Source: Bolinopsis microptera (taxonomy: Eukaryota > Ctenophora > Tentaculata > Lobata > Bolinopsidae). From it: 64,000 bases of DNA. The notes below the pieces were generated by a model, which saw only the letters and a program-made list of their open reading frames with translations, ran no database searches and had not been told where the DNA came from. How positions within the stretch are numbered: the stretch's first letter is position 1; the number at the start of each line of letters is the position of its first letter. The translations under genes were made by a program, and so were the position numbers. The stretch covers positions 6,668,169 through 6,732,168 of the forward strand of contig NC_087079.1 of assembly GCF_026151205.1 (NCBI RefSeq), read 5' to 3'. Below, piece by piece: positions 1 through 64,000 of this stretch.

Positions 1-64
1 TTGGGCAATTTTTTTAACTGTTCCTTGTTTAGAACTTTTTGTTGAATAAATCTTGATACTGGAT

Positions 65-228
65 GGGCCGAGGCAGGGAAAAAAGAAAATCGCGATTATT
101 TTGCCCAAAAATCGCAATACCGCGATTTTTAACAGACTATACATTAGGCTATACATAAAATTTTTCGCAAATAATAGGAAAACTCGCGATTCCGCACATG
201 CCGCAATTTCCTTTTTTCCCTGGGCCGA
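65..228. mobile_element. possible small foldback element (MITE-like)
   Basis: The ends are imperfect inverted repeats. Both contain AGGGAAAAAAG followed by a short A/T-rich stretch and GCG, and both are preceded by GGCC; the left copy has a few extra bases. The interior is AT-rich with CGCGATT motifs. I see no clear target duplication. An apparent 79-residue open frame across it (53-292) resembles nothing and is not called a gene. Confidence 0.35.
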
Positions 229-1240
229 TGTTAATCATATTCTTCTCCTGACACGTGACGGATATCAAACAATAACCACTCAAAACCAATAATCTCTGTC
301 ACGTGTCAAACAAATATGATTTGCCTCCCCATCATTATGCAGATCTATAGCACAACATTACTAACACATCTTAGGGTTAGTAGGAACATAAGCGGTCACG
401 TCCGCGAGAGTCGGGATGTTTGACCCATACTGTCAACGTATACTGTTAAATTCAACAGAACTGTTTTAACTTCATTGATAGTATCGTTGTTGAGTTCCTA
501 GAATTTTTCCAGTTTTATACAGTTGATTCTGCAGAATTGTTCAAACTTTGTAAATTCTGTATTTCATAATGGCTATTATTTTGTGGACGCGCTGCACCTA
601 ACTTAGGTCTCATTTTACTAAACACTACCATCTATACGTTTTGTCTACATTGTCACTGCCACTTTTTAAGCTTTTACATTTTGCAGTGCCTGAGTTCTAG
701 CCGACAATTGTGTAAAATAATTAAGAAAGCTATAAAATAATTGTGTTTCAACATATAGAAATCCAAAAATATTTAACAACTATAAATGCACTAACTCGGA
801 CTCATTGGTGTTTGCCTTTTGCATTGTGGGCAGAATGCAAAGTCATTGGTTAAACGTTATTTCGGCAAACAGACGGTCGCTATCGAAGCGGCCATAAAGC
901 TTTTCACTGATTGAATAAGCTGTTGACAGAAATGTCCGTGATATAGAGCAGGCTGTCTTCGTCTGAAGGCTGGGTACCAGCAACTGAGCAACTGGTACCC
1001 AAAATAGCAACGAAAATAAATAAACTCGGGGCCGTTATGATTGAATTTGTCGCTGATAATTAATGCTTATTGTTTGTAGACTCTGCCAAAATACCAAATT
1101 CTTCTAAAACTAAATGGAGCACCACTTTGATAAGTTCCGCAATTTCTGCTTTTAATGATACAAAATATTATGAAGGAGCAGTTGCTACGAGGTCTGCAAA
1201 TTGGAATTTGTGCACGAGGTCAGGTGATTTTAACAAATGA
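229..1240. other. intergenic, no gene seen
   Basis: AT-rich sequence upstream of the first EF-hand gene. It has two CACGTG sites (252-257 and 300-305), the most distal members of the cluster around the EF-hand genes. I find no convincing exon, RNA gene or repeat here. Confidence 0.5.
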
Positions 1241-1486
1241 CACGTGGTTTAAGAAACTGTCACGTGACCAATTCGGCCGGTGCGTTGACAGCACGTGATA
1301 AGACCACCTGGTGATTGATTTAAAATTTGAGGTGAGCTGTTCACACAAAACTCAACGGTTGCCTGCTGTTTTCTATCAAAAACACCCTACCAGAGCGGAA
1401 GGGTTCAGTGTACACGAAAAATGGATTATCGTATTAAGTCAGGTGCTGAAATGCTGACCTCTCATAGGACCAGCTGTGTGCACGTG
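1241..1486. promoter_or_regulatory. CACGTG (E-box) cluster upstream of EF-hand gene 1
   Basis: Four CACGTG hexamers lie at 1241, 1261, 1292 and 1481, within 400 bp of the start codon at 1614. The site at 1261 is the full palindrome GTCACGTGAC. CACGTG is the classic site for bHLH and bHLH-zipper factors (USF, MITF/TFE, Myc/Max). Regulation of the gene by such a factor is inference from motif density. Confidence 0.45.
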
Positions 1487-1526
1487 ACCGTTGAAGCTAA
1501 CGCCGGTACTGCAAAAACCGTCCACA

Positions 1527-1556
1527 AAACATTTCATTAAGTTCAACATCCGTCTT
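1527..1556 (+). promoter_or_regulatory. conserved proximal promoter/5'UTR block, EF-hand gene 1
   Basis: A block of about 28 bases starting ACATTTCATTAAGTTCAAC and ending CCGTCTT recurs identically at 4427-4454, at nearly the same distance from the start codon of the second gene. The surrounding sequence has diverged, so this is either a retained core promoter/5'UTR element or a trace of the duplication. No TATA box is evident. Confidence 0.5.
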
Positions 1557-1613
1557 AGCAGTGCAGATTTTATTTTTTTGTTTAGTGCCCTGTAACTTTG
1601 CTCCTCCACCAAG

Positions 1614-3201
1614 ATGCTGACCGATGTAAGTTTCTCATCCTCTACTAGCTTTTAACTGAGATCGATTAATTTCCTTAATCAACTTATTCGAAATAGTTAT
1701 CATGGACCGAATTTGTCGCAGGCTTAATTATTCCTGCAAGTCGACTTCAAATGTTTTAAAATTCTTGATTTTCTCTAGTTTAATAAAAGAATGAAATAAA
1801 AATCAAGTTCCACTATTAAAGCGTATTAAATTTAATATTATTGTGAATTGTGGGATGAACGTAATAAAATTCAATTGTCAGCAGAAATAATCTGACTCAA
1901 AATTTTCGACTGTTTTTTTAACAGGCTGAATTTTCGCGGCCATATGCGAGATTTGCCATAAAGTCTGTGAAAATTATTTCTTCGTGGTATTATAAATAAT
2001 ACAAGACAAAAAACATATACTAGTCCGGCTGGTTTTATTTTAGCATACTAATTTCTTCGATTAATTAAATAGTGACGTTAAATAATTTTCTTGACCAAAT
2101 GATCTTCACACCAGTTCTTTTAATTTAGTAAAGCTTTCCTTTCCTAATATTGCATTTTTACAGACCCTCAAAGCCCAACTTGGTTTGAACGAGGACCAAG
2201 TCCGTGAATTCAAGGTTGCCTTCGACATTTTTGATGAGGATACCTCTGGAACTGTTTCCACTGGAGAGTTGGCCAGCGTAATGAAGACTTTGGGACAGGA
2301 CATTGACGAGAAAGAAGTCGGTGTAATGATCTCTGAGGTCGACAGTGATGGTAAATTTTAATTTAATCTCATCTTTTCCATTTGGGGGTCGTTCACATAT
2401 TACGTAATCAGCGAGCTATGTGTAAAACTGATTACGGAGTGGAGGTGGGGGGGGGGGGGGGGGGTAAAAAGAAGTCGAGTTATTTTTATCATTATATCCA
2501 TATTTTATGGCAAAAATGTGGATTGTGAACTGTTCTGTCGAATTATAAATGTTAATACTTCGTTACCTAACTAATTTACCAACTCCCCAGGTTCGGGAGA
2601 AATCGATTTCGCCGAGTTCTGCACACTTATGGCCCGTCAGATGGAGAAGTCCGACCCCGAGATGGTCTACAAAAAGGCTTTCGCTATCTTTGACAAGAAA
2701 CACGACGGTTTCATCGATCCCTCGGAACTGAAACATATCATGACGAACATTGGTGAAGACATGGGCGACAGCGAAAGTAAGTTTCTTTGACTGAATTTGA
2801 AGCGATATATTGCCAACATACCAAGAAATACCATAAAATAAAGTGTTTGGAATTTACAGACCAGTTTATTTTTCGAAGGATCAATACTTTCGAATAAGAG
2901 AAAAACGTTTTCAATTTTATGAATATTTTCTCTCCCTCAGTTGCTGAAATGATGAAGGAAGCTGATGTTGACAATGACGGAAAACTGAGTTACGACGGTA
3001 AGTGACAAAATAATAAAATATAACGAAATATAATGGCCTTTGAATTAGTGTTCATGTTTATTACAATTTGGTTAAAATGTTTGACACACTTTCTTACTTT
3101 ATTATTCGAATATTAATTAATGTTTCATATCAATGATAAGTGTTTAAGTTATTATTATATTTTTTCACTCAGAATTCCTGGAGGTTATGTTGGCCAAATA
3201 A
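1614..3201 (+). CDS. troponin C / calmodulin-like EF-hand protein 1 (5 exons)
   Basis: Exons are 1614-1625, 2164-2350, 2591-2776, 2941-2997 and 3173-3201, giving 156 residues. The first coding exon is only four codons (MLTD) and ends at GTAAGT. Four EF-hand loops are visible. Loops 1 ([12 protein letters not shown]), 2 ([12 protein letters not shown]) and 4 (DVDNDGKLSYDE) have canonical Ca-coordinating residues. Loop 3 (DKKHDGFIDPSE) has Lys at position 3, where an acidic or polar ligand is usual, so its Ca binding may be weak. Length and layout fit the troponin C/calmodulin family: a Ca-sensing switch, in troponin C's case on thin filaments of muscle. Sequence alone does not separate troponin C from calmodulin-like protein. 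The next gene downstream is a tandem paralogue with identical exon lengths and phases. CACGTG sites flank both genes. Confidence 0.9.
2395..2463. repeat. intronic hairpin plus G-run
   Basis: In the second intron of EF-hand gene 1, CGTAATCAG and CTGATTACG form a 9-bp perfect inverted repeat with a loop of about 16 bases, followed by a run of G. It looks like a fragment of a dispersed element. I cannot assign it. Confidence 0.35.
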
Positions 3202-3280
3202 ACAGAGAGACGACCACACAAGGGAAGAAAAAGAAGAGCTTCATACCGCACCCGGGGCACTGCCGATCACACCATCTAAC

Positions 3281-3296
3281 GCGTGATACCTCACGC
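3281..3296 (+). other. 3'UTR stem-loop, EF-hand gene 1
   Basis: GCGTGATACCTCACGC is a perfect inverted repeat with a 6-bp stem and TACC loop, 80 bases after the stop codon. The same 16 bases occur twice after the stop codon of the paralogue (7456-7471 and 7479-7494), within otherwise partly diverged 3'UTRs. Conservation of both stem and loop suggests an RNA element; the function is unknown. Confidence 0.5.
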
Positions 3297-3512
3297 AAAT
3301 ACCACGTGACGTCACTCGTGTCGTCACAGCGGTTAAGTTTACCATCCTCGTGTGAAAGATATGATAATTTTGGACGATTTTTTATTATACGGACACAGGC
3401 AGTTTTGGTTATACATTTTGTAATAGGATCCAATGTATGTTATGATTATGAATAATTGGTTTTAATGCGAGATTTTATGTAAATAGAGGGAGGTGTACAA
3501 AGTTATTAGAGT

Positions 3513-3570
3513 CTATCATTATGTCTACCATTATGTCTACCATTATGTCTACCATTATGTCTACCATTAT
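3513..3570. repeat. 12-bp tandem repeat (about 5 copies)
   Basis: Unit TCTACCATTATG, with the first copy slightly diverged. It lies downstream of the first EF-hand gene. Confidence 0.8.
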
Positions 3571-4103
3571 TCAATAATTTATTGTCTGGAATTCAGCTGT
3601 CAAGATTTTCACACACAACTCCCATGAACGCGGAATCTCACTAAAATAACTTCAGAAGCCTACCAACTAAACTCACATACCTCTAGGCTCTAAAGTAAGT
3701 ATGCAAACCTTGAACCAGGAAGTCTGCCGCACAAATCAAGTGTATCTCCGGTAATTTAGTAGATTACTTAAACATTGAACTCACACTATACTCATGTGGC
3801 ACTCTCAGAATTAGCAGATGTGACATAGCAAATGATACACGACAGGCCGGCTTTACTTCTACAAATGCGTTTCATTACGTTCATTAATAAACTAGCTCAT
3901 CTTCACGCAATACTCATCAAGAATCGTTTTGATTTTATAAAACCATTCGAAGAAAGTATGGCGAACCTCCACATCAGCGTATGAAAACAATTCGCTAATA
4001 GTTGTTGAGGTGTCCATTCAGACCAATTAAAACAATTAAGCTTAAAGTTGGAAGCTGCGTGTCACATATCTGCACTTGCAAAGCTTCCAAATGAGGTTTG
4101 TGC
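3571..4103. other. intergenic spacer between tandem EF-hand genes
   Basis: AT-rich, with no exon or repeat that I can support. It leads into the CACGTG cluster of the second gene. Confidence 0.5.
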
Positions 4104-4454
4104 CACGTGCAGCATACCATTCCACACGTGACTGCAGCAAACTAACACGTGCGTTCCACGGTAGTTGTGTTGAACTGGGTATCCCGGGACAAGCTAATCT
4201 CTAAAGATCGACTTGACACTACCAGACAGTCTTAAAAGTAAATCTGAAACAGTCCCTGAACTGTTCCACCGTGCAAAAATACAGTGATTTGGGAAAACTT
4301 TGCTGTACACGTAGAATGTACATTAAATAAGGCGTTGAAATGTCAGACTATCACTGGGCTAGAAGCTCACACGTGATCATTGGAATCAACGCTGGTTGGA
4401 TGGAAATTTTAGAAAGCGTTGACGGAACATTTCATTAAGTTCAACATCCGTCTT
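4104..4454. promoter_or_regulatory. CACGTG cluster and conserved block upstream of EF-hand gene 2
   Basis: CACGTG occurs at 4104, 4125, 4146 and 4370. The first three are spaced exactly 21 bp apart, about two helical turns. The conserved block shared with gene 1 occupies 4427-4454, 57 bases before the start codon. A common bHLH-type regulation of the two paralogues is inferred. Confidence 0.45.
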
Positions 4455-4510
4455 GGTAGTATTGAATATATTTTGCTGTTCTGTTAGTTCGCACCAAACA
4501 TTGTACCAAT

Positions 4511-7373
4511 ATGCTGAATCCCGTAAGTTTCTTGCAATTCTTTAAACTATTTAACTATTCTTTAATTCAGGTGAAATTTTTACCAAAAATCACCGTCAAA
4601 CCGGATTGCGCTCGAATGAATGTTATTAAGCGCCCTCAAAATAGAGTCGGTGAAGACATTTTATTCAATTTTAACATGAAAGGTGCGATTTAAAACCAAG
4701 TACTAAAAGTCAATAGTAGGTTTTCAACGAATTAACTACTTTATCTCTTTATTACTATTTTCTGCACTGGAAATAACAATCTTCCAGACTCTCAAAGCTC
4801 AACTCGGTTTAAACGAGGACCAAATCCGTGAGTTCAAGGATGCCTTCGATATTTTCGATGAGGATGCATCTGGAACAGTCTCCACTGGCGAGTTGGCCAG
4901 CGTGATGAGGACCTTGGGACAGGACATCGATGAGAAAGAAGTCGGAATTATGATTTCTGAGGTCGACAGTGACGGTAATTATTGTTGGCTTAATCTGTAT
5001 TATAACCCAGCCCTTCAATTGATTTCAATTATACTGTTATACAAATTAAATCAAAAGTGTCTCTCTCAAATGTTGACAGTGATAGTATTGACTGTCAGCG
5101 GCCGAAATGATAAACTTATGCTGAGAGATATCGAATGAGGTTTGAGAGCTGTTAAATTAAAAGAAGCTCCTCGATCTGCGCTGCAAAGCAATTATCAATT
5201 TACGAGGTGGTTTCACTGTCAATCCCAGGTTCCGGTGAGATCGATTTCGCCGAGTTCTGTACTCTTATGTCCCGTCAAATGGAGAAAGCTGACCCAGAAT
5301 TCGAGTACAAAAAAGCTTTCAAAATCTTCGACAAGAGGGGTGATGGATTTATTGACAACGCTGAACTTAAACACGTCATGACCAACATCGGTGAAGACAT
5401 GAGCGATCATGAAAGTAAGTTTTTGAAACTGCATTTAATAGTTGCTATAACTATAAGCGTAAGACCGATCACCAATTATTGTCACTTAACATCACAGTGC
5501 CAGTGGTTTTTTTTTATTGTAGTTGCCTCATATCGGATCCATTTGACCTGTAGCCTGTCATTGTGATTAGATATTGTCAGTAAAATCGGGTATTGGCATA
5601 ATTGGTGATGGTTGCCGCAGTTCTGATGGCGATATCCAATAAGTTACCCTGATGAAAAGTTAAAATCGTTATTTCGATGACACCAGTAAGTGAGAAAGGT
5701 GTAACCATTATTTGCATACAATGGTGACATTACACGATACAACCAAGCGCAAACATTTTCAGTTTTACCATCCCTTGCGATGATGTACGCCTCATTAAAT
5801 GACGAGTAGCAATTTATATTAATGAATGATGCCTTTCGTCTAATTGAAAAGTGATAGCACAATTACTTAAGTACTAATTATTGAAGTGGGAGTTGGTAGT
5901 GAAAATATTTTGCGATCCAAGATTATCAAATGTGACTTCTAAAATAATTGCACTGGTTATCATGGTAACGGATAGCATCATTGTTACTGGTTATCATGGT
6001 AACGGATAGCATCATTGTTACTATGCTGTCCCCTTCATGATGGTGCTCACCGTAATAATTGTCTTGACCTTGTTTGACGCAAACTGAGAAGCGGGGAGGC
6101 GGACGAGGTGGACGAGGCGGGGGTTAGTGGAGGCGTGCATTTTCATCTTTTTTAACATTTCCTTATTGAAATATCTTTCTCTCGTTAAATATTCTCGTTT
6201 CAGTTCTTGCAATGATCAAAGAAGCTGATTTGGATGGAGATGGCATGCTCAATTACGATGGTAAGATACTTTTACATAAAACTAAAACGTTCTGCAATGC
6301 TGGAGATGGCATCGCTCCACCCCAACTAAAATCTTGTTTGATGCTTTTACATAAAAATCAAAAGTGCATGTTCCATTGTTCCAACTGAGCGCAGCCACAG
6401 TTTTTTTACGGGCGTACAAGCATCAATTCGGTATTTGTGCTTAGAATACCCAAAAATGCTCCTATAATTAGCTTAAGTTTCCGGGGCCGGTGACGCCGCC
6501 TGCAAACCCCATCGGTGTTTCGCCCCTGGCCCCACTGGGGCTGTGCCCTTCCGTGGTTAAATCAGCTAACGCTTCGCCCTGGTTAAAGTAGTCACTTTCT
6601 GAAACACATGGTGCACGCTTCACTTTTTTGTAGTCGACCATTATTCTTCCCTGAAAAATGCATGATATGCCCATATATTGTTTTTTATTCCTGATCTGTT
6701 TGAGTATGCCGTAGAGGGAGCCGTGGTACTACTAGGCACGGTCTTATTAGACAGTCGTCCAATAATTGTGCAAATATTTGTCGGCTGAACAGGTCTTCAG
6801 GGAGAATCTTCCAGGTTTAATATTGAACTGCCTTGTTGGACACTGGTCAGATATTTGTTATAAATGTGTCGCCCGGACAACATATTTTATTTACCATTTC
6901 ACTCGATACGGAATCTTGTTATATCGAGGAAAGGTTGCGAGCTTGGACAGCCGGGTAACAAAAAGTGCACACTGAGCTGTGCAGGGTGTTGAAAGCTCCA
7001 CATACCATGCCTACACCTAACATCTCTGCAGTGAGCGAGGGTGTTGACAAGCTCCAAATTGTATTGCCAGCTTCCTGTCTCAATACTGCTCATTGTATTC
7101 CCTCCACAAGCCAGAGATGTGGCGGCAGCTCGGCTATTTTAACACATTCAGCAAAAGTATTTTGCGGTGGCTGGCAGGTTTCTTGCTGCGGAACGAGGGG
7201 TGATGTCAAGCATTATTGACAGGTTGAGGAGGTGCAATGTTCTGAAGAAAGGTTGCGGCTTTGCTGGTTGTGTTGTTTAGGGTTTCGCAAATTATTTCGC
7301 CCTTAGATTCTATAAATAATTGTCAATAACATATTTTATTTCAGAATTCCTGAACATTATGTTGGCCAAATAA
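4511..7373 (+). CDS. troponin C / calmodulin-like EF-hand protein 2 (5 exons)
   Basis: Exons are 4511-4522, 4788-4974, 5229-5414, 6204-6260 and 7345-7373, giving 156 residues. Exon lengths (12, 187, 186, 57, 29) and intron phases equal those of the upstream paralogue, so this is a tandem duplicate. The EF loops are [36 protein letters not shown] and [12 protein letters not shown]. Loop 3 again has a basic residue at position 3. The N-terminus is MLNP rather than MLTD, and substitutions are spread over the whole chain, so the duplication is not recent. Introns 3 and 4 are much longer than in gene 1 and hold a 34-bp tandem duplication and a GC-rich patch. Role as for gene 1: a Ca-sensing switch, possibly contractile. 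Confidence 0.9.
5953..6020. repeat. 34-bp tandem duplication in intron 3
   Basis: Two perfect copies of a unit beginning CTGGTTATCATGGTAACGG. Each contains GTTACCATGATAAC on the reverse strand, which resembles the RFX X-box consensus with about one mismatch. Any regulatory role is speculation. Confidence 0.7.
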
Positions 7374-7455
7374 ACAGAAAGACACACTTAGATCAAGAGG
7401 AGAAGAAGATGAGCTGCAAATCACATGCGGGGCATTGCCGACCATAGGGACTGAC

Positions 7456-7494
7456 GCGTGATACCTCACGCAACAACTGCGTGATACCTCACGC
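7456..7494 (+). other. duplicated 3'UTR stem-loops, EF-hand gene 2
   Basis: The 16-base hairpin GCGTGATACCTCACGC is present twice (7456-7471 and 7479-7494), separated by AACAACT. It is identical to the single copy after the first EF-hand gene. CACGTG sites follow at 7501 and 7533. Confidence 0.5.
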
Positions 7495-7899
7495 AACTTC
7501 CACGTGATGTCATGCTGTAGGCTTGTGACTGACACGTGACTGCAACGTTGTGTCAAACAACTAGGTTTAATATCTTGTATGAATTTGATATGATATCGGG
7601 ACATCATTCATAAAGATCTATTTTATGGAGACAAGCAGTTTTTTGTGCTATGTTTGTAATATGCTGTATATAATATAATCCTTGTCGTATAATATTATGA
7701 ATAGTTTGTTTCAATTGATCAGCAAACTTACTAACTTAAGAGTTAAGTAGTATTTCGAATTCATTTAGGAAAGTACGAGATTTCACTGTAAATAAATGGC
7801 TGCGTTCTAGATTAACTATTAAGGGTACACAAATTTGAGTAGAAAGAATAATAAAACACAGCCAGTAAAACAATTCCACTGGTTTTTCATAGTAAAGTA

Positions 7900-8027
7900 C
7901 TGGGTGGGCCAAAAGTCAATACCCATACGTTGGCCTTAATAGCTCCGCCGTGTTATTATTTCAATTAGGCAATCAGTGACTGAGCTATTAAGGCCAACGT
8001 ATGGGTACTGACTTTTGGCCCACCCTG
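7900..8027. mobile_element. mariner-type MITE with long inverted termini
   Basis: Inverted repeats of about 46 bp (starting CTGGGTGGGCCAAAAGTC on the left and CAGGGTGGGCCAAAAGTC on the right, read inwards) flank a spacer of about 35 bp. TA dinucleotides directly flank the element (7898-7899 and 8028-8029), as expected for a Tc1/mariner target duplication. It is non-autonomous, with no coding capacity. Confidence 0.8.
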
Positions 8028-8029
8028 TA

Positions 8030-8549
8030 TTAAGTGTGGATAAAGTGCGAGAGTGTAGTTTAAAAACATTTGTTGCCGTCACCACTATGATGTGTAATAT
8101 CGCACAGCTCAAGAAATTATAAATATAAAATAATATAACTATAAACATGAACATGGTCATGCTTACACAAACCCCAAGTGTGAACATATTTCATGTAGCA
8201 AGCTGTAATTTATTTGTCTGCACTGCGTGCATTTAAAGTTAAAACAATCGGTCGAAGCTAGAGTCACATACTGCGAAGATATTAAACTCTGAGATAAATG
8301 AGATAAGCTTGTGACGATCATACTTGCTCAAGACTGGTTGCTTTGTTCTTCGATAAGTTCGATTAATTTGATAGTTGTTGTACCGTTGATTCAGTAGTAG
8401 TTCACTGTTTGGAGGTCTGACTAAGATACTGGTGATTTTGGAACACTCTTATTATTACACGGATCGAAGACGAAATGTGACCTTGAAATTGAGGAACAAT
8501 GAAAAATAAGACACTCTAAAATTTCAGTTTGTGCTCTTGTTAACATACC
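8030..8549. other. intergenic / promoter region of protease gene
   Basis: AT-rich sequence between the MITE and the protease start codon. No motif or exon stands out. Confidence 0.4.
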
Positions 8550-11500
8550 ATGAAATGGGTGATCCTCGCACTGTTTCTCATATTTTCTAAACTTGGCCGA
8601 ATCTCAAGCAGTCAGGCATCATCAAATCATGAGCTGGTTCATCACAGTGACTCTGAAGATGTTCACAACAACATCTTCAACACTTCTTCAGACCATTTGA
8701 GAGGACTCAAACCAGAGATTAGATTGAACAGAGTTGCTCTGACACTGAATCAGAGTTTAACGAGGAATGTGGACTACCCCTCGGTGCGGGTGTACAACGG
8801 AGATCCGGCCACAGTCGGCCATATTCCTTTCATTGTGAGTATCACTATGACAACAGTATTTTAAAAGAAAGATTTTTACTCAGTTCTCGGTAAAGCTAAA
8901 TCGTGAATCGGGTGAACCCTCTACACCTCTAAGTCGGTAGAAATCAGCGTTTTGATTCCCTCCTCACATTTCAAAATTTAGTATTAAACCTTGATGACTG
9001 TGTAAAATGTGTCTCTAAATAACGAGAACAATCGACTGGCAGGTCCGTATCTACACCTACAAGAGTGGTTACCGTTACATGTGTGGCGGGTCTATCCTGT
9101 CAGAGCACTGGGTAGTAACAGCAGCGCATTGCATCCTGGACCAGGCTCAATATGAGGGTACTAACCACTCTTTTACTATCCACGGCCCTAATATCCAGGT
9201 TAGTAGACTTGTCAAGGGTTGCAGGGTGTTATAACATAATGTAGTCATAATGTAGTCATAATGTAGTCATCAAGTAGTCATAAAGTAGTCATAATGTAGT
9301 CATAAAGTAGTCATAATGTAGTCATAATGTAGTCATAAAGTAGTCATAATGTAGTCATAAAGTAGTCATGATATAGTCATAATATAGTCATAACGTAGTC
9401 ATAATGTAGTCACAAAGTAGTCATAATGTAGTCATAAATTAGTCAAAAAGTAGTCATAATGAAGTCATAAAGTAGTCATAAGGTAGTCATAAAGTAGTCA
9501 TAAAGTAGTCATAATGTAATCATAATTTGTCATAATGTAGTCATAATGTAGTCATAATGTAGTCATAAAGTAGTCATAATGTAGTCATAATGTAGTCATA
9601 AATTAGTCATAATGTAGTCATAAAGTAGTCATAAAGTAGTCATAAAGTAGTCATAATGTAGTCATAAAGTAGTCATAATGTAGTTACCTTAGTTCCCAAA
9701 AATTTGTGTGCCATTATATTGAGCACAATTTATTTGAGCCCGAAAAATTTGGGCAGAAAATTTGAACTCATTTGGGCGACCGAAAATTTGGGCACAAATT
9801 CTTCGAAAAATGAACGATTTTCCACTAAAATTTTAGATAGATATTTGCCTTACGGGTAAATGCCTCACAGAATGGCTAGCCTCACAGAATGGCCAAATTT
9901 GTAAATGTTTTTGTAACTAATTTTTTATAAAAGACTGGTAGGTTTTGTGGATACCATATGAAACAAAAGTCTTCTGGCAACACTTCCTGTGGTGAAATCA
10001 TTAACTAGGACCACATTTTCTGGCATAAATATGACTGTTTATGTAGAAATTTTGAGCACTAAAAAATTTGTTTTCAAATTTTTGAACTAAGTTTACATTT
10101 TGGTGAGAACTTCTGGCACCAGTATGACAGAAGATGTTCAAAGAATAGTATTCATCAAAAAAAACGAACATTGTTCAATATAGGAAGAAAAAAATGCTAA
10201 AATGGCTACACGCCTCACAAAATGGCCAAAATATGCCTCACAAAATTTGTTTTCAAATTTTTGAACTAAGTTTGCATTTTGGTGAGAACTTCTGGCACCA
10301 GTATGACAGAAGATGTTTAAAGAATAGTATTCATCAAACAAAACGAACATTGTTCAATTTAGGAAGAAACAAAATAATAAAATGGCTAAACGCCTCACAA
10401 AATGGCCAAAATATGCCTCACAAAATGGCCAAAATTTGAAACTCCTTTTATTCAATGAAACCATAAGTCTAAAGTATTCACAAGCTATTTATTATACAAT
10501 AACACCCCAGATGGAGTGTTTTTACAGCCGAATGAAGGTTATAAATCATGAAATCAGGGAATATGAACAACGCCACACAAAATGGCCATTTTTGGTGTAG
10601 GAAATTATGCCCTTTTTATTCAGTTCTAAGAAATTTCACCTATATGGGGGTGTTAACAAGGCATATTAATACCAGCAGCATGCCTGAAACAAGAGCCAAA
10701 GGTTTTAGAAAAATAAAATTTTCTCGTTTTCTTTTTTTTTTGCCATTTTGTCAGGCATTTTTTCTTTTTTGTGAAATAATTTTTCACAGCTCAGTTTTTT
10801 CGTGAGTTTTAGGTTATTACCCCATTCCTTAATAGGTTTTCTAAGAACGTGTGGTGATAGAAATTTAAAAAGTATCTCCATCAACAAAATTATAGAAATT
10901 CAGATTTGGCCATTCTGTGAGGCATGTTTTTTTCGAGGAAGATTTTCCGGCCAATTTTTCTCAAAGAAAAAATGGTTATGAGATTAAATGAACCCCCGGG
11001 AAGAAAAATATGAGTGTCAACTTAGCTTCTTATGAGATAAAAACTGGAATAAAGTTTGTTTTGTGACTTTGAGAGACCTTCCTTTTTTTTGGCCATTCTG
11101 TGAGGCAAATACCCGTAGTTCATTATTATTCCTTATTATTCCAGTCATTTTGCTTTCAATTTTAAGCATGTAGGTGGTAGTCTGAGTTGTTTCACATTAT
11201 GAAATTGACGATCTGCCCAGTAACTACTAAAAAATACAGTGATGATGGCACAGTACAAAATGATAGATATACATTATACAATAGTGATATTTAGTCTCTC
11301 AATCAGATAGTTTAGTCTACTTACACTCAGCATATCTTATCATACCCCTTTCACATACAATTATCATTATGACGCCTCATCAGATGGTCGAAAGCTTTGG
11401 AAGAAAATTAGAAGGTTTACATCATGATCTATCAAACTAAGCGGCACATACGCTTAGCTTTGAGGTATCCGTACCTCTAACCATTTGTTTTATTAGTAGC

Positions 11501-14500
11501 TGTTAGCTATTCCAGTTATTTCTATTCATTTAAAATATAAGCCTTTTTACTTGGTCAAGCCATGAATGACAGATTAGAAAACTAAAATTTCAAATATTAT
11601 TTCACTTGGATATTTAAAAAAAGCCATCTTTCTATAGATTTCAGGGCCACAGGCCAAATGCAAAAAGTTTGGTTAGCAAAAAATTTAGCAGACGGAAAAG
11701 ATTTATGCAATTAATTTGGTCTGCAAAATATTTGGGCGAGAGGCCCGCTCAAATTTTTTGTCGCCCAAATTTTTGGGAATTAAGGTATAATGTAGTCACA
11801 AAGTAGTCATAATGTAGTCATAAAGTAGTCATAAAGTAGTCATAATGAAGTCATAAAGTAGTCATAAGGTAGTCATAAAGTAGTCATAAAGTAGTCATAA
11901 TTTAGTCATAATGTAGTCATAATGTAGTCATAATGTAGTCATAATGTAGTCATAAAGTAGTCAAAATGTAGTCATAGTGTAGTCATAACGAAGTCATAAT
12001 GTAGTCATAAAGTAGTCATAAAGTAGTCATAAGGTAGTCATAATGTAGTCATAATGTAGTCATAAAGTAGTCATAAAGTAGTCATAAAGTAGTCATAATG
12101 TTTTCATAAAGTAGTCATAATGTAGACATAAAGTAGTCATAATGTAGTCATAAAGTAGTCATAAAGTAGTCATAATGTAGTCATAATGTAGTCATAATGT
12201 AGTCATAATGTAGTCATTATTTAGTCATAGTGTAGTTATAATGTAGTCATAATATAGTCCGAGGAGTCCTCACTCTCCTCTCGGCCTAAGATGGCGTTTC
12301 TCGTCCTAAGATGGCGTTTCTCGTCCTATATATGATTTGGGGTTTAGGTTATTCCAGACTACAAAGGGTTTAGGGTATCTATTTACAATTTAAATATGAT
12401 TTATTTACAGACGTGTTAGGGAATTTAAAATTTACAGTTTACTGAGGCTTCTGTGGTATTTTATTTGTAAAAGTTCTCCCTTTTATAATATCTAAATTTT
12501 CTGTCTGTAATATTTGAAAACTAAATTTCAAATTGCTGGCCAAGTACTGACCATTATTATACTTAATAGATAATTGCGGGGGACGTTTCAACAAGATTGT
12601 ACGAAGCATCAACAGTTGTGAAATCTGTAACCCAAGTTTATACCCACGAAAACTACAACCAGTGGTATCTCCAGGTACGAAATACTAAACTTAGCCAGGG
12701 GTGCAGGGTCAAAGGGAAACCGACCAATCTCAATCATCAGTGGTACTGTCATCATTAGCGCCACTTGAAGCTAATAGTAAATTACTACACTGTGGTTATT
12801 GTAAGGAAAGACATATTACTAAAGGAGACGATGAGACATTACACAATACTCATTACACAATACAAATTACACAATACACATGCACCGTCAGTATAATCTA
12901 TCTGCTAACTAAAAAGAGAGTAACATGAAAAGAATGCAAATCTTTGAAACGCGTGGAAACTTTAAAGGTAATGTTGGAATAAAATATGAATTGTGAAGCC
13001 CAATCAGTGTACGACTGTCAACACTGGAAAACTTGATCTACTGTTAAATATACTTCAAAGTTCAAACCTTCACCAAATATTCTTTATTTTCACATATTCA
13101 TACCGAGTGCTATAGCAACGTTTATGGAAAGGGTTACTAATGATGAATGCGGTCGGTTTGTTTCTTTTGACCTTCTACTTAATCAGCATACTCCTCTTCA
13201 TGGCCTTCACGAGAATTGATCAGCAGTTGGTCATGAACAGCTACAATTAATATTACTGTCTGCTTATTCTGCAACAATTTCACTAAAAACCATTAAAAAG
13301 GGTCCCCTACTCTTTTGATACAATTGAGAAACCCGCCACAGCTGACAATAACGTTACCCAGAGTGACATAGCACTGGTGACAATAACATTACCCAGAGTG
13401 ACATAGCACTGTTGTACATAGAGGACGGGTTTGATCTAACTTCTGCCAACATAAAGAAAATCAGTGTAGCAGATTCTCAACCAGCTGCTGGCACTCAAGT
13501 AACTATTGCAGGTATGTGTAAATCTCCTGGCTCTCCAGTAACTATTGCAGGTATGTGTAAATCTCCTGGCACTTCTTTGGTAGCTTATCTAAGGGGGCTA
13601 TACCAAAACGAAACATTGGAATGTTTCCCGTGTCCAACAACGATCAGCATCAGTAATCATTGATGAATATTATAATGAATCGCTAAATCCTTCACTTTGT
13701 TCGGGTTACAGCGGCCCTCTTTGTGCAATAAACGTTGAAACATCTGGATACAACCAAGAAGAGCACTATACAATACTGTTTATAGAATACTAGCTGTTAA
13801 TACCTGTAATCTCACTGCAGGATGGGGCACTACAATACTGTTTATAGAATACTAGCTGTTAATACCTGTAATCTCACTGCAGGATGGGGCACTACAATAC
13901 TGTTTATAGAATACTAGCTGTTAATACCTGTAATCTCACTGCAGGATGGGGCACTACAATACTGTTTATAGAATACTAACTGTTAATACCTGTAATCTCA
14001 CTGCAGGATGGGGCACTATATAATACTGTTTATAGAATACTAGCTGTTTATACCTGTAACCTCACTGCAGGATGGGGCACTATATAATACTGTTTATAGA
14101 ATACTAGCTGTTAATACCTGTAATCTCACTGCAGGATGGGGCACTACAAAACTGTTTATAGAATACTAGCTGTTAATACCTGTAATCTCACTGCAGGATG
14201 GGGCACTACAATACTGTTTATAGAATACTAGCTGTTAATACCTGTAATATCACTGCAGGATGGGGCACTACAATACTGTTTATAGAATACTAGCTGTTTA
14301 TACCTGTAATCTCACTGCAGGATGGGGCACTATACAATACTGTTTATAGAATACTAGCTGTTAATACCTGTAATCTCACTGCAGGATGGGGCACTATACA
14401 ATACTGTTTATAGAATACTAGCTGTTAATACCTGTAATCTCACTGCAGGATGGGGCACTATATAATACTGTTTATAGAATACTAGCTGTTAATACCTGTA

Positions 14501-17500
14501 ACCTCACTGCAGGATGGGGCACTATATAATACTGTTTATAGAATACTAGCTGTTTATACCTGTAATCTCACTGCAGGATGGGGAACTACAATACTGTTTA
14601 TAGAATACTAGCTGTTAATACCTGTAACCTCACTGCAGGATGGGGCACTATATAATACTGTTTATAGAATACTAGCTGTTTATACCTGTAATCTCACTGC
14701 AGGATGGGGCACGCAGGAGACGGAACTGATAGCAACAGTGCTCCAGTTTGCTAACTACACCGTCCCTGATCAGAAATACTGTCAACAGATCTACCGTCGA
14801 AAAGGGTGATTACAAGTTCTACCTTGACCGAAAAAACTTTTGAGATTATCTGTTTGATCTAAAAGATCTCATTAAGTAGTTTTGCTAGTTGATAATGGTG
14901 ATAGATAATTCCTCACTTGATTAACTATCAGGTATTACATATTACCGGGGATGTTGTGTACAGGAGATGACGAGATGACATCTCACAGTGCTATAGGGGA
15001 CAGTGGGGGACCTGTTTTCAGGGACCATGGTAACGGCAACTTCACTCTGGTAAGAGATCCGGGCAGTTATTGTACGGGGATTTATGAGCATGGTTATATA
15101 TGGGATAATTAGTTTTATATTCGAAAAGATAAATAATTTCCACCCAGGTAATTGTTGATCAATTATTCAATCAATGGACCAATTCAATCCAGCTGGAATT
15201 TCAGTACGGTTTGGTGAGTTGGGGGGTTGGGAAGAATGTTGAAACTTACGATTACGATATCAACTCTGATGTGGCCTTTTACAATCAGTGGATATTCAAC
15301 ATCATGGTACGGTGTGAATTGTTCATTTGTTCATTGTGGATTTGATTTGATTAGCGAATTATCACCGTATTCCACCAAGTTCCAACTTAGTATCAGAATT
15401 GATCAGTCTGCTTTAACTGCCATGACCATAACAGTGGCGTAACGAAACTTAACTGAGGTACTAGCAAAAATGCGCGTTTTGCTCTGGAAACACACTTTTT
15501 AAAAGATTTTACCGGCGTATCCTCTAAAATCACCCAATTTGTTCAATTTTCGGGAGGGGCACCAAAAGGGGGCGCATTTTCGGCGGGGGGAGGCGCCAAC
15601 AGGCAACGTTACGCCACTGGACCATAACACGGTTTGTTTGGGCAGTAGGATATCAATACCATTTAACCAGTAACCAACCTGAACAACAATTTTGATACCT
15701 AAGATAGTTTATGAAAAACACTTATTGTAAATAATAATTTGATGAAGGAGTAACTGTAAAACTTCAGGAGTCATACAAACAGTACCGAGTGGAGTTGCAC
15801 GCTGACACCACCACAAAGTGGTTGTCGTGGAGAAGCGGGACTGATACTTTCAGGTACCAAGTCTACAATATCTCCTGTCAATCTGGTAGATTTGTTAATG
15901 TGAGTTGTGCTGAACAATAGAAAATTATGTAAAATAGCGTTGAATCTGTTGGAATAGACTATTAAAATAAATACGGTTATGTAAGAAACTTGGTTCATTT
16001 ACAGTTTGTGCAGTCCATGGGCACGTGCCTAGCTGAACAGGTTGTGATGCACAATAATTGTTCCTAATTAGAACTTTATAAGAAGCCTCGCGCGTTCACC
16101 AGTCAAATCTGCTCTCTAGATGCTGCTACGAGCAAGAGTAGGAGTATGATAATTATATGAGTATATGTAATATAACCAACTGTTCCCAGTATTCGCATAA
16201 CGTTACATTCCACCCTGCAGGTAGTGATCACAACACTGATTCTTTCACAAGACTTTAGTAATGTTATCGTTAGAGACGGTAACCAATACGACAGTCCAAT
16301 CCTTCTCGAGCAACATCGTGACCTGGCTGAAAACCAAACTCTTAGTAAGTTTAGCTTTTGTCAAACACAAGAAAAATGCTTCGATTTTAACTCAAATATG
16401 GTACTGTAGTAGTAAACCCGCGATGGGGTGGCATGTGCCTCAATAAAAATATTACAATCATTTATTATTATATCAATTTATCGTTAAATATTTCAAAAAT
16501 ATTAATAACGTATGGTTGATCCTTCACACTTGGTAAAATATATAAAAATAAAGTTAATCTACACTAAAGAATAAATAATCTATATTATATAAATCAACAA
16601 TATTAACTCCCCATCTTCTTGTAGTCATTTATCAAAGCGGTAGAAATCCAAGTAATTTTAGTACGCGGTGCGCAAGGAATTTCGTTTTTAAAAAATGTGT
16701 AGGCAAGATAAGCCTAAGTGTGGCAGTGAAAATTGAAAAATAAGTTGCAGAATAAATTGCAGTGTCTGACTGTCAAATGCATTATCGCAGTTCATTTATT
16801 TGACTGCACTAACGTTTAGGATTCTTACAGCTGTTATATTTTGCTAATATTTTGTTTAAAAGTTGTAAAGGACAAAGTTCTTGTCCGTCCACGAAAGGTT
16901 TTCTAGGTCAAGTTTTTGTTTGTCCTGTAAGTAACGTACAATGTTGTCCTTGTATGAATGAATAAACTTATCTTGTAGCTTAGGTACGTTGAAGGGAAGG
17001 ATTTTGTTTATTTCGTTTATCGTGTTGTTATATAATCGTGGTCCTACGTTAGAGATGCTATAATCGGTGATCCGTAATCTGTTGAACTTAATTTCAAAAT
17101 ACTTTGGATTTCTCCTTTCCGTTTGTCTAAGCGGTGATTTTTCAAATATACTACAGATACTCGATGGTGCTACTCCCATATAAACCTTGTGCATCAAAGT
17201 TAGACAGCTTTTAGCAATGAGATTAGGAAGAGCTAAAATTCCTATTTTGTTGAAGATGGATTTTGTGTGAGATGGTAGTTTACGTTTTTCTTTGTCGTAA
17301 AAATAGTTATGATATTCTGAATCAGTGGCGCGAATAGCTTTCTTTTGAGCAGAGAATAAAGACTGAATAGAATTTAAAGATTTAGTACCCCAAACAGTAG
17401 CGCAGTAATACAGGTGAGATTGAATTAAACTATTGTATAGCATTTACAATAGTACTGGGAAAGCGTCATTACCACTTTTTCCTCATAAATCACTATTTAT

Positions 17501-18132
17501 TTCAGCTTCTGTATTTTTATTTGATCTGTTGCGATTTCATAACAATCTAAAATTCTAAAACTCAGGTGTCACCTCGAACTCTAACAAACTACTAATACTG
17601 ATAAGAACCACCAACTCCTTCAACTACAAACTAGTGAGATTCTTCTACTCCTCAGTCTCCGGTCCCGCTAAAGTCTCTGATCCACTTAAATGCGGAGGTA
17701 AGACAAAACAAAAAACTCGTCTTAAAAACTAAAGAGGTTTTATCCATAAATATAAACAGCTGTTCAAACAGCTGCAACTGCTTGTGTTGACATTATAGTT
17801 GATGTTATCTGAACCCTGATAAACATTTCATGTACACAATTAAGATGTGGTTTTTAAAACTCGTAACGACATAATAACCACTCTATAACGGTACCCTTTA
17901 ATAACCACTCTATAACGGTACCCTTTAATAACCACTCTATAACGGTACCCTTTTCTTCCCAGACCTAATATCCTGCTCTAACAAGTGGGAGTGTTACGAC
18001 CCGCAGTACCAATGTGACGGTGAGATAGCGGACTGTGCTGACTGGAGTGATGAGCAGTATTGTGGGGCCTCTGGGAGTTGTCACCTGATGGGTGCTGCTC
18101 TGGGATTGTTGGTCATTGTTTGGAGTTACTAA
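8550..18132 (+). CDS. secreted/membrane-tethered S1 serine protease with CUB-like and LDLa domains (12 exons)
   Basis: Exons: 8550-8834, 9043-9198, 12570-12674, 13397-13511, 14703-14805, 14932-15049, 15148-15306, 15768-15899, 16005-16040, 16221-16344, 17566-17697, 17963-18132; about 544 residues. Order: signal peptide, pro-region, S1 domain with likely activation cleavage before VYNGDPA, CUB-like domain (DFSNVIVRDG), LDLa (CDGEIADCADWSDEQYC), then a hydrophobic C-terminus (LMGAALGLLVIVWSY) that looks like a GPI signal. The catalytic triad is intact: His in TAAHC (about 124), Asp in SDIALL (about 184), Ser in GDSGGP (about 279). The specificity position (189) reads His instead of Asp, and the Cys191-Cys220 pair is absent on both sides. 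Proteases such as matriptase carry CUB and LDLa before the protease domain; here they follow it. The 36-base exon at 16005 has a weak donor and is the least certain part. The introns are loaded with repeats and transposons. Confidence 0.85.
9232..9684. repeat. 11-bp minisatellite, left block (intron 2 of protease)
   Basis: About 40 copies of an 11-bp unit, GTAGTCATAAT or GTAGTCATAAA, with scattered variants. The same array resumes at 11788, so the intervening 2.1 kb is an insertion into one array. Confidence 0.9.
9853..11115. mobile_element. inner TIR element nested in the outer one
   Basis: The left end starts CGGGTAAATGCCTCACAGAA and the right end, read inwards, CGGGTATTTGCCTCACAGAA; TA flanks both ends. 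GCCTCACA(G/A)AATGGCC motifs recur inside. No transposase is encoded. Short open frames in this stretch are low-complexity and not genes. Confidence 0.7.
10064..10421. repeat. 179-bp direct duplication inside the inner element
   Basis: Two adjacent copies with a 179-base period. Each starts AAATTTGTTTTCAAATTTTT and ends in the GCCTCACAAAATGGCC motif. Confidence 0.75.
11788..12259. repeat. 11-bp minisatellite, right block
   Basis: Continuation of the GTAGTCATAAT/A array interrupted at 9687-11785. It ends shortly before sequence leading to the third protease exon. Confidence 0.9.
13342..13411. repeat. 37-bp duplication over the exon-4 acceptor
   Basis: TGACAATAACRTTACCCAG with AGTGACATAGCACTG occurs twice. 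The second copy provides the acceptor (CCCAG) and the codons SDIAL of the Asp-102 exon. Using the first copy would reach a stop codon. A similar duplication repeats the donor of this exon (GTAACTATTGCAGGTATGTG at about 13498 and 13538). Confidence 0.65.
13763..14712 (+). repeat. 61-64-bp tandem repeat containing a 3' splice site (about 15 copies)
   Basis: Each unit carries CTGTTTATAGAATACTAGC, TACCTGTAATCTCACTGCAG and GATGGGGCAC. In the last unit this is the intron end and the first codons of the Gly-Trp-Gly protease exon (14703). AG acceptors fall near 13821, 13883, 13945, 14006, 14071, 14135, 14196, 14259, 14320, 14385, 14449, 14512, 14575, 14639 and 14702. Splicing to any upstream copy adds a few codons and then the TAG in GAATACTAG, so only the last gives full-length protease. 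Unit length alternates with ACAATAC versus ATATAATAC variants. Confidence 0.9.
15432..15619. mobile_element. hAT-like MITE with 8-bp target duplication
   Basis: Terminal inverted repeats CAGTGGCGTAAC and GTTACGCCACTG bound a 188-bp element in a protease intron. The 8-bp sequence GACCATAA directly flanks both sides (15424-15431 and 15620-15627), the duplication length typical of hAT elements. No coding capacity. A 76-residue open frame upstream of it is the coding exon running into the intron. Confidence 0.85.
16463..17460 (-). pseudogene. 5'-truncated LINE fragment in protease intron
   Basis: The antisense frame 16856-17443 (about 195 residues) starts LYNSLIQSHLYYCATVWG, the segment just after the reverse transcriptase core of jockey-type LINEs, and runs through the usual C-terminal region. 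The RT catalytic core and endonuclease are missing, so it is a dead 5'-truncated copy. The 3' AT-rich tail probably lies in 16463-16855; its exact edge is not clear. It sits antisense to the host gene, between the two halves of the CUB exon pair. Confidence 0.75.
17874..17953. repeat. 27-bp tandem repeat (3 copies) before the LDLa exon
   Basis: Unit ATAACCACTCTATAACGGTA plus CCCTTTA, three near-perfect copies. The last runs directly into the pyrimidine tract and acceptor of the LDLa exon at 17963. Confidence 0.85.
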
Positions 18133-18595
18133 GTTACTAAGTTACTGAGTTACTAAGTTACTAAGTTAATGAGTTACTAAGTTACTAAGTTACTAAGTTA
18201 CTGAGTTACTAAGTTACTAAGTTACTGAGTTACTAAGTTACTAAGTTACTAAGTTACTAAGTTACTAAGTTACTAAGTTACTAAGTTACTAAGTTACTAA
18301 GTTACTAAGTTACTAAGTTACTAAGTTACTAAGTTACTAAGTTACTAAGTTACTAAGTTACTAAGTTACTAAGTTACTAAGTTACTAAGTTACTAAGTTA
18401 CTAAGTTACTAAGTTACTAAGTTACTAAGTTACTGAGTTACTAAATTAATCAGTTACTAAGTTACTAAATTAATCAGTTACTAAGTTACTAAGTTACTAA
18501 ATTAATCAGTTACTAAGTTACTAAATTAATCAGTTACTAAGTTACTAAGTTACTAAGTTACTAAGTTACTAAGTTACTAAGTTACTAAGTAACTA
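18124..18595. repeat. 8-bp minisatellite overlapping the protease stop codon
   Basis: About 59 copies of AGTTACTA, with a few ACTGAG and TTAATCAG variants. The array begins inside the coding sequence: the last codons AGT TAC TAA are one repeat unit, so the repeat supplies the final Ser-Tyr and the stop codon. Confidence 0.9.
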
Positions 18596-20632
18596 CATAC
18601 TGCAGACAGAAAACAAGAAATCATGTTCATAAGCTGTGCCGACTGTGACAAAGTAATCGTGGTATTCTTTGGATTTTAATTGTGATATATTTTCGTTCGA
18701 ACACTTTATGTGACCCTATGTGACCCTGAATTTGTTCAGAATTTACTAAGAGTAAACGTCAGAAATCAGAATTTCCTGTTTTTATGATTGGAATTTATGT
18801 AAAATCATATATTAAAGCTTTTAGATTCCAGACCGAAATATTTGGGTTTTATACAGAACTAAACCTTTCAGTGACAATTACTGTTTAACTAGCTGTAAAT
18901 TAAAGATATCCACTAGATTATCCAGTTTATGGGTTAAAATGGTAGGAGATTATTTGGAAACAGGCAGAATCTGATACAGAACAATATTTGTGGATGGACC
19001 CACCATTCACTGATCTAAATAATCCGGGATATGAAGGACCAGTTCACAAAACTGATCGTCATATTAGTTTCCATTCAAACGGCACTAATCGAAGTGAACT
19101 GCAGTATTGCTGGGAAATAAGCTCCAGTCAGTGTTACAAATCAAGAAATTCATCTGGAATTTCAATTTATCCATCATCTAATCTGATGCACCAAAACTAA
19201 AATGAAACAATTTCTATATGTCTCTTTAACTTTGGGAGTCTGTTCTGTGCGACTGAGATAACTTCCGACACCCAGAGTCTGGGTAACATTGAGAAACCAG
19301 GGCCGGGTTTGAAATAAATTGAAGGCAGATGAAGGAGGTAAGATAATGACTGCACAACGTATAGTTATATCTCATATTAAAGTGTTCTATCTTGATTAGT
19401 CCAGTGGCATTACCATTATATGATTTCTTAAAACATTAACAAATGAAACACAGGTTTGCTAAGCTGGGGGACTACGAACCCACTGCAGCCAGTTTCAAGC
19501 TTGTCGCCCCGGGGCTCTATTACTTATTTATAAGTGAGCTGTAAAGTAAATCAATGGAGTATCATTTACTATTACAACGGAGTGTATACATTTTAAAATT
19601 CCGGTTAATATGGTCGAATGATTTAAAAACAAACGTTGTCCACGGGCTAATTGAGAAATCATTTCCAAAATTCATCCTCAGTTCTAAAAATATCGAACAG
19701 CTGTTGATTCGATTCGATTTGCGATTGAGAAATGAAAATGACACCAAAACGTTCATTGATATGTCAATTGTCGAATCGTGATATTAGTAGATAACTTATG
19801 GTGATTTTGGTAATGGACAAGTTACTTTTTTGTTGACCTTTTTCTATCCAAAAGAAGATCACAGATGTCATTTAATTTGATAGGAATAAGCGCTGTCATT
19901 CATGGGCTTCAGTTTTCGTTGGGATTATACCTAATATAGCTCCCGTTTAATGTTGGAAACAAACGAAATCTAGAATACCTAGGATCGTGATACATTATTT
20001 ATCAACGTTGAAGATGTGCAATGCTTATTGCTTTATTGGTATTTGGCACTGCTCAAATTTGCGCTGGACACTAATTCCTTTAATTCTAATACAGTCATTC
20101 AACACACCAAGACTCAAGAGGTGCTTCAATCAACCATTCATGCTTAAGTACTTTGAAGTCTTTGCAATGAGCCACAACTTTTCACGGAAATTTAGAACTT
20201 CTGTGATGATGAATCACATGACTTTCTTTCTTATGTAATGAATCACATGACCCTTCATTACCCAATCGCAAGGCAATACCATACAAAGGGAGGTACACTG
20301 TCCTATCACAAGTCTGTATAGTGCATAATGCCTCACTGTTCATCATAAAATATATGTATGGAAGGACTGAAGTTTAACCTCGTGGCACCAAGTGAAGATA
20401 AGAGTGGAGTAACACCTTCCAATAAGAAAGGAGAACACCCGGCCTGGACTAACTCACCTAAAGGACAAATTATCACGAAATTTTGTCCGCAGGTCCGTTC
20501 ATCGGCCATTAGAAAGGGACCTGTAAATATCCGAATTGCCCTTCATTGATGGAGAAAAGGTTCGTTGTTTAGTGCCATTATTATGACGTTCTGTTCAGTT
20601 TTGTCGATATTTGAAACTTTACACTGTTCGGG
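18596..20632. other. intergenic, no gene seen
   Basis: AT-rich sequence between the protease and the cysteine-rich membrane protein gene. Several short open frames (for example 18988-19200 and 20358-20549) show no family resemblance, coding context or splice support. No clear repeat family. Confidence 0.45.
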
Positions 20633-23600
20633 ATGATGAATGTTAAATCACAGATTCGACTGACTCTAATATTGATTGCAGGTATGTTTCTGCTTAAAAA
20701 TGTTATGATTTGCTTGTTCTAATTACAATTAGCAGGATTCACAAATCTAACCTTTGATTTTAACCAATTCTATGACCCTTCTATGTCCCAACTTTATTCC
20801 TTGCAATGACCCTCACTCTATATCGTTAATCTTTAATAATGACAAATCTTAAAATATTGAGATGCATCTTTAAAAAATTCGAAACTGTAGTCAGAGTCGC
20901 ATATTACACTAAAATATCCACGCAGCTGTCGCTGTCGCTAAAGGGAGTGGTCAGGACTCTTGCGGTTCTGGAACCTTCTTTAACGGAGGGAACTGTGAGG
21001 ATTGCCCCAAGGGTCAGTACCAGGTAAAACATTGCAGTTTGAGGCAATTTTGTGGGGTTTTTTTGCTATTCAATGTTACTTGAATCTGGAGCATCGTTTC
21101 ATTGGAACAATGTTACTTTGTTCGTCAAATTATTTAAACTTGATTAAAACGTTTTGAGATATTATTCTTTTTCGATCCAATAAAATTGGATGAGTTGATC
21201 GCAACTGTTGTTACGACTCAGGCTGTAGTTATAAAGTTATAACCATGTTCCAACTGCCATATCATAAAGTAAAAGTCCACTCTTTCAGCCAGACAGTGGT
21301 CAAACGAGTTGTTTTAATTGTAAAAAAGGAACACACCAACATTTACCGGGACAGACAAGTAAATTTACTGTAGAACACTCTGATAATGAGTTCAGCAAGT
21401 CATCTTTGCTTTTATAACTTAGCTTATATCTTTCAAGTCTGGATCTTTTTCGTTTCTATCTCATCATTTGAACAATTAAGGTGCAAATGCTGTAAGTTTT
21501 AAAGTTAATAGAATTGTTTTTGTTTTAATGATGAAGGTCTGAGATTAAGATTGTTATTATTGTTGTTTGTAATTTAAGATTCCTCGACAATTCTCTTATG
21601 TTTTGATGAATTGAAATTTATGGCGATCGTTTAATCCTTATCTCATCTAATTCCGCACCATTTATACGGTATAAAATCTAACACCTACTCAGAGTCGGTT
21701 ATACGTTGCTTTAGTAACCACGAACTTTGTCTCCTCTCACTAGGCTGTAACGATTGTCCGGTGGGTTGGATGGCTGGAGCTGAGGGATTGAAGGCCTGCT
21801 CAGAATGTCCTCCAGGTACGATCATAACACAATTAATGCTTACGTCATCAGGGTTGCTTACGTCATCAGGGTTGCTTACGTCATCAGGGTTGCTTACGTC
21901 ATCAGGGTTGCTTACGTCATCAGGGTTGGCATTGCTATTTAAGCTTGTCAACTAGTAAGCGGTTCCTTCTTGTTTTCTTCTTTTGACAATTTCCGAGATG
22001 TAATTTGCATTTAATTCTTTGAATAAAACAGTTTGATAACGCACGTATTACAAAATAATAACAACATACATTGGTAGGCACGCACTCAAATAATACTAAA
22101 GCAGTAGATTGTCCTGGATGTGAACCTGGTACTTACAACAACTCTACTGGAAAAGAAAGTTGCGACCTTTGTCCACGTGGAAAATACCAGGTACTATTAG
22201 TATTAGAGTATTAGCTTATTAGTAAAATAAACCATTCTTTTTTCTCTACAAATACGACACTTTCTGTACAAAACTTCATCAAGCCTGCGATATTGACATT
22301 CGCGCGATTTTCAAAGCTACATCTTCATCAAGCGATTGTTCCATTTCCGTTTAACGACAAAGTTATAGTTCATTAAACACGCAAGCACATTCCTACCACA
22401 ATGTATAATAACCATGGTAACATTCCTACCATAATGATCACCTAATTCCTCAGGTAACCTAAAGTAACCTAAAGTAACCTAAAGTAACCTAAAGTAACCT
22501 AAAGTAACCTAAAGTAACCTAAAGTAACCTAAAGTAACCTAAAGTAACCTAAAGTAACCTAAAGTAACCTAAAGTAACCTAAAGTAACCTAAAGTAACCT
22601 AAAGTAACCTAAAGTAACCTAAAGTAACCTAAAGTAACCTAAAGTAACCTAAAGTAACCTAAAGTAACCTAAAGTAACCTAAAGTAACCTAAAGTAACCT
22701 AAAGTAACCTAAAGTAACCTAAAGTAACCTAAAGTAACCTAAAGTAACCTAAAGTAACCTAAAGTAACCTAAAGTAACCTAAAGTAACCTAAAGTAACCT
22801 AAAGTAACCTAAAGTAACCTAAAGTAACCTAAAGTAACCTAAAGTAACCTAAAGTAACCTAAAGTAACCTAAAGTAACCTAAAGTAACCTAAAGTAACCT
22901 AAAGTAACCTAAAGTAACCTAAAGTAACCTAAAGTAACCTAAAGTAACCTAAAGTAACCTAAAGTAACCTAAAGTAACCTAAAGTAACCTAAAGTAACCT
23001 AAAGTAACCTAAAGTAACCTAAAGTAACCTAAAGTAACCTAAAGTAACCTAAAGTAACCTAAAGTAACCTAAAGTAACCTAAAGTAACCTAAAGTAACCT
23101 AAAGTAAGTATCTTCCCCAGGACAATACAGATGAGGTGGAGTGTAAGAGATGCCCTGATGGGCAATATAACGACCAGGAAGGTAAAGCATCCTGTAAACC
23201 CTGTTCTTGGACTCTAAGTGCTGACCGTTCTACTTGCTACTGCCCACCAGGTTTATTTGGTTAACCTTCATAGTAGGATCCCAATTTCAACAAAAATTCA
23301 TTCTTTATCATGTTAATCTATTATCTTTTGAATGATTTTATTTGACATACTAGATTCTTAGCAACCTGAGAAATCTGAAAATATCGTCAATCCAGGTACC
23401 TACAAAGACGGATCAGTTTGTTCGTACTGTCCACCAGGAACCTACCAAAACAGGACTGACGCAGACAGATGTGTGAGCTGCCCGGCTGGCTATTACCAGC
23501 AGTCTAATACTTCAGTACAGTGTGAGCCATGTGGTCAGGGCAGTCACCAGATGAAAAGTGGGGAGGTCACCTGTTTGGATTGTGGGCTGGGGTTCTATCA

Positions 23601-24977
23601 GAATCAAACAGGTCAGAGTTTCAACCTTTTCATGGGTGAATAATCTGAATTATGATTGATCCATAAATGTTCTCAATATCTTACAAATTTTGAAATGATT
23701 TCCACAGCTACATCAACGGATAAATTTCCTCCCATTTCAGGACAAGAATACTGTTTACGATGTCCAGGTGGGACAACTACGAAAACTGAGGGGTCAGCCC
23801 AGTGTGAAGGTTTAATGTTATTTTCGAGTACCACCTATAAATATTACTTAATATTACAAATATTCATAATATTACTCAATATTACTTAATATTACAAATA
23901 TTCTGTTAAAATTCTCACGTGCGCGCCTTTATTCCTTTGCCTTGGTGTTAAATTCATTCAAGTGTTGCTAACATATATATATGTTCTTAAAACACATCTG
24001 CATAATCTATCACGTAATTTATCACAGAATTACGGCCACCTATTACCCACAGAAAGATACTGATAACATCCCCCCAACAGATACCGACCCTGGAGATCAG
24101 TGCAAAGCAGGTCACTACTCAACGTCTGGTACCGAGCCTTGTCGGTGTTGTGAGATTGGGACTTACCTACCAAGTGAGGGAGGGACTGTATGTTATCCCT
24201 GTCCGGGTACCACCGCTGCTCAGATTCCAGGTGAGATGATAATAATTGATTCCTTCAAGATCAATATTCTGCTTGAATTTCTTGTGCAATTTACCAATGT
24301 AATATGCTTTATGAAAAATGAATTCCAGGTAGTAAGAAATGCGAGGAGTGCGATACGCAAATGTGTGCTTTTCAAGGAAAATGTCATAATTGCTCAACTA
24401 TTAAAAATTGCATCGATGAAGGGATCGGTCTCTGTCATTCCTGTAACCATCAATGCAAGGACGGTTCTTACTTATTTTGTTAGTCAAATTTTACATTTTT
24501 TACCACTTTACATTTCTTAGATAGCCATCTGCCATATATACATTATATATTCATTGTGGTAAAAGTTACAAAAACTGGCAGTAACATTCCCTAATCCTGC
24601 TCCTTTTCAGCTGTAGCTGGAATCACAATCTCGATGGAGATTTCGACGATTTGCGGCGGTGGCTTATTATTTCTAATTTCTTTCTGCATTTTCTGTGAGA
24701 ATCTAGTTTTATAGAATTTCTATTTGATCGGTATAGCAAAGGAAAATTTGTTCGGTTTGAATAGTTGATTGAATGAGCATTGAGCACATATAACGGATTA
24801 AATGTTTTCTTTACAGTGGGATCTTGGAGATGGAAGAAAAGAAAGAACAAAATCTCGGCCACTAAACGAAAGCAAATATTCGAGAAGAAATCCAGCCCTT
24901 CAAAATCCCAACTCATCATCGACATCAGAATCAGACCCCACAAATTCCAAGATATGCCGATAGACTTGGACTTTTAA
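20633..24977 (+). CDS. type I membrane protein with cysteine-rich (GCC2/GCC3, ephrin-receptor-like) repeats (12 exons)
   Basis: Exons: 20633-20681, 20926-21023, 21289-21358, 21744-21815, 22078-22190, 23121-23250, 23396-23611, 23741-23809, 24081-24230, 24329-24478, 24611-24694, 24817-24977; about 453 residues. A signal peptide (exon 1) is followed by roughly 350 extracellular residues of repeated modules of the type C..C..G.Y......C..CP.G.Y (for example CPPGTYQNRTDADRCVSC). This spacing is typical of GCC2/GCC3 and TNFR/ephrin-receptor-like cysteine-rich repeats. One transmembrane helix (about 373-400) and a basic 53-residue cytoplasmic tail (WKKRKNK, RPHKFQDMP) follow. All introns are phase 0 or 1, mostly between modules. 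No kinase or death domain is visible, so it is probably a receptor or adhesion protein of unknown ligand. Confidence 0.85.
21838..21927. repeat. 18-bp tandem repeat (5 copies) with CRE-like core
   Basis: Unit GCTTACGTCATCAGGGTT, five perfect copies in an intron of the cysteine-rich gene. Each contains TTACGTCA (TGACGTAA), a CREB/ATF-type core. It also keeps short frames open on both strands, which are not genes. Confidence 0.9.
22454..23106. repeat. 10-bp perfect satellite (about 65 copies)
   Basis: Uninterrupted AAAGTAACCT repeats, essentially without variation over 650 bp, in intron 5. The array runs to 15 bases before the acceptor of the next exon (23121). Confidence 0.95.
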
Positions 24978-25617
24978 ACGAATTTTGTTTAAAAATGTGG
25001 CCGATTGTCAAACCCACGTACCGATTTCCAAACCCACATACCAGTTCACATGCCGTTAAAACTGCCACCGAATTATTAAACGTTCCGAAGTCGTATAAAG
25101 CACCAAAGAATCGTGCCTTGCTTATATGTGCTAACTTCACATGTTGCTTTCAGACACTTTTGTTGATTTGCCGGCCTTGTTTCGCTGTTAAACTGAACGA
25201 AAAATGCAAACTCTTGGATGAATTATGGTCACCACTCTCCAGCAAATTCGAGGAGGATTTATTTTGTATCATAAACTTGTTCATGGTTGTGGGATTTGGT
25301 TTATTCTGCAAAACAGACAAGACCCGGTCTGAAACTCAGAAACTGGGCCCCGTAAAATAGTATAAATTTATGGCGTTGTAACTTGCAGTAGCGCGCGGCC
25401 GCCGCACAGGAGATTTAGATTTATGCCGTTGTTTATCAGTTGATAGAATTATGATGATTTAAATTACTAACTGTTGACCGAAAGTAAGACAGGTCGTGAG
25501 AATGTAAAACTAACATCACATACAAGGTTTATTTTCGCAAATAGATTGAAATAGATAATACTATAAGCTGTGTAAAATCCGGATTGGAGTATTATTTATG
25601 AGTCGCATTGTTGTAAT
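24978..25617. other. 3' flank of the cysteine-rich gene
   Basis: Probably 3'UTR and intergenic sequence. A 121-codon frame (24995-25360) begins 17 bases after the stop codon; it has no recognisable domain and is best read as untranslated. Confidence 0.4.
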
Positions 25618-25812
25618 GTATTCTGTGTAAAAATGCTCTTATTAGGGAAAGGAGATTACTCGACGTTTCAATGTAACTACATCATATTCATGATCTCAAA
25701 TTATTTGTTATATAGTAGTGTTGAAAGTATATATCGAAAAATCTCCTTTCCCTAATAAGAGCATTTTTACTTGTCGCAACAACGGGGATAAAGATAATTT
25801 TACACAGAATAC
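25618..25812. repeat. foldback sequence with 30-bp perfect arms
   Basis: GTAAAAATGCTCTTATTAGG and the rest of a 30-base arm (25627-25656) recur exactly inverted at 25741-25770. An outer pair, GTATTCTGTGTAAAA and TTTTACACAGAATAC, extends the structure. The loop contains 38 bases (25692-25729) also found in the arms of the palindrome at 53.5 kb, so the two belong to one repeat family. Confidence 0.7.
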
Positions 25813-26462
25813 ACTATAAGCTGTGTCATAAAAGTTAAGATAAAATTTCAAACAGTAACTCAGAAACACACGGAAAGACATCCATCCTAAATTAAATCTG
25901 ATTTTCAGAGAAAAGTCAATCATTCTACTATTTAATAGATGACAATTAACACTATAGCTTGAATAATTTACAATCACTGCTCATCATCATGCCTGCTCAC
26001 GTCTCCCAATTACGGCTGTTAATTATAATATCTAATCATAATTAAGTATCAACATTTTTACAATAATCTCAAACTTCATTATTTATCTGACTGTTTGTAC
26101 TGTGTAGTAATTCTTGTGCACTTTAAGAGCGGTTATTAATATTAATCGGTCTCAGATACTAGGCGACTTGTCATTAATTTCAGTAGCGCTCATGGTGTTG
26201 TCCGGTACTTTATGTTTCGTTGAAATTATTGTTTGATTCATGAACTTTAAACTATAAAAGTTAAATGCGGCATTATAATAATATGTGAACATTAGAAATC
26301 TGGCCGACTGAGTTCTTTTATTGAGCACCCAAATGTTTATCTGTAGACTTGTAATTGTTAACAATATGCCAAATTAAACTGATGAGTTGCCCTTGTTTGA
26401 GTACTTTGCTCTACAATGCTCATAATTAAGGCAGGCTGTAACTAGGGCCTGCCACTCCCCTG
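25813..26462. other. intergenic, no gene seen
   Basis: AT-rich sequence with no supported exon or repeat. Confidence 0.4.
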
Positions 26463-26759
26463 TCTGGTCGTGTAATCGCCTTTCGATGGAGTATGCTTGG
26501 ACACATCCTTAGAGGAATGGAAGACTCTCCAGCTTATTTTTCAATCTTATTTGGTATTAATGCTGACGTAAAGGGAGGCTTCAGGCTTGGTAGTCTTAGT
26601 ATAAATTTACTTTACATGATTATAAATTACTTAAAACGAAAGGAAATTTTAAATCCTCTACTTTCAATGTCAGATTTTGAATATTTGACAATGAGAGCTG
26701 CATTGCTCTTGATAGAGTTACATGGAAGTTTTTTGAGAAAATTTAGTTTTATCTTTTGA
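26463..26759 (+). pseudogene. LINE C-terminal relic
   Basis: Frame RWSMLGHILRGMEDSPAYFS followed by DVKGGFRLGSLSINLLYMII resembles the C-terminal region seen in many LINE polyproteins (the RW.MLGH.LRM..D.PA motif, then a GRP-like basic patch). There is no RT core and no start codon of its own, so it is a short decayed fragment. Confidence 0.6.
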
Positions 26760-26953
26760 GGACTTTTTTATGTTTTGAGACAGCTACCAATAAAGTTTTT
26801 AGGATTGCTGTTTTTAGATATTTTGAATTTGAACTTGATATGGTTTATATTTTATAATTATAATAAGTAACTTGGGCCGCGGATGAGGTAGGTCATGGAA
26901 TCTAAAATAAATCATAGACCATTATGAAATATTTTATGGACAAGGTGCTTGTG

Positions 26954-29260
26954 TTAAGGACTTTGTGTTTGTGTTATTTTAAGTTGACCAAGTTGATCGA
27001 TATCAATCTTGAAAGAAAAAGATAGCGCGTTTCTCTCAGCAGGAAGTTCTTTTCTTTCCGTCTTTTCCATTATCTGGTGTATCTTTTGAATAGTTTCGGG
27101 ATGAAAACTCTTTGAAGGCATGTTTTGGAAACGTCTCAGACGTCTGATGGGGCTAGGAACGTGTTCTTTAAGGAAGGGCACGTTGTTAAAAATCCAACGG
27201 ACTACAGTTAAAGACCTCCCAGCGTTAAAAATATGTCGTATCGTGAGAACATTCATTGCCGCCTCCGCACCTCGCCGAATCTTCTTAATATCCTCAATCG
27301 CCAAACCGGTGGCAAGATTGAGAAATAGCACTTGCACAAGGATTGCAAAAGCTATCAGACCAATTAGAGTGGCTTCCGGGAAGGTCAGTCCATAGTCCTC
27401 GGCTTTGTAGTCCTCGTAAGCCACCCCGGACACTCCCTGTGACAAGGTCTTGTAGATAGCCTGGCCACTCACTGCTTCTTCGTATATATCCGTGTGACTC
27501 AGCAACATGTGGAATATTATTACAAACGCTATCACGAAGAATGTCAAAAGGGCTAATATCTTGGAGATGAATGTCCAGAGAATCCTAAAGAACATGGTGA
27601 TATAGACTCCGATGAGTGGAACTATCTGGAATAAAATGAGGAGGTTCATGAAGCTGGTTAAAACACAGAGGGTCCCTAGTTGCCAGTGCAGAGAGGATAT
27701 CACCCCTTTTTCTAGAACATTTAGAGAGAACAATACGGATGTGCCGTATAGGGTGACCTCCAACAAATTCTCAGTGTGCCCAAAATAGTTACCCACGCCA
27801 ACTACCCATGTCCTCAAGTACCTAAGAACGTGTTGTGGCAATGAATGATCGAACTCGAAGGAAACATTTTGATTTTTCGAATGAGACTCGACAAAAATCT
27901 GATTGAATAGATCCAACATCTCAAGGAAAAGCCGAAGACCAGACATTATCAAGACAAAATATCCTGTAGTAAAGTTTGCCGTTGACTTCTTTTTAAAGCA
28001 CCCATCAGGATATTCTTCACAAGAGTGGCTAGAGTTTGCTATCCAGGTCCGAACTATTGTCCCATCTTCCAGACGGACAAATGGTTTGATCAGGGTAAAC
28101 TGATAAACCATCAGCATGCTGAAGAAGAGAAGATAAAAAAGAAAGGTGACTGAATAGAAGTAGAATTTAGCAAATTGTTCCCACTTTTTCGTGATCAAAG
28201 CGTATACAACAGGATGCATTAGCAATTCATGTCGGTTTGTTCTAGCTAGGACTTGAAGTGGGTTAAGACCGTGCCTATAGTGCCGTAGCTTGGCAGGTGG
28301 TCCCGCATCTTCTACTGTAGAGCTATCATCAGTTGTATTACCATCCTTTCGTTTAGGATGGTAAGCTAGAACCCCAAAGTCAACTATGACTCGATGAATA
28401 TCACCTTTATCTTTCAATCTATTTGTGGTATCTTCCGGGCACCCATCCTCCGCCAAACTAATTGATTTATCAAGGAGTTGTTCAACTAGATCCGGCATTT
28501 TTCTGAGAAGCACGTCAATAAGGCTTTTGTCGCGGTCATTTTTCTTGTGATAATCTATAATAGGTTCATATTGTTCAACAAATGTTTTCACCATTTCTGG
28601 TTGCAATTTGCAGAATCCGAGACGGATTGAACCTGGAACTTTTATTCCAGAGAAAATTATGCCTAAATCGTGGCTCAAGGTCTGAACACTTTCAGTTTTT
28701 TCGTAGCGAAGCTGTTCTACTTTTTCTTCCAACTCATTTCGATCAACCCTGAGTGTTTTAACGAAATTAATAATGGCAATACAGGATTTCTTATGAAAAC
28801 AGGAAGCTGCATAAGAGATAGGTGTCTCTTTATCCTTCTCATCCGGTAAATTTATGAGATCTGTCATGAGGTTACTTTTATCTGATCGTTCTGCAGCAAG
28901 AAGAATAACCCTCACAGTTTCTGGTTGGTCCCATTTTGAAGCTTCAAAGAGTGGATTGTCCCCTTTCTTATTTTTTACCATCGCAACAAGTTTTTGGATA
29001 ATATCGTCTCTAGCACAGAACTCTTTAACTGTATCTACTTTTCCAAGAGCCGCTGCTTTCTTCAGTTCCAACATATCATCATCAAGCGAGTCTTTCAAGG
29101 GAGTTTTTATATGATCTGATGATGAAAAATTTGGTCGATCCTTCTTAAAGGTTAATGCTGTGGAGCTTGGATTAACGATAAGTTCGAAAGGCTTGTCATC
29201 AAGGTCTACTTCTTTGCTTTCGATACAAAGGGGATCAATCCCATCAATCTCCACATCCAT
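26954..29260 (-). CDS. TRPA-like cation channel, single coding exon
   Basis: 768 residues in one uninterrupted frame. The cytosolic N-terminus (about 1-350) has a few degenerate ankyrin-like units (for example KKGDNPLFEASKWDQPETV, DKETPISYAASCFHKKSC). Six membrane segments follow: S1 about 364-390, S2 431-455, S3 497-517, S4 525-549, S5 551-588, a pore loop near 600-625, and S6 about 630-655. The pre-S1 motif GLNPLQVLARTNRHELLMHP and the post-S6 LNLATGLAIEDI match TRPA-type channels, where the latter is NLLIGLAVGDI. Predicted role: a Ca-permeable sensory cation channel at the plasma membrane. It is shorter than classical TRPA1 (about 1,100 residues, 14 or more ankyrin repeats). The start at 29260 is preceded in frame by a stop codon. 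CTTTTAG just upstream could be the acceptor of a 5'UTR intron. Confidence 0.85.
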   Translation of the reverse strand: MDVEIDGIDPLCIESKEVDLDDKPFELIVNPSSTALTFKKDRPNFSSSDHIKTPLKDSLDDDMLELKKAAALGKVDTVKEFCARDDIIQKLVAMVKNKKGDNPLFEASKWDQPETVRVILLAAERSDKSNLMTDLINLPDEKDKETPISYAASCFHKKSCIAIINFVKTLRVDRNELEEKVEQLRYEKTESVQTLSHDLGIIFSGIKVPGSIRLGFCKLQPEMVKTFVEQYEPIIDYHKKNDRDKSLIDVLLRKMPDLVEQLLDKSISLAEDGCPEDTTNRLKDKGDIHRVIVDFGVLAYHPKRKDGNTTDDSSTVEDAGPPAKLRHYRHGLNPLQVLARTNRHELLMHPVVYALITKKWEQFAKFYFYSVTFLFYLLFFSMLMVYQFTLIKPFVRLEDGTIVRTWIANSSHSCEEYPDGCFKKKSTANFTTGYFVLIMSGLRLFLEMLDLFNQIFVESHSKNQNVSFEFDHSLPQHVLRYLRTWVVGVGNYFGHTENLLEVTLYGTSVLFSLNVLEKGVISSLHWQLGTLCVLTSFMNLLILFQIVPLIGVYITMFFRILWTFISKILALLTFFVIAFVIIFHMLLSHTDIYEEAVSGQAIYKTLSQGVSGVAYEDYKAEDYGLTFPEATLIGLIAFAILVQVLFLNLATGLAIEDIKKIRRGAEAAMNVLTIRHIFNAGRSLTVVRWIFNNVPFLKEHVPSPIRRLRRFQNMPSKSFHPETIQKIHQIMEKTERKELPAERNALSFSFKIDIDQLGQLKITQTQSP

Positions 29261-30264
29261 TGGCCCCTAAAAGGTATTAACTGAGTAACTCTGGAGATGA
29301 AGGACGCTTCTGATACCTAAAACATGATGGTTTGCATCAGTGATATCCGGCATCAGTATCCGGTTTGGAAAGTATTTGAGTACTTGGCCCGGTTATCAAA
29401 AACCCCAGACCGGTCGGTTTCTAAACCAAACTTATAAGGAGCTCTAAGGTTATCGATTCGGATTAGAATTACGCCCATTTGACCAATCAGTGATTGATCG
29501 TTACAATAAAAATATAAAATTTCACCTCTCAATATTTCACCCCTAACCATTATAGCATTATATTTAAGCAAGGTCTTACAATTTGGGGATGATTTCCCAT
29601 AAAATTAAAAAGAATCGCTGCTCATTCAAAAGTCAGATCAATTTATCAGTACCTGTAACAAAGATTATTGTAATTTTCAGAGACTAGCGAGTAAACCGAT
29701 CAAAGCAAAGACAATAGCTGGACTTAATACAGTCATACTAACCACACGAAGGTAGGTGCCGAAAAACAATGTAGACATTCTATGAGTTATAATGAGTGTA
29801 GAACACATAACCGGTATTTGTTTACCAGTCGAGACTGCAGTCGTGTTAAACTACATCACTTAATCAGGAGGCAGGTTAGCGATGCAGAGAGACACGTTAA
29901 AATCACGAAATAACAGTGCACAAATCAAAAATCAAGGTTTAGGGTCTTGAAGGAAATATAAGTTAAGACCTTCATGGTTTTTCATCTTAGGTTTAATCTG
30001 CAGTCATCAGAGGGGGCCTTTCTTCCCGAATTTTAGGTCTGGTTTGATAGCAAAGTGTACCATATCCCGGCCAACTGAACGTTAACAAATATTTGGGGTA
30101 CGAAAAGCTGCTAGTGCTGGGGCGCGAAAAAGCTGTAAAGTGGGCACCAAAACTCTTTTTTTAGAACATAAGAAACTTTTTGTAGGGGCGCCAAAATATT
30201 TTAAAGGGCGTCAAATGGTAATGCTACGCCACTGATACATTTTAGACTTTGTACTGACCATTTA

Positions 30265-30267
<3 letters not shown>
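29261..30267. other. upstream flank of the TRPA-like gene
   Basis: No coding feature seen. Near 30220-30236 GCTACGCCACTG resembles one end of the hAT-like MITE at 15432. I found no matching left end, so at most it is a decayed copy. Confidence 0.4.

Positions 30268-30335
<68 letters not shown>
30268..30335. repeat. (TC)n microsatellite
   Basis: 34 perfect TC dinucleotides. Confidence 0.98.
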
Positions 30336-30338
<3 letters not shown>

Positions 30339-31414
30339 CTGGTCAACGGTTTCTGGCCTCCTACTTTAAGAGGGAGGTCTTATCACCGTGCCCACAGAAT
30401 GCAACTCCTGCTAGCTGCACGCCAGGACTCCCAGGACTACCATTTAGCTAACCACTAACGTTTGAATTACCAAAAAAAAAGATCGGAGCAACAAAGTTAA
30501 TTATGGGCATGACCCAGGGGCTACGTTCAATATTCGCTCTCCAGTGCAAGGGTATCTTCGCTTCTGAAGGTCCTAAAGACTTCTTGGTGAACTTGAACGA
30601 ACCCGAATTTGCATATTTATAGACAAGTTATCGATAAACATCTGGAACATCTAAGTTCTACTCGATGTGAATACCTAGTGAGTTGAGATGGTCTGAGATG
30701 TTCAGAACGACCCTGGAGTTAAAAATGGTGCTTTTAAGCACCATTCCTGTATTGTTACCATGTAACGTCGAGCTAACATGAAGTTGAATCCAAATTTTGC
30801 GTAATGCATTCCTTAAAAGTTGAATATATGTCCTATTTGCATCCACGAAGAGTTCCCATTGTATTGTTGTTTATTCCTGGTCCGGTTAGCTTTGCGTCTC
30901 AGAACTAAAGAGGTCCGCTATGCTTTAATGAGTTATACTGTCCACCAGGGTACTGTTCATCTAAGTGTTCCCCTTGTAATGGGACAGTCTGTGATAAAGC
31001 TTCTCTGCAGGATGTCTGAGATGAACTGTTTTCGAGCGTTGAGATCTTCCGCTGTAGAAACTGATTAGAACCAGGGTGTCAGTAAAACTCTGCTGCTACT
31101 AGATGATTGTAGAGCGTCCAGTCACACTTCGATGAATAAATTGGCAAAGCTGACCCGGTCCCCTAGTCCTAGGTTAAATGTGATGGCCTCAAGATGAGCT
31201 CTTTTTGCGTTAGCTGTCTAGCTGAGAAGACCTGAAAAGTGGTTACTGGAAGAAGAAGTGCCAGGAATTCTCGCTATCAGTGTGTCCTCGTAGTCAGAGT
31301 GAGAGAGTTGAAATCCCTAACTCTGTCTTATCACGAGCCTGTTTCTAGCGTGTTTCAGCCCTTGTGCATTAGCTGTCTTAACTGAAAAGACCTGTCTTAA
31401 CTGAAAAGACCTGT
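30336..31414. other. unassigned sequence before the 32-bp array
   Basis: Less AT-rich than its surroundings. Both strands have several short frames broken by stops; it could be a badly decayed retroelement, but I recognise no domain. An 18-base unit (CTTAACTGAAAAGACCTG) is duplicated at 31377-31413 at the edge of the array. Confidence 0.35.
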
Positions 31415-33370
31415 TGTGTAACAAGCCTGAAGTCCTCAGGTAACATTGTGTTACAGACCTGAATTCCTCAGGTAACGTTGTGTTACAGGCCTGAAGTCCT
31501 CAAGTAACGTTGTGCTGCAAGCCTGAAGTCCTCAGGTAACGTTGTGTTACAAGCCTGAAGTCCTCAGGTAACGTTGTGATACAAGCCTGAAGTCCTCAGG
31601 TAACGTTGTGTTACAAGCCTGAAGTCCTCAGGTAACGTTGTGTTACAAGCCTGAAGTCCTCAGGTAACGTTGTGTTACAAGCCTGAAGTTCTCAAGTAAC
31701 GTTGTGTTACAGGCCTGAAGTCCTCAGGTAACGTTGTGTTACAAGCCTGAAGTCCTCAGGTAACATTGTGTTACAGGCCTGAAGTCCTCAGGTAACGTTG
31801 TGTTACAAGCCTAAGGTCATCAGGTAACGTTGTGTTATAAGCCTAAGGTCATCAGGTAACGTTGTGTTACAATCCTGAAGTCCTCAGGTAACGTTGTGTT
31901 ACAGGCCTGAAGTCCTCAGGTAACATTGTGTTACAAGCCTAAGGTCATCAGGTAACGTTGTGTTACAAGCCTAAGGTCATCAGGTAACGTTGTGTTACAA
32001 GCCTGAAGTCCCCATGTAACGCTGTGTTACAAGCCTGAAGTCCTCAGGTTACATTGTGTTACAAGCCTAAGGTCATCAGGTAACGTTGTGTTACAAGCCT
32101 AAGGTCATCAGGTAACGTTGTGTTACAAGCCTGAAGTCCTCAGGTAACATTGTGTTACAAGCCTGAAGTCCTCAGGTAACGTTGTGTTACAAGCCTGAAG
32201 TCCTCAGGTAACGTTGTGTTACAGGCCTGAAGTCATCAGGTAACGTTGTGTTACAAGCCTGAAGTCCTCAGGTAACGTTGTGTTACAGGCCTGAAGTCAT
32301 CAGGTAACGTTGTGTTACAGGCCTGAAGTCATCAGGTAACTTTGTGTTACAGGCCTGAAGTCATCAGGTAACGTTGTGTTACAGGCCTGAAGTCCTCAGG
32401 TAACGTTGTGTTACAAGCCTGAAGTCCTCAGGTAACGTTGTGTTACAGGCCTGAAGTCCTCAAGTAACGTTGTGTTACAAGCCTGAAGTCCTCAGGTAAC
32501 GTTGTGTTACAAGCCTAAGGTCATCGGGTAACGTTGTGATACAAGCCTGAAGTCCTCAGGTAACGCTGTGTTACAAGCCTGAAGTCCTCAGGTAACGTTG
32601 TGTTACAGGCCTCAAGTCCTCAGGTAACGTTGTGTTACAAGCCTGAAGTCCTCAGGTAACGTTGTGTTACAGGCCTGAAGTCCTCAAGTAACGTTGTGTT
32701 ACAAGCCTGAAGTCCTCAGGTAACGTTGTGTTACAAGCCTAAGGTCATCAGGTAACGTTGTGATACAAGCCTGAAGTCCTCAGGTAACGCTGTGTTACAA
32801 GCCTGAAGTCCTCAGGTAACGTTGTGTTACAGGCCTGAAGTCCTCAAGTAACCCTGTGTTACAGGCCTGAAGTCCTCAGGTAACGTTGTGCTACAAGCCT
32901 GAAGTCCTCAGGTAACGTTGTGTTACAAGCCTGAAGTCATCAGGTAACGTTGTGTTACAAGCCTGAAGTCCTCAGGTAACGTTGTGTTACAAGCCTGAAG
33001 TCCTCAGGTAACGTTGTGTGACAAGCCTAAGGTCATCAGGTAACGTTGTGTTACAGGCCTGAAGTCCTCAGGTAACATTGTGTTACAAGCCTGAAGTCCT
33101 CAGGTAACGTTGTGTTACAAGCCCGAAGTCCCCATGTAACGTTGTGTTACAGGCCTGAAGTCCTCAGGTAACGTTGTGTTACAAGCCTGAAGTCCTCAGG
33201 TAACGTGTGATACAAGCCTGAAGTCCCCATGTAACGTTGTGTTACAGGCCTGAAGTCCCCATGTAACGTTGTGTTACAAGCCTGAAGTCCTCAGGTAACG
33301 TTGTGTTACAAGCCTGAAGTCCTCAGGTAACGTTGTGTTACAAGCCTGAAGTCCTCAGATAACACTGTCT
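31415..33370. repeat. 32-bp minisatellite (about 60 copies)
   Basis: Main unit CCTGAAGTCCTCAGG then TAACGTTGTGTTACAAG. Each unit contains two small inverted repeats: CCTGA-AGTCC-TCAGG and TAAC-GTTGT-GTTA. A common variant reads CCTAAGGTCATCAGG, which breaks the first stem. Other variants are ACAGG for ACAAG and CCCCATG for CTCAGG. Variants are interspersed, as after unequal exchange or gene conversion. Confidence 0.95.
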
Positions 33371-35700
33371 GACCAGTTAGACGAGACAAAATCACGACAG
33401 AAATGAATATAAAGGCCATTGCCTCTAAACCACAACGTCGCCGTCTGCTCTACATCAAGCTCTTATCCTCTTGTAAACATATTAAGCCAGATTTGAAATT
33501 GAATAACTTAGGCTACTCTAACCGACTAGTCATACCATTTACAGGATCCCGACCGGCTACTTAATTATTTCGTTCTTTACTCAAGCATACGCGGATTTAC
33601 GTTTACCATTTTAAATATGAATAACATATTACTACATATTATTATACATTATATGGCATATATATATTATATGGCAGTGCCTCGAGTTTTCGTTTTTAAT
33701 TTTATAATTATCTAACGTTTGTATGGTTTGTTGTTCATTTACTTTGTATCACTTGGTTATTTATTAAAATTGAGTGCAGTATAAGATCAAGATATGGTGA
33801 AGACTGAAGATGTCTAGTAAAATGGTGTATTAATGAACTAAGTAGTAAAGTAAGTAAGTAAGTAAAGAGTCATTCAACTTAATTAGCTTGAATCAGAAAA
33901 TTTAATTGAATAAAACTGTTAATAGGGTGGACATATTCCCAGGGCCTAAAAATATTTAACTTCACCTGGGCGTCCACGACTTTTGTCTGTGATTACTACT
34001 CCTTAGTCCTTTCATTACATAATCACTGTACCGTGCAAACCGTTTGCACAAAATTAGCCTGCATAAACGACACTGTTTAAACGACACTGTTTAAACGACA
34101 CTGTTTAAACGACACTGTTTCGTCATTCTGCCCAATATATCAGTGAAACGCCATGCAATTCACGTACCACTAACCTTCATTATTTCGTTTTAGGTCGCCG
34201 ATGATTTACCCCTGCATGCTGCAGACTCAATTATACAAATATTTGTGTCCTCTATTTATGTAATAAAGCTTTCCATAAGAGCCGTGCACCGAGACTGCAT
34301 TTAGATGGGCGCAGCGGCGGTTTGGAACTTTTACTTAATCACTCGCTCAGTACAGATTAATCATATCTTGTGAAAGGGGCCTGAGGGTATAATAAATGTA
34401 GCTTTATTTTCGATATATTTTATTATCCTGATTCCGAATCACCCCTAAGGCCCCTTTAGTGTTACATTATAATTTGTAAGCAATGAAATTAAGTAAAAAA
34501 AACCCCTTAAATCTTCCAACTTTATGTTTTTAATCTGACATCGTTTCAAAAACCAGCGGCGCGGTGGCTGAACAAAGACATGCTGTTAGAAGGACCACTT
34601 ATTGAATATTTAGTTATTGATGACTTCAAAGAAAGACGTGCATGAGTCAAACGACAAGACATCATTTCTGACTTCCGCGTTAACTTAGCTTCAGTTAAAT
34701 GGTAATTGATTTATTTTGTCCCGGCTCTTTTAACACAGTCTTTTAGCCCAGCCGAAGTAATCAGTATTATGATTGTTAAGAAAATTTACTTTTTTAATCA
34801 GCAATATCAGAGCCCAGAGGTATACTGATTAGTATGTTGTAGCTTTGCTCTAATATCAAATATAAAAGATTTCTTGTGAGAGTGGCAGCAACATTCTTTC
34901 ATCAAACTTTTCCAGTTTTCCTGGGAAAAGTTTACAAAAGTAAACCTTTACCTTTGCTTTCATTATAACGAGGATACTTTCTCTAAATTATGTACAATTA
35001 ATTATTAAGTGACCATATTAATGCCTCTGCAACCGTGCGTCCGTGTCAACCGTGTTATACTAGGCAACTGTTTCATGTGCGTTAACCGTACGTCATTTTG
35101 CAGGTTGCAAAGCTGGCGTTAGGGCTTTAGGGGTAGTAGTAAAACTATAAAAGATCCGGTCAGTCAACCCTTCCCATACTATTGTTCTTAAAAAGATCCT
35201 TTATCTACGCATTTGAAAATGGAGACAGTGAAGAAGTCAGTTTGTTAAGTAAAGCCCTGATTCATGTTTCAGTCTGAAGAATTGTTATTTTGCCACCCCA
35301 CACCACGTACTAGAATATTTACTTTTAGTAATTTGGGTCGATATCAAAATTCAAAATAGTTGTATTCGCACTCAAATTTTACTTGACATACGTTGCATGC
35401 CACTTTTCGCGCGCGAAACGTGTATCAATTTTACGGACAGACTGAACACGACAACCCTTGATCTACATACGAATACTGCGACATTCGTGTGACAAAAGTC
35501 TGCCCCAAAGTTGCATAGTGAAGTTTTCACTCTTCTAATTAAATAAATATCGATCCCTGCGTGTCCTGCGTGCTTCTAAATTGTAAATTTATCCCAAAGT
35601 TGTGCACAATTTACTGGAATGTTACAGACAAAGTGATGTCTTCACTTTATTCTAGATGAATTCTTTCATTAAAATTGCGGATTGTTTCTGAAAAGTTGCG
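33371..35700. other. intergenic, no gene seen
   Basis: AT-rich. The only structure is a 14-bp tandem repeat at 34063-34122 (unit TAAACGACACTGTT, about four copies), itself with palindromic ends (AAAC/GTTT). Confidence 0.45.
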
Positions 35701-35755
35701 GATTGTTTCTGAAAGGACTTTATTCAGAAACAATCAGAAATTTGAATGAAAGAAA
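35660..35755. repeat. small imperfect hairpin
   Basis: GATTGTTTCTGAA (35701-35713) pairs exactly with TTCAGAAACAATC (35723-35735) across a 9-base loop. The arm is tandemly duplicated on the left (GCGGATTGTTTCTGAAAAGTT). Outer CTTTCATT and AATGAAAG extend the pairing. Confidence 0.6.
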
Positions 35756-35995
35756 CATCAAATCATGAAACTCAATAGACTCAGTTTATTCTACTTCTAT
35801 AAATACAATTTTATAAAATTAAAACGTAGTACGTGTCATTTGATTTTATTCCCTGGTTGCTCTAGTGAGCTTTATGGTCGGAAATGGAAAATGTATAACA
35901 TCGACACCACGTACCGTACCATTACACATTATTAAGCAATGTTAGTCTCGTAGTTGATTGCCATGGGTTGTATAGTCTTTCAGATTTTTCAGGGA

Positions 35996-36510
35996 TCACA
36001 GTGCTGGCAAGCACGACCGTTGCATTTATTGTGGGTATACTATGTTCCCCATTTACTATTATACCCCCTTTACTATTATACCCCCTTTACTATTATACCC
36101 CCTTTGGTACACGTTACAAGCCTCTTTTGTGCACGCGAAGCGTGCACTCCGGCCTCCGGCAGTAGTTTTCCAGGCATTAAGACTCATCGGAAGTCGTTAA
36201 GCAGAATTATTTTTAGTTCAAAACATTCTAATTTGATGTCAAAGATGACAGGAATAAAAAATAGTTATGTTGAGATTTTTAAGAAATTTGCATAAAATAC
36301 TCGCCAGCACTGTTATACGAAATTCGGTAAAAAACCCAAAATCGCCATATTCAGGTGCCTTTAAAACCATGTTAAAATTGAGTTAGAGATCTGAAATTTT
36401 TCAGGGCGTCTAGACGTTGATCAAATCGACTGCAAAAAAAGTTTCAGGTTTCAGGAGTATCGGGAAATGGGTTTTCTAGAACCCCTGTTTTACGACAGAT
36501 TGTCGTGATA
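35996..36510. repeat. repeat block A (outside copy)
   Basis: About 515 bp starting TCACAGTGCTGGC and ending TTGTCGTGATA, followed by a TA microsatellite. It holds a 17-base unit (TTTACTATTATACCCCC) in about three copies. An inverted copy (38089-38586) lies in the centre of the large palindrome. Part of it is bounded by CAGTGCTGGC and GCCAGCACTG, which may be an element's own termini. Open frames within it, on either strand, are repeat-derived. Confidence 0.7.
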
Positions 36511-36531
36511 TATATATATATATATATATAT

Positions 36532-38068
36532 ATTTTACCAAAACCCATAATCATGGGTAGAGTGGACCGCTGTCAGTGTCTCTCTTTCCCAAACAAAAGG
36601 AAATGATATTACTTTGATTGACCGTTCTCAAATGCAAAATGATACCGAGAATGAAATCGGTCGCTCGCTTTTCCCATTCATTCACGGCTTACGAATTGTA
36701 ATAAGTTTCGATTGATTACATCAATCAGATGCTGTAAAAATCTCTTTGGGTTGCGTTCGGGTCGATACCTAGTATTTCGGGGTAAGGGTGGTAGTTATTA
36801 GTATTACTTATTGAATTAGCTGAAGTTTATTGAATCTTCATTGCCGAGTACAGCTGCCTTTGGGTAGTTTTTCTTAATCTATTACAATTGTAAATGAATG
36901 GGAAAAGCGAGCGACCGATTTCATTCTCGGTATCATTTTGCATTTGAGAACGGTCAATCAAAGTAATATCATTTCCTTTTGTTTGGGAAAGAGAGACACT
37001 GACAGCGGTCCACTCTACCCATGATTATGGGTTTTGGTAAAATATCATCTCTTTTTGATTATAATGTCAGGGTACTTTATAAAGTCGAAATATAAACTGA
37101 TATCTTCATTAATAAGGAGGAAGTTTCAACGATTTCGAAATCTATCCTTTAAAAACATTTCCTTGTGTTTAGGGAAGCATATCGGTCGATCACTGACTGA
37201 ATATGCCACTTAATACTCATTCAAGTTGGCATTAAATTCATATATAATGACATTAAACTGTCGTGGCAAAGCAGAATTTGTTGGAAATCACGAATGAGCA
37301 AAATTCTCACCTTTCGCACGTGCAAACTTTGAGCAGACGTTGCGTGCGCATCCAATATTGAATCGCCGTAAATTTTTGCATGTAATTGTTTTATATATAG
37401 CTTGATAAGCATGCAAAGTTTCAAAGTATTTTAAGAAGAACTGTAATCACAACGGCACTCTAAAGTTGACAGAAAATGACGAAAACAGCAATTTTCAGTG
37501 ATTTTAGCGATTTTCTATCAATTTGGGCGTGTCCCAACGTGTGCAACTTTTCGATTTTCAACTTTAAAACTAGCCTATGACACAATTTATACCTATAGGA
37601 AGCAGAACTGAGCTCCACAACCCAAGGCATGGCCCAACACCAGAGAATACTAAATCGCAAAATTGACGTTTTTATAAAATAATTCTTCAAAAAAGCACAA
37701 ACTTCAATGACGAATATCTTTATGAAGGAGCAAGCTAGAAAAACTTTCCGGTAGATTTTCAGAATGCTTGAACAATTATCTAAGATGAAAATTTCCTCAG
37801 ATTTTGAATAAAATTACTCCTTAATGGTTTAAAATTAATTTTAAAAGTTATTACTTTGTCAAAAATCAAGTTTTAAAAACGGTTAACTTGATGACGTCAT
37901 CAAGGGGTGTTTATGACGTCAAATAATTTGTTTATACAATGTAAACTAAAGTGTAAACAATTATTTGCAAGACCTGTGGTCGGAAATGCCTTTATCTTTT
38001 ATACTTTTGAATCTATGGACAATTAAATACAGGCTACAATTGACTGGCAAAGCGTCTATCCCTGAATA
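36532..38068. repeat. large inverted repeat, left arm
   Basis: About 1.54 kb, nearly identical in reverse complement to 38593-40126. The outer 0.5 kb (36532-37044) is itself an element with about 165-bp inverted termini starting TTTTACCAAAACCCATA; its central part is unique. The inner 1.0 kb carries TGACGTCATCAAGGGGTG-type sequence. No protein family is recognised. Confidence 0.85.
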
Positions 38069-38592
38069 TATATATATATGTATATATGTATCACGACAAT
38101 CTATCGTAAAACAGGGGTTCTAGAAAACCCACTTCCCGATGCTCCTGAAACCTGAAACTTTTTTTGCAGTCGATTTGGTCAACGTCTAGACGCCCTGAAA
38201 AATTTCAGATCTCTAACTCAATTTTAACATGGTTTTAAAGGCACCTGAATATGGCGATTTTGGGTTTTTTACCGAATTTCGTATAACAGTGCTGGCGAGT
38301 ATTTTATGCAAATTTCTTAAAAATCTCAACATAACTATTTTTTATTCCTGTCATCTTTGACATCAAATTAGAATGTTTTGAACTAAAAATAAATCTGCTG
38401 AACGACTTCCGATGAGTCTTAATGCCTGAAAAACGCCTCCGGCCGGAGTGCACGCTTCGCGTGCACGAAAGAGGCTTGTAACGTGTAGGTACCAAAGGGG
38501 GTATAATAGTAAAGGGGGTATAATAGTAAAGGGGGTACATAGTATACCCACAATAAATGCACCGGTCGTGCTTGCCAGCACTGTGACATACA
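38069..38592. repeat. palindrome centre: inverted copy of block A
   Basis: Short TATATG tract, then the reverse complement of block A (38089-38586). It has one 17-base unit fewer than the outside copy and scattered substitutions. Confidence 0.8.
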
Positions 38593-40126
38593 TATTCAGG
38601 GATAGACGCTTTGCCAGTCAATTGTAGCCTGTATTTAATTGTCCATAGATTCAAAAGTATAAAAGATAAAGGCATTTCCGACCACAGGTCTTGCAAATAA
38701 TTGTTTACACTTTAGTTTACATTGTATAAACAAATTATTTGACGTCATAAACACCCCTTGATGACGTCATCAAGTTAACCGTTTTTAAAACTTGATTTTT
38801 GACAAAGTAATAACTTTTAAAATTAATTTTAAACCATTAAGGAGTAATTTTATTCAAAATCTGAGGAGATTTTCATCTTAGATAATTGTTCAAGCATTCT
38901 GAAAATCTACCGGTAAGTTTTTCTAGCTTGCTCCTTCATAAAGATATTCGTCATTGAAGTTTGTGCTTTTTTGAAGAATTATTTTATAAAAACGTCAATT
39001 TTGCGATTTAGTATTCTCTGGTGTTGGGCCATGCCTTGAGTTGAGGAGCTCAGTTCTGCTTCCTATAGGTATAAATTGTGCATTAGGCTTGTTTTGAAGT
39101 TGAAAATCGAAACGTTACACACGTGGGGACACGCCCAAATTGATAGAAAATTGCTAAAATCACTGAAAATTGCTGTTTTCGTCATTTTCTGTCAACTTTT
39201 GAGTGCCGTTGTGATTACAGTTCTTCTTGAAATACTTTGAAACTTTGCATGCTTATCAAGCTATATATAAAACAATTACATGAAAAAATTTACGGCGATT
39301 CAATATTGGATGCGCACGCAACGTCCGCTCAAAGTTTGCACGTGCGAAAGGTGAGAATTTTGCTCATTCGTGATTTCCAACAAATTCTGCTTTGCCACGA
39401 CATTTAATGTCATTATATATGAATTTAATGCCAACTTGAATGAGTATTAGGTGGCATATTCAGTCAGTGATCGACCGATATGCTTACCTAAACACAAGGA
39501 AATGTTTTTAAAGGAAAATTTCGAAATCGTTGAAACTTCCTCCTTATTAATTAATGAAGATATCAGTTTATATTTCGACTTTATAAAGTACCCTGACATT
39601 ATAATCAAAAAGAGATGATATTTTACCAAAACCCATATTCATGGGTAGAGTGGACCGCTGCCAGTGTCTCTCTTTCCCAAACAAAAGGAAATGATATTAA
39701 TTTGATTGACCGTTCTCAAATGCAAAATGATACCGAGAATGAAATCGGTCGCTCGCTTTTCCCATTCATTTACAATTGTAATAGATTAAGAAGATCTACC
39801 CAAAGGCAGCTGTACTCGGCAATAAAGATTCAATAAACTTCAGCTAATTCAATAAGCAATAACTACTACCCTTACCCCGAAATACTAGGTATCGATCCGA
39901 ACGCAACCCAAAGAGATTTTTACAGCATCTGACTGATGTAATCAATCGAAATTTATTACAATTCGTAAGCCGTGAATGAATGGAAAAAGCGAGCGACCGA
40001 TTTCATTCTCGGTATCATTTTGCATTTGAGAACGGTCAATCAAATTAATATCATTTCCTTTTGTTTGGGAAAGAGAGACACTGGCAGCGGTCCACTCTAC
40101 CCATGAATATGGGTTTTGGTAAAATT
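38593..40126. repeat. large inverted repeat, right arm
   Basis: Reverse complement of the left arm, including the complete 0.5-kb TIR element (about 39622-40126, internal part inverted relative to the left copy). Substitutions are scattered along the arm. Confidence 0.85.
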
Positions 40127-41637
40127 ATATAATATAGTAATATGGTTTTTTCTGTTCAGTTCCATCCAGTATTCCTCAACATATATTTTATAGTTTTGCT
40201 CCTAAATTATTCGTTATTACCAAATTCCTCCATTTCTATTTAAGTCGCGTCGTTCGTGAATTTAATCGGTAATTAACCTTTTTAATTATCTTTGCTCGAA
40301 CTCCCAGGTGATTAAAACAGGTGATGTTACCTTATGTTCTACATTTCTATACTTCCTCACCTTCATCTCTCTACTTAGAGTTACACCTATTATTCACACC
40401 AAGTTTCATACTTATTCATAAATTGATCATTTGTCGTATTTCAACTTAGAGGAATGAATGTTACCGAGGCCATTTTTTTTTCTAGATAATTTTACGGCCA
40501 ATCGCAGCTTCCCTCATGCCAATTTCGACACCAAGTTCAGTGAATGTACTGCTTCATAACGATACTAGTCACACTAAGAGGACTATAGTGCAAAAAAACT
40601 GCTGCTAAAGTTAGCACTAGCAGCAATTAGCAGCATTTAAATACACTCGCGCCGTGCATTCATTGGCCACAGGCTAGCTATACATCACATCTCCGCAAGC
40701 AACCCTCGCGCGCTGCGCGCGGCTAGTTGTCATGGTAACGGACGTTAGGAATACGACATATTGAGACCTATATCGCGATCTCCAAAATCCACGTTTTTCT
40801 GCAAAAACGATGATTCGTAACCCTTCAGTTTCATTATTGCTTTTTTACAAAAGGGTGTGAATGAAAAATCAAGCTACAAGTATAGAACATTTTATTAGTT
40901 ACCCTTTATATCAATTGTTGTCAGAAAGATGCATAATATTTGATAAATTTATGAGCTTTTAATTTGATGCCATTAAATTTGGCGACCAGACCAGGAGCCG
41001 ACCGGTCTAATGTTTCTAGACCAGACTCGCCTCGCAGATGTTATTCCTAAATAAAAATCCTGGTTATACCGTACGTTAAATTGCAGGAGTCATTATTTAA
41101 TTTAAAGTATATGATGCAGGAGCAAAATAAAGCAGTCACTCTGAAGTTGTTTAATTAAGCCATTAGAGACGACTGTCTTCTAAAAAGGACTAATTATTTC
41201 ACTTACAGTTACAACGTTAATGTATATCAATTAGATAATTAGGCTATTGTCAGAAATTGGATTATAGAGCTTCATCAGATAAAGTTCAGCCCAATTTCAG
41301 ACAATTTTGAATTTCCTTTCAGTTGTTTAGTAAATTAGGAGGAGGAGAAGAAGGATGAGGGAAGGATAATTAGATGTGAGCATTATTGCGTTGACTTTCC
41401 TACCCTCCGTTGAAACACTGTTTTTATGACCCCGTTATCCCCCCCCCCCCCTATAGTTATTTGGTCAAAGCATGGCATCTAAAGCTTAAGCATGGAATCG
41501 AGCTTTAAATTTAATGAACTATTCACTATTCAGCCTTTTTAGAAACCCGCTCAGAAATTTAAGTTTAAAGGAATATTTTGCATCGTTCGAATCACTAACA
41601 TCATCAATTGCATACAGTAAGAAGAACTCCAAACAAA
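40127..41637. other. upstream region of the Kv gene
   Basis: Contains a GC-richer patch near 40650-40740 (CGCGCGCTGCGCGCGGC). A short dispersed motif (AGTGCAAA then AAACTGCTGCT) near 40588 recurs at 50339. A poly-C run lies at about 41441. No upstream coding exon is evident, though a 5'UTR exon is possible. Confidence 0.4.
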
Positions 41638-44600
41638 ATGACAATGTTCCACGAGATACAGAACCTGTTCTCATTCGGAACACTACGTCTATCGGAGAAC
41701 TCTCAGACTCAGCTGGTACGAGAACTACCATCTAGATCTAAAAGTCCCGACTTTGATCACGATAACTGCCAGATCTTCATGGAGCCGAGCAGGTCGAGGC
41801 GGCAACTGATGGGAGGGGCTGTGCATACCAAACAGAGACACATGCGAGAGTCAGTGATAAGCCTGATCGGTCATCAGCCTGGTATGGCAACTAGTTGTGG
41901 CAATGATCACAATTTAGGTAAGCCTTGATTAATCATATTTATCGTGTACAAAGTACAAACCAATTAAAAAGTATTATTATATACTTTATGATTTCTTCAT
42001 TTTTGGTCATTTATTAAATTACAATTTTTTTACACAATTTACTCTAATTCTAAATGATTCTAAATATTGAGCAATCCATGTGTTCATTTGACCCAACATC
42101 GCACATATTTATCATCTAAAGATCTAATCAAGGAGGATTAGTCAACACTGTCTTTCATAAATACCAACTTGACAATGCGAAGAGACACCCAATCCCATAT
42201 TAAATTATCATGAAATTATAAAATGAACTTATCATAACATTATTTATCATAAATTATCATATTATGAAATTATTGTATTATTAAATCATAATACTATTTA
42301 TTATGAAATTATGATGTAATGAAACTGCCATATAGTGCTTTAAGGCATTAACTGAAATCCCAGATCATTAAATACAAACCGTTATAAATTTAAGGTTCTG
42401 ACCTTCCTACTACCTAATGTCCTTATTGGTAAACACATGATGCGGCATAACAGTAAGTTTTAAAAGTCAGTCTATATGGTAACCGTTTAATATTAATAAG
42501 ATGTAGAAAATAGTCGGCTCACCTCATGATATGAAAAAAAGTATGTTGAAACTTAAATGGCAACGTGGCTAGAATTTATTAGTGAATTCAACATTTATTG
42601 GACTTGATACCAAGATGAAATTAGAAAAGGAAAAGGATTCAGACAGCAGTAGCTGCAACTTAAACTTACCAATCTTCAGATTTTCCCAGTACGATAAGCG
42701 AAACTCTTTCCTTAAACCAAGTATCGACAACAACGGAAGTTGCTGGAGCAGGAAAATCGCATTCAGAAAAAAAGATACTTATCAACGTATCCGGGAGAAA
42801 GTTTTTAATTTATCGCAGCTATTTGGAAAGGTACTAAAACTGTTATGAAAATATGAAAACTTTAACTGTTTCCATTCTAACTAGATACTGCTGCATACTT
42901 GTTACTTTTGTTTTTGGAGTAATAGCTTTAAAGTCAACTTGACTCAAACTGTAGAGTAATCGGAAATGGACCAATCAAAAATATCGAACTCTGATGATAT
43001 CCCAAAAATATTAATATTGGTAAATAACTAGCCTGATGATCAGGTACCCAAAGACGCTGCTCGGATCGGCTGACCTAGATAAACACTACGACACACATTA
43101 CGGGGACTACTTCTTCGACACAAACCAGGAGGCCTTTGAGAGTATCTTTGATTTTTACCTCTACGGAAAACTCTACCAACCAGCGTCTATACCCAGCGAA
43201 ATGTTTGAGGTAAACAAAGAGGGTGTGCTTAATTTGGATGCTGCATTATTGCAACTCTTCACAATTTTAATAGGTAAGGTAAGTATATTACTCGTTTGTC
43301 TAAGTTGCTTCTCAATCTCAATTGTAAACGCTTTAACACGCTTATTATGAACACTGTCTTCAGGATTCGTTAGAATATTTCCGGATGGTGTCTGTGATTA
43401 AAGAAGCTGAAGCTCAAGAAAAACAAAAGGAGAAAAGCAAGGTACACTCACATACAATTGCAAAGACTTGCTTAGGGCGAATCAGACAGCAAATTGATAA
43501 TGCATTTAAAAATCCCAGCTGCAGCAAAGCTGGTCTTATCTATGGATGGGTTGACATCGCTTGTATCATCCTTTCAATCATACTTATGATCAGTGAGACT
43601 GACCCTAAAATAGATGTAATGTTAATGGACAAAACTTTGAAAATCACTAAAATATGGGCTTCTTTGGAATTGGCAACAATCATCTTTTTTACATTTGACG
43701 TCCTACTAAGATTCGTAGTAACCTACGGAAAGTTCGAATTTGTCAAAAGCCCAGGGACATGGCTGGACCTCTTCACAATTCTCCCTTTCTTCCTCGAGGT
43801 ACTTGTAGATGTAGCGCATTTTGGGTCGATAAAAGTTTTGAGAGTAGCCAGGATCGCCCGAATCTTGAAACTGATTAAGAGGAACAAAAGATTATTGCTG
43901 ATGGTGACTGTTCTGTCAAGATCTATGGGTGAGCTGAGCATGCTGTTTATTGTGTGGAGTATGTGTATTGTTGTGGCTGGGATGAGCCTCTACTTCATCG
44001 AGGAAACGGACAATTCTGCAGATATCAAATCAGGTAAATTAGTAATGTCACCATTCGTGATATTGTAACGCGGTTAAATTTTAAGATTTTAATTCCAGTT
44101 TAATTCTAGTTTAATTCCAGTTTAATTCCAGTTTAATTCCATTCTCTTTTATAGCGCAGTTATTTGTTTTGCTCTACGTGGGCCGATTTAATTTCTTAAA
44201 TGGGAACGTGCTGCTACACAGCTACATGTTTAATACATGTCATTATATTTTACTCTTAACCAAACTTATGTTTTTATAAAATTTGATATATTTAAGTTTC
44301 TTATTAATATTTATTTTTACGTATCACTATTGTGGCTGACGGAGCTGGAAAATCTTAACCCTGTCAAACTGGTTGTATACCCTGTTTACTGGATTTTTTT
44401 GTGAGAAGTTGATTAAACATTAAATATTTATTCTCAGGGTTTCACGGCATTTGGTGGGCTGTAGTTACTTTAAGCACTGTCGGATACGGTGATATAGTAC
44501 CTGTAAGTATGTATTTATACTTATTTCTGATAATTTATTACTGTTAAAAAACCTTTAAAAATACTTACGTGGTGAATTACCGATGAATGAGCTAATATAC

Positions 44601-44920
44601 ACACATGCGTAAATAATATATATATATATACACATATACATATACAATATACATACATAATATGTTCATATCTCATTTCCCAGAATTCAACGCAAGGCAA
44701 GCTGTTCGGGTCCGTGTTTGTGTACGTAAGCATGATCTTCATGGCTCTGCCTTTAACAATCATTGTGGGGGCATTCAGCAAACAATATGAGTCAAAAACG
44801 TGCCTGAAATTGAAAGAAACTCAATCAGAAGCAGACCTCAATCTTCGAGTTGAAAATGAAGCAGACCTCAATCTTCGAGTTGAAAATGAGCAGCTGATGG
44901 AAGTGATCATTCAAGTTTAG
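41638..44920 (+). CDS. Shaker-type voltage-gated K+ channel (6 exons)
   Basis: Exons: 41638-41917, 42680-42830, 43044-43209, 43364-44033, 44438-44502, 44684-44920; about 522 residues. The T1/BTB tetramerisation domain starts at ILINVSGRKFLIYRSYLE (about 127-143) and continues YPKTLLGSADLD. Then come S1 (256-277), S2 with TFDVLLRF (298-318), S3 (322-340), S4 with VLRVARIARILKLIKR (357-372), S5, the selectivity filter TVGYGD (about 436-441) and S6. Predicted role: a tetrameric delayed-rectifier or A-type K+ channel subunit. Oddities: the T1 segment between EMF and DSLEYFR is about 11 residues shorter than in Kv1. An alternative in-frame donor at 43279 would insert 23 unrelated codons. The S6 hinge reads ALPLTIIV instead of PVP. 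A 10-residue tail segment (ADLNLRVENE) is duplicated. The first exon has no family match, so its start is least certain. Confidence 0.85.
44814..44888 (+). repeat. in-frame 30-bp tandem duplication in Kv C-terminus
   Basis: Two consecutive copies of GCAGACCTCAATCTTCGAGT plus TGAAAATGA(A/G), differing at one base. They encode ADLNLRVENE twice near the end of the Kv protein; the duplication keeps the frame. Confidence 0.9.
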
Positions 44921-46185
44921 AAATAGCTGAGACACATTTAAAAATTTTTATTGTACTTTCCATTTTTGTCATTAATTTTTAATTTATTTGTGATTGAGTC
45001 AATAAAAGTGGTTACAGAGTTTTTGAATAAAGCGGTAAATAATGGAAAATAACCGAAATAGGGCCAATACGTGAGTATACAGCGGACAGTGGATAAAACA
45101 CAGGTTCTGAGAGATATTTTAATTTGGGTGAAATGCAGTTCAAAAACTGATTGTTTGTTGAGTTTCATAGCACGATCCCGACATTAGATGCTTTACACAC
45201 AGCTTTTTTGTAGAACACACTCTAATGTAAATTTACCAGACCCCCTCCCCAATTCAAATTCGGATTGTCTTTAGTAATAATAACAGTTGAAAGACGCAAA
45301 TCTTTATTTCTCAAGTTTAATACATAGCGATATAATACAATCGTATAAGTGAGCACTAAATCATTAAATTTAATCACTAAATCATTCTGGGATTTGATGT
45401 ATAGCTTTAAGAGTAACAAATGAATTTCTTTAAAGATCTGTTCTTCTGCAGCTCGCTTTAGTTCTTGATAATCAAGTTATAATTATATATTTTGTTAAAT
45501 CTAAAAATATAGTTAAACATATGTAACGATAAAAATTAAGAAGAATTAAAGAACATGCTCTTGAATGCAATGTCAATCTTTAAAATGACGACCTGTTTAA
45601 ACTTGGAGCGGTTTTAACCTATAACAGTTCAACATTAAAGTGGCAAAGTGACTAGCCTACTTTCGGACTATTCAAAAATCACGTCTCATAATATCATGTT
45701 AAAGTATAAAGTTGTGTAAATTAATTGTACAGAATGTAGATTAATTAAGCAGCACGGAAATAGTTAATACCACAGTATTACTATTAGTTACATAGTAGCC
45801 CTAGTAGTTACATACAGAAATTCGTGACTTATTACCGCCGTGGCCTTAAAGAGTCATAGTATATTACAATATCAGCAAGTAACCATGACTGTAAGGTGCG
45901 CATTAAAACAAAACGTTGGCTCCAATTTGCTATTTCGGCACCATCTTTTAATTAAATGTTATGCTCCCAAGACTAAGTCTTATGATCAGTCCACTATATT
46001 ATTGCATTTCTTGATTTACTCCGTTTAGGCAGTCGAGTTATTATTAAAATAATCCATATCATGTACAATTCAGGGTATAACATAACAATCAGATTTTAAT
46101 AAAAATGTACATTGCATCTCATTGTATTTATAATGTTTATACTACTTCAGTTACCCCTAATAAACGCAGAAGTCCTAATAAAATC
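44921..46185. other. intergenic between Kv and coiled-coil genes
   Basis: AT-rich, with no supported exon. It holds the 3' flanks of two convergent genes. Confidence 0.45.
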
Positions 46186-46565
46186 CCAACTGTGCTCTCT
46201 GGCTGTGTGCCGACTGTGCTCTCTGGCTGTGTGCCAACTGTGCCATGGCTGTGTGCCAACTGTGCCCTGGCTGTGTGCCAACTGTGCCCTGGCTGTGTGC
46301 CAACTGTGCCCTGGCTGTGTGCCAACTGTACCCTAGCTGTGTGCCTACTGTGCCCTGGCTGTGTGCCAACTGTGCCCTGGCTGTGTGCCAACTGTGCCCT
46401 GGCTGTGTGCCAACTGTGCCCTGGCTGTGTGCCAACTGTACCCTAGCTGTGTGCCTACTGTGCCCTGGCTGTGTGCCAACTGTGCCCTGGCTGTGTGCCA
46501 ACTGTGCCCTGGCTGTGTGCCAACTGTGCCCTGGCTGTGTGCCAACTGTACCCTGGCTGTGTGCT
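46186..46565. repeat. 22-bp minisatellite at the 3' edge of the coiled-coil gene
   Basis: About 17 copies of AACTGTGCCCTGGCTGTGTGCC. Because 22 is not a multiple of three and the unit lacks stops, several frames stay open on both strands (repeating CALAVCQLCPG or HSQGTVGTQPG). These are not genes. The array ends exactly where the antisense gene's stop codon (46566-46568) begins. Confidence 0.95.
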
Positions 46566-47872
46566 CTACTTACAACAAGACGTTATAATGATGTCAACGT
46601 TCCAGTAGTTAATACTGCGTGAACAGCCACTATTGCACCCTATACTGCTGTCTCCAAATGTCACTGCTTTTGTATACCCGTTATTAGCGTATGTCCAAAT
46701 AGCCTTAGACCACCCCTGATACCTTGTGAATCCCTCGGGGCAACTACCCCCACTTCCTAGTATACAATAAGATCCCTCTGGCCAAGAGATTTCCTCAACC
46801 TTCGCTAAAACGTCGCTTATTTCGGAACTGGTATCTGTTTTCACTCCTGCTATTGTCTGCTTTAATTCGATCTCCAAACTTTTCATATCTGTTTTGGTAT
46901 CGTTTTTATACGAAGCTATATCAGTCAATTTTACTTTCAGCTCCTCAATGTCCGTTTTCGTTCCGTTGATGGTCTTATTTCGTTCCACTTCTAGAATCTC
47001 GATCTTAGCATAAAGATCGCTAGAGTTCCTTTTCTGGTGTGCTTGCTCCTCTTCTAAAATCTCGATCTTAGCAGAAAGATCGCTCCTCAGTCCCGCAATT
47101 ACTTTCCTAGTTCCATTTATGGTCTTATTTTGTTCCACTTCTAAAACCTCGATCTTAGCATAAAGATCGCTCCTCAGTCCCGCAATTACCTTTCTAGTCC
47201 CATTTATGGTCTTATTTTGTTCCACTTCTAAAATCTCGATCTTAGCAGAAAGATCGCTAGAGTTCCTTTTCTGGTCTGCTTGCTCCTCTTCTAAAATCTC
47301 GATCTTAGCAGAAAGATCGTTCCTCAGTCCCTCAATTTCCGTTTTAGTTTCATTAAGGTTATCATATTCTTCAATCTTGCCCTCTAGCTTGTTGATTGTG
47401 CTCAGTAACTTCTTATTTTCTGCCTTTGATTCGTCTAGCTCGGTCCTAATGGCGACTATCTTATCTGCTTGGTCTGTCACTAGTTGCGTAAGTCGGGCGT
47501 TACTGAGTATACTCGATGCTAATAATATGTCCTGAAGAATGTCATGTTTTAATACATCTCTTGCAGATAAAATGCAAAATAATACTCAGTACCCATAAAC
47601 TTAAATGTAAAGTTTGTTTTTGTGTTGGGCGGGAAATCATCTGTTGTTCAGAAAAACAAAAATTCCACTATCAACTTATGTGTATCAGCATAAGTTTGCG
47701 TTATTCTATGAAAGTATGAATATGATACCGGATACAAATTCAACAATTTCAACTGTAAAATCCTACTATAAATTACTCACCGACTCTGCTGACGTCTGAG
47801 AGCTTTTACTCCTCCGAATAGAGCGGACAGAATAAGAATAACACAGGAAAGTACATTGGCATTGATACCCAT
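46566..47872 (-). CDS. secreted coiled-coil protein with ApeC-like C-terminal domain (2 exons)
   Basis: Exons (minus strand) 47781-47872 and 46566-47559, about 361 residues. Exon 1 encodes a signal peptide (MGINANVLSCVILILSALFG). The second exon joins in phase at CTGCAAG|A and continues DVLKHDILQDILLASSILSN. Residues about 45-285 are a long coiled coil with repeated DLSAKIEILEEEQ / NKTINGTRKVIAGLRSDL units, probably grown by internal duplication. The C-terminal 74 residues begin WPEGSYCILGSGGSCPEGF and end TSCCK. This WP.G.YC...GG.CP.GF...CC pattern resembles the ApeC (apextrin C-terminal) domain, found in secreted or matrix proteins and in some cases binding bacterial glycans. Assignment to ApeC is by eye. 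The N.T sequons in the coil suggest glycosylation, consistent with secretion. The stop codon abuts a minisatellite. Confidence 0.8.
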
Positions 47873-48626
47873 GGCTAAAGCTTAGAAATATTTGCAAATT
47901 AGATGCTATCAACTAGAAAAATGTAAATAGTTGTAACCGGACAAGAATTTTATAAAATAAGTTGGGCGTCGACCTCTACTAATTTGATAATTATATCCCC
48001 TTAAGGTTTGATATCATTTGCATTTTTCTTATTAGTAATTTAACTCGCCTAAATTTAAAAAGTGGGTGGATGTTAATTCTGGTTTGAGTAATTTTTTAAT
48101 TTCTTCTGGGATTTTTGATCTAATGTAGAATTTTATCGTTCATTATTATAAGTATGGGGGTCCAGTGGTTATAATATCAGCAAATACAACTTTATATCAG
48201 GAAGTTCGACCTTATATAATTATAAAAATCTATAAAATCACTAAAATCACTAGAGTCACAAAAATCACTAAGATCATTAAAATCACTAAAATAAATGAAT
48301 GATTCGGCCTAGTCACTTAGTAAGAGCTTGTCATGTATTTGCGCACTACTGTGACTCGGAGTATAGGGTTTGTGTTTCAAATAGTCACCCAAGGCCACTA
48401 CACTACACTACACCTTAAAGAGCGTGTTAAAGCGAGTCACGTAATGCTCTGTGCTTATTTCCCTCTACAGCAGCGGGAAACGATCCTATGACTAAGAGTA
48501 GAAGATAAGGTAGTAACACTTTCAGAAGTGTTTTTCAGACCGGCAACACCGTAACAAAAAAAGCGGAGTGTACGCACAGAAAGGTATCCTTGTTTAAGAA
48601 CCAACGCGGGTGCTATGACTCAATGT
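47873..48626. other. upstream flank of the coiled-coil gene
   Basis: AT-rich. Around 48225-48290 short AATCACTAAA units repeat; similar sequence (AAAATCGCTAAAATC) occurs near 50050, so a dispersed element fragment is likely. No gene. Confidence 0.4.
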
Positions 48627-48926
48627 TATGCAGTTACATGGAGGTTTGGTTTATTTCAGGAAGAGATTAGCAAAGGAACCAGAGCTCGTATGGCATCCAA
48701 CCAAAGCGCAGCTGGGAGGTCACGTGACAGCAAAGTCCGGGTATTTTTTAAGTTCACGAACTGTTTTTGGCTCATGGAAAGAATTATCGGCATAATTTGG
48801 GGCGATTCAATGGTATGCAGTTACATGGAGGTTTGGTTTATTTTAGGAAGAGATTAGCAGAGGAACTAAAGTTCGCCTGGCATCCTATCATAGCGCAGCT
48901 GGGAGGTCACGTGACAGCAAAGTCCG
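48627..48926. repeat. direct duplication, about 112-bp unit, each with GTCACGTGAC
   Basis: TATGCAGTTACATGGAGGTT starts each copy (48627 and 48814, period 187). Each copy ends in GGGAGGTCACGTGACAGCA and AAGTCCGG. GTCACGTGAC occupies 48719-48728 and 48906-48915. Confidence 0.8.
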
Positions 48927-49393
48927 GTTTGAAGCAGGTTTATGGGAGGGTTATCAGATTATGTGAAGTGAGCGGCAGTGCTGATTAATTAAGTTTTATC
49001 GGTTGGCCGCTGGGACCCTGGTGAGGAACAAAACAGGAATCGCGTTGAAAGGGAATATGTGTCTCGGATACTGGCTCAGTATACAGACACATGTTTAAAT
49101 CTTCTTTGTAGTTGTACTCTATTATAGTCTAGTTTTACGTATGTTTAGCGGATTAGATTATATTAAATATTCAATATAATTTAGTGAGAATATGCGTTAT
49201 TAATAGTCCTGTATAGTAAGTATAGTAGTGTTGAGGGTAAGTGTAATTATTACGAGAGGAGATCAGAGGAATTATGTTAATTCAGTTTTCAACCAGTCAC
49301 AGCGCAGGTATCACAAAAAAAAAGAGTCTGGGATAAAGCTTGATTAACATCGGGTTACTGAATGGATTGATGATAAGTTCGGGCTATCATGAT
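48927..49393. other. no gene seen
   Basis: AT-rich, nothing supported. Confidence 0.4.
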
Positions 49394-49961
49394 GAGAAGT
49401 TCGTACGGTACGTACTTTCAAAAATGGCTGTACCGTACGCACTAATAAAATTGGTTATAAAGTACGATAAATGGGTTTTCGATGGAAGTCCGACTTTCGT
49501 CATGACTTACCTGGGGACCTCAGGCTATCATGTTCATAAACAATAGAGATTAGGCGGAATGACAGGCTGAGCGCGGCCCAGTAAGTCACGTGACAAAATA
49601 ATAGCAGGAACACTTGAAATTGCGCTACGGGCACCTAAACTTATGTCGCCGCATTCTTATTTCCGTCATTGGAATAGTATTAGTATGACTGTACGTACTC
49701 CTATCGAGTATAATTGCAGGTATTCAAATTAATTTGTTGTTTTAAAAATTGTTTAGTTCGACTTTAGCATTCATTGGAACCAAAATCGTGGTTTGAAAAT
49801 TGCATACATACCTGCCAATTTTACAACAATAGAAAAATAAGGTAAGAAACGGACACCATTTTTTTCGGACAAATTTCGTACTTTAAAGTTGTTGTATGGT
49901 ACGTACTAATAAAAAACCTCGTACCGTACGTACTTTAAGCCGGGTACGGTACGTACTTCTC
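49394..49961. mobile_element. possible TIR element rich in GTACGTAC
   Basis: GAGAAGTTCGTACGGTACGT at the left end pairs with ACGGTACGTACTTCTC at the right end (imperfect). Several TACCGTACG / CGTACGGTA palindromes occur inside both ends. The target duplication is not clear. It overlaps one copy of the dispersed repeat at 49503-49585, so it may be a composite. Confidence 0.45.
49503..49583. repeat. dispersed short repeat, copy 1
   Basis: About 80 bp: ACCTGGGGACCTCAGGCTAT, GTTCATAA, ATAGAGATT, then GGAATGACAGGCTGAGCGC and GGCCCAGTAA. Related copies lie at 58016-58086 and 58547-58632. The recurring end (ACAGGCTGAGCGC) suggests a SINE-like or other short interspersed family. No tRNA-type promoter boxes are identified. 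Confidence 0.6.
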
Positions 49962-50692
49962 ATTTCAGGTTCGGGGTTGCATTGATCTTGGTCTCAAAAA
50001 GCTCAACCTTATAGTTATATCAAAATGTTCCACCTTATAGCATAACGCTATAAAAATCGCTAAAATCAGTAAAATAACTAAAAATTGCGGTTACAAATGT
50101 TTGTGTCAGCATAATCTTTTTTTGTAAATATAGTCCTAAAAACGAATCCTAATCACGCGTACAAGAAAATTTATTATAGAAGTCATATTACCATATTAGG
50201 TTATTCAAACTTATTCACATTGGAGAAAACTTTCCGGTACCATGCAAATTACAATAGGGCTTATATTATTTTGCGGGACAAAAACAGTCATTACTCGTGC
50301 CAGAAAAACACAGGGGGACTATATATTATATATATAATAGTGCAAACAAACTGCTGCTGACTGCGGTTGAGAAAGTATTAAAATATATATTTGTTGATAC
50401 TTAATCTAATTTACCAAGAAAACTTATCTGACATAAAAGTTAAAGGAAAAATAATCCGACAATATACTATAAAAGGTTTTTTCATGAACATTTTTGAAAG
50501 CTTGAAAATGAAAGTCAAAACGGCATCAGAGCAGTTGTACTTCTAGATATGTCTTCACTGTCAAATCTCATGTCTAATATATAAAATGAGGAGCACATTG
50601 ATACAATTGATTGCATAGAAATACTTTCTGCTTCATTCGTGTTAAATTATTAGCATGCTAGTGTTCACAGTTCTTTATTTGATGTATTGTTG
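49962..50692. other. no gene seen
   Basis: AT-rich sequence with fragments of dispersed motifs (AAAATCGCTAAAATC near 50050; AGTGCAAACAAACTGCTGCT at 50339). No exon. Confidence 0.4.
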
Positions 50693-50955
50693 TTAGGTTC
50701 CTTATGGGATCATGCTGTTAGGTGCCTTCTGGGACGTTGTTAAGTTCCTTCTGGGATGTTAGGTTCCTTTTAAGATATTGTCAGGAAACTTCTGGGATGT
50801 TAGGTTCCTTCTGCGATGTAAGGGTCCTTCTAAGATGTTGCTAGGTTCCTTCTGGGATGTTGTTAGGTTCCTTCTGGGTTGTTGAATGTTGGTAGGTTCC
50901 TTTTGGGATGTGAAGTTACTTCGGGGATGTCGTTAAGTTCTTTCTGGGATACAAG
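50693..50955. repeat. degenerate minisatellite (about 22-bp unit)
   Basis: About ten diverged copies of TGTTAGGTTCCTTCTGGGA(T). Confidence 0.8.
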
Positions 50956-51324
50956 ATACATGTTGCTGATGCTCTGAAATATTTAAATGTAATTAATTAC
51001 ATGGACCGTATATATCTAATCGTCGAGAATTATAACCTAATTTACTATTTAGTAATTGGCTATACACATACATACGCATATGTAGGGACACACACACAAA
51101 TGTCAATGGAAACAGTTACCTGACTTTATTATTCACGGACCTAGCTTAATTCCACAGACATTATTTTCTTAGACATAATTATTCATGCTAAGGTCTTTAA
51201 CGTGAAAGAAATGTCCGTTATAATTATTACCGATAAGTTAAATAATGGGATGTATCAAAGTTAATTAAATCACGAGTTCATGCTATTAATATTTGTATAT
51301 CATTTAGCGATTAAAATTATACTT
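50956..51324. other. no gene seen
   Basis: AT-rich, no supported feature. Confidence 0.4.
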
Positions 51325-51863
51325 GAGGGACCACATGCAAAACTGGTATATCTGAACATATACCAATTTTGCGCAGGTAGCACATAGTCTTCAGGGTGAA
51401 AAGGTGCATCTTTGGAACTTTTTTTGAACAATTTTGAAGAAATTTTTGAAAAAAAGTGAAATTTTATTTTTCCAAAACTGGTATACGTTACAATATACCA
51501 TTTCAGCTTTTAACAATCATGATAACAAAATGGTATATCTGCAGATATACCACCTTCAAGAAACTTATCTTCTATAAAACCGGTATATCTATACAAATTT
51601 TATAGACTTTAGCCAACCCAAATGGTATATCTTCAGATATACCATTCTCAGTTAAATTATTTTATTGTTAATAGTATAGAAAAAATGGTATATCGTGAGA
51701 TATACCAGTTTGGAACAATTCTAGTTTTAAAAATGGTATATAGACAGATATACCATTTTTTAGAAGTGTGTTTTACACATGATATAGAATTTTATAAATC
51801 AGTAAAATACATTTATCTCAAAACTATCAAAAACAGATATACCAGTTTTGCATGTGGTCCCTC
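51325..51863. mobile_element. MITE with 30-bp perfect TIRs and internal palindrome array
   Basis: The 30-base termini, beginning GAGGGACCACATGCAAAACT, are exact reverse complements at the two ends, and ACTT flanks both sides as a probable 4-bp target duplication. The interior repeats the TIR core as short palindromes: TGGTATATCT-N-AGATATACCA occurs about six times with differing spacers. No transposase. An apparent 126-residue frame across it is repeat-derived. Confidence 0.85.
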
Positions 51864-52367
51864 ACTTCCTCATTTACACTACGATCCAAAACTCACATTG
51901 ATGAGACAGAAAGCTCAAAAGCTTATCTGCGAGATAAGGGTTTTCCAAGTGATCATGAGTCGATGTTCGCTCTTGAAGAGCAGCCCTGAGGGGTTGAAAT
52001 AACGTCACTAACTTAGAACTTACAAATAAACCACACTAATAACCTTTAAAAAATAACATTTTTCAAGTAGCTGCCATTAAAGTAGTTATTTTATTAAAAA
52101 ATTATTATTATCTTACTTCCTAACTTTAAAGTCGTGTTGGCGTTGGTTTGAGTTTTTAATCGCTGTCAAACTATTCGATGACTGTCGTTCACCAATCGCT
52201 AAAATAATTAGTTAAATTACTTATAAAATTGGTCGTTAACAAATTTGATTATAAAACCCATTTATAAATGCTATGAATAGCATTTTAATGGTGGTATGTT
52301 GTTAAAAATATGTATGTTCATTTGTAAAGTTCAAACTTACATTTAAACCCTGCGGATACTTGGTAGG
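51864..52367. other. no gene seen
   Basis: AT-rich, no supported feature. Confidence 0.4.
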
Positions 52368-52647
52368 CTAGGGCTGTTTTCCTTGCCGACCTTGTTGCTC
52401 TGAAATCAAACAATTGAACAACTCAGTAATATAAAAAATTAAAATTTTATCAGAGACCTTTACCATATTTAAGGTATTATTATTTGTTTAATATATGTCA
52501 AATACGTGATAAAACGTCATTTCATTCAAGTTTGGTTCACCTTCAGAGACTCTTAAACTCACCTTTTTGAATGCGTATATTTCCATCTACAGGCGGGAGG
52601 CCGGATGGGGACGCTAACTGCATGGTATTGGGGTGGTAGTGTACCAT
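52368..52647 (-). CDS. candidate two-exon small protein (about 38 aa)
   Basis: On the minus strand, ATG at 52645-52647 opens MVHYHPNTMQLASPSGLPPV and ends at a strong donor (AAAAG|GTGAGT, exon 52563-52647). A TTTCAG acceptor at 52400 starts exon 52368-52399, which reads EQQGRQGKQP and stops. Phases agree. There is no signal peptide or family match. The second exon begins like the last exon of the sushi gene upstream (AGCAAC(A/G)AG after TTTCAG), so both may derive from one duplicated terminal exon. It could equally be part of a longer or non-coding transcript. Confidence 0.3.
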
Positions 52648-53469
52648 GGTGTGGATTGTTTATGTACTACTACTCAAAGTTGAAACCCAGTGTTTTGTAA
52701 CACAAATTCTGAGCAGCATTATTTAAAGATACGAAATCAGTTTCATTGATGTGAGACACACATTTAGATGTTAGATGGGTGGTTGTACTGTTCTATGATA
52801 TGGTACCAACAGTTTAAGGTCGGACCCTAAATGTTTATGTTCGGTGCTTGAAGGATCAAAATTACAGGAAAATTTAAATGTATTAGGCTGATCATGTGTT
52901 CCGTGCATTTAGATCCTTCCCCTCCTCTCCCTCCCCTCCATGCGGCTGCTGACTAGTCAACTCTACAATCTTTGTTCCTGTGTCCTCAGGAACCTTCCTG
53001 GGGATTAGAAATTACTAGCAGGAACCCGTCAAACCTTTAAGACTGGTGTCAAGGCTCTTTGGTGGTCGGATCAGTTTCCTACCCTAAAGTCTCCCAGTAA
53101 AAATAATTATTACCTATTTAATTCGCGTTTTTGACACCACTTGGGGGTCCAAATTTTGGGTACTAAAATTCTTATTCCTTGGCCGATTTTCGATTTTTTC
53201 ATGCTGATTTGAAGGCCATTAAAGCATTTGAATCAGTTAAAAAAGTCTCAGTTTTATATCTTGTACGGTTTTTGCGGAAACCCGTGTTAAAGTTGATGCC
53301 GTGGTGTCAGTAAAATGGTGCGGATAAATAAATATATATATATCGTCTCGCTTTATATATAGTAAGATTAACGATTTGATAAAGCTTTCGCTGACGTTAA
53401 GGAAAGTAGAGATTGTCCAGCAAGGGTGTTAATTAGCCGCAATCCTCCCAAGATAAAATACGTTAGGAT
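52648..53469. other. no gene seen
   Basis: Pyrimidine-rich patch near 52918-52940 and a TATA-rich tract near 53328-53342. A short motif (AGATTAACGATT) near 53365 recurs at 53787, just outside the palindrome. Confidence 0.4.
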
Positions 53470-53788
53470 CTTAAGATTTTTTAGATATCATTGAGCATAA
53501 GCAGTGATACAACGTATCTCGGAATGATCCGCAGAGTCTCGACTAGTTTCGGCTTACCGCCATCAACAGGATCGATGAATCATCTCAAATTATTTGTTAT
53601 ATAGTAGTGTTGAAAGTATTAAAATAATAAAACTTTCAATACTTTCAACACTACTATATAACAAATAATTTGAGATGATTCATCGATCCTGTTGATGGCG
53701 GTAAGCCGAAACTAGTCGAGACTCTGCGGATCATCCCGAGATACGTTGTATCACTGCTTATGCTCAATGATATCTAAAAAATCTTAAG
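53470..53788. repeat. near-perfect palindrome, 151-bp arms
   Basis: Arms 53470-53620 and 53638-53788 are the same length and pair with very few mismatches (for example CTCGGAATGATCC against CTCGGGATGATCC), around a 17-base spacer. It begins CTTAAGATTTTTTAGATATC. The central 38 bases of the arm also occur at 25692-25729. It could form a long hairpin RNA if transcribed. Confidence 0.9.
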
Positions 53789-54210
53789 ATTAACGATTAA
53801 TGTTTTTCCAATTTTGGCAGTGACCACCTCACCTATTTTTTTTGTTAACCATTCAGTAAGAATAAATAACTCACTGAAAGTATATTTCAGTTAAATATCA
53901 AAATATAAGTCAGCACTCCCCGTACATTCTAATCTATACTGTCATTAATTAAACTTTGTTACGTGGTTGAGTTGAGACGAGAGTATTTCATTATGAAGCT
54001 AAAAGTGAGAGGTTTTTAAATCGCCATGGATGTAGCTTAAGTTAAAGCCATAGTATTTCGACACCCCATTATGCCAATGACTAGATAACAGTGTTTGAGG
54101 ATAGTGCAGTACTAGAAATTATAACATTTTCTATCAATTTTATGATCTAAATGAATGGTCCTAAGTATGGAACTGTAATAAAAATGTAATATAACCTTGA
54201 AGGAACTAAT
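53789..54210. other. no gene seen
   Basis: AT-rich; 3' flank of the sushi gene. Confidence 0.4.
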
Positions 54211-56205
54211 TCATGGCGACAGATTGAGTAGGATCATCATTTGTGAACGGTCCCCTGTTCTTTTTATTTCTCGTTGCTCTGAAATTAGAACTTGATTAAT
54301 TAATATAATTTGCCTACAGTATTATCAGCAGTAAAACGATTTTAATCAAGCATGAGGTTTTAGGAGATCAAATTTATAATTGACGATGATTTCACTTATT
54401 GAGATCAAAAAAACATTACAGTATATACATAGCTATATATATAGCTATAAAGCTATATATATATAGCTTATGTAGAATGGTTCAGCATTCATCACGTCCC
54501 TTTCTCGTGTAGAAATTCCTGCTTCATTGTTAAGTTACTCACCTGAATTAGAGTTATTTAGAGTGTTATCTACAGATATTGCCGGCAGAAATTTTGAAAT
54601 TATGCTTGAAGCTTGCAAGGGAGATATTCAAAAGGGTGTATACATTTCGAATAAAGATATTTGGCAGATATGTAGTTATAAAGTTTTCTTGTTTTAATTG
54701 ATATCTAAGTTATCAGATGGGTAGGGTGGGGTAAATATGGACAGGGGTAAATTACAGGAATTAAGGACATGGTAGGGTCAAGTTGGGCAATTAGATTTTA
54801 TCCCGGCCACTAGATTTAAATAAAAATAGATTCGTTGATTGGGGACATTTTGAAGTGTTGACCTGTTTTATGCATCCATCTTCCAAAAAGTCAGTTCTCA
54901 AATCATGTATTTAACCAGATTATGCGCATAACAAATACTATTATAATGATTTACCCAGGCTGAAGCAACAAGGCTCTTTTGAGAAGGTGAATTCTGTCCC
55001 TATCGTGCAAGTCACTTCATTGCTCCCTTTGTTGAGAGCTCCTGGGTCAGCTGAACAGGTCACTTCCAAGACAGTTCCTGGGTCTACTGGAAAGTCGGCT
55101 GCTGCCTCAATCGTACTTGTCCACTCAGCCTTCAGTTTGGTACATCCTGAAAAATATTGCCCTTGCTAATTAAAAAAAGTTTGATAGTTCACAAATTTTA
55201 TACAGGGCTCAATTATTCCATAAAAGAAAACAAATTGAAAACAAATACATCGAGTATTACACGTCACGTTCATGATAGGTACGTAAAACAATTATGCAGG
55301 CTTTACAATCAACATTTATCTTCGTATTTTAGATTTTAGCTCATGAATTACCCAGTTACCTGTTAGAGGTCTGTAAAAATCCGAGGCAGTGTCTTGGGGA
55401 AGAAACTGCATCTTTGCAATGCTCCTGCTCCAGTTAGTGCTCCAGCTATTGTCAGCACACGTTGAGCCTGATATCAGGTAGTTGAGCACCTCCGCCTCGT
55501 TACAGTGTACCACTAGCCTGATACCTGAGGTTCTAGCTAACGTTATCCTCCATACCTTGTCTCTTGCAGTAGGTAGGTCAGTAGGGATGTTAGACTTAGC
55601 ACCGCCCGAGTTGCAACCCTCGATAAGGTACTGAGGAGAGGAGGTGAAGTAGAGGTTGAGTCCTCCTATAAAGTTTCCCTTTGAATTCCAGAACAACACA
55701 CGCACTAAATTTCCACTCCCTAGCGCGCTATCAGTCTTTATTTCAAGAGAATACTGCTCCAGATTGAAGTCTATATCAACCCCACGATGTATAACTGCTA
55801 CCCAGCCTGTTGTTATAACCACGTTATTATCTCAAAGTAGCTATTACAGTATATCAGCTGGTAGATAATAATATCACGAGTAAAATATTATCAATTATAG
55901 TAATTACTCGACGATTGTGTAATGAATATATTATAGATATTATATTATAGATATTATATTATATTATATTAGATCAATTGTAGATATTATATTATAGATA
56001 TTATATTATAGATATTATATTATATTATATTAGATCAATTGTCCATTTCATAGTTCAATAGACTACACATATTATTTAAAAATATTATTTGACTGCTAAC
56101 AATATAAATCATGTAAAAACCATGGTGAATGGTGATCCTACCTTCATCTAGATCCTCAGCAGCATTTTCAATAAAGAAAAGGGACAGCAGCAAGATTATC
56201 CCCAT
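54211..56205 (-). CDS. secreted protein: unassigned N-terminal domain plus sushi/CCP (4 exons)
   Basis: Minus-strand exons 56142-56205, 55360-55830, 54955-55146 and 54211-54278, about 264 residues, all joined in phase 1. Exon 1 is a signal peptide (MGIILLLSLFFIENAAED). Exon 2 encodes a compact domain of about 157 residues with four Cys and the motif TASDFYRP near its end (GIRLVVHCNEAEVLNYL, STCADNSWSTNWSRSI). It looks like a beta-sandwich secreted domain, but I cannot name the family. Exon 3 is a sushi/CCP module (CTKLKAEW, PGTVLEVTC, NEVTCTIG, EPCC), the type used in complement and adhesion proteins for protein-protein contacts. The last exon gives a 22-residue tail and is the least certain; further exons to the left cannot be excluded. 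The acceptor of exon 2 is GAG, weaker than usual. Confidence 0.75.
55923..56045. repeat. AT-rich tandem repeat in the sushi gene's first intron
   Basis: Units of TATTATATTATAGATATTAT ending TTAGATCAATTG, repeated about twice, with nested 15-base subrepeats. Confidence 0.8.
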
Positions 56206-56365
56206 GATACGAAATGATACGTTGAAAACCTCCGTTAAAAACTACACGGGAAAATAGGCCACATTATACAACAAATAACGACAGTTAAATAATCAATAGT
56301 GCTATATTATCAGATATCTAATATGAATGTAATGATATTTCCCGGATATCAGCTAGATGTCTTAT

Positions 56366-56550
56366 TAAAATGGGGTGGTAAATGGGATGGTAAATGGGGT
56401 GGTAAATGGGGTGGTAAATGGGGTGGTAAATGGGGTGGTAAATGGGGTGGTAAATGTGTGGTAAATGTGTAGTAAATGGGATGGTAAATGGGGTGGTAAA
56501 TGGGGTGGTAAATGGGGTGGTAAATGGGGTGGTAAATAGGGTGGTAATTA
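56366..56550. repeat. 12-bp minisatellite
   Basis: About 15 copies of AAATGGGGTGGT, with a few variants. The antisense frame reads repeating HLPP or YHPI and is not a gene. Confidence 0.95.
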
Positions 56551-56967
56551 CTGAGGGACATCAGCAAAATGAAGAATAATATGTCGTGTGTCGATTTTGC
56601 ATACTGCATTGTGCACAAATATCTTTACAACCAAATTCTATGAATTTGTACATTTGAGTAAGTTATAATACATTCTGGAGTCTGCCCAATATTAACACTA
56701 AACTCTCGTGAGAAGCTGAAATATTTCGAATTAAGTGTACTTCAACTTGCTACTCACGAGAGCATTAAAACTAGGTTATAACTCAAGAACAAGATGTCTG
56801 AGAACTTGGTCACCATGCTCAATTCTGAACCAGTGGATCTCTGATCCTGCATACAGATCACTTTTCAACTAAAAAATGGTTAGATTCCAGTTGACTCAAC
56901 TATATAAGGCTGGATGAATGGGGCGTATGCGGTGCAGCTCTTTGACTGAGGTCAATATTACCGTGCT

Positions 56968-57140
56968 GTCCCAATACCATTAGTGAACTAATAACTCACT
57001 ATTCAGAAAGATCAGTATACCGTTTCGTTGCAGCTGTCCCGATACCATTTGTGAACTAGTAACTCACTATTCAGAAAGACCAGTATATCGTTACTTTGCA
57101 GCAGTCCCAATACCATTAGTTAGCTGGTAGCTCACTGTCT
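56968..57140. repeat. 68-bp tandem repeat (2.5 copies)
   Basis: Unit starts GTCCCAATACCATTAGTGAA and ends in GTTGCAGCT; copies begin at 56968, 57036 and 57104. Confidence 0.85.
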
Positions 57141-57250
57141 ACTCGCCCGGTTAAGGACTAAGGACGTATGTAGAAACTGTTACATACTAAAAGTATATTG
57201 TCGTTCTAGAGAGCAAAGTAAAGCAAAGGAATATCAGAGTCACCCACTCT

Positions 57251-57971
57251 TTTTTTCCTTCTTTTTTTTAAAGAGAGGCTGGGCCTGGTTGGCCCACGAG
57301 AGGATAGCATATGAATGCTTTGCCTACCTCTGGGTTATGGCAGTCCTGTGGGAGGATGCCAGTGGAATCAAGATGTGTAATCAAGGATGATGGCAAGTGT
57401 TGTGGGGTGTGTCATAGATAAACGCTTAAGTGGTGGTTGAGTGTGGAAGAGAGAGGCGAAATAAGACGGCGTTAAAGTAGTCGCTATGTTACACCTGTCT
57501 GGTCCAACTCCTCTGGCACCACTAAGCGTTTAGTGTGGTTTGTAAAGTTGACAATGGTGGAGATGTGTTGGTTGTCGAATATGTCATTGACAGAGAGGTA
57601 GTAGTCCCGGAAATATTGACCTCTTATTTGAGCAATAGCCGGGCACTGTCCGAGAAAGTGTGAGACAGTCTCCTCTCCGTCGCCGCATTTAGGACAAGCA
57701 CTTGTGTCTGATTTGCGAATGGCGTGTAGGTGTTTGTTGAGGCCACAATGTCCCGTGATGAGGTGCACTGCAGTTCTGTAATTTTGTCTGTTGTTACTGA
57801 GTGTAGTGTTGAGATTTTTGATGATGTTGATGTTTTTATGTCCAAGTGTCAGTTTAGTGTGTCTGGGACCATCAGTAATCCATGATTCTTGATTAAGTTT
57901 TGTGACTTTGTCGTTGATCAGGCGTTTGATGTAAGATTGTGGAATTGGGCAATTCAAAGTGGATTCACTCT
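57251..57971 (-). pseudogene. 5'-truncated LINE with poly(A) and 12-bp target duplication
   Basis: GTCACCCACTCT occurs at both edges (57239-57250 and 57972-57983). The left edge runs into a T-rich stretch, i.e. a poly(A) tail on the minus strand. The antisense frame 57484-57957 (157 residues) carries the LINE C-terminal zinc-knuckle pattern CPKCGDGEETVSHFLGQCP, preceded by GHCGLNKHLHAIRK. This order (RNase H end then zinc knuckle) is typical of I/R1/jockey-type LINEs. Endonuclease and RT are missing, so the copy is dead on arrival. Confidence 0.85.
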
Positions 57972-58015
57972 GTCACCCACTCTGTCTGTGTTATAAAAAG
58001 ATTTATTAAGCTTTT

Positions 58016-58086
58016 AGCCGGGGACCTCAGGATTTTGAGTTCATAAAAGATATGGCAGAATGACAGGCTGAGCGCCGCCCAGTAAA
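58016..58086. repeat. dispersed short repeat, copy 2
   Basis: GCCGGGGACCTCAGGATTTT, then GTTCATAAAAGATAT, then GCAGAATGACAGGCTGAGCG and CCGCCCAGTAA. Related to 49503-49583. Confidence 0.6.
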
Positions 58087-58546
58087 TAAGCTCTAGCTCA
58101 ACTCTCAAGTAGGTAAATTTAAAGAACGCATGAATCACAGTATCCACCACACCCGTGTGTCACGTACCATAGGCATAGGCATAGATTCACGTCACGATAC
58201 CTGCTGTTTGTTAAATCTGGCTGGGGCCACAGCGTGCTAAATCACTCTCCACTCGATCTTTTAGTTTTTCTTCAGGGTTGGGTTGGAAGCAGATTAAAGG
58301 GTGAGGGTTTCAAATTGAAATAGTCATTCAGGGTCAAAACGGGTTGAAAATGTCATGAGTCATTCGAGTGTAGGGTGATTAATCATCATCCCAGCGCGGA
58401 GCAACAATTTGGGTCTCACTCTCAGCTTTAGTGTTGGTGTCTACTTTCAGGAATCTGGTCGGACAAATACGTCAGCTGATAAGTTAGCTCATTATTTTTA
58501 TAGCAGCACCAAACGCAAAATACTTTAAAAAACCGTTCCGGCGTTA

Positions 58547-58632
58547 CCTGGGGACCCCAGGCTATAATAATGTTCATAATTATAAACGATAGAGATTCGG
58601 TGGAATGACGTACAGGCTGAGCGCCGCCCAAT
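58547..58632. repeat. dispersed short repeat, copy 3
   Basis: TTACCTGGGGACCCCAGGCT, then GTTCATAATTATAAACG, ATAGAGATT and ACAGGCTGAGCGCCGCCCAA. It has a short internal insertion (GACGTACAGG for GACAGG). Confidence 0.6.
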
Positions 58633-59436
58633 AAAGAAAACCCGAGCTCGAAATCGAAATTAAGGGAACGATTGAGTATGGAGTACGAGTTTAATTTACA
58701 GTGACGAAACTAAATTTGATTTGATTTATTGATCACAATCTTTGAAAAATAAAATTATATAACATAATTTTTAGAAATATTGGATCGAGTACACGGACAC
58801 CTGAAAATTTGCAAACATAATCATTTATATTTATTTATTACTTTATGCTTTATTATATATATGTAATCAAAACACAAGACACATAAAACAGACATAACAA
58901 GTAGATTATATTAAGTTTAGTTGTCGGTCAACCCGCAACTCCTCCTTAACCCTTTTTAACGGGTGATACTCGTAAAATATATGTTCGACGAGTCCAACTC
59001 GGCGCGCGTCCTGGTAGGTTATAAACATACATCGTGGCCCAGTGGTGCATCGTGCTACAAGATGTGATCAAGGATGCACATAGTATATAGTATGTACGTG
59101 TAGTCGGTGGCGCGCGCACGAGCTTCAAGTCGCTCGTGCACGGTGTGACTTTCAGTTTACAGTAGTTGCGAGTTGCGCGCTGTGTCATACTCGATGCTGG
59201 CAAATAAAAAAAGATTTGATACTAGACTTTGTACTTTTACTCATTACGTTGTGGCGTGTTACATTATAATTTTTATTTAGTGATCTAAATATAGCCTAGA
59301 AAGGATTTGTATCACGTCGTGACCCCCACGGTCGTTTCTACGATACAGGGGGAGCCGCGCACTTGTGCGCGGCGGGTCATACAACATATGACAAGAATTA
59401 GAAAAGATCACCAGACTTTTTGCCTGTAAAACCAAA

Positions 59437-60301
59437 TTTAGTAGAGGCTCTTACGGGCAAAAAGACGTGTTTTCTGCTACGAGTTTAGAGACCTAACCGC
59501 TAATTGGACACAATAGTATGATGTCTAAAGATCGATAATATGTTAAGAAGTATAAATTTGGCCTTATTAGTCACGTGCTATACCAATGCGCGTTTTAAAC
59601 TTTGACAGTCTATTACTCTAAGGCAAATAGAGTAATTATATTCATATTTTGTCAGCAATAAGATCACATTATTTTCTATTTAGTGTGAAAATATGAGCTA
59701 GAACGGACATAATCTCGCTGAGTTATAGCTGTTTGAAATTTATGATGAACGCGCGGCTGCCAATTGATAACAACTAAATGCTTTTGCGCGTAGTGCGCGT
59801 CGAAAATTTGGCAAAAACGCTTGCGGAGTGACAATATTCAAACTTCGATAAAGTATATGAAGTGGGTACTTCTCGGAAAGGAAAAATTTTGGCAAACACG
59901 ATGTGACTATTTTTGGGTTGATTTAATGCAACTGCAAAAAATTATTCAAACTTCAAGCAAAAAAAGTCAAATTTTTACCACTTTTTTGGATTTTTACCCC
60001 CAAAAAAATAGAGGGATTTTTCAAATTTTTATATCATCTTGTGCGGCTGTGTTTTAGCTATCTCCATGCAAGTTTTGCCGACATGCCAACAAAATTAACT
60101 TGTTCAAAATATCAAAAAAACATGGTTTTTGGCCTATTTTTTGCCCAAAAATCGGTTTTTTGCAATTTTACCCCCAAAAAGTCAGTCCAATCATCTTAAA
60201 ACTACTTTTAATCGATTCTACGGTCAAAAATACGTCTAGTAAGGTGTATCTGGGGTCCCTAGCGTATCGAGCAGACAATGCCCGTAAGAGCCTCTACTAA
60301 A
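59437..60301. mobile_element. non-autonomous TIR element (865 bp)
   Basis: The 23-base termini, beginning TTTAGTAGAGGCTCTTACGG, are exact reverse complements at the two ends. If the first bases are the target duplication it would be TA, as for Tc1/mariner-like elements, but this is not settled. The interior is AT-rich with C-run/A-run segments (TTTACCCCCAAAAA) and no transposase. The right end touches the 3' tail of the LINE. Confidence 0.75.
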
Positions 60302-60330
60302 CGGATTAAACGGATTAAACGGATTAAACG
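60299..60330 (-). repeat. LINE 3' tail repeats
   Basis: On the minus strand the LINE ends in three AATCCGTTT units, directly against the terminus of the TIR element. Short tandem 3' repeats in place of poly(A) are typical of some LINE clades (for example CR1/L2 and RTE types). Confidence 0.65.
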
Positions 60331-63300
60331 TTAATTGGTCAAGAGAAGCCCTAACACTCCTGGCTTGACAATACAAGAATGAAATCATAACCTAGAAATC
60401 AGATACGAAAGCCGTGAAAAAACAAATATCATAATTTAAGCTAAGTCTCTCGGGAAACGAAGTGAATCTATATTAACTAAAAATTTAGCAATCTCTTTTA
60501 AAAGCTTTGGTTGAGTGAATATGAGATCCATTCCCTCGAAGAGGTTGGTTTTAGCTTCAGGGCTAAGGCGGTCCCTGTTGTCTTGGTAGAGGGGGCAGGT
60601 TCTAAGCACATGAACCTCATCTTCAATTATGGGATCAAAGAAGGGTAACTCTGCCATGTACTCCAGAGTGTTCTTGTCCTTAGTGGAACATGTAGGACAG
60701 ATACGATTTAGGATGTTGTTTCTTCTGTCTTGTCCATGGCGTCCCGTTTCAATATTTAGGCGGTGAGAGCTAGTCCTTATTTGGGCTAGTCTTTTTGACT
60801 GGTTATATGGAAGATAGAGAGAGAGGTATTTTTCACAACCAAAACTTGATTTAATCGAATTGTAAAATCCAAGTTTTCTGTTGAGCTGTCTCTCTTCATC
60901 CCATTGCGTTCTAAAGCAAGAACGGAGAACATCTCGTTTCTGAATGGGTGATAGTTGCCTTTCGTTCGTTTCTGCCAGAAATTGATTCATCGACGTAATG
61001 CCGGAGTACCATGATATGCCCATTTTCTTTTGTTCTGTGAAAGCATGTCGAACAAGGGCGTCCGATCCGGAAGTTTCCATGCTTTCTAGTCTTCGAACAT
61101 AGTTAAATACTTGGGGACTGGCCTCAATAGCAAGAGGGTATCGACCCGTATCGCCCCACACTCCTGCATTGGAGGTTCTTTTGCCGACGCTTATAGTCCA
61201 CTTTAGGAAGGAGAGGTGAACTTTCTCGATCTGATCTTCGGCAATTTCCTTGAGTTGAGGGAACTTGTTCCGGGAAGAGAATGCCGTCGTGAATTTGGTC
61301 TGGGGTAACCATATCTGACAACCGTAAGAGGCGATAGGGAGAACTAAGGCGTCGAAAAGCTTAAATATCACAGTTTTCTTAATTGACTGTAGGTCAATCA
61401 TACTTTTGAGTGAGAAGTAGCTTCTGATAGCTTTCTGCTTCAATTTCACTTGTGCTAGCTTCAGACTTCCAGTAAGAGTAAATGTTATGCCGAGGTAGGT
61501 ATATTCTCGGACAGAGGAGATGGATATTTGGCCGTAAGTGAAGTTTTTGCTTTCTTTTAGTATCCTCCCAGCACGGTTGAAAACCATGATAGCTGTTTTA
61601 GATATGTTAACTGACAAGCCCCACTCAAGGCAGTAGGATTCGAGAGTGTTGAGCATTTTCTGGAGACTCATCGAATTTAGGGCAAGCAGTATTAGATCAT
61701 CAGCCCAGAGTAAGTGAGTTACTCGTGTCGAATTGATGATAGGCACTTCAACTTCTTCCAGCTCGTTAAGGTCTTCAGAGAGCTGATGGATAAATATCTT
61801 AAAGAGTTCAGGAGACATTGGGTGACCCTGTTCTGTGCCACAAAGAACATCAATCCTTTCTGACAGTTTGTTCAAGAGTTTAATTTTCGCTGATGAGTTA
61901 GTATACATGTGTTTCAAACAGCTGAAGAATCGGCCTTGTATTCCTAAGTGCCAAATCTTGTATAAGAGAGCTTCTCTGCAAACTGTGTCGAAAGCTTTGG
62001 CATAGTCGACGAAGCACGCGTAGACTCGCTCTTTCTTCTTTGATATATACTTCTCTACACATGTTGAAAGGGTTAGCATATGGTCAGCAGTTTGTGCTCC
62101 TTTGCAGAACCCTAGTTGATTCGAGGTGTCAGGACAAGCAAGATTTCTGAAACTGATCAGGCGCTGTAGAAGTATACCAGAAAATAGCTTCCCGATATTA
62201 CTAGCAACAGCAATTGCTCTGTAGTTGTTTGGGTCGTATATACTACCTTTTTTGTGCAGCGGGGTTACGACTGAGGTGCTCCAGGGGTAGACACCAAAAG
62301 AGAGGCACTGATTGAACAAGTGTAAGATAGCGGTCTGCATGTTCATGTTCGAAGATTTAAGAAATTCGTTCAGGACACAATCCTCGGAAACCGCTTTGCC
62401 TCTTTTAAGGGAGTTGATGCATCTAAGGAGTTCTTCGTGTGTTATGTTTTGATCGAGAGATTCAGAGAGTTCCGACTGCAAATTACTCCTAGTCATCCCG
62501 TTCTGCAGTTGCTCGATTCTAGTTTCATCGATTGAAGGTTTGCCATATAGATCTTTAAAGAATTTGCAGAAGTTTAGCATGTCAAAGACGTCAAGTTTGC
62601 TACCTTCTGTCTTCAGTTCTTTAAGTTTCTTGAATCTTGCCCAATTAATATTGTCACCTGATTCAATATCACTACACAGTTCTTTAAAGAAGGATGACTT
62701 CTTAAGTTTGATGAGTTTTCTGTGAAGACGACGTTTCTCATAGTAGCTGTTTCTAAGGTATTGGCTTGCCGGGTTTTTTCCGTATGACTTGGCGAGACGA
62801 TTCAGTTCTCGCTTGCTATTGATGCACGCAGCATCAAACCAGGGTGCTTTGGGTTTCATCCGAGCCTTTTTTCCTCGGTATTTTTGGCGCTTTTTCCTAT
62901 TTTGTTTTGTTTTATTATTAGGAGTCATTTTTTCGGCAACATCATTTAGAATCTTAACAATACCTTGACTTAGACGTATCACGTCTTCTTTGTTATAACA
63001 TTCAGTTCCTATTATACTTTCAATTTGGTCTGCAAACTGAGGGGTATTTTGTACTGCAATATAGCGATACCGGTTCGCTTCATTTTCAGCCCCGTTCCAT
63101 TTATGTTTTTGGGGTGCATCTTCCAGGGTTTCTGTTAGCGCTTCCGCGTCGGAGATAACACTTTTACATTTTAGTTTGCAGAAACACGGTTTGTGGTCAG
63201 AGAACTTGGTGAGTTCTAGGATTTGGAATGAAGATACTCTCTCGCGGGTATTAGGAGTAGCAGCAAAATAATCAACTACACTGCTTCCGTTGTAGTTAAC

Positions 63301-64000
63301 CGAGGTGAAATCTCCGAATATATCTCCAAGTGTACACCCATTTAGGATTTGTAGATTGTTGCATGCTAAGAAGTCCAGAAAAAGCGCTCCCCTTGAGTTG
63401 TGTATTTGGTCCTTACTAATTCTCTCGACCGACTCAGGAAAACTTATAGGGTAATTTACTTCCGGTTCATGTTCATCACTGAGCTCTTCTGGTGTGGTGT
63501 TTTTACCGGCAGTTCTTGCATTCAGATCACCTACCAGGAGTGTTTCTCCTAAATTGGGGGTTTTGGCCCTAAATTCCAATAAGAGATCTAATGTACTCGG
63601 TTCTGACAATCCTTTTCGTCGTGCTTTGTAAGAGGATTGTTCAGGGGAGTCATACACATTTATAATAGTGAATTTCCGACTATCATCTTGGGGGAATACA
63701 GTGATGGCCTGGAGATCCGGACATCCCGTTCTTAACAGCTTGACGTTCGAAGTGAGGGAACGGTGTACACCAATACATATGCCACCAGAGCGAGAGTCAG
63801 CTCTTAAGCTATTGAAACACTCGTAATTGGGAAGCGAGAAGTTTTGTTTGGTTTCTTGGAGACAGAAAATCAAGCTTTGCTGCAGGATTTCCACAAAATC
63901 ACTGTCATTTGTTTTAAGGCCCTCTTCGCTCATCACGGTGTCGTGGATGTTCCAAGATAAGATCGGGAGTTCCGAGAGGATTTTGGTTTCCAGTCTAACA
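60331..64000 (-). mobile_element. LINE (APE-type non-LTR retrotransposon), 5' end beyond window
   Basis: Spans the 3'UTR (60331-60435) and the long open frame that follows. It appears structurally intact up to the right edge and is probably a recent insertion. Confidence 0.85.
60436..64000 (-). CDS. LINE ORF2: AP endonuclease and reverse transcriptase (partial)
   Basis: Open for more than 1,180 codons with no frameshift. The frame continues through the right edge (reading ILSWNIHDTV just before the first in-window Met at 63936), so the true start lies outside. Counting from that Met: AP-type endonuclease with QETK (27-30), GDLNA (136-140) and SDH (246-248). Reverse transcriptase follows from about 500, with VVTPLHKKG, NYRAIAV, QLGFCKGAQTADH, FVDYAKAFD (642-650), EQGHPMSPELFKIF and WADD (744-747, replacing YADD). 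The C-terminus has a Cys-rich element CPTC...H...CPLY. All catalytic motifs are intact, so it may be active or recently active. The exact clade is unassigned. Confidence 0.9.
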   Translation of the reverse strand, partial: VRLETKILSELPILSWNIHDTVMSEEGLKTNDSDFVEILQQSLIFCLQETKQNFSLPNYECFNSLRADSRSGGICIGVHRSLTSNVKLLRTGCPDLQAITVFPQDDSRKFTIINVYDSPEQSSYKARRKGLSEPSTLDLLLEFRAKTPNLGETLLVGDLNARTAGKNTTPEELSDEHEPEVNYPISFPESVERISKDQIHNSRGALFLDFLACNNLQILNGCTLGDIFGDFTSVNYNGSSVVDYFAATPNTRERVSSFQILELTKFSDHKPCFCKLKCKSVISDAEALTETLEDAPQKHKWNGAENEANRYRYIAVQNTPQFADQIESIIGTECYNKEDVIRLSQGIVKILNDVAEKMTPNNKTKQNRKKRQKYRGKKARMKPKAPWFDAACINSKRELNRLAKSYGKNPASQYLRNSYYEKRRLHRKLIKLKKSSFFKELCSDIESGDNINWARFKKLKELKTEGSKLDVFDMLNFCKFFKDLYGKPSIDETRIEQLQNGMTRSNLQSELSESLDQNITHEELLRCINSLKRGKAVSEDCVLNEFLKSSNMNMQTAILHLFNQCLSFGVYPWSTSVVTPLHKKGSIYDPNNYRAIAVASNIGKLFSGILLQRLISFRNLACPDTSNQLGFCKGAQTADHMLTLSTCVEKYISKKKERVYACFVDYAKAFDTVCREALLYKIWHLGIQGRFFSCLKHMYTNSSAKIKLLNKLSERIDVLCGTEQGHPMSPELFKIFIHQLSEDLNELEEVEVPIINSTRVTHLLWADDLILLALNSMSLQKMLNTLESYCLEWGLSVNISKTAIMVFNRAGRILKESKNFTYGQISISSVREYTYLGITFTLTGSLKLAQVKLKQKAIRSYFSLKSMIDLQSIKKTVIFKLFDALVLPIASYGCQIWLPQTKFTTAFSSRNKFPQLKEIAEDQIEKVHLSFLKWTISVGKRTSNAGVWGDTGRYPLAIEASPQVFNYVRRLESMETSGSDALVRHAFTEQKKMGISWYSGITSMNQFLAETNERQLSPIQKRDVLRSCFRTQWDEERQLNRKLGFYNSIKSSFGCEKYLSLYLPYNQSKRLAQIRTSSHRLNIETGRHGQDRRNNILNRICPTCSTKDKNTLEYMAELPFFDPIIEDEVHVLRTCPLYQDNRDRLSPEAKTNLFEGMDLIFTQPKLLKEIAKFLVNIDSLRFPRDLA

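Follow-up and report, generated by a model that had tools for sequence, protein, structure and literature searches.

A boundary-spanning minisatellite with fifteen copies of one acceptor in a ctenophore trypsin-like protease gene

A trypsin-like protease gene of the ctenophore Bolinopsis microptera carries, at the end of its fourth intron, a minisatellite of 15 units, each of which crosses the exon-intron boundary and copies the 3′ splice signal. In the best explanation, to which we give about three chances in four, a segment across this boundary was duplicated in tandem, and the array is tolerated with the exon-proximal acceptor mainly used. That the 15th acceptor would be the one chosen, and why, is deduced from the reading frame and the sequence around the copies.

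Results

The window, the whole 64,000-nucleotide stretch of DNA analysed here, has a G+C content of 0.32-0.44 in 2-kb steps and carries the first eight exons of a protease gene on its forward strand (8550-15899). These exons (8550-8834, 9043-9198, 12570-12674, 13397-13511, 14703-14805, 14932-15049, 15148-15306 and 15768-15899) are separated by GT-AG introns and join in one open frame of 391 codons, of which exon 5 and the exons after it contribute 171. The translation matches the Pfam Trypsin profile PF00089 over positions 2-220 of 220 (E 1.9e-38), and a PDB search with it returned trypsins, the best being the mite allergen Der p 3 (1.4e-20), to which an alignment was made. It contains TAAHC, SDIALL and GDSGG, which we take to be the His, Asp and Ser motifs of the catalytic triad. 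As far as its coding sequence tells, the gene is an intact trypsin-like serine protease. When the protein encoded by exons 4 and 5 was searched against the genome, two matches were found, both the gene's own exons, and no close paralog. An ionotropic glutamate receptor lies 100 kb away; its best PDB match is ML032222a, presumably a Mnemiopsis protein.

Exon 4 (13397-13511, forward strand; SDIALLYIEDG...TIAG) bears the Asp102 motif and is placed by the frame model and Pfam, while exon 5 (14703-14805, forward strand; GWGTQETEL...) is placed by the frame model and ends in the donor GG/GTGATT (a slash marks the splice junction throughout). The array lies between them at 13763-14712 of the forward strand, as delimited by Tandem Repeats Finder (TRF) and by listing the units. 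TRF assigns it a period of 64, 15.1 copies, 95% matches and a score of 1690, so chance is no issue. Every unit contains a candidate branch region, picked by eye, a pyrimidine tract and an acceptor, and the exact signal CTGCAG/GATGGGG is kept in 15 of 15 units, with first exonic bases running from 13821 at the first site to 14703 at the 15th. An earlier note on this DNA had described a minisatellite at this position that multiplies the protease acceptor about 15 times, which these counts bear out; its unit size of 61-64 bp is in fact 62 (7 of 14 intervals between acceptors) or 64 (the other 7).

The bases that follow CTGCAG in the units, GATGGGGCAC in all except one that reads GATGGGGAAC, are the first bases of exon 5. 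Each unit comprises the end of intron 4 and the first 10 bases of exon 5, and so straddles the exon-intron boundary. The note's placing of the first bases of a Gly-Trp-Gly exon after CTGCAG agrees with this, and the interval it had singled out, 13397-14805, runs from the first base of exon 4 to the last of exon 5. Searching the genome with one unit returned 15 matches, every one at the protease locus in the window. The units carry individual variants in differing orders. The left edge of the array reads GCAC (13763-13766, forward strand), and the same tetranucleotide can be read from the sequence at the exon-side edge (14709-14712). We presume that this shared GCAC is the 4-bp microhomology of the first duplication.

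The reading frame separates the copies sharply. In the phase of the upstream exon, acceptors 1-14 all meet a stop, after 11 codons at seven of them, 5 codons at five and 9 codons at two. The early stop had been foreseen within about 12 codons, although as TAG alone, whereas both TAG and TAA occur. Only the 15th acceptor keeps the frame, reading GWGTQETELIATVLQFANYTVPDQKYCQQIYRRK through to the end of exon 5 and leaving the 391 codons open, as had been claimed for the last site. By inference, the multiplied 3′ splice site would be functional, the adjective the earlier note had used.

The 15th acceptor is not intrinsically stronger than the other copies. Under a score matrix built from 21 other anchored acceptors, 11 of the 15 sites score 7.13, the 15th among them, so that 10 of the 14 upstream acceptors equal it; one site scores 6.95 and three score 5.63. 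The best donor-like site within the array scores 2.83, against 4.95 for the donor of exon 5. Exons begun at acceptors 14 and 13 would be 167 and 229 nt long, within the usual range of exon sizes, and exon length alone may not exclude these two acceptors. The first 60 nt past the 15th acceptor have a purine fraction of 0.58 and a G+C content of 0.55, compared with 0.48 and 0.38 past the first internal copy, the one copy used for this comparison. Predicted RNA structure does not discriminate: all 15 acceptors are predicted to be paired, the last included, with probabilities of being unpaired of 0.001-0.058, where the mean of all positions is 0.238.

Exon 4 is flanked by two smaller duplications on the forward strand. 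A 35-bp tandem duplication (13343-13411; TRF and frame model) doubles its acceptor, giving first exonic bases at 13362 and 13397; from the upstream copy, translation runs into a stop. A 39-bp tandem duplication (13488-13573; TRF, frame model and donor scoring) doubles its donor, giving last exonic bases at 13511 and 13550, both in the context CAG/GTATGT; the second copy would add 13 residues in frame, and the frame is open with either. Together with the exon 5 acceptor, three splice sites of one gene have therefore been copied. Elsewhere in the window, further arrays lie inside introns (21837-21928, 22454-23107 and 44088-44141), and one at 31413-33363 has no recognised exon beside it.

The genome contains 47 Pfam trypsin matches, many of them fragments of a single gene, and ten trypsin gene copies were taken from it for having several exon fragments, a choice that was not random. 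Two of these, the near-identical paralogs A and B on C10, have arrays larger than that of the window; the regions concerned are C10:17164000-17169500 and C10:17271900-17274300. Their first intron is mostly occupied by a 44-bp unit ending TGTCAG/GTACGT, present as 123 units with 119 AG/GT acceptor sites in A and as 53 units with 49 sites in B. Of the 103 exact 44-bp acceptors of A, all but the last (102) run into a stop after 9 codons, and that last one opens the TAAHC exon. B has 44 such acceptors, of which 43 reach a stop, 41 of them after 9 codons and the other two after 17 and 38; here too the last is open. A second, 48-bp unit, with the junction ACAG/AGAG, sits at the acceptor of the GDSGGP exon, seven times in A and twice in B, and in A it follows the same frame rule, the exon-proximal copy being the workable one. 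Where the frame discriminates, it singles out the exon-proximal copy: at exon 5 of the window gene, at its exon 4 acceptor and in the two arrays of A and B. Copy number differs between these paralogs at both arrays, 119 against 49 and 7 against 2, a comparison of gene copies that only hints at length instability between alleles.

A comparison of A with B across 370 codons, which lie mostly downstream of the 44-bp array, counts 24.8 synonymous changes and 10.2 nonsynonymous ones and gives a dN/dS of 0.11 (Fisher P 3e-10), a ratio that belongs to these paralogs and not to the window gene. By this codon measure A and B are under strong purifying selection; a single stop codon occurs in each stretch, at the upstream edge and ahead of the coding part of exon 1. 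Since genes with 119 and 49 sites are constrained in this way, splicing past dozens of near-perfect decoy acceptors probably works. The repeat tables of the other eight trypsin copies hold no comparable acceptor array. In three of the eight an array lies at or near a donor (L031, 39 bp x 2; L034, 14 bp x 17; L038, 15 bp x 65); those of L031 and L034 fail the strict self-match test described below, and L038 lay outside it.

Duplication that targets splice sites was considered and rejected. Scored by self-match within ±12 bp, 5 of 46 anchored junctions are duplicated, three of them in the window gene and two in A. For control positions 30-150 bp away the figure is 88 of 690 (Fisher P 1.0); some of these positions lie inside arrays, which raises the control rate. 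This test covered the window gene, A, L031, L032, L034 and L039, with B, L037, L038, L040 and L041 left out. Tandem duplication is common in the tested trypsin genes. As duplication is not enriched at junctions, we regard the arrays as by-products of tandem duplication that are tolerated, which is the simplest account of them.

A wider, ab initio exon scan covered 264 kb, made up of the window, an adjoining 100 kb (C8) and 100 kb at arbitrary places on C1, and returned 99 exons at a score of at least 20 against 3 in decoys. At a score of at least 24, a self-match of at least 0.8 is seen at 4 of 108 junctions and at 13 of 216 control positions; exons 4 and 5 of the window gene fall outside this set, and the scan gives no figure for prevalence in the genome. 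The four comprise one gelsolin-like junction, one in a coding repeat and two unconfirmed. At the gelsolin-like locus (L030; C1:5041039-5041394, minus strand), 13 CACTATCAG/G copies, reading TTCACTATCAG/G or CCACTATCAG/G, precede an exon that matches Gelsolin at E 1e-4, and the neighbouring exons match at 4.9e-11 and 8.3e-8. Translated for 80 codons, nine of the 12 upstream copies meet no stop, and at least two continue into the exon in frame, so the frame in this array does not single out the last copy. A strong-looking CCCTTCAG stands at its far edge. This array may be partly coding, and we count it as a candidate only.

Discussion

We propose that a segment across the boundary of intron 4 and exon 5 was duplicated in tandem, apparently between two GCAC tetranucleotides, and that minisatellite turnover of the ordinary kind then raised the copies to 15. 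The array would be tolerated because the 15th, exon-proximal acceptor is mainly the one joined to exon 4, and a duplication that crosses a junction would be survivable if the exon-proximal copy is used. Exon definition is the likely cause of this choice: the 15th acceptor would pair with the exon 5 donor over 103 nt, and the exonic sequence behind it, absent from the other copies, would leave the upstream copies intronic. Some leakage to upstream acceptors, yielding messages with early stops, is likely but would not be selected for.

The nearest relatives of this array are the mirages of amphioxus, described as tandem duplications of the minisatellite type that take in an exon-intron boundary, on its 3′ or 5′ side, and copy the splice signals; the examples named include the globins BflGb6 and BflGb9, Adh3, TnC and PGBD5, and they are reported not to interfere with regular mRNA splicing (PMC3087553, PMC3902484). 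With its boundary-spanning unit and copied splice signals, the window array is of the mirage kind. As described, the BflGb6 mirage likewise copies the 3′ end of an intron and the 5′ part of an exon, although its units are 150-160 bp long and number 6 on one haplotype and 3 on the other, compared with 15 units here and about 119 and 49 sites in the paralogs. In the human CBS insertion 844ins68, the distal copy of a duplicated junction is said to be strongly favoured (PMC2630376). That insertion is a single extra copy and a human polymorphism whose splicing was measured in work cited there. A 31-bp VNTR of human CBS also spans an exon-intron boundary, on the donor side, whereas the window array is on the acceptor side. 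Alleles of this VNTR are associated with reduced enzyme activity, according to the title of the report. CeRep25B of C. elegans is an intronic minisatellite linked with multiple splicing decisions and found near regions of alternative splicing (PMC4039745); its abstract presents a dispersed family with regulatory motifs and, unlike the window array, no copied splice site.

The earlier note had offered two alternatives, in which either the last site is reliably picked or the array makes truncated or NMD-targeted transcripts, and had suggested that copy number could act as a dial on protease output. Upstream acceptors would then be substantially used, and more copies would mean less protease, under selection. 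Fourteen of the 15 acceptors do lead to early stops, 10 of them scoring as well as the last, and copy number shifts fast between A and B; yet a strong dial would predict that these near-identical paralogs, at 119 and 49 sites and at 7 and 2, are not both held at a dN/dS of 0.11. With duplication not enriched at junctions and normal splicing reported for amphioxus mirages (PMC3087553, PMC3902484), we hold such a dial to be quite improbable, although copy number may have a mild effect on protease output. The constraint on A and B and the amphioxus reports speak for the first alternative, in which the last site is reliably picked. It is also unlikely that the array has damaged the gene, so that its transcripts are mostly truncated or decayed and the locus is becoming a pseudogene. 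Duplications have disturbed three of its splice sites, and selection on it cannot be gauged, since the exon 4-5 protein matches only the gene's own exons; against this stand the 391 open codons with their TAAHC, SDIALL and GDSGG motifs, and the constraint on paralogs with bigger arrays.

Recursive, ratchet-like splicing, in which units are joined one by one and respliced until the last, is suggested by the 44-bp units of A and B, whose CAG/GTACGT reads as an acceptor followed by donor-like sequence. It is very improbable, and it cannot be general, because the window junction CAG/GATGGG and the 48-bp junction ACAG/AGAG offer no donor. An assembly artefact, with copies absent from the animal, seems just as remote: tandem arrays are hard to assemble, and an amphioxus mirage is described as misassembled in a draft genome (PMC3087553), but the units bear individual variants in differing order, similar arrays occur in other genes, and PacBio libraries are described for Bolinopsis (PMC10232365). 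A bolder proposal, which we think has little chance of being right, would make acceptor satellites an active regulatory layer in ctenophores. The spliceosome would sample tandem acceptors by competition, or step recursively through the CAG/GTACGT arrays, and fast-changing array length would tune the share of productive protease message.

With this array, minisatellites that span an exon-intron boundary, described in amphioxus, are seen in a ctenophore as well; ctenophores have been proposed as the sister lineage of all other animals (PMC10232365). No report of such splice-site arrays in ctenophores is apparent from titles and the starts of abstracts among openly licensed PMC papers; relative to that literature, what appears to be new is that such arrays occur in a ctenophore and that they are so large. 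RNA-seq and Iso-Seq reads of Bolinopsis have been described (PMC10232365), so the question of which acceptor is used can be answered directly. Arrays of this kind, in which genes still under selection carry as many as about 119 acceptors of nearly identical sequence, are a natural experiment in splice-site choice where the sequence of the site gives no basis for it; nearness to the exon and the exonic context are predicted to settle which acceptor is taken.

Repeats within the protease gene

In the 15-unit minisatellite that precedes exon 5 of the trypsin-like protease gene (13763-14712), the hexamer at each acceptor, CTGCAG, reads identically on both strands, and therefore adjacent units of the array can pair in RNA. 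In the predicted RNA structure, all 15 of the 15 acceptor sites are paired. Further upstream, at 9235-12259, intron 2 of the same gene carries an 11-bp minisatellite (CATAATGTAGT) that flanks a 2.1-kb stretch on either side. The ends of this stretch are 36-nt inverted repeats (9685-9720 and 11752-11787) that are 81% complementary. The arrangement suggests that a transposon-like element was inserted into the CATAATGTAGT array.

Repeats elsewhere in the window and genome

Long inverted repeats of 612 nt (98% complementary), 370 nt (98%) and 156 nt (99%), nested one in another, occupy 35996-39199 and are read as a palindromic rearrangement or mobile element of recent origin. Within an intron of a gene that has ephrin-receptor-like repeats lies an array of 65 copies of the 10-bp repeat GTAACCTAAA with 100% matches (22454-23107), which ends 14 bp upstream of an apparent acceptor. 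Close to its 3′ end, a potassium-channel-like gene has an in-frame 30-bp duplication, giving EADLNLRVEN twice (44828-44893). On the minus strand, an 87-bp coding repeat (47043-47258) lies within an open frame; the C-terminal part of this frame shows a similarity to the apextrin ApeC domain that falls under Pfam's cut-off.

At another trypsin gene copy (L038, C10:3735300-3737300), an array of 65 15-bp units (1024-2000) starts at the apparent donor 3′ of a GWG exon and extends up to the edge of the stretch examined, at position 2000. On contig C1, 13 CACTATCAG|G sites occur in a 26-bp array on the minus strand, where a gelsolin-like exon begins (L030 1039-1394, C1:5041039-5041394), and a second, similar array lies close by at ~C1:5042225-5042524.
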